From: a virus
Virus record (IMG/VR): IMGVR_UViG_3300025127_000251
Span: 1-25,216 of that record
Direction: 5' to 3' (one strand)
Length of the DNA stretch: 25,216 nucleotides
Shown here: piece by piece, positions 1-25,216 of the stretch
How the letters are laid out: each line of letters begins with the position of its first letter
Position numbering within the stretch: the stretch's first letter is position 1
The notes under the pieces: generated by a model
Databases searched by the model: none
What the model was told of the DNA's origin: nothing
Seen by the model: the letters and a program-made list of their open reading frames with translations, nothing else
Made by a program: the position numbers and the translations under genes

Positions 1-735
1 TTTTTAAGAAATGCTACATTATCTGTTCTAGACGTATTGAATAGAAAAATCATAATTGATTTAGTAAGAGGAGACAAAGTAGAAAAACACGAAATTCCAT
101 TTTTCTATAACTTTGCTGGAAACCAAGGGTTTATGCAAGACTTTTTTATCGATTTACCAGAAGACTGTAAATATCCAACCCTAGCTGAAGGAAATTACGA
201 GATTGTTCCTAGAGGAATTGTAACTCTTAAAACGTTTTCTATAAAATCTTCAGATATTACTAATAAGTTTGTAAGAGGAACCTTTACTCAAGAGGAAAGA
301 AACAAGAACAATCAAAAGGAAATGAAGGCTTTTTCCTCTAGACTATATAGCCTACCTATGGATTTAAATTTTGATGTAAAAATTATAACAGATAACTTAA
401 ATAAAACTTTTAAAATAACTGAAAAAATATTTGATTTTTACTATAAAAACGAAGTAGTGTATTTTCAATATAGAGGAATTAGAATACCGGGTCAAATTAA
501 ATTTCCAGAGACTATGACTAATGATAAAAAGTATGCGTTTAATTATAATGACGATACTTATGTCAATACTTCTTTCTCTATCTCAATGGAAACATACTTT
601 CCTAGCTTTGATGATAGTGCAACTATGTATAAAGGAAACGTTATTAGACAGTTTGGAGTTACTAAAAAAATACAAGATAGTGGTACAACGATCAGCGATG
701 CTTGGATAGATCCTGATTTTCCACCAGCTGAATAA
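1..735 (+). CDS. 15: Tail terminator / proximal tail sheath stabiliser, T4 gp15-like (5' end outside window)
   Basis: The frame is open from base 1, so the gene begins upstream of the window; the TTG at 37 is not needed as a start. Reading from base 1 gives FLRNATLSVLDVLNRKI, which resembles the N-terminal region of T4 gp15 as I remember it (SFRRYATLMGDLFSNIQI), so probably only about ten residues are missing. Further similarity is the order of elements: a VPRGIVTLKTFSI strand, then an SLPMDLNFDVKI strand followed by a helix ending in FDFYY, then an SFSISMETYFPSF strand, and a short C-terminal stretch rich in D and P. In the family this protein forms the ring that caps the sheath and tube and joins the tail to the head. 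The tube-like gene 24 bases downstream fits. The call rests on remembered pattern similarity, not an alignment; another tail-completion protein is the main alternative. Confidence 0.6.
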   Translation, partial: FLRNATLSVLDVLNRKIIIDLVRGDKVEKHEIPFFYNFAGNQGFMQDFFIDLPEDCKYPTLAEGNYEIVPRGIVTLKTFSIKSSDITNKFVRGTFTQEERNKNNQKEMKAFSSRLYSLPMDLNFDVKIITDNLNKTFKITEKIFDFYYKNEVVYFQYRGIRIPGQIKFPETMTNDKKYAFNYNDDTYVNTSFSISMETYFPSFDDSATMYKGNVIRQFGVTKKIQDSGTTISDAWIDPDFPPAE

Positions 736-738
736 ATA
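731..738 (+). promoter_or_regulatory. Late-type promoter box AATAAATA
   Basis: The octamer AATAAATA lies over the stop codon of the preceding gene and ends 20 bases before the ATG at 759. The 18 bases from 731 are identical to those from 17631, which precede another start codon at nearly the same distance. It is one of the repeated boxes described in the findings. Confidence 0.55.
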
Positions 739-758
739 ATAAAAATAAAGTATATTAG

Positions 759-1307
759 ATGATTTTAAATGCTAGAAATAACGGCTTTGCTTTCTTTTTT
801 CCTCCTGACTTTTTTGCAGAAAAAGTTAAAGAAAAATATAAGAAATATTACCAAAGTCTTATTTTACCATATGATACTATTGAAGATTTCATGTCTTCAA
901 CTATTCAGCAAATAGAATTTCCGGGATGGAACATGCAACTTGCTCAACAGACTAGAACTAGAGGTAAGAAACAAGAATATAAAAACTCAGTTCCTGTTGA
1001 AGATCTGTTCACTCGAGAGTTTACTTTAACTTTTAAAATGGCTGATGCTTTTTTAAACTATTGGATATTTGTAGACAATTCTTTGAACTATATAGATTTT
1101 GCAAATAGAGAACCTACCTTTTCACCTATGAGACTTTCTCTCTTGAGTAATGAAGGATACTTAGTTTCATCAATAGTGTTCAATAGGCCAATCCTATATG
1201 GACAAGACGGGATAAAATTATCTTATAGCTCAGTTACTCCTGAGTTTAGAACGTTTACTGCTAAATTTAAATACTTAGACTTTGATCTTAATATAGATTT
1301 TGATTAA
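759..1307 (+). CDS. Probable tail tube protein (gp19-like fold)
   Basis: This is a 182-residue protein, close to the 163 residues of T4 gp19. Its middle resembles the tube pattern: an IEFPGWNM segment (compare the ALP turn of gp19), a basic loop with TRTRGKK, an acidic/hydrophobic strand pair EFTLTFKM, then a short helix ADAFLNYWIFVDNS. The C-terminal third is beta-rich and ends FKYLDFDLNIDFD, as expected for ring-forming tube subunits. It follows the gp15-like tail terminator by 24 bases and has its own late-type promoter box. No sheath gene lies in the window; it may be upstream. Tube-initiator proteins (gp48/gp54 type) share the fold and are the main alternative. Its stop codon overlaps the stop codon of the opposing gene at 1304. 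Confidence 0.5.
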   Translation: MILNARNNGFAFFFPPDFFAEKVKEKYKKYYQSLILPYDTIEDFMSSTIQQIEFPGWNMQLAQQTRTRGKKQEYKNSVPVEDLFTREFTLTFKMADAFLNYWIFVDNSLNYIDFANREPTFSPMRLSLLSNEGYLVSSIVFNRPILYGQDGIKLSYSSVTPEFRTFTAKFKYLDFDLNIDFD

Positions 1308-1822
1308 TTAATATATACTATAATAGTATTATCTTTAAAGTCTATAGAAACTTCTCCTATTTCAAATCCGTCGATTAATTTAAAAGGCTCTCTTTCTTCA
1401 TCACCATAATATGTAGTTCCACCTAAATTATCTTCTACAGTTATAGTCCATTCTCCGCCCTTAGATTTATCTTTAGAATCAAACTCTATTTCAAATTCTT
1501 CTAAATCTTCGTCAGGGTCTTCTCCAAGAGAATTTGTAGGAAGGTCTTCTACTGCTATATATCCATATACTCGATCTACTATAACACTCATCGAATGAAT
1601 ACCATATCTTGCCTCCTTTATTTCTAGACTCCAGTCTACATTTATTTTTCCTCCGTAAGAAGATCTATGTTCTGTGGTTTTCTCTACACCTAGGTCAAAC
1701 CGAGCCAGTGAAATTAAATCTTCATCTGGCTTTGGAAAATAATCAGGGTGCATTTGTTTGATCCCGTCTATTTCTATATCCAGGTTTCTTTCTATCTTTG
1801 ATGTATACGGTCCAATTATCAT
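1304..1822 (-). CDS. Unknown acidic phage protein
   Basis: I do not recognise this 172-residue protein. It is strongly acidic, with a D/E-rich stretch at about residues 100-120 (GEDPDEDLEEFEIEFDSKD), and beta-rich afterwards, with IVVYIN-type strands at the C-terminus. It has no signal peptide or membrane segment. It is the last gene of the leftward fibre island, 27 bases after the fibre gene at 1850..4147, so it is probably co-transcribed with it. A role as a fibre-associated or fibre-assembly protein is inference from position only. Its stop codon (1304..1306) overlaps the stop codon (1305..1307) of the rightward tube-like gene, leaving no room for a terminator between them. Confidence 0.7.
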   Translation of the reverse strand: MIIGPYTSKIERNLDIEIDGIKQMHPDYFPKPDEDLISLARFDLGVEKTTEHRSSYGGKINVDWSLEIKEARYGIHSMSVIVDRVYGYIAVEDLPTNSLGEDPDEDLEEFEIEFDSKDKSKGGEWTITVEDNLGGTTYYGDEEREPFKLIDGFEIGEVSIDFKDNTIIVYIN

Positions 1823-1849
1823 ATCTATATAATACTAAATTATTCTAAA

Positions 1850-4147
1850 TTATTTCCCTTCTGCTTCTCCTTCTTTCTTTTCTCCTTCTTTCTCTCCTTC
1901 TTTTTCTTCAGAGGCTGCTAATTCAACCGTAACTGCAACCGAAGGAATTATTGCCCCTGTAGATGTTGTCCAAACTTGATTCTGAATCTCCGAAGCTAAT
2001 AGATTTACCTCAGTATCAAAGTTAACAGTTGCTCCTGATACAAAGGAAGTTAGAGGAATAGTAGCAGGATTAGGGTTTCCTTCCGAATCATTAACAGTCC
2101 AGTCAGAGTTTCCTGATTTCTTTAATGAGGCATCCGCAATAACAGTAGAAGTCCACGTTGCAGTATTGAATACTGCAGTCTTAAGTTCTGCAGTTGCTAT
2201 TCTAGCTCCTCCTGCAGTTACTGCATCTAACTCAAATTTCTTTAGAGATACTTCCTTATCTTTAGATTTAACCTGTACATCATATTTTTTACTATCTTCA
2301 GCGTCTTGGACAAATTTAACTTCTAATTTTCCAGTCATATACGGATATCTTTGAATGTAATCTGCCCTAAGAGAGAAGCTTGCCTTTTCTGGAGCGGCTG
2401 CCTTTCCTCCTTCCCCAACATTATGATTCCATCCAATTGCAAATCCAAATAAGTTTGTACAAGCCTTTTCGTTCTCCCATATTCCATCATCCGATACATC
2501 CTCTTCAGTTATAGTATGAACAAATCCATGGCAAAAAATTCCGTTATTGGCTACATTAGCCCAATCAGCCGCGGTTGCACCGGTGCCCCAGTGCCCCTTT
2601 GTAGCAATAGCCTTACCGTCTGTGGCTGCTGCTGCTGTACAATTAGTTCCATGAAAGCCTGATGCTACTTGATATGCACTTTTTTCTACTCCCTCTCCTG
2701 ATTCTAGATATCCAGTCATACATAGCTCTATCATATCTCCAGCTCTAACCTTAACGGGCATAGGTATAAGAATATTCATTCCAAATCCATCAGCAGTTGC
2801 AGTCAAAATACCGGGACCAGTTGTTGCGATCATTGCAGCAGTGCTGTCACTAGCCAAATCGTTCCACCCATTTGAAGCTTTACTAGGATTCCCGACTCCA
2901 ATTAGAAAATTTCCACTAGTCTCCCATGGCGGAGCTTCTCCTTGCTTCCATGCCCACATCAACGATGTATGCATAATATTAACCTTCCTAGGTCCTAGTT
3001 CTACGTCTCCAGCTCCACCTCCTGATGATGCTATAGTTACTTCTGTAGCGCTATTTCTGGTTAATGTTATATTACTACCAGCAGTCAGCTGTACTACTGA
3101 ATTATCTGTTCCCGATCCGGAAGTTAAGTTTAAGTCAACATTACTACCATCTTGGGTGGCATTTAAATCATAAGTTTCTCCTCCTCCAACTCCATTGTAT
3201 GATACAGTCACATTTACTTTGCTATTTACTGAGTCGTCTGCAACAGATAAATGAATATCAGATCCTTCAATAAAATTGATAGTATCTCTAGATCCTATTA
3301 GAGCGCCATTTCTCTGTACTTTTACTATTGAAGATGCATCTGCACTTAATGTATTTGCAACATCATTATAAGTCCACGATACAGTAGAAGTATTTTGAAC
3401 TAAAGCTGCTACTCTATCGTCTACTTTTTCGTCTTTATAATAAAAGTTGACGGCTCCTTGGGCTAAATCATCTGTAGTGAACGGAGCAAGGGTAACAGTA
3501 GGCGTCAATGTATTAGCTATATCGTTATATACAAAACTAATGCCAGTTCCATTTTGCATCATTGCCGCTACTGCATCTTGCGCAGCCTCATTCGTAAAAT
3601 AGAGATTAGTAGATCCTTCAGTTAAATCGTCGGTGTTAAATGGAGAGAGGCTGACTACTCCCTGTAAAGTGTTTGCAGCATCATCATATGTCCATGTTAA
3701 TCCCGTACCGTTTATGATTAATTGAGCTACTCTATCGTCTACTTTTTCATTTGTAAAATAGAGATTAGTAGATCCTTCAGTTAAATCATCTGTAGTGAAT
3801 GGGGCAAGAGTAACGTTTCCAGTAAAAGTATTACTAGGATCGTCATAAGTCCAATTTATACCTATTCCATTTTGTATAAGAGAAGCTATTCTATCGTCTA
3901 CTCTTTCATTTGTAAAATATAGATTGGTTAATCCTTCAGGTACATCATCTGTTGTTAATGCAAGCGACGTTGCATTCTGGAATGTAAGCTGTCCAGCTCC
4001 ATTTGTCGCAAGAACTTGATTAGGGGTTCCATCTGAAGTTGGAAATCGGTATCCATGTGGTGATCCCATTGGTGCTTGAACGGATATCCCTTCTGAAATT
4101 ACTAGGCCATATACTTGTAACTGGTTATATTCTTTGGTAATTGACAT
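1850..4147 (-). CDS. Tail fibre / receptor-binding-type protein with 53-residue repeats
   Basis: This is a 765-residue fibre-like protein. After an N-terminal segment (residues 1-64) come four tandem repeats of exactly 53 residues, each containing TDDL.EG..NLYFTNE, V-D-D-R-V and TYDD.ANTL elements (about 65-277). Next is a beta segment common in phage fibres (VQRNGALIGSRDTINFIEGS, about 277-320), then an NITLTRNSATEVTI segment and a GGG linker near 374. The C-terminal half, about 385-740, is a large domain I do not recognise, rich in G, A, W and C, and is the best candidate for receptor contact. The last 19 residues are a low-complexity E/K/G tail. It is the downstream partner of a second fibre-like gene and has its own promoter box. 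The fibre assignment is secure in style; the attachment site and receptor are unknown. Confidence 0.75.
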   Translation of the reverse strand: MSITKEYNQLQVYGLVISEGISVQAPMGSPHGYRFPTSDGTPNQVLATNGAGQLTFQNATSLALTTDDVPEGLTNLYFTNERVDDRIASLIQNGIGINWTYDDPSNTFTGNVTLAPFTTDDLTEGSTNLYFTNEKVDDRVAQLIINGTGLTWTYDDAANTLQGVVSLSPFNTDDLTEGSTNLYFTNEAAQDAVAAMMQNGTGISFVYNDIANTLTPTVTLAPFTTDDLAQGAVNFYYKDEKVDDRVAALVQNTSTVSWTYNDVANTLSADASSIVKVQRNGALIGSRDTINFIEGSDIHLSVADDSVNSKVNVTVSYNGVGGGETYDLNATQDGSNVDLNLTSGSGTDNSVVQLTAGSNITLTRNSATEVTIASSGGGAGDVELGPRKVNIMHTSLMWAWKQGEAPPWETSGNFLIGVGNPSKASNGWNDLASDSTAAMIATTGPGILTATADGFGMNILIPMPVKVRAGDMIELCMTGYLESGEGVEKSAYQVASGFHGTNCTAAAATDGKAIATKGHWGTGATAADWANVANNGIFCHGFVHTITEEDVSDDGIWENEKACTNLFGFAIGWNHNVGEGGKAAAPEKASFSLRADYIQRYPYMTGKLEVKFVQDAEDSKKYDVQVKSKDKEVSLKKFELDAVTAGGARIATAELKTAVFNTATWTSTVIADASLKKSGNSDWTVNDSEGNPNPATIPLTSFVSGATVNFDTEVNLLASEIQNQVWTTSTGAIIPSVAVTVELAASEEKEGEKEGEKKEGEAEGK
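1864..1909 (-). repeat. 46-base homopurine/homopyrimidine tract at the 3' end of the fibre gene
   Basis: All 46 bases on the + strand are pyrimidines, so the coding strand is all purine. It is built of imperfect GAAGGAGA-type units and encodes the E/K/G tail of the fibre protein. Such tracts are prone to copy-number slippage. Confidence 0.8.
3317..3956 (-). repeat. Four tandem 159-base (53-codon) repeats inside the fibre gene
   Basis: The TDD motif recurs at protein residues 66, 119, 172 and 225, a constant 53-residue period. The two middle copies are also close at DNA level: the stretch reading GTAAAATAGAGATTAGTAG on the + strand near 3595 recurs near 3754. The repeats probably form a repeating shaft. 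Confidence 0.8.
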
Positions 4148-4157
4148 CTATTATTCG

Positions 4158-4184
4158 ATTCTTTTAGTTATTTATTAAAAGAAT
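4158..4184. repeat. Inverted repeat spanning a leftward promoter box
   Basis: ATTCTTTTA at 4158..4166 and its perfect complement TAAAAGAAT at 4176..4184 are separated by 9 bases. The repeat covers the AATAAATA box on the minus strand. It could be an operator or a leader hairpin; there is no T-run that would make it a clear terminator. Confidence 0.5.
4169..4176 (-). promoter_or_regulatory. Late-type promoter box AATAAATA (leftward)
   Basis: On the minus strand AATAAATA lies exactly 21 bases before the ATG at 4147 of the fibre gene. This matches the spacing seen at 7347, 14823, 17660 and 22767. The leader is A-rich without a Shine-Dalgarno motif. Confidence 0.55.
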
Positions 4185-4248
4185 TAGCAATTATATTTTC
4201 CAAATAGATATAGAAGCTTAATAAATACGGTTAAAAACTAAACTTGAT

Positions 4249-5859
4249 TTAAGGTATCGGCCAATATGCACTGTGGTCTTTGATTCGATATTTAAGAATC
4301 ATTCTTAAGGTACCAGTAGTAGCTCCTGAATTTGTAGTAAAATCAGTACCGGTGTTAGTAGTAATTTGTACCGAGCTATTTATATCTGCTTCTGTTACGT
4401 GCCTCCAGTTATAGTCAACATTTCCTTCAATATATTGTTGTAAAAAGTCGGCGCTTGCCTCCATGTCGTCCTTTACAATATACGCAATAAGGCGACTGCC
4501 TGCTCCTGGTATCTTTAATTCTACTCTTGTGCTAACGGTAGGAGCAACATAAGTATCCCCCGTAAAGTCATATAAGAAAGTAATTTCTTCAAATATGTAA
4601 GATTTATTTGCACCTGGAGCAGGTAACACTGTAATCGGTGAGGATCCAAATGATGTAATTTGAGCAGTATTTAAAGTCTGATCCAGAGTTTGATATGATT
4701 CTCCTCCTTGAGCTGTCTCCCATACGTTCAATGATGAATTATATATTAGAGTGTCTCCATCAACTGGGCCTGGTGAGCTACATTGAACTGGTACTCCACA
4801 TATCTCTAAGTTAGAAGCTGCACTAGTAGATATAATTATTACTTTTACGTTTTGATTATCAGAAGTAAATGTAATATCTACAGTATTTGAAGTGTATGCA
4901 TCTACATATGCTTGTATTAATTCGTTAGTATCTAAATCTACTAGTTGTACATGGACATCCGTTGTTCCTAAATTATGAGTAACTGTTTCAGAAATATTTG
5001 CTGTAAAATCAACAATAGCAACATAGGATGCTCCTGCTCCACTACCACCGCCAGAACCTGTTGGGGGCTGCCATGTTGCATTACCTAAGGCATCGCATGT
5101 AAGAACATATCCAGTACTTTGATTTCCATCTACGTACCTTAAAAAACCATTATTAGTATTATCACCAATAATACATTTTCCTGTAGGTATAAAAGTAGCG
5201 TCGTTTCCGCTTCTAGACCATACATGGTCAGTTAATATATCAAAAATATCTCCATTTACATCAGTATAGTACAGTGTATTATTACTTGGAACAAATACGT
5301 TTTCTAAACCTAGTGGACCTGACCATACTGATCCACTACCTAAAGGAACAGTAGGAGCAATCGCAGGGCTTCCGTATAATACATCTAAGATTAATTGACT
5401 AATCGAGCTATTTAAAGTAGTGAGACTAACCCATCCTCTTCCGTCTAGATATCCAATAAAGTCTTCTCCAAATTGAGGTTTTTGATTTTGAACTCCAGTG
5501 TATATAACTTCTCCCGGAACTCCAACGTCTGGCCAATCATTAAAGTCTGTAAATCTGTGCCTCTTTGATTCTGATACTTTTACTAAAAGCTCCTGTCCTT
5601 CCGCTCTACCTAAAGAGTCTATTGTAAATGTAGGAATATTGTCTAGTTTAAGAGAAAGTTTATCTGATATATTGACGTGTTCAAAATTACCAGTTGTAAT
5701 GTTGGCAGAATTTAAAGTCTCGTCGTATTTTATATTCTTTAAAAATTCTAACGTCGCTGCTGATAAATCTTTAAAGTTTATGTTTGTAACGTCTACTATT
5801 GCAGTCAGGCTAGAATTACTTAATTTTCTTATACCTTCTAGTTTCTTATAAATTGGCAT
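4249..5859 (-). CDS. Tail-fibre-like structural protein
   Basis: This is a 536-residue protein of fibre type. The N-terminal part (1-160) contains short beta segments, including GYLDGRGWVSL near 136-146. The middle has a G/S-rich hinge (GSGGGSGAGA, about 268-277). It is followed by a domain frequent in phage fibres: SYVAIVDFTANISETVTHNL with strands up to VKVIIISTS (about 278-346). A TLDQTLNTAQITSFG segment opens a C-terminal beta-rich domain (about 395-536) that ends RYRIKDHSAYWPIP-like and may be the tip. It lies upstream of the longer fibre gene and downstream of the amidoligase-like gene, all leftward, and has its own promoter box. Together the two fibre-like genes may form one multi-part fibre; which is proximal cannot be told from sequence. 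Confidence 0.65.
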   Translation of the reverse strand: MPIYKKLEGIRKLSNSSLTAIVDVTNINFKDLSAATLEFLKNIKYDETLNSANITTGNFEHVNISDKLSLKLDNIPTFTIDSLGRAEGQELLVKVSESKRHRFTDFNDWPDVGVPGEVIYTGVQNQKPQFGEDFIGYLDGRGWVSLTTLNSSISQLILDVLYGSPAIAPTVPLGSGSVWSGPLGLENVFVPSNNTLYYTDVNGDIFDILTDHVWSRSGNDATFIPTGKCIIGDNTNNGFLRYVDGNQSTGYVLTCDALGNATWQPPTGSGGGSGAGASYVAIVDFTANISETVTHNLGTTDVHVQLVDLDTNELIQAYVDAYTSNTVDITFTSDNQNVKVIIISTSAASNLEICGVPVQCSSPGPVDGDTLIYNSSLNVWETAQGGESYQTLDQTLNTAQITSFGSSPITVLPAPGANKSYIFEEITFLYDFTGDTYVAPTVSTRVELKIPGAGSRLIAYIVKDDMEASADFLQQYIEGNVDYNWRHVTEADINSSVQITTNTGTDFTTNSGATTGTLRMILKYRIKDHSAYWPIP

Positions 5860-5879
5860 TTATTGTCCATATTTTTATT

Positions 5880-5887
5880 TATTTATT
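5880..5887 (-). promoter_or_regulatory. Late-type promoter box AATAAATA (leftward)
   Basis: On the minus strand the run AATAAATAAATA occupies 5876..5887. The copy at 5880..5887 ends 20 bases before the ATG at 5859. A second in-register copy four bases closer makes the exact box uncertain. Confidence 0.45.
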
Positions 5888-5935
5888 AAGATTATAGTGC
5901 ATAAGATTTATGTTATCACTAACACTAGTCTATTT

Positions 5936-7243
5936 CTATAAATTAAAAAATGCTGTATCTTTATCTATCGTGGCAGATACCTTAAACTTACCATTAGCAA
6001 CGATACACTTTCTAACATCTGCATCTATCTTGCTCTCTATTTTATTGTCAATATAACTGGAAACGATATCATTTCCACCGCCATGATAAGTACAGTCTAA
6101 TACTTTAGAGTTTTTAATGTAGTTGGAGGTAAGAATATCACACTCTTCTAGTTTAGAGTTTTTGATTGTACAATTTTCAAATAGACAATTTTTAGCGTCG
6201 GCATTGATTTGACAGTTATAGAACTCAACTCCTTCAATTATTATATTTTGGTCTATAATTGCGTCTTTTACTTGAAACACTTTTCTTTCATTATCGTAAT
6301 TTATTAGTGCCTCTTCAACTTTTCCAAACACTACAAGTTTAAATAGTTTTTCTCTAATATTATTAAAGTTTGAATCTATTCTATATTCACTTTCGCTTAG
6401 ATCATAATAAACCTTTACTTTAGGATACTTTACTTTAAATTTAGAATAGTTTTTAGTTGAATCTACAGATTCTCTGTATTCTTCTACTATTTTTTCTATT
6501 TTTCTCTTTTCAGTTATATCGTATTCGTAATTGTTACTTAAGGTTTCGTTAAGTCTTTTTATCACCAAGTCTATTGTTTCTTTTGCTTCTCTCTTTTTCT
6601 TGTGGTAATCTTTTCCTCCGATATAATTTATCTGAAGATATCCTTCATTTAACTTAGAGAAATCGTGGCCAAAAAACTCAGAACTAGGAAAATTAAAAAC
6701 GGTAGGGTCCATGTTCTCTACTACTTTAGAGGTCATGAATGTTGAATAAGGATTTTTAGCACTTATGTAGAGGTGTTGATCATAATATAGTTTTTGCCTT
6801 TCGTTATTTTCGGTATTCCACATATCTAATAGAATGCTTTCGTCTAACCCAATCAGGTACTTAAATTTATTTAAGTTGTTTAGTTTTACACTATTAGAAC
6901 TATCCTCATTTATTTGAATGTTTACCTTCATTTCACATCTGTCACAAGTAAACCCGAAATATTCTACAAGGTTCATCGTCTTTAGCATACAGTGAATTCC
7001 GTCTTCATATTTCATAAACCCAGTCTCAAATACAAAAGTTTTTGAAAACTCAGAATACTTATTAGAAAGTTTATATAAAGAATCACTTGCTTTAAAAGAC
7101 TCATCAACTCCTTTGAACCATTTTACTTTTTTACCTAAATTCTTAGAAAGTTTTGACGCCAGGTCTCTTCGTCTAATTGGAGATCTAAATTCAAAAGTAA
7201 ACGATAACCTAGAATTTCTTGTATTTTCATCAATATATCCCAT
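5936..7243 (-). CDS. Amidoligase-like domain fused to a pentapeptide/beta-helix-like C-terminus
   Basis: This is a 435-residue protein. The N-terminal half resembles the glutamine-synthetase-fold amidoligase (COOH-NH2 ligase) group found in many phages: an opening strand SFTFEFRSPI (14-23), FETGFMKYEDGI (72-83), then a GFTCDRCEMKVNIQIN segment (97-112) where relatives usually carry an H-x-H type motif, and YLQINYIGGKDYHKK (202-216). The usual histidines are absent at 105-110, so catalysis may be lost. A coiled region (215-265) leads to a C-terminal ladder (about 328-430) with regularly spaced short repeats such as FYNCQINADAKNCLFENCTI and KNSKLEECDI, typical of pentapeptide or right-handed beta-helix proteins. 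It heads the leftward fibre island, so a role in fibre structure, assembly or modification is plausible. The fold assignment is from memory of family patterns. Confidence 0.45.
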   Translation of the reverse strand: MGYIDENTRNSRLSFTFEFRSPIRRRDLASKLSKNLGKKVKWFKGVDESFKASDSLYKLSNKYSEFSKTFVFETGFMKYEDGIHCMLKTMNLVEYFGFTCDRCEMKVNIQINEDSSNSVKLNNLNKFKYLIGLDESILLDMWNTENNERQKLYYDQHLYISAKNPYSTFMTSKVVENMDPTVFNFPSSEFFGHDFSKLNEGYLQINYIGGKDYHKKKREAKETIDLVIKRLNETLSNNYEYDITEKRKIEKIVEEYRESVDSTKNYSKFKVKYPKVKVYYDLSESEYRIDSNFNNIREKLFKLVVFGKVEEALINYDNERKVFQVKDAIIDQNIIIEGVEFYNCQINADAKNCLFENCTIKNSKLEECDILTSNYIKNSKVLDCTYHGGGNDIVSSYIDNKIESKIDADVRKCIVANGKFKVSATIDKDTAFFNL

Positions 7244-7266
7244 ACTAGTATATAATATGTTTATTT

Positions 7267-7274
7267 TATTTATC
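7267..7274 (-). promoter_or_regulatory. Late-type promoter box GATAAATA (leftward)
   Basis: On the minus strand the sequence AAGATAAATAAAATAAA contains GATAAATA and ends 23 bases before the ATG at 7243. The same 17-base sequence precedes the rightward gene at 22767, far away and on the other strand, which argues for function. Confidence 0.55.
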
Positions 7275-7317
7275 TTAATTAACTAACATTTTAATAATCG
7301 AAATTAGATATTCTCAG

Positions 7318-7325
7318 TATAAATA
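7318..7325 (+). promoter_or_regulatory. Late-type promoter box TATAAATA
   Basis: A perfect match to the T4 late-promoter consensus TATAAATA ends exactly 21 bases before the ATG of the gp6-like gene. The surrounding AGTATAAATAATATAAA is repeated identically at 13508..13524. It forms a back-to-back pair with the leftward box at 7267..7274. Confidence 0.65.
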
Positions 7326-7346
7326 ATATAAATAGTAAAACTCACA

Positions 7347-9005
7347 ATGGCATCGACACTAGGAAAATATAAAATATTAAGAAGTTTAAACGTCCAGGTT
7401 GAAAGTATCATTCTAGATACAATCAACTACTTGACTAAAAGATTCAATCAAAGTAAATCTGTATTTACAGCGGCTTCTCCTTTCGGGCAGATATTAATAG
7501 TTTTAGAAAACTTAACACAGTTGGTATTCTATTACATAGAAGACTCTATAACGGAATTAAACATTAATGAGGCAACTCGGCTAACATCAATATATTCTTT
7601 AGCCTCGTTAGCAGGCCATAATCCTTCAAGAGCTATGTCTGCAACTGGAGAAATATCTTTAAAAATAACAGACGATGTAACTGAATTACCCGTCGACTTT
7701 GTCATAATACCAAATTTAACTAGATTAGCGTGCGAATCAAATGGTTTAGTCTATATTTTAGATCTTCCGCAAGATGAAATAAAATTCTCTTTGAAGGGAG
7801 AAGATGACGGGATAAAGCTTCCAATTAGACAGGGAATACTTGAAACTCAAACTGTAATATCAAAAGGAAAAGAGATAGAAAGTTTTTCTATTGGAAGTCC
7901 TCAAAACTTTTTTATAGACAACTTTTTTGTAAATGTCTATGTAAATGGAGAAAAATGGAAAAAATATGATTCAATTTTAGATATCCCAAGAAATAGCAAA
8001 GGATTTATTGCTAGAACAGGAATAACAACCGGGCTAGACATATATTTTGGAAACGGAGCATTTGGTCAAATCCCTAGACAAGGATCAGAGGTAGTTGTTG
8101 AATATCTAGTAAATGAAGGACCTAGAGGAAATATTAGAACAACCGATACCTCTAAGATAAGATTTAAATTCGAAGACACAGGATTTACAATACTAGGAGA
8201 TGAGATAGAATTGAATGAATTTATCGACATTGATTCAACTCAAGCACCTTTCTTTGGAGTTAATCCTGAAGATTCTGAGCTTACTAGATTAATTGCTCCT
8301 AAAACATCTAAGAGCTATGCTTTAGTTAATGCTGATCATTATGAAATAGTATTAAGAAAACTTAAAATGTTTTCTCTAATTGACGTATATCTAGATGAAT
8401 TAGACGATAGAATGTTGAATCTTTTTTTAATTCCAGATATTAGAAAATCATTCACAGTGTCTCAAGACTATTTTGGAGCAGATTTAAATATATTTGCCTT
8501 AGGAGATTATCAAAAGTCTCAGTTGTTAAGATATATTGAAAAATCTGGAACTAAGCTAATATCAACAGATGTTAAAATAGTTGATCCAGTAGTAACTAAA
8601 TATGTAATAAATTTAACTATTATAGCGTTTGACGATGTTTCCCCAGAAATAATAAAAAAGGATATTCAAGTAGGAATAGCTAATTATTTCATACAAAACA
8701 CTAGAAGAAAAAGATTACCTAAGAGTGATTTAATTAAGATAATAGAAGAGGTTAATGGAGTAGACTCAGTAGCAGTAACCATAATTGGAGAAAAGAATGA
8801 GACCTCTAAAACAATTAATCAAAATGCTAAAACAATTGGGCTCGACGAATTTAATGATATAATTATAGAAAAAGGAGAACTTCCTCTTATCAGGGGAGGA
8901 TTCAAAGATCGATATGGAAATTCATATGCAGAAGGATTATCTAACGATTCCTTAGGAGCAGTTAACATTAAGATTAGTGATATTGTTCCTAGGCCACTAG
9001 TATAA
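7347..9005 (+). CDS. 6: Baseplate wedge subunit, gp6 / baseplate-J-like
   Basis: This is a 552-residue protein with the hallmark of the baseplate-J/gp6 family: GLDIYFGNGAFGQIPRQGSE at about 229-248, followed by a strand and EGPRGN (257-262). Before it lies a beta-rich region with FVIIPNLTRL and FFVNVYVNGEKW segments. After it comes an alpha/beta region with repeated domain features (SYALVNADHYEIVLRKLKM, near 325-343) and a C-terminal VEEVNGVDSVAV-type segment. In T4 gp6 dimers form the inner baseplate ring that links wedges and drives sheath contraction; T4 gp6 is 660 residues, so this form is somewhat shorter. It is the first gene of the rightward block after the divergent promoter region. 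It uses ATG at 7347, 21 bases after a TATAAATA box. Family call is confident. Confidence 0.85.
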   Translation: MASTLGKYKILRSLNVQVESIILDTINYLTKRFNQSKSVFTAASPFGQILIVLENLTQLVFYYIEDSITELNINEATRLTSIYSLASLAGHNPSRAMSATGEISLKITDDVTELPVDFVIIPNLTRLACESNGLVYILDLPQDEIKFSLKGEDDGIKLPIRQGILETQTVISKGKEIESFSIGSPQNFFIDNFFVNVYVNGEKWKKYDSILDIPRNSKGFIARTGITTGLDIYFGNGAFGQIPRQGSEVVVEYLVNEGPRGNIRTTDTSKIRFKFEDTGFTILGDEIELNEFIDIDSTQAPFFGVNPEDSELTRLIAPKTSKSYALVNADHYEIVLRKLKMFSLIDVYLDELDDRMLNLFLIPDIRKSFTVSQDYFGADLNIFALGDYQKSQLLRYIEKSGTKLISTDVKIVDPVVTKYVINLTIIAFDDVSPEIIKKDIQVGIANYFIQNTRRKRLPKSDLIKIIEEVNGVDSVAVTIIGEKNETSKTINQNAKTIGLDEFNDIIIEKGELPLIRGGFKDRYGNSYAEGLSNDSLGAVNIKISDIVPRPLV

Positions 9006-9020
9006 AAACATTATAATAAA

Positions 9021-9266
9021 ATGACTAAAGATAGCATATACCGAAAAATATACGAACGTAGAGAAAAAAGAATGCACCAAGGATATGACTACAAGGATAA
9101 GATTATGAAAAACACCTTATCTGGACAAATGTTTAATATCAATATACCTCTAGATACGTTCATAAAGCATCTAAATGATGTAGTATATCGATGGGTAGAC
9201 ACGGTAAAACAAATAAAAATTTGGGCAAACCCTGCAGTAGATAAACACGAAAATAAAATACATTAA
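9021..9266 (+). CDS. Small unknown basic protein
   Basis: I do not recognise this 81-residue protein. The first 30 residues are highly charged and basic (IYERREKRMHQGYDYKD), followed by a helical, aromatic segment (LNDVVYRWVDTVKQIKIWANP). It has no membrane segment or signal. It starts 15 bases after the gp6-like gene. Its stop codon shares one base with the next start (TAATG at 9264..9268), so it is translated within the gp6-to-terminase operon. A small baseplate or DNA-packaging accessory role would fit the position but nothing in the sequence shows it. Confidence 0.7.
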   Translation: MTKDSIYRKIYERREKRMHQGYDYKDKIMKNTLSGQMFNINIPLDTFIKHLNDVVYRWVDTVKQIKIWANPAVDKHENKIH

Positions 9267-9997
9267 TGTCAAAAGGCAAACTAAATAAGGAGACTAGAAA
9301 GGATCTTAAAAACGAAATAGAATCTCTACTTAGCAATATCAGTTCAGAACCAGTTGAAGATTTATTAATAGATAACGACCTTTCAAACGAACTTCAGAGA
9401 GAAAGTAAACATGACTTTGAGGAAATGAGTGATAAGTTTACTCAAAAGGCTAAAAATATTACTGACTCTCTTTTTAAAAATTTTGTCGATATTGGAATCT
9501 TCGAGAAAAATGATTATGCTAGACATAAGAAAGAACTAGATACAATAAACATATCAAACCTGTTTTTTCAACTAAAGACTCTTAAAATAACAGTGATGAA
9601 GATAATGGAAGAGATTTCTGCGGGAAATACTCATCCTCGATTGTTAGAAGTAATGGGACAGTTGCAAGACAAGATGGCAAATATTACAAAGATGCAGGCT
9701 AACTACATTCTGTTTTTAGAAGATACTTATAAAAAATTAAATGACGAGTATCCTGTAAATCCAGATGATTCTAAAGTTCCATCCAAAGATTCTGAAGGAA
9801 AGTTCTTTATCTCAATAGGAACCAAGAACGTTATAGAAAATCTACCTGAACCTTCAGATTCTAGTGTAAAAGTAAAGTCTTCCGATGACTTAGTCAATCC
9901 AGGCAATAAAATAAATCTAATGAAAGATAAGAATATTGAAATTATTGAGGATGAAGATAAGGGAGATGACTTTATTGACTTAACTGAAATAATATAA
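9266..9997 (+). CDS. 16: Terminase small subunit, T4 gp16-like
   Basis: This is a 243-residue, mainly helical protein directly upstream of the large terminase. The central part, about 95-160, carries the feature expected of gp16: a helix pair with EISAGNTHPRLLEVMGQLQ (116-134) and NITKMQANYILFLEDTYKKL (139-158), matching the conserved NPRAFEVL-type region of T4-like small terminases that form the oligomeric ring. The N-terminus (1-60) is charged and could hold the DNA-contact part; the C-terminus (165-243) is acidic and probably disordered, ending DDFIDLTEII. It starts one base inside the previous gene's stop and ends two bases before the terminase start, so the two subunits are coupled. Function would be recognising or presenting phage DNA and stimulating the motor ATPase. 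Length is larger than T4 gp16 (164 residues). Confidence 0.65.
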   Translation: MSKGKLNKETRKDLKNEIESLLSNISSEPVEDLLIDNDLSNELQRESKHDFEEMSDKFTQKAKNITDSLFKNFVDIGIFEKNDYARHKKELDTINISNLFFQLKTLKITVMKIMEEISAGNTHPRLLEVMGQLQDKMANITKMQANYILFLEDTYKKLNDEYPVNPDDSKVPSKDSEGKFFISIGTKNVIENLPEPSDSSVKVKSSDDLVNPGNKINLMKDKNIEIIEDEDKGDDFIDLTEII

Positions 9998-9999
9998 TT

Positions 10000-11973
10000 A
10001 TGAAGGATATAATGTCAAATACTGGCGGTTTTTCGTCGATAAAGGTATCTTCAATCGGAGGAGATTCAAAGGACAATAGCTACATCTGGTCGACTGAAAA
10101 AATAGATAAACTGGTAGAAGATATCAACAGTGGAAGGTCAGACATAAGAAGCTTAAGTAACTCTCCATTCAAAGACAACGACATAAATCTTAGGCGAGAA
10201 AATTTACCTTTTGAATATACTCCTCAAGAAATGGAAGAGCTTTCTAAATGCAAGGCTGACATTCTATATTTTGTGAATAATTATTGTCAAATTCAAACAA
10301 ATAATGGAAGACAACTTGTCAATAACATAGGTGGATTAAGAGACTATCAAGATCAAATACTAGAGACATTCAAGGTTTCAAAGCTAAATATAGTAATGGC
10401 AAGTAGACAGGTTGGTAAGACAGTAACCTCTTCTCTTTTCATGCTATGGTATTTAATATTTCACTCCGATAAAACAGCTCTTTGTGTTGCTGATAACTTT
10501 ACAACAACTAAAGAGTTAATCGATAAGTTTAAAATATCTCTAGAAGGACTTCCTTTTTTCATGAAGCCTGGTATAAATGTGATAAACCAAAGCCAGGTTC
10601 AATTTGATTCAAATAGCAGACTAGTAGGTCGAACTACCACTAAAAAGTCTGGTATTGGTCTTACTGTAAACTTGTTATACATAGATGAGTTTGCCCACAT
10701 CAATGACGCTAATCTTGATGAATTTTATAGAGCAATATTTCCAACAGTAACCGCCGATCCAAACGGTAAAATTATAATTACGTCTACGCCAAACGGTAAA
10801 AATAAATTTTGGGAAATATGGAAAGACGCAGTAGACGGAAACTCTAGCTATGTTCCTCTAAGAGTAGACTGGTGGCAAGTCGGAGGAAGATCTGACGACT
10901 GGAAAGAGAGAACCATTGCTGACCTAGGTTCCATCGAAGCGTTCAATCAAGAATACGGACTCCAGTTCTTTTCTTCTGATAAGTTGTTATTAAATTCTAA
11001 AGACCTTAAAAAACTAGATAATATAAAAACAGAATATCAAAATCCTAATCTTATATTAGACGAAGATTTAAACTATTTAAATGAATATCTATTTTTTCAC
11101 AAAGGATATCTTAATAAGACCGTTCATGATTTTAAGAGTGATGATAGTAATTTTATATTCAGCATAGATACGGCAGATGGAATAGGCGGAGACTATTCAG
11201 TTCTCAATATCTATAAAGTAGTTTCTCTTCCAATATCTGAATTAATTAAGAAAAAAGAGATAGTGAAGTCTGAATTAGACACAGTATCTCTAGTTCAAAT
11301 AGGATATTTAAGATCTAATCAAATAGACATAAACGAGTTTGCAACTGCGTGTGAGCACATAATATACGACATATTCAACACCGACCAAACCAGAATAGTA
11401 TTAGAATTAAATCATAAAGGAGACATAATATTGAATAGATTCCGAGAAAATGAAAAATATTGGGGAGGTCAAATAGTTCAAACTAAACATACGCAAGCGG
11501 CAGTTAATTTCAAACCTGGACTCAGATTAGGTCCTTCTAATAAGATAAAATATTGTGAAAAGTTTAGATATTTAGTAACTATTAACCGAATAATACCTAA
11601 TGATTACACTACTATTATGGAATTAATGTCGTTTGGTAAATCAAAGGGAGGAATATATCGAGGTCAGAATGGAAATGACGATTTAGCCATGACTTCGGTA
11701 AATATATCGTCACTTTTTGACTCTTCTCAATTCTGGGACGTCGGTATTGAAACATTTGAGAGACAAGATCAAGAATATGTAAAAGATTTAGAAGAAAAGA
11801 TATTTAATATTCATAGTAATAGATCTAAATCTGCATTTGATTACGATGAATTAAAAAGATTAAACGATAATCCTTTAGGAAAATCTAACAAGAAAAAGGG
11901 CCCAACAAATGTGTTTGATTTAGAGACATTAGACAGAATTAGAAAAATAAATGACAAATTTTTTAAATCCTAA
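10000..11973 (+). CDS. 17: Terminase large subunit, T4 gp17-like packaging ATPase-nuclease
   Basis: This 657-residue protein shows the complete two-domain packaging motor. ATPase: Walker A SRQVGKT (135-141, compare SRQLGKT in T4), Walker B LLYIDEF (225-231) with the catalytic Glu230, and coupling motif TSTPNG (261-266). Nuclease of RNase H fold: FSIDTADGIGGDYS with Asp390, an acidic Glu469 in IVLELNHKG, and Asp560/Asp561 in NGNDDLAMT. The length is close to T4 gp17 (610) with a slightly longer N-terminus. It docks on the portal, pumps DNA and cuts the concatemer. ATG at 10000 is used; a second ATG at 10012 is possible and would lose four residues. The upstream gene is the small subunit. This is the most secure call in the window. 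Confidence 0.95.
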   Translation: MKDIMSNTGGFSSIKVSSIGGDSKDNSYIWSTEKIDKLVEDINSGRSDIRSLSNSPFKDNDINLRRENLPFEYTPQEMEELSKCKADILYFVNNYCQIQTNNGRQLVNNIGGLRDYQDQILETFKVSKLNIVMASRQVGKTVTSSLFMLWYLIFHSDKTALCVADNFTTTKELIDKFKISLEGLPFFMKPGINVINQSQVQFDSNSRLVGRTTTKKSGIGLTVNLLYIDEFAHINDANLDEFYRAIFPTVTADPNGKIIITSTPNGKNKFWEIWKDAVDGNSSYVPLRVDWWQVGGRSDDWKERTIADLGSIEAFNQEYGLQFFSSDKLLLNSKDLKKLDNIKTEYQNPNLILDEDLNYLNEYLFFHKGYLNKTVHDFKSDDSNFIFSIDTADGIGGDYSVLNIYKVVSLPISELIKKKEIVKSELDTVSLVQIGYLRSNQIDINEFATACEHIIYDIFNTDQTRIVLELNHKGDIILNRFRENEKYWGGQIVQTKHTQAAVNFKPGLRLGPSNKIKYCEKFRYLVTINRIIPNDYTTIMELMSFGKSKGGIYRGQNGNDDLAMTSVNISSLFDSSQFWDVGIETFERQDQEYVKDLEEKIFNIHSNRSKSAFDYDELKRLNDNPLGKSNKKKGPTNVFDLETLDRIRKINDKFFKS

Positions 11974-12012
11974 TTAAACTTTTTAGTATATTAGTAGTAT
12001 AAAGACATATCT

Positions 12013-12330
12013 ATGCGAAAATTACACTTCACAGGCGAAATAACTCTAGATCAAATATTTCAAGACTATAAAATGGAAATATATGATAATATTTTGTTGA
12101 CAATTCAAGATAACTACAAAAAAGATGAAATATCTGAGATAAATGTGGTAAATATAACTATCAATGGCAAAGAACATGTTTGGAATCTAACAAAAGACAA
12201 GATTGTTACTCTCCTAAACCGCTGTATTGACTTTTATAAGAGTCCAGACCTTGAACAATATGAAAAATGTCAAATATGCCTAGATATAATAAATAACCTA
12301 ACCAATAACAAAAAACAACAAGTATACTAA
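12013..12330 (+). CDS. Small unknown protein between terminase and sigma factor
   Basis: This 105-residue protein is of unknown function. The N-terminal half is charged and contains a strand pair (NVVNITINGKEHVWNL). The C-terminal half is helical with IDFYKSPDLEQYEKCQICLDII, a YE-x-C pattern seen in several small phage proteins without known role. It begins 39 bases after the terminase stop and ends one base before the sigma factor start, so it is co-transcribed with the sigma gene. There is no clear late-type box at the usual distance. The upstream stretch TATATTAGTAGTATAAAG is AT-rich but not a match. Confidence 0.7.
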   Translation: MRKLHFTGEITLDQIFQDYKMEIYDNILLTIQDNYKKDEISEINVVNITINGKEHVWNLTKDKIVTLLNRCIDFYKSPDLEQYEKCQICLDIINNLTNNKKQQVY

Positions 12331-12331
12331 T

Positions 12332-13009
12332 ATGGGATTTGAAACTACTAACAAAATAATTAACGAAAGAATTAACGAAATATCACACAAACTAGTAAAT
12401 AAGACGATTACAGAAAGAGAAAGAAACGAATTAGCTGAATTAATATATCCTAAGCTAAGATATTATATTTGGCAATATTGCAAAAACAACGAGGATACAG
12501 ACGAGGCATTACAATGGACTCTAAAAAAGATATTTAATAATATTCCTAAATTTAATATCGAAAAAGGAAGATTTACCACTTGGATTTATACAATAGCTAG
12601 AAATGAGACTCTATTCTTCCTATATCAGAAAAAAAGAAGCCCAATTGCCAATTTAACTACTCTATATGGTAAAAAATCATCAGAAGGAGGCAAATCAAAT
12701 GACTCAAGTTGGTTAGAAAAAGATGGAAATCACTATATCGACGTATTTCATGAAGGAGAGCATGAGTTTGATAGGTTATATAATATGACGATTAGTGAAA
12801 TTCATGAAATAAAAGACGAGTTACTGAGAAACATAGCGGTAGATAAAATGCTAAAGAGGGAAAAGGTGAAAAACATAGCAATTAAATATAATATAAACGA
12901 AAATACCGTAAAAACAAAGTTAAGAAAAGTAAGGATAGACATAAAGGAGAAAGTATTAGATAGAGACCCTACTTTTAAAGAAACACTAAATCACATGTTT
13001 AATATATGA
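12332..13009 (+). CDS. ECF-like sigma-70 family RNA polymerase sigma factor
   Basis: This is a 225-residue two-region sigma factor. Region 2 (about 34-103) has the core-binding and melting helices: AELIYPKLRYYIWQYC, then EALQWTLKKIFNNIPKFN and GRFTTWIYTIARNETLFFLY, a typical ECF region 2.1-2.4. A linker rich in S, G and K (about 104-148) follows. Region 4 (about 155-207) has an HTH: EKVKNIAIKYNINENTVKTKLRKVR. Phage sigma factors of this kind redirect host polymerase to late genes, the job of gp55 in T4. It lies among packaging and structural genes, and the window carries many T4-late-like boxes that it could read; that link is inference. Its last four bases (ATGA) overlap the next gene. ATG at 12332 follows the previous stop by one base. 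Confidence 0.85.
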   Translation: MGFETTNKIINERINEISHKLVNKTITERERNELAELIYPKLRYYIWQYCKNNEDTDEALQWTLKKIFNNIPKFNIEKGRFTTWIYTIARNETLFFLYQKKRSPIANLTTLYGKKSSEGGKSNDSSWLEKDGNHYIDVFHEGEHEFDRLYNMTISEIHEIKDELLRNIAVDKMLKREKVKNIAIKYNINENTVKTKLRKVRIDIKEKVLDRDPTFKETLNHMFNI

Positions 13010-13482
13010 ATATACTAGAACACATAAATCCTAAAAAAGTTTTTAATTCTCTTAAAAATTGCTTGACTGAATTAAAATATAATAGAAACTTTAATAAAAT
13101 AGTCAGAGAACTAGAATCTGACGGCTCCCTAGAAAAAATGGGACTAAACCTCAGAAAAAACAGGCTATATTTTGGAGTAGATCTTAATCCTGAGCTTCTT
13201 TTATACGGAGAATCATCTCAAGAAACGGTTGAAATGAAGTTTGTTCAAGAAAAAATGCTTAAATACACAGAATTTCTAAAAAAAGAAGGAATTTTAGACT
13301 CTATTACTGCAGATTATGATAGAATACAAAACGTAGACTATTATGGTTATGTCATTGAAATAAAATTTGCCTTTAGAGAGTATTCTTTTAGAAAACTAGC
13401 ATATAATATCATGTACTTTGTCATGTTAGCTGCAATTCCTGCAGCGGCTTTAGTATATTACAATATGCAAAATAGCATTTAA
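13006..13482 (+). CDS. Unknown protein with C-terminal membrane anchor, coupled to sigma factor
   Basis: This is a 158-residue protein with a soluble region of about 130 residues and one strong C-terminal membrane segment (about 131-153, YNIMYFVMLAAIPAAALVYY). The soluble part contains LRKNRLYFGVDLNPELLLYG (a beta-hairpin-like segment), a helix EMKFVQEKMLKYTEFLKKEG, and a DYDRIQNVDYYGYVIEIKF segment. I do not recognise the family. It starts inside the sigma gene stop (ATGA at 13006..13009), so translation is coupled. The arrangement is like that of some ECF sigma/anti-sigma pairs. However, the soluble domain would face the cytoplasm at the N-terminus and no known anti-sigma motif is visible. 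A membrane-associated virion or assembly protein is equally possible. Confidence 0.7.
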   Translation: MNILEHINPKKVFNSLKNCLTELKYNRNFNKIVRELESDGSLEKMGLNLRKNRLYFGVDLNPELLLYGESSQETVEMKFVQEKMLKYTEFLKKEGILDSITADYDRIQNVDYYGYVIEIKFAFREYSFRKLAYNIMYFVMLAAIPAAALVYYNMQNSI

Positions 13483-13509
13483 TATCAAAAACTGTTACAT
13501 TAATCTAAG

Positions 13510-13517
13510 TATAAATA
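13510..13517 (+). promoter_or_regulatory. Late-type promoter box TATAAATA, long leader
   Basis: A perfect TATAAATA sits in the 17-base sequence AGTATAAATAATATAAA, identical to the one before the gp6-like gene. Here the distance to the ATG at 13565 is 47 bases instead of 21. The extra leader holds TTAAGTT (13534..13540) and its complement AACTTAA (13557..13563), which could fold just before the start codon. Confidence 0.6.
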
Positions 13518-13564
13518 ATATAAAGAGATTAAGTTAAGTTTTAATTAAAAAAAATCAACTTAAA

Positions 13565-13882
13565 ATGAAAGAATTTATTAAAAATTGGTCTTGGCAAGTT
13601 TTGGCAATACTATTTTTTTTATTGTTTATGGGAAGGGGATGTACCGGTAAAAAAGTAGCAAAAACCAATAAATTAATCGAAGAAAACCACGTTCAACTAA
13701 CAAATACTGTAGATTCATTAACTAATAGAATAACTACGCTTGAAAAAACTTCTATTTCGTCTAAAGAAGCAAGAGATATAATGGAAAGTGTGATGTTAGA
13801 CTATTTAATATATGAAGACGATTTAGATAAAGGAAAAACCAGCCTATCTGAAATTAAAAATAAGATAGAGCAAAATGATTAG
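13565..13882 (+). CDS. Small membrane-anchored coiled-coil protein
   Basis: This is a 105-residue protein with an N-terminal hydrophobic segment (about 8-25, WSWQVLAILFFLLFMG) followed by RGC and a helical, coiled-coil-like stretch (about 35-100) with heptad-like spacing in KLIEENHVQLTNTVDSLTNR. Cys26 follows MGRG, which is a poor lipobox because of the Arg at -2, so it is more likely a plain membrane anchor than a lipoprotein. The topology (short N-terminus in, coiled coil outside) is that of an inner-membrane spanin (Rz type), though its acidic C-terminus is not diagnostic. It overlaps the next membrane protein by 8 bases and is probably co-translated with it. A lysis or envelope role is inference. 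Confidence 0.65.
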   Translation: MKEFIKNWSWQVLAILFFLLFMGRGCTGKKVAKTNKLIEENHVQLTNTVDSLTNRITTLEKTSISSKEARDIMESVMLDYLIYEDDLDKGKTSLSEIKNKIEQND

Positions 13883-14477
13883 TAGGTTAAGAAAGATAAT
13901 TTCTTGGCTTGGAGATAATCGAAACACCTTAATTAGAAATTCTTTTCTAATTCCAATACTCCTAGTCGTAATCATGTCAATAAGCCACGTGGTTAGTTGG
14001 TATGATTTAGGTAATCCTTTAAGCTGGGCAATATATCTATCAGTTGCGGTAGAATTCTTTGCACTCGCTTGTGTTTCAGCCGCTTCCATCAAAATAAGTA
14101 AGGGATCTATATGGTTTCTGTTTATAATGGTTACCCTAGTTCAAATAGTTGGTAATATCTACTTTGGATATAAAGAGATTATAGTAACTAGCGAAGCATT
14201 TGCCTCTTGGGTAGAGCTTATTTCCCCGTTATTTTTAGATTGGGAAATAGTAGATCATCGAAGATTTTTAGCAGCAATACAGGGAGGAACTCTTCCAATA
14301 ATGTCTCTTACTGCTCTTCACTTCTACATTCAATTCACTGAAAATTTACAAAAGAAAGAAGACTCTAAAGCTGATCTTCCAAAAGAAGAGAGCACTAAAG
14401 AGCAATCAATCAGCGATATAAAAAAGGAAATGGAAGAAAAGTTTCCGACTACTTCTACCGACTCAAAAAAAAAGTAG
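13875..14477 (+). CDS. Polytopic membrane protein (zero-frame product)
   Basis: This is a 200-residue protein with four or five membrane segments: about 23-43 (SFLIPILLVVIMSISHVVSW), 49-73, 77-99, a weaker one near 106-122, and 132-155. The cytoplasmic tail from 156 is highly charged (K/E/D/S rich) and ends DSKKK before TAG at 14475. I do not recognise the family; a holin or other envelope protein is possible, but at 200 residues with four to five segments it is large for common holins. It starts 8 bases inside the preceding membrane coiled-coil gene. The last codons are a run of nine A followed by G, a slippery site that would let ribosomes continue into the -1 frame (see the entries at 14468 and 14474). 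Confidence 0.75.
   Translation: MISRLRKIISWLGDNRNTLIRNSFLIPILLVVIMSISHVVSWYDLGNPLSWAIYLSVAVEFFALACVSAASIKISKGSIWFLFIMVTLVQIVGNIYFGYKEIIVTSEAFASWVELISPLFLDWEIVDHRRFLAAIQGGTLPIMSLTALHFYIQFTENLQKKEDSKADLPKEESTKEQSISDIKKEMEEKFPTTSTDSKKK
14468..14474 (+). promoter_or_regulatory. Slippery heptamer A AAA AAG for -1 ribosomal frameshifting
   Basis: In the frame of the membrane protein the codons are TCA AAA AAA AAG TAG, so A AAA AAG is exactly in X XXY YYZ register and immediately precedes the stop. This is the heptamer used by E. coli dnaX. Nine consecutive A (14465..14473) also allow transcriptional slippage. I see no convincing pseudoknot at the usual 5-9 base distance; a small hairpin TAGTA-GAAA-TACTA lies at 14517..14530, and GAGGAGG lies just downstream at 14486..14492. 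Confidence 0.6.
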
Positions 14478-14794
14478 AAAGAGTTGAGGAGGATTCCGAA
14501 ATAGGATTAGACGCCTTAGTAGAAATACTAGAAGAGGAAGAAAAAGAGAAAGAAGAGAAGAAGCCTGAAGGGAGAGTCAGTAAAGACCAGCAATTCTTAA
14601 TGGACAACGGAATTATTGGATCTAAAGAAGGATCTAAAGAGCCATTGATTCAACAGGCACTAAACCACTGGTTAATAACCAAAGGAGTGTATGATGGAGT
14701 TCCACAAAAAGAAGTATTAGATCACTTTAGAAAGTATAAAGCTAGTTTATCATCCAGAGTAGATAAAAAAGACGAAAAGAATTATCCTGGGTAA
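14474..14794 (+). CDS. -1 frame extension of the membrane protein (106 residues)
   Basis: After a -1 slip the next codon is GTA at 14474 and reading continues to TAA at 14792. This adds 106 residues, making a 306-residue product with the upstream frame. The added part begins VERVEEDSEIGLDALVEIL, runs through an E/K-rich linker, and ends in a compact helical domain (GSKEPLIQQALNHWLITKGVYDG and EVLDHFRKYKASL). The frame is open back to 14399. The first ATG in it is at 14600, which would give a 64-residue protein, but no ribosome-binding sequence or promoter box lies before it. The coding character of 14475..14599 would then be unexplained. Alternatives are a one-base assembly error in the A run that splits a single 306-residue gene, or an independent small gene from 14600. 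Confidence 0.6.
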   Translation, partial: VERVEEDSEIGLDALVEILEEEEKEKEEKKPEGRVSKDQQFLMDNGIIGSKEGSKEPLIQQALNHWLITKGVYDGVPQKEVLDHFRKYKASLSSRVDKKDEKNYPG

Positions 14795-14801
14795 ATAAAT
14801 A
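14794..14801 (+). promoter_or_regulatory. Late-type promoter box AATAAATA
   Basis: AATAAATA begins on the last base of the upstream stop codon (TAA at 14792..14794) and ends exactly 21 bases before the ATG at 14823. It starts a new transcription unit of three unknown genes that ends at the terminator near 16389. Confidence 0.55.
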
Positions 14802-14822
14802 AACAAAAGAATTGATTCTAAT

Positions 14823-15389
14823 ATGCCAACTTACGTAACAACAAATTCAAAAATACCTAAAATTAAGGATATTTGTGAAGATTGTGGAGATCATAGCGCG
14901 ATTCTACAATTAACAGACAGCAAAGAATTTGGAATATTTGAGCACGGGTCTGGATCCCAAATAGGATCTCTAGATGCGTCTGATTTTGCTTCACCGGTAG
15001 ATGGTCACACATGTACTCATCTTCATATAGCTGTAAATCAAGGAGAAGTAGAGCTATTTAATAATGGAGTAACTAATGTTGGATCTCCAGGAGTATTGGA
15101 AGAGGGAAAACTTTATGTCAGAGGAATAATGATAAAAATAGATTATCCTAAATTAGACACAAACGGTGAGGAAATAGATATAAAAGATAAAAATGTAGAG
15201 CTATGGATCGAAGATGTCGCATCACAGCAGTATAAGAAACATCCTATGCACAATCTATTTACTTTAATTACAAATCCTAAATCTAATGACCCAGATCAGC
15301 TGATAAATAAGATAAAGATAGTAAATCCTAATTCTCTATTTGAAGTGAAGGTAAATGGATTAATTACTTTTGGAAAAGCAGAAAAATAA
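14823..15389 (+). CDS. Unknown beta-rich protein, probably structural
   Basis: I do not recognise this 188-residue protein. It opens with a short CEDCGDH motif (about residues 18-24) that could bind a metal, followed by beta-strand-rich sequence. A second His/Cys cluster, DGHTCTHLHIAVNQGE, lies near 60-75; the two clusters could share a metal. The rest includes GVLEEGKLYVRGIMIKIDYP and a C-terminal FEVKVNGLITFGK segment. There is no signal peptide or membrane segment. It is the first gene after a late-type box and is followed 12 bases later by another beta-rich protein, so both are probably virion components made late. Confidence 0.7.
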   Translation: MPTYVTTNSKIPKIKDICEDCGDHSAILQLTDSKEFGIFEHGSGSQIGSLDASDFASPVDGHTCTHLHIAVNQGEVELFNNGVTNVGSPGVLEEGKLYVRGIMIKIDYPKLDTNGEEIDIKDKNVELWIEDVASQQYKKHPMHNLFTLITNPKSNDPDQLINKIKIVNPNSLFEVKVNGLITFGKAEK

Positions 15390-15401
15390 ATTATATATAA
15401 T

Positions 15402-15836
15402 ATGTTAGATTTAGCAACCGAATTAATAGAGATAACCCATGGAAGAGACTACAACGTTAAGCCTTTAACTGTTGGAAGTACCACTGGAAATAGACAATAT
15501 GTCTCTAATCAAATAACAATCAGTGGGAATAAAATAGGAAGAGGAGAAGGCCCGATAGTAGAGATAGATATTGTAGTAATACCATCAGGAGCATTTAACA
15601 TTGAAATATGGGCTCAAGATATGGATCTGACTCAACCTGGAATAATATATTCAACTAAAAGATTTGACCCGACCGCCGCAGATTTCTGTGGAACTACTAT
15701 ACTAAAAGACTTTTACTTTAGACAGTTAAAGTGGTTAGATAAGGAAGGTTTAGAATTAGATGAGATAGAAGAGCCTAAAGTTATTGGAAAGAGATTACAT
15801 ACAGTTCCATTTCAATATGACGTTCACGTCACTTAA
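15402..15836 (+). CDS. Unknown beta-rich protein, probably structural
   Basis: This 144-residue protein is of unknown function, dominated by alternating hydrophobic beta strands: VSNQITISGNKI, PIVEIDIVVIPSGAFNIEIW and IIYSTKRFD. This gives the look of a beta-sandwich. It is mildly acidic, with one Cys (FCGTT) and no membrane segment. It starts 12 bases after the preceding gene and is followed 12 bases later by the next, so it lies in the middle of a three-gene operon. A baseplate or head decoration role is possible from position; nothing diagnostic is visible. Confidence 0.7.
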   Translation: MLDLATELIEITHGRDYNVKPLTVGSTTGNRQYVSNQITISGNKIGRGEGPIVEIDIVVIPSGAFNIEIWAQDMDLTQPGIIYSTKRFDPTAADFCGTTILKDFYFRQLKWLDKEGLELDEIEEPKVIGKRLHTVPFQYDVHVT

Positions 15837-15848
15837 TATAATCTAAAT

Positions 15849-16322
15849 ATGAAAGATAAAGATCATATATTTGAAAATAGCGCGCTTGGTCACTTTCAAA
15901 ATCGTGACTACATGCGAGGTATGCCGTATTATGGTCAAAAAGGAGACTTTAATTTTACAGTAGGTCGAAGTAAGTTTACCCCAGGTGTTTCTATAAAGCA
16001 GGTTCCACTTAGTGATATGTCTAGACATGGAGATCCAGGAATAAGTGAATTTGACCAAAATGTAAATAAGATAAGACACTGGTATCAGCCAGGAGACCTA
16101 GTTCGTGGAGTCTTGGTTAATTCTCAACTTAAGTCTGAAAATGGTAAGGTTATAATCGGTAGATTAAAAAACGTAAAAGTAGACAGAAGAAATCATACTA
16201 TTCAAATATTTGTAATTGATCCGCAAACTAGAAAAGTTCAGGAGATTTATGTAGATACTATGGAGAGAATATTCGAGTCTAGTAATAGAGCATTGTCTTT
16301 TTCTGAATTCTTAAAATCTTAA
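15849..16322 (+). CDS. Unknown protein with SH3-like C-terminal half
   Basis: This is a 157-residue protein. The first half is polar and aromatic (NRDYMRGMPYYGQKGDFNF) and may be extended. The second half reads like a small beta-barrel: YQPGDLVRGVLVNSQ, GKVIIGRLKNVKVDRRNHTIQIFVID and VQEIYVDTMERI, in the manner of an SH3-like domain. It ends RALSFSEFLKS, a short C-terminal tail style seen in other large-phage proteins. It is the last gene of its unit: a strong intrinsic terminator begins 35 bases after its stop. Function is unknown; a virion or assembly role is inferred from neighbours. Confidence 0.7.
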   Translation: MKDKDHIFENSALGHFQNRDYMRGMPYYGQKGDFNFTVGRSKFTPGVSIKQVPLSDMSRHGDPGISEFDQNVNKIRHWYQPGDLVRGVLVNSQLKSENGKVIIGRLKNVKVDRRNHTIQIFVIDPQTRKVQEIYVDTMERIFESSNRALSFSEFLKS

Positions 16323-16356
16323 GCCTATTTATTTACTTCTTAAAAATTTTTAAAGC

Positions 16357-16389
16357 AAGACAATAGCTTCTAAAACTATTGTCTTTTTT
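16357..16389 (+). terminator. Rho-independent terminator
   Basis: AAGACAATAG (16357..16366) and its exact complement CTATTGTCTT (16376..16385) form a 10-base-pair stem with a 9-base loop, followed by more T to 16389. It closes the operon ending at 16322. Confidence 0.85.
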
Positions 16390-16391
16390 CG

Positions 16392-16402
16392 TATATAAAA
16401 TA
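16392..16402 (+). promoter_or_regulatory. Possible late-type promoter, degenerate box TATATAAAATA
   Basis: This lies immediately after the terminator and before the hub gene. TATATAAA ends 21 bases before the ATG at 16421, the same distance as at other units, but the sequence departs from the ATAAATA core. A new promoter is needed here because transcription is terminated just upstream. Confidence 0.4.
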
Positions 16403-16420
16403 AAAAAACATATATTAAGT

Positions 16421-17443
16421 ATGGCAAAACGTAAAAGTAAGTACAACGAGAAAGATGCCCTTTCTCATCTTGATCAGATTGATGCGGAAAATAAAGTAAA
16501 TCAGTCAGCTGAGGTAGTTGTAGAAAAAACTAGTGAAGAGGTTAAAGTTGCACCTAAGAAAAGCCTAGGGCGAATAAAAGGGATAGAAGATCCCGGACTT
16601 TCTGCAGCAGGTGAGTCTTCTTGGAAACTGTTGAGTTTCGACCTTTTACCAAGTAAGGGACTTTTTTATCCAGAAGGAGCAGAGCTTTTAATAAAATCTG
16701 CTAAGACTAAAGAGATAAGACACTGGTCTACTATGGATGAGCATGATCCTATTGATGTGAGGGAGAAGATAGCATTTATATTGAATAAATGTACTAAATT
16801 TAAAATAAAGGGAAGACCAATACATTTTAACCTGAATGATTTTCTTGAAGTAGATAAGTACCATATCCTGTTTAGAATAAAGGAGTTAACTTTTCCTAAT
16901 AACGAAAACAAGTTGATGGCAAACATAAAATGTACTAATCCTAAATGCGGAGTAGTAAACAAAGTTCAAGTAGGAAGTCAAAACCTGCTAGGATTTAGTA
17001 TACCCCCGGATCTGGAAAAATGGTATTCAGAAGGAGAAAGAAGTTTTGTAATTCCCTCTGAAAAACTTAACGAAACTCTAAGATTCTCTATGCCTAATGT
17101 CGGGATAACTAACGCAATCAGAGAATATAGGCAGTCAGAAATAAAGAAAGGAATAGATATAGACGATTCTTTCTATAATTTTGCTCCATATATGTTGCAG
17201 GATTTTAGAAACCTAAGTAGAGAACAGATACATGCACTAAAAATGGAGGCAAACGGATGGTCTCAGAATAAATTTCTAGCAATTCATAAGTTCACTGAAG
17301 ATCTTAAAAAAGCATCAGTAAACAAGGTAACATGTGTATGTGAAAGCTGTAAAACTCAAATAACCACTTCTATTTTTTTGGGAGGAAGCTTCACTGTCAA
17401 AGATATTTTCGTTATTTCAGCTAGATTTGATGAACTTATTTGA
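16421..17443 (+). CDS. Baseplate hub assembly protein, T4 gp26-like, with zinc-ribbon cysteines
   Basis: This is a 340-residue protein. After a charged N-terminal stretch (1-65) comes LLPSKGLFYPEG (75-86), the signature found at the start of gp26-like baseplate hub proteins of T4-like phages. It is followed by the expected IRHWSTMDE segment and a helix with FILNKC (119-124), which matches the family's helix before a conserved Cys. A split zinc ribbon is visible: Cys171 and Cys176 (CTNPKC) and Cys305, Cys307, Cys310 (CVCESC). ATG at 16421 is chosen. An upstream in-frame TTG at 16379 falls inside the terminator hairpin and is rejected. It is followed by an overlapping small chaperone-like gene and the large peptidoglycan-binding protein, a plausible hub cluster. 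Confidence 0.65.
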   Translation: MAKRKSKYNEKDALSHLDQIDAENKVNQSAEVVVEKTSEEVKVAPKKSLGRIKGIEDPGLSAAGESSWKLLSFDLLPSKGLFYPEGAELLIKSAKTKEIRHWSTMDEHDPIDVREKIAFILNKCTKFKIKGRPIHFNLNDFLEVDKYHILFRIKELTFPNNENKLMANIKCTNPKCGVVNKVQVGSQNLLGFSIPPDLEKWYSEGERSFVIPSEKLNETLRFSMPNVGITNAIREYRQSEIKKGIDIDDSFYNFAPYMLQDFRNLSREQIHALKMEANGWSQNKFLAIHKFTEDLKKASVNKVTCVCESCKTQITTSIFLGGSFTVKDIFVISARFDELI

Positions 17444-17639
17444 GCTTAATGCTCGAATGGCGGTGAAGCTTAATCAGAGTTTCGAAACACTATACAACAT
17501 GGAATACTTAGAATATTCTCTTCTATTGAATATAATTAATAAAGATATAGATGAAGAAAACGAGAAGATAAGAAAACAGGCAGAGGCGAATACGCAAACT
17601 AAAACAGGTTTACCTTCTCATCTTAGGCCAAATAAATAA
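17430..17639 (+). CDS. Small hub/tail assembly chaperone-like protein
   Basis: This 69-residue protein starts at ATG 17430, 14 bases inside the end of the hub gene and in another frame; TTG at 17427 is also in frame but unnecessary. The helical N-terminal two-thirds contain LNQSFETLYNMEYLEYSLLLNII, which resembles the ME-x-(L/F)E-Y pattern of small phage tail and baseplate assembly chaperones. The C-terminus is polar and ends GLPSHLRPNK. The overlap implies translational coupling to the gp26-like protein, and a joint role in hub assembly is inferred. I see no slippery sequence at the junction, so a fused product is unlikely. Confidence 0.6.
   Translation: MNLFELNARMAVKLNQSFETLYNMEYLEYSLLLNIINKDIDEENEKIRKQAEANTQTKTGLPSHLRPNK
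17631..17638 (+). promoter_or_regulatory. Late-type promoter box AATAAATA
   Basis: AATAAATA overlaps the stop codon of the preceding gene (TAA at 17637..17639) and ends exactly 21 bases before the GTG at 17660. The spacing supports that GTG as the true start. The 18 bases AATAAATAATAAAAATAA are identical at 731. Confidence 0.55.
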
Positions 17640-17659
17640 TAAAAATAATCTAATTATAA

Positions 17660-19699
17660 GTGGGAGTAAAGTTAGAGGCATTTGTTAAATTATTTGACGA
17701 AAAGTCAGGTGAGGCGATATCTAAACAAAAAGACCGGGTATCTAAAAAAGAGTCTCAGGTTGCTGAGTTTATGGAACTAAGAGCCACAGCTATTTCTGCT
17801 GCGACTGAATTTGGAACCGAAGAAGATCTTCAAATTATTTCAGAAACATTTCCTGAAGAAGGAGGAATGAATAATGATAAATTCAGAGTATATACAAATG
17901 AATTATTTGGAGGTCAATTTGAAGAAGAAATAAGAGCCCTGTTTAAAAGAAGAAACGCAAAGCCCCAACTTGACGGAGCTAAAAAATCTCTCGCTAGATA
18001 CGAAGCATTGAAGGATGCCGGAGGAGAATCTTGGTTTAAACAATATATGTCAGCAGTAGGGAGTAAGATAGCTGAAACTACATCTCTAGGTGCAATAACC
18101 GCTGATAAGCTATTTGAAGAATTCTTTCCAAAAGAGTTTGACGAAGACAATGCAGATGAAATTGCATATGTTTTAGACTATGACGCATATCCTGAGCCTC
18201 CTAGAGGGATACATAGCAGTATAGAATTATACGAAGCAGCAAGAGAATATGGAAATCCCTTAAACCGAACAGAAGAAAGCGTAGATGAAGAAGTCAAAGA
18301 AGTAGTAGTTCCAGAGCCACCTGTTGAGGCTCCGGTAGAGGAAAAAGTTCAAGACATATTAAATGAAGATGCTATTCAACAGGAGGAAGAAAAAGCACAG
18401 GACGAAGAAGAATTTGGGCCTATTGAACCTATAAACGACACCGAGGAAAAGCCAGTTGGAGATATTAATAAAATAATAGAACCCTCTATTAATACTGAAG
18501 AGGTTGTTCCAAGAAAAGTAGTTAGGATAGGAAGCAAGGGGGAAGACGTTGCGTTTTTACAGAAAGCTCTAGGAATAGAGTCAGATGGAAAGTTCGGGCC
18601 AATTACTAAAAAAGCAGTAATCGCGTTTCAAACAGCAAATGGCCTCGACCCAGATGGTATAGTAGGTCCTAAAACATGGTCAGCTTTAGGAAAAATAGAA
18701 AATGTTGAAACTTCTTCAAAAATAGAAGTAAGCACCCCGGAGGTACAAGCAATAGAGTCTCTACCTATAGAAGAAACTCAAGATGATGTAATAGAAGAAC
18801 CAACTCCCGCTCCTGCTCAAAATGTTATTAACGAAGCTGGAGATATAACAAATATCGAAAACACTACCGTCGAAGGTGAGACTTTAAATCAGGTTATTAA
18901 TGAGTCTCCTGTCACAGAAGGAGAACAGAGCCTAGGTGAAACATCATCAGTAGGAGAAGAGTCTTCTGTGTTTGATAACATCATGGCAATAAATAACGCA
19001 CCTGAAGGAGCTTCAGTTACGCCAGATCTTTCCTCCCCGGAAGTAGCCGGCGTGATAGAGTCCCAATCTGACGTATCTGAGTCTGGTTTGGATCAACCTA
19101 CTGAATCTCCATCAGGAGACAATATTTCTAACTTTAATTCTTTTGGAGATGTTATAAATGAAAATTTAAATCAATCTACAGTTAACCCTGGAATGAATGA
19201 AAGTATAACTAATTTTAATAGTATGCTTGAGTCTGGAGACGTGATAGGGGCAATCTCTAGTAAACTAGACTCCGTTACTAATAATATTAGTAACTCAGCA
19301 GAAAGCTTTGTATCTGGGGGAACCTCTGGGATCATGGAGAGTATAAAAGATACGTCTAGCGTTACTAATAACAATGCTATTGAAGTGAGCAAAGAGACGA
19401 CTAATCTAGATAAATCATTTGCACCGCTAGCTTCTTCTAATCAGATGTCTAGTACTGAAAATAAGTCAAGTTCAGAAGTAAATAACACATCTAGCTCTAC
19501 CAGCTCAACTGAAAATATAGATGGATCAGTTTCAACCGTAGATAATTCTACGACTAGCTCAAGTACGTCTGACGTAGATAATTCTAAATCAGCATCAATA
19601 TCAAACAATAGCTTTGATACCTCTGCTCTTGAACTAAGATTAAGAAGAATAGAAAATCTATTAGTCGGACCATTAGACGTAAAAATAATAGAATCATGA
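17660..19699 (+). CDS. Large peptidoglycan-binding virion protein; tape-measure or hub candidate
   Basis: This 679-residue protein starts at GTG. An N-terminal helical part (about 1-200) is followed by an acidic P/E-rich linker (205-285). A single PG_binding_1 domain lies at about 286-345: VRIGSKGEDVAFLQKALG, then SDGKFGPITKKAVIAFQ and PDGIVGPKTWSAL, the classic pattern with both D-G-x-x-G-P-x-T turns. From 350 to 650 the chain is low-complexity, rich in S, T, N, E. It ends in a short coiled coil (LELRLRRIENLLVGPLDVKI). No lysozyme or peptidase domain is visible. Position after the gp26-like hub gene and the length suggest the tail length determinant (gp29 place) or a central hub/needle protein that touches peptidoglycan. 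The binding domain is confident; the virion role is inference. Confidence 0.65.
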   Translation: MGVKLEAFVKLFDEKSGEAISKQKDRVSKKESQVAEFMELRATAISAATEFGTEEDLQIISETFPEEGGMNNDKFRVYTNELFGGQFEEEIRALFKRRNAKPQLDGAKKSLARYEALKDAGGESWFKQYMSAVGSKIAETTSLGAITADKLFEEFFPKEFDEDNADEIAYVLDYDAYPEPPRGIHSSIELYEAAREYGNPLNRTEESVDEEVKEVVVPEPPVEAPVEEKVQDILNEDAIQQEEEKAQDEEEFGPIEPINDTEEKPVGDINKIIEPSINTEEVVPRKVVRIGSKGEDVAFLQKALGIESDGKFGPITKKAVIAFQTANGLDPDGIVGPKTWSALGKIENVETSSKIEVSTPEVQAIESLPIEETQDDVIEEPTPAPAQNVINEAGDITNIENTTVEGETLNQVINESPVTEGEQSLGETSSVGEESSVFDNIMAINNAPEGASVTPDLSSPEVAGVIESQSDVSESGLDQPTESPSGDNISNFNSFGDVINENLNQSTVNPGMNESITNFNSMLESGDVIGAISSKLDSVTNNISNSAESFVSGGTSGIMESIKDTSSVTNNNAIEVSKETTNLDKSFAPLASSNQMSSTENKSSSEVNNTSSSTSSTENIDGSVSTVDNSTTSSSTSDVDNSKSASISNNSFDTSALELRLRRIENLLVGPLDVKIIES

Positions 19700-19938
19700 A
19701 AATAGATAAAGAAAACTTAGAAAAAATTATAGAAATAAAGGATTCTTACTCAGAGGTAGTTGGAGAATTAGACGAACTAGAGTCTGAATTAATTACAATA
19801 AGTAAAAAAAGAGACAATCTTTTAAGTAAGCTAAATAACTTAAGAGAAAGAGAAGCCTTCGTTATAAATAATATAGAAGAGAACATTGGTGAAAAAGTAA
19901 CGGCTGATACTCTTCTACATGCATTAAAAAATATTTAA
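19696..19938 (+). CDS. Small coiled-coil protein
   Basis: This 80-residue protein is almost entirely a predicted coiled coil: heptad-like L/I/V spacing runs from IEIKDSYSEVVGELDELESEL through RDNLLSKLNNLREREAFVINNI, ending VTADTLLHALKNI. It starts within the stop of the large peptidoglycan-binding protein (ATGA at 19696..19699), so the two are translationally coupled and may interact, for example as scaffold or chaperone for the long protein. It has no membrane segment. Function is unknown. Confidence 0.65.
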   Translation: MKIDKENLEKIIEIKDSYSEVVGELDELESELITISKKRDNLLSKLNNLREREAFVINNIEENIGEKVTADTLLHALKNI

Positions 19939-19941
19939 ACT

Positions 19942-20241
19942 ATGAAAAAATTTTGGAAAATATTACTATTTGTTGCTGGAGCAATCGGTGCAATTTTTTT
20001 ACTTGTAATATCACCAGCTGCTGGAAAAAGCAAATTTAAAAAATTAGTAAAGAAGAAAGAAGAAGAAATAGATGAAGTAAAGGAAAAAGTAGAGAAAGTA
20101 AAAGAAGAAAAAAAGCAAACAAAAGCTAAGATTAAAACCCAGGAAAAAGAAATTAAAAAGACAAAATCTAAAGTTAAAAGCACTAAAAACGCAAAAAAGA
20201 CAATCGATGATTTTGAGAAAAAATACAGAAAAAAGAAATGA
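19942..20241 (+). CDS. Small membrane protein with lysine-rich coiled coil
   Basis: This is a 99-residue protein with one N-terminal membrane segment (about 5-26, WKILLFVAGAIGAIFLLVIS), then a G/A/K turn and a highly charged K/E coiled coil to the C-terminus (about 30-99). Lysine makes up more than a third of the tail. The architecture, an N-terminal anchor plus a long charged coiled coil, is seen in spanin-like and scaffold-like small phage proteins, and lysis is one possibility. It starts three bases after the previous gene and its stop overlaps the next tiny ORF (ATGA at 20238). Confidence 0.65.
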   Translation: MKKFWKILLFVAGAIGAIFLLVISPAAGKSKFKKLVKKKEEEIDEVKEKVEKVKEEKKQTKAKIKTQEKEIKKTKSKVKSTKNAKKTIDDFEKKYRKKK

Positions 20242-20324
20242 AAATTAAAAAACTAATTTGCGACTCAATCTATTTTATAACTTTTAAAAAAGTTTGCTTA
20301 GGTTGGTGCTCTAAAAAAAGATAA
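20238..20324 (+). CDS. Possible 28-residue basic peptide
   Basis: The ORF runs from ATG at 20238, overlapping the previous stop (ATGA), to TAA at 20322. It encodes MKIKKLICDSIYFITFKK and then VCLGWCSKKR. It fills the gap between two membrane-type genes and its start is coupled, but it is short and unrecognised, so it may not be functional. Confidence 0.3.
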   Translation: MKIKKLICDSIYFITFKKVCLGWCSKKR

Positions 20325-20328
20325 ATCT

Positions 20329-20715
20329 ATGAAGAACCTATTATTGATATTATGTCTGGTTTTTACCACTAATTTATTTTCTCAAACTGTGTCGGATAGT
20401 ACAAAAATATCTAATGCCGATTTGGAGGAAGTATTTTTAGCTATTGATACTTTAAAACAACAAGATAGTATTAAGACTATGCTAATTAACGATTTAAATC
20501 TTCAGCTTAATAATTATAAAACACTGTCGATGCAAGATAGCACAATAATCAATTTTAAAGATATTCAAATAGGGTTACTAAATGAGCAAATACAATTGTA
20601 TGACGATAGATTAAAAAAAGTAGATAAATGGTATAACAAACCATGGGTTGGATTTGTTGCAGGATGTGCAACAATTACTCTCTCCTCTTGGATTGTGCAT
20701 AATGTATCTAGATAA
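20329..20715 (+). CDS. Secreted coiled-coil protein with C-terminal membrane anchor; spanin-like
   Basis: This is a 128-residue protein. It opens with a signal peptide (residues 1-18, MKNLLLILCLVFTTNLFS) with probable cleavage before Gln19, the LFSQ ending common in Bacteroidota secreted proteins. A helical region follows (about 27-100), with heptad-like spacing in DLNLQLNNYKTLSMQDSTI and IQIGLLNEQIQLYDDRLKK. A C-terminal membrane segment is at about 105-125 (PWVGFVAGCATITLSSWIV). A protein exported at one end and held in the inner membrane at the other spans the periplasm, the plan of a single-gene spanin, which fuses the two membranes at lysis. There is no good lipobox (Cys9 lies inside the hydrophobic core), which weakens this. 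Many Bacteroidota phages carry similar proteins. Confidence 0.6.
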   Translation: MKNLLLILCLVFTTNLFSQTVSDSTKISNADLEEVFLAIDTLKQQDSIKTMLINDLNLQLNNYKTLSMQDSTIINFKDIQIGLLNEQIQLYDDRLKKVDKWYNKPWVGFVAGCATITLSSWIVHNVSR

Positions 20716-20730
20716 AAATATAAAGAATAA

Positions 20731-22701
20731 ATGGAAAGCAGATTTGTAAGTTTAACACCGTATTGCTTAGTTGAGTATATGTTCGAACCGCTAGGTTCTC
20801 TTAACTATATGACCGATGATGTCGTATTGTTAACAAATACAGAAACTGGATTACTTCAAATAATTAACACCGATGCATCGGTGACAACAACTAGAAATAT
20901 ACAAGACATGTCGGTTGTTTCTATTGGAAATAACAAATTTGCTTACGCCGATTCAGAGATAATTCCAAACTATATTGATTTTGATTCCAATATAACAGAG
21001 ACACCAATCACTGGTTACAATGTAGTGTATGACCAAGTAAGATTTCACTTTGCCACAGGTTTTGATTTTGAAGGATTTGCCGGGCTTATTCTAAGCATCA
21101 AAAATGAAATGAATAATACAAGAAGTCACGTATTTTCAAATATACTATTTTCTCCAGAAACTACTGCTGAGCTTTTGACTTTTAATCCAAAACCTTTATT
21201 CATAACTAATTCTACGTATGATAGATATATTGATATAAAAGTTCCTTCTATAAAAAATATAAATGAAGAATATACGACTTCACTATCTCCAAGTACAACA
21301 TTCGCGGCAGCAATTACTCCTCAAACTACTGGAGGCAGTCATGGATTTATAACAAATTCTCCAATAGAGATAACCCTATCGGAGTGTGGTAGAAAAGAAA
21401 AACTGGATACCAACGTAGGCGTAAAATATGATGTGTTTGAAGTAAGCGAAAGCTACACTTCAATATTGTCTCAAGATAATGAATTCAACGGAGTAGGAGC
21501 ATATGTCGCAGAGTCAACAAGTGGTGATTATCTAGAATATTATATGACATTTAACTCAGGTTTTCCTGAGGACTTGATTGCTACATTAAATGGTAGAAAC
21601 CCATCCAATGATTGGATAATAGTACATCAACTAAGTATATTTGAGCAAGTAGGATCAGGCTTTATAAACACATCGAGGCAGGTAATTTTCCAAGAAGATA
21701 ATTATGATGAACCTTTGTTATTTAGACCTATCCTTCAAAACGCAGACCTAGCTGTGAGCATGTCAGTCGATCTAATATGTAGATTAACAAACAGGTTGAA
21801 TGGGGAACAAATAATAAGGGAGGCTTCTTTTACTCTCCTTTCTCCTAAGAAGTATGGTAAGAACTTAATTAATATTCCACTTGCAAGCGAGCCTCAATCA
21901 CAAAAGGTATACAATAAGCTGATACAGAAGAACTTTGAATCAACTAAATTGTTCATAGAGCCTACTTTTGCACCAGGTTTTGAATCTGAAATTACTCCAG
22001 AATCTCTAGAACCACTTAAGTCTACTGAATATGTTCCTGTATATTTTAGTAATAATAACATAAGCATATCAAATGTTTCTAAAATGTCAAAAAAGAGAGA
22101 CCTAGCTGACGAGGTTATATTTAAACCTGGACAATTAAGATTTATACTATCCCCTTTTGATAATACTATAAAGTTAAAGGTGTATGATGTTATAGATCAA
22201 AAAGCAACTCCTTTAGATCTTAATTCTAACGCTGCTAAGTACAATCTAGTATTCGATACAGACAACGGAAAAGTTTCTATTCCTAATGCAAATAGTGATA
22301 AAGCAGAGTCATTAGCGTCGGGGGTCATTTCATTTAATGTTTCTAAAAATGAAAGTAAAAACATATTGTCATCTAAAAATAAAACCGTTTATATAACATC
22401 AGTAGCTCAAGATGATTCAGAATCTTTATTATATACTGGACAGTGGAGAAAGGCAACTGAACAAAAAGATGTAGACGCTGCAATATCTGCTGCTAAAGAA
22501 GAAGCAGAGGAGAGACAAAAATTAGAACAAAAGTTAGCTGACTATGAAGCTAAATTAGCAAGATTAGAAAAACAAAACGAAATAGAAAAAAAGAAAAAGA
22601 GCAGATCGTACTTTCTTAAGAAAAGAGCAGTAGCCTCTGTTGTAAATAGAAGGTTTTCTAAAAAACCTAGAACTATTAAAACTAATACTTCTAACTCTTA
22701 A
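20731..22701 (+). CDS. Large unknown virion protein with basic coiled-coil tail
   Basis: I cannot name this 656-residue protein. The N-terminus (FVSLTPYCLVEYMFEPLGSL) leads into a long beta-rich region with repeated strand-turn segments up to about residue 580. Examples are GSHGFITNSPIEITLSECGRK-type hairpins, a DEVIFKPGQLRFILSPFD segment and KVSIPNANS. The last 75 residues change character: a coiled coil (about 580-620, with EERQKLEQKLADYEAKLARL) followed by a strongly basic tail. This suggests a structural shell part plus an inward or nucleic-acid/partner-binding tail. It follows the spanin-like gene by 15 bases. The next gene has its own promoter. A baseplate or head-associated role is inference. 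Confidence 0.65.
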   Translation: MESRFVSLTPYCLVEYMFEPLGSLNYMTDDVVLLTNTETGLLQIINTDASVTTTRNIQDMSVVSIGNNKFAYADSEIIPNYIDFDSNITETPITGYNVVYDQVRFHFATGFDFEGFAGLILSIKNEMNNTRSHVFSNILFSPETTAELLTFNPKPLFITNSTYDRYIDIKVPSIKNINEEYTTSLSPSTTFAAAITPQTTGGSHGFITNSPIEITLSECGRKEKLDTNVGVKYDVFEVSESYTSILSQDNEFNGVGAYVAESTSGDYLEYYMTFNSGFPEDLIATLNGRNPSNDWIIVHQLSIFEQVGSGFINTSRQVIFQEDNYDEPLLFRPILQNADLAVSMSVDLICRLTNRLNGEQIIREASFTLLSPKKYGKNLINIPLASEPQSQKVYNKLIQKNFESTKLFIEPTFAPGFESEITPESLEPLKSTEYVPVYFSNNNISISNVSKMSKKRDLADEVIFKPGQLRFILSPFDNTIKLKVYDVIDQKATPLDLNSNAAKYNLVFDTDNGKVSIPNANSDKAESLASGVISFNVSKNESKNILSSKNKTVYITSVAQDDSESLLYTGQWRKATEQKDVDAAISAAKEEAEERQKLEQKLADYEAKLARLEKQNEIEKKKKSRSYFLKKRAVASVVNRRFSKKPRTIKTNTSNS

Positions 22702-22737
22702 TAGTACACTATCTTTGTTTTATTTGCTATAAAAAAA

Positions 22738-22745
22738 GATAAATA
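22738..22745 (+). promoter_or_regulatory. Late-type promoter box GATAAATA
   Basis: The 17-base sequence AAGATAAATAAAATAAA at 22736..22752 is identical to the one in front of the leftward gene ending at 7243. GATAAATA ends exactly 21 bases before the ATG at 22767. An imperfectly spaced inverted repeat TATCTTT (22710..22716) / AAAGATA (22735..22741) overlaps its left edge. Confidence 0.6.
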
Positions 22746-22766
22746 AAATAAAATAATTACATAGAA

Positions 22767-24551
22767 ATGAGAAATTTCGTAGACAACGTAATAGTTGAAT
22801 TAAACAACGACAAAGAATTAAAAGCTAATTCTCTTGTCAAATTAGTAACTGAATCGGTATCGAACTCAATTGCTAAAGGAGAAAATCCTGAAAAAATATA
22901 CGATAAATTAAAGTCTTCAGTTTTAGAAATTAACGAGCATGTTGGAGGTGCTAAGCTAGAAAAGATCGTTAAATCTTTTGAAGAAAATGAAAATACCGTT
23001 GATTCAAAGCTAGCAAGACTAGCAAAAATAGGAAACCTTTATGAAAAGTTAAACTCAATTAAAGAGTCTACTGCATATTCTAATCCTTTAATTAGTCAAA
23101 AGGTAGATTCATATATCAATGCTATAAACTCTGGAATATTAGAATTTACTTTATATCCTAGATTTACACAAGAATTCGAATCTCACATTGTAGAAAAAGT
23201 GGTTGAATTAGCTATTAATGATATTCACAGAACAATTGAAGAAAACAGAAAAGAATTTGAAGTACTTTTCTCTATTAACCAAATGAATTCCGTACCTAAT
23301 TCTTCAGCTTACGAAAGCGTATGTAATTATTTAAAAGAATGTTTAGTTACCGGAAAATATAGCTCAGATTCAATCAATATGAAGTTTAAAGAATTAAACT
23401 TTCCGATAGTAAACGCTTTAGTTGAAAACCTTAAATCTATTGAATCTGAAAAGTCTAACGTTTTTTCTCTAGGAAAAGGATCAGTTGAAACTAAAATTGA
23501 TAACGTAATTGCTCCAGCTACTAAATCAGTAAATGAGGGAATTATATTGTATCATGACGATAGATTCATTAATATTTCAGAATCTTCAGAATTAACTGGA
23601 AACGAAAGCAATGTTCACGTAAATGACGGTGGATTTGTAATTTCAACTCTTAACGCAGACTATGTTAGAGAGAACTATTCTAATTTCTATTCAGTATGTG
23701 AAGCATATGCTAGATTAGGATTCAAATCTTCTGATGCAAATTCAGGCGTTGAAAGCTCTTTAATTAGAAACTTTAAAATGGGATTTGAAATTAACGAAGA
23801 AAATAACTTAAACCTTTTAATTAACGGAGAAGTTGTAGATAACGCTGAGAAAGTTAACCTAAGTGAGGCCTTAGTTATGGAGTCGAATGAAATCAATTCA
23901 CTTACTAAAACAATGCTTAACAATCTAGATTCATTATCTAACTTTGAATTTATAAAGAAAGCATCTAATAGTAAAACTTTAAAAGAGTGTACTGTCTTCA
24001 AATTGAAAGATAGCTACTTCCTATGCGAAAATGTTAATTTATCGGAGAGAAACTGGAAAAAAGTAAACTCCCTTGAATTGTATGAATATTTCTTAGGAAA
24101 CTATGAGTATGATATTAAAAATACTTTTGGAACAGAGTTAACAAAACAATATAGAAAAAGACTTAAGACTGAAAAGAAAAAGTTTAAAGTACAAGAAAAT
24201 ATATCTAAATTAGAAGCAAGCGTTGCTAAATTAGACGAGGCCCTTTCTCACAAAGGATTAGACACTTCTAAAATTTCTAAATTAGAAAAGATAAAAGAAT
24301 CTTTAATTGATCAGATTAACGTATTTAAAGAAAAGTATATTTCTCTATCAGTTAATGAAAAAAGTGGATGTTCAATGGGAAACCAACCGACTATGAAAGA
24401 AAAAGATGCATATTGTCAAAAGAACTTTCAATGTAATTATGAGGATTGCAGTAAAGCCCAAAAGGAACAGTGTGACAAAGAATGTGGAAAGGGTGAATAT
24501 TCAAAAGACGCAAACTCAAAAGAGCCATTAGGTGATACCGAAGGTAAATAA
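22767..24551 (+). CDS. Unknown large virion protein with Cys-rich C-terminus (single-gene unit)
   Basis: I do not recognise this 594-residue protein. It is mostly helical, with an N-terminal helical domain (1-235), a middle alpha/beta domain beginning VNEGIILYHDDRFINISE (about 253) and a coiled-coil region (about 455-520, NISKLEASVAKLDEALSH). The last 70 residues contain six cysteines (535, 550, 556, 561, 569, 573) among charged residues, a possible metal-binding or disulphide-bonded knob. There is no membrane segment. It stands alone between a strong late-type box and an excellent terminator, a layout expected of an abundantly made protein; an internal head or major structural protein is a reasonable guess. 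No enzyme motif is seen. Confidence 0.65.
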   Translation: MRNFVDNVIVELNNDKELKANSLVKLVTESVSNSIAKGENPEKIYDKLKSSVLEINEHVGGAKLEKIVKSFEENENTVDSKLARLAKIGNLYEKLNSIKESTAYSNPLISQKVDSYINAINSGILEFTLYPRFTQEFESHIVEKVVELAINDIHRTIEENRKEFEVLFSINQMNSVPNSSAYESVCNYLKECLVTGKYSSDSINMKFKELNFPIVNALVENLKSIESEKSNVFSLGKGSVETKIDNVIAPATKSVNEGIILYHDDRFINISESSELTGNESNVHVNDGGFVISTLNADYVRENYSNFYSVCEAYARLGFKSSDANSGVESSLIRNFKMGFEINEENNLNLLINGEVVDNAEKVNLSEALVMESNEINSLTKTMLNNLDSLSNFEFIKKASNSKTLKECTVFKLKDSYFLCENVNLSERNWKKVNSLELYEYFLGNYEYDIKNTFGTELTKQYRKRLKTEKKKFKVQENISKLEASVAKLDEALSHKGLDTSKISKLEKIKESLIDQINVFKEKYISLSVNEKSGCSMGNQPTMKEKDAYCQKNFQCNYEDCSKAQKEQCDKECGKGEYSKDANSKEPLGDTEGK

Positions 24552-24573
24552 ACTTACCCCCTTATTAAATATT

Positions 24574-24603
24574 AAAAGCGAATCGAAAGGTTCGCTTTTT
24601 TTA
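24574..24603 (+). terminator. Rho-independent terminator with GAAA tetraloop
   Basis: AAAAGCGAA (24574..24582) pairs with TTCGCTTTT (24591..24599). The inner T-G and C-G pairs close a GAAA loop (24585..24588), and a T-run continues to 24602. It closes the single-gene unit ending at 24551 and separates the structural block from the next module. Confidence 0.9.
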
Positions 24604-24633
24604 TTATCTGATAAACTTTAATAATAAATTTAG

Positions 24634-24639
24634 TATAAT
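24634..24639 (+). promoter_or_regulatory. Possible promoter -10 box TATAAT
   Basis: A perfect TATAAT lies between the terminator and the small membrane protein at 24654. There is no obvious -35. AATAAATT at 24623..24630 ends 23 bases before that ATG, so a degenerate late-type box is an alternative. Some promoter is required because the upstream terminator is strong. Confidence 0.35.
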
Positions 24640-24653
24640 ATTATGAAACTTAT

Positions 24654-24791
24654 ATGTTAGAATGGTTGAAACATATTTTTGGCGTATGCGGTGAACCGCA
24701 CCCTAGCCTACTAACTCTACTATACGGAACACCGGTCGTAGGATATATTTTGTACAAAATAAAAAATTATATAAGAAATGGCAAAAAATAA
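24654..24791 (+). CDS. Small membrane protein, 45 residues
   Basis: ATG at 24654 opens a 45-codon frame: MLEWLKHIFGVCGEPHPS, then LLTLLYGTPVVGYILYKI and a basic end NYIRNGKK. It has one hydrophobic segment (about 19-35) flanked by a CGEPHPS motif on one side and a positively charged tail on the other, the look of an inner-membrane miniprotein. The GEPHPS-LLTLL-GTP pattern reminds me of small conserved phage proteins, but I cannot name one. It overlaps the next gene by 14 bases in another frame, which supports it being real and coupled. It follows the terminator at 24574 and begins a new module. Confidence 0.6.
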   Translation: MLEWLKHIFGVCGEPHPSLLTLLYGTPVVGYILYKIKNYIRNGKK

Positions 24792-25065
24792 AAAATCAAT
24801 ACTTAAAGAAGCTGATGAAATCATCAACAACCGATCTGAGGAAAAAGAGAGACAATACGGTCCTTTTACTGAAGGTATGGATAGAGCCGCTTCAATATTC
24901 AACGGTATGACCGGTTTAAATGTTACGGGTCGTGAAATGTATATGGCACTTATAGCTCTTAAATTTTCTAGAGAAAGCTATAATCATAAGAGAGATAACC
25001 TTCTTGATGCAGTCGCATATATAGGAGCACTAGATAATTATATTAACGAAAAGAAAGACAAATGA
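24778..25065 (+). CDS. DUF6378-like phage protein
   Basis: This is a 95-residue helical protein matching the DUF6378 pattern of many phages: ILKEADEIINNRSEEKERQYGPFTEGMDRAASIF, then NGMTGLNVTGREMYMALIALKFSRES and HKRDNLLDAVAYIGALDNYI. The (E)RQYG / MDRAA / KFSRE / RDNLLDAVAY series of conserved spots is in the right order and spacing. Molecular role is not established; the all-helical layout with acidic and DN-x-x-D positions is reminiscent of small nucleotide-processing (MazG-type) folds, which is only a suggestion. It overlaps the small membrane protein at its start and the next gene at its stop (ATGA at 25062). Confidence 0.8.
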   Translation: MAKNKKSILKEADEIINNRSEEKERQYGPFTEGMDRAASIFNGMTGLNVTGREMYMALIALKFSRESYNHKRDNLLDAVAYIGALDNYINEKKDK

Positions 25066-25216
25066 AAAAAGTAGCTATAACATCAGTACTCGCTAATCTT
25101 ACATATAATGATAAGAACCATAGAGGATTAGAAGCGATGTTCTTTAAAAAACTAATGGAAGAAAAAGGAGCCAGTGTAGATGTAGTCGGCAAGAAAAATA
25201 GAAACACTAAAGACTT
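25062..25216 (+). CDS. Partial gene, possible glycosyltransferase-like N-terminus
   Basis: The frame opens at ATG 25062, overlapping the previous stop (ATGA), and is still open at the right edge, giving 51 residues. It begins MKKVAITSVLANLTYNDKNH, followed by RGLEAMFFKKLMEEKGASVD and VVGKK. A first strand, a polar loop, a helix and a second strand of this kind open Rossmann-type folds such as GT-B glycosyltransferases. This is a weak assignment because the catalytic part is outside the window. Confidence 0.55.
   Translation, partial: MKKVAITSVLANLTYNDKNHRGLEAMFFKKLMEEKGASVDVVGKKNRNTKD

What the first reader, a model, noticed from the sequence alone, without database searches (positions are those of the whole stretch)
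14399..14794. Probable programmed -1 frameshift extending a phage membrane protein by 106 residues
The 200-residue membrane protein ends in AAA AAA AAG TAG. The dnaX-type heptamer A AAA AAG is in exact X XXY YYZ register right before the stop. The -1 frame is open from 14399 to 14794, lacks an ATG until 14600, and looks coding (E/K-rich linker plus a helical domain). Slipping would yield a 306-residue product with a new cytoplasmic domain. A ratio of anchored short and long forms would be a neat control device if this is a lysis or envelope protein. No classic stimulatory pseudoknot is visible, so transcriptional slippage on the A9 run or an assembly indel must also be considered.
Basis: partly seen in the sequence, partly recalled or inferred. 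Interest (0 to 1): 0.75.

Follow-up and report, generated by a model that had tools for sequence, protein, structure and literature searches.

The report
Phage membrane gene with slippery A9
A phage membrane-protein gene ends at a run of nine A's beyond which its conserved tail domain continues in another reading frame, so one gene very probably makes a short and a long protein; relatives of this gene have acquired the same kind of slippery A-run at least three separate times.

Summary
A 200-codon membrane-protein gene (13875-14477) ends TCA AAA AAA AAG TAG, and the -1 frame is open to 14794. That frame is real coding sequence. An independent virus (L001, 77% identical membrane protein) has the same GACTCAAAAAAAAAGTAG, and its 130-codon -1 frame has no ATG, GTG, TTG or CTG. 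The extension has gene-like codon usage and is under purifying selection (dN/dS about 0.24 in its conserved part). The same small C-terminal domain is fused in frame in other relatives.

Among 77 non-redundant relatives, 73 show no split. Two further lineages (L035 with A9, L049 with A10) also carry the authentic C-terminus in the -1 frame just after an A-run; the tree requires three separate changes. Runs of nine or more A are strongly avoided in neighbouring genes (3 seen, 51 expected in 620 genes) but not in this gene (7 seen, 5.8 expected).

The shared element is the A9-A10 run rather than the A_AAA_AAG heptamer, and no stimulatory structure was found. RNA-polymerase slippage (as in Citrobacter and Yersinia tssM) is favoured over ribosomal -1 frameshifting; both give the same 306-residue protein. 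The protein's function is unknown, and nothing supports lysis.

The parts
13875..14477 (+). Zero-frame ORF: 200-residue membrane protein (short form), four predicted membrane helices and a charged tail
   Evidence: family of more than 80 relatives; helices from the model of relative L034 and hydropathy
14465..14473 (+). A9 run, the proposed slippage site
   Evidence: sequence; identical in L001; only run of 8 or more A in the window's genes; two other split lineages have A9 and A10
14468..14474 (+). Heptamer A_AAA_AAG in zero-frame register, possible ribosomal slip site
   Evidence: same heptamer in L001
14475..14477 (+). TAG stop of the short form, directly after the run; same position in L001
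14474..14794 (+). -1 frame extension: 106 codons plus TAA; gives a 306-residue long form after a slip
   Evidence: open frame and codon usage, dN/dS, L001 homologue without ATG/GTG/TTG/CTG
14648..14749 (+). Conserved small helical domain inside the extension (IQQALNHWLITKGVYDGVPQKEVLDHFRKYKASL)
   Evidence: hhalign against in-frame domain of L034/L022/L023 E 6e-7 and against L035 -1 frame E 1.6e-6; model pLDDT about 90 over ext residues 61-90
14600..14602 (+). Only ATG in the extension; not conserved (Arg in L001), so unlikely to be a start

Best explanation
One gene, two products. Unslipped expression gives the 200-residue membrane protein, which stops at the TAG right after the A9 run. A fraction of expression events moves into the -1 frame at the run and gives a 306-residue form with an acidic linker and a small helical domain, predicted to be cytoplasmic. 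The slip is most likely by RNA polymerase adding one A to the A9 run, so that some mRNAs carry A10 and are read straight through. Shown from sequence: the frames, the conserved coding -1 frame, the absence of a usual start codon in L001, in-frame fusion of the domain in relatives, and three separate origins at A9-A10 runs. Inferred: that slippage occurs in the cell, its level, that it is transcriptional, the topology, and that having both forms matters. The confidence given is for the whole statement including transcriptional slippage; for two products by some slippage at the run it is about 0.84.
For: Relative L001 is split at the identical site and its -1 frame has no ATG/GTG/TTG/CTG. dN/dS of the conserved part of the -1 frame is 0.24 and its codon usage is that of genes. 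The domain is fused in frame in L034, L022, L023. L035 (A9) and L049 (A10) carry the family's C-terminus in the -1 frame after the run; three changes are forced on the tree. Split genes occur only with runs of nine or more A: 4 of 8 against 0 of 69. Such runs are avoided in other genes (3 against 51 expected) but not here (7 against 5.8). Read through the shift, the distance to the next gene becomes normal. No RNA stimulator. Published: A9 is an efficient slippage site for bacterial RNA polymerase (PMC5009743, PMC1088944); Yersinia tssM3 slips 15-25% (PMC4256274); unstimulated A_AAA_AAG shifts about 0.3% in E. coli (PMC4066793).
Against: No reads, RNA or protein data. The window's own site is shared by one relative only. 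The A_AAA_AAG heptamer followed at once by a stop is also a plausible ribosomal signal, and A_AAA_AAA exists in L035 and L049. T-runs are not clearly avoided in the window, though power is low. L001's contig alone shows no avoidance of A-runs. The host and its polymerase are unknown.
Confidence: 0.57

Rival explanations
1. Programmed -1 ribosomal frameshifting at A_AAA_AAG, helped by the stop codon directly after it. The two proteins are the same; only the slipping machine differs.
For: The heptamer is in exact register in the window and L001, and A_AAA_AAG is among the best motifs in E. coli (PMC4066793). A minority of bacteria are thought to make dnaX tau by frameshifting with the gamma stop directly after the site (PMC5009743).
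Against: No conserved stem-loop in the 143 nt downstream (pseudoknots not modelled) and no Shine-Dalgarno-like stretch just upstream. The motif without a stimulator gives about 0.3% in E. coli. In-frame A_AAA_AAG is not avoided elsewhere in the window. The other split lineages have A9 or A10 runs without A_AAA_AAG before a stop.
Confidence: 0.27
2. Sequencing or assembly error: the true run has ten A's and the gene is one continuous frame.
For: Homopolymers are where indel errors occur; all split cases are at A-runs; relatives are mostly unsplit.
Against: The same nine A's appear in two viruses 77% identical, from separate assemblies, and L035/L036 agree across two samples. Such runs are almost absent from other genes of the same loci, whatever their true length.
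Confidence: 0.07
3. DNA-level phase variation: replication slippage switches virions between A9 (short form) and A10 (long form).
For: Mononucleotide runs are typical contingency loci; the frame is restored by one extra A.
Against: Both the window and L001 consensus sequences show A9, and L035/L036 agree; no A10 version of the window/L001 site was found.
Confidence: 0.06
4. The extension is an independent small gene starting at ATG14600, or the decaying remnant of a once longer gene.
For: A 64-codon ORF with ATG exists at 14600 in the window.
Against: L001 has no start codon in that frame, the ATG aligns with Arg, and conservation begins upstream of it (SKDxQFL). Purifying selection and gene-like codon use argue against decay.
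Confidence: 0.03

Closest known systems
tssM1 of Citrobacter rodentium (A11) and tssM3 of Yersinia pseudotuberculosis (A9), transcriptional slippage (PMC4256274)
   Same: Inner-membrane protein made in two lengths because of a poly-A run; in tssM1 the stop follows the run and slippage restores the C-terminal domain; some relatives gain the long form by slippage, others lose it
   Different: Phage gene, not homologous; here the stop is immediately after the run; slippage not measured here
dnaX gamma/tau: Thermus thermophilus (A9, transcriptional) and Chlorobium-type (stop directly after the shift site) (PMC5009743, PMC1088944)
   Same: Short and long form of one protein from a shift at A9 or A_AAA_AAG
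   Different: Not related; E. coli dnaX has Shine-Dalgarno and stem-loop stimulators, none seen here; in Thermus the long form is the zero frame
Phage C-terminal extensions by frameshifting (gpG/GT tail chaperones; Ig-like domains on capsid or tail proteins) (PMC5009743)
   Same: Tailed-phage gene extended by a C-terminal domain in another frame; relatives may have the domain in frame
   Different: Membrane protein near the terminase and sigma-factor genes, not recognised as a tail or capsid protein; A9 run rather than a stimulated ribosomal site

Membership tests
Transcriptional-slippage genes (poly-A or poly-T) | Uninterrupted run of about nine or more A or T in the coding sequence | tested here: met
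   A9 in the window, L001 and L035, A10 in L049
Transcriptional-slippage genes (poly-A or poly-T) | A run length changed by one joins two conserved coding parts | tested here: met
   One extra A joins the membrane part to the conserved domain
Transcriptional-slippage genes (poly-A or poly-T) | Such runs avoided in other coding regions of the same genomes | tested here: met
   3 against 51 expected in 620 other genes; not visible in L001's contig alone
Transcriptional-slippage genes (poly-A or poly-T) | mRNAs heterogeneous in run length | not testable with these tools
   No RNA data
Programmed -1 ribosomal frameshift (dnaX or IS type) | X_XXY_YYZ heptamer in zero-frame register at the overlap, conserved in relatives | tested here: inconclusive
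   Met in the window and L001; the other split lineages offer only A_AAA_AAA
Programmed -1 ribosomal frameshift (dnaX or IS type) | Downstream stem-loop or pseudoknot, or upstream Shine-Dalgarno stimulator | tested here: not met
   Folding z-scores -1.44 to 0.48, no shared structure (pseudoknots not modelled); no SD-like stretch just upstream
Tail assembly chaperone gpG/GT | Recognised tail-chaperone gene just before the tape-measure gene | tested here: not met
   Membrane protein with no described PHROG, flanked by a small membrane protein and an unknown gene
Holin or other lysis protein | Match to a lysis family or position in a lysis cassette | tested here: not met
   No Pfam or described PHROG match; no lysis gene recognised next to it

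The most novel reading that the evidence does not exclude
A widespread phage membrane-protein family uses poly-A transcriptional slippage as an evolvable switch: different lineages independently place an A9-A10 run in the tail so that slippage either adds the C-terminal part (window/L001, L035, L049) or removes it (L011, where the long form is the zero frame), giving a set ratio of tailed and tailless forms.
Probability: 0.3. Interest if true: 0.78.

Novelty: new member of a known kind. Interest (0 to 1): 0.62.

Why it matters
A domain behind a frameshift is easily missed by ordinary gene callers, so the long form is probably absent from annotations of such phages. Three separate origins in one family, in loci that otherwise avoid A9 runs, make a natural test of whether two lengths of one phage membrane protein are needed, and of whether DNA phages exploit RNA-polymerase slippage as bacteria do in tssM.

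Tried and rejected
Chance open frame: rejected. Independent downstream gene: rejected. RNA stimulator: none found. The 18-nt identity at the site as evidence on its own: dropped, since 47 runs of five or more identical codons occur in ten gene pairs of the two viruses. Function by family or fold: no Pfam match and no described PHROG for the window protein, no PDB sequence hit, no significant Foldseek hit; the model of the in-frame relative L034 is only of moderate confidence (pTM 0.46). The A-run positions printed were wrongly offset and were replaced. A DNA search of phage records found nothing and a protein search found one distant hit. The 18-mer scan added no relative beyond L001's own contig. 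Searches seeded with the -1 extension, L049 and L035 found no new members. One genome contig, from a Prochlorococcus single cell, carries a relative.

Full report
Observation. The window holds a 200-codon ORF (13875-14477) ending TCA AAA AAA AAG TAG, with A9 at 14465-14473 and A_AAA_AAG at 14468-14474 in register; the -1 frame runs open to the TAA at 14792-14794. A 106-codon open frame has a chance probability of about 1-2e-4, and its codon usage is that of the window's genes, including the part before the only internal ATG at 14600; the other two forward frames score negative and carry 10-13 stops.

The -1 frame is a conserved coding sequence. The nearest relative found in IMG/VR, L001 (contig IMGVR_UViG_3300027779_000030), is 77% identical over the membrane protein and has the identical GACTCAAAAAAAAAGTAG followed by a 130-codon -1 frame, 47% identical to that of the window. 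In L001 that frame has no ATG, GTG, TTG or CTG, so ordinary initiation cannot make the domain; ATG14600 of the window aligns with an arginine. dN/dS is 0.06 for the membrane part, 0.53 for the variable tail, 0.24 for the conserved part of the -1 frame and 0.08 for the next gene. The exact 18-nt identity is not used as evidence by itself, because runs of identical codons of that length are frequent between these two viruses.

The domain belongs to the membrane protein. From two searches, 77 non-redundant genes of the family were compared; 75 are complete in the stored DNA, and no split was found outside the four described here. L034, L022 and L023 carry in frame a small domain (FREALNIWGQTKGSMDGISDEDIMDNYRSF in L034) that matches the window/L001 -1 product (hhalign E 6e-7; tblastn for L034 and L022).

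Two more split lineages point to the A-run. In L035/L036 an A9 is followed by twelve zero-frame codons, while the -1 frame carries the same domain (E 1.6e-6 and 1.1e-5) and an ending, IDPNTGKFKK, seen in other relatives. In L049 an A10 is followed by a stop after three codons, while the -1 frame carries MSDKMKRILGK, also a usual ending, and its TGA overlaps the next ATG as in many relatives. Reading through the shift gives spacing to the next gene of 28, 7 and about 6 nt for the window, L001 and L035 and an ATGA overlap for L049, against 345, 396, 152 and 58 nt from the zero-frame stops and a family median of 16 nt. The tree of the membrane part (66 of the genes) forces three changes of state; L035 and L049 are long branches, so their exact places are unsure. 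Split genes occur only among those with a run of nine or more A (4 of 8 against 0 of 69; counting the window and L001 once, 3 of 7; Fisher P 5e-5 and 5e-4).

Long A-runs are unusual here. With synonymous resampling that keeps each protein and each locus's codon usage, 620 other genes in these loci hold 3 runs of nine or more A against 51 expected, whereas 73 membrane-protein genes hold 7 against 5.8 (binomial P about 1e-5, or 7e-5 with the window and L001 counted once). In the window the site is the only run of eight or more A in 27 genes (8.0 expected), while A_AAA_AAG is not avoided (9 against 6.0). This avoidance is not visible in the 10.6 kb of genes on L001's contig alone. A relaxed, fast-evolving tail could also explain why runs are tolerated in this gene; it does not explain the conserved domain in the -1 frame.

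Mechanism. An inserted A in the mRNA, or a -1 ribosomal slip, gives the same 306-residue protein. In both the window and L001 the third frame closes within 2-4 codons, so other slippage products would be the short form with minor changes. No downstream structure stands out from shuffles or is shared between the window and L001 (pseudoknots were not modelled), and nothing Shine-Dalgarno-like stands just upstream. Unstimulated A_AAA_AAG yields about 0.3% in E. coli (PMC4066793), whereas runs of nine A's or T's are efficient slippage sites for bacterial RNA polymerase (PMC5009743, PMC1088944), and Yersinia tssM3, whose run is A9, gives 15-25% (PMC4256274). I therefore favour polymerase slippage (about 0.57) over ribosomal frameshifting (about 0.27). 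A sigma-factor gene lies nearby (12332-13009), which suggests that a bacterial-type RNA polymerase transcribes these genes (inference). The host is unknown.

Function. The short form has a basic N-terminus and four predicted membrane helices, so the tail is predicted to be cytoplasmic (inference). No described family, solved structure or fold matches. The gene lies after the terminase and sigma-factor genes and before a gene of unknown function that is found next to it in many relatives. A working model is that tailless subunits dilute tailed ones in one complex, as both TssM forms are needed in Citrobacter; this is by analogy only.

Weak points. No reads, RNA or protein were available. L035 and L036 are the same virus from two samples; L049 is a single contig; only one relative shares the window's own site. 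The ends of fast-evolving tails were judged by eye as well as by hhalign, and the L049 ending is too short for a statistical match.

Noticed in passing
L011 3479-3487 (also L013, L014, L016): A9 run right after the membrane part in the sister group of the window/L001 pair; here the long form is the zero frame and slippage would truncate it, the mirror image of the window.
   Followed up: partly
all family loci: Runs of nine or more A are strongly depleted in 620 neighbouring genes (3 against 51 expected); the three exceptions lie within the first 21 codons of their genes.
   Followed up: partly
window 14420-14426: A second in-register A_AAA_AAG that also leads into the open -1 frame; not present in L001.
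   Followed up: partly
L053 4012-4600: The long frame after the membrane-protein gene has no ATG near its start, so the next gene may use a non-ATG start.
   Followed up: no
L139 (QCKH01000004.1): A relative of the gene on an 84-kb contig filed under a Prochlorococcus single-cell genome, perhaps a phage contig; contains an A9 run at codon 260.
   Followed up: no
window 13565-13882: 105-residue protein with an N-terminal membrane helix and a coiled-coil-like rest, overlapping the start of the membrane-protein gene; possibly its partner.
   Followed up: no
window 17660-19699: 679-residue protein with an endolysin-like stretch (residues 278-366, PHROG endolysin matches) inside a much larger protein.
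   Followed up: no
window 14700-14840: The end of the -1 frame and the spacer before the next gene are almost identical at DNA level in L001, more than amino-acid constraint needs; perhaps a regulatory element.
   Followed up: no
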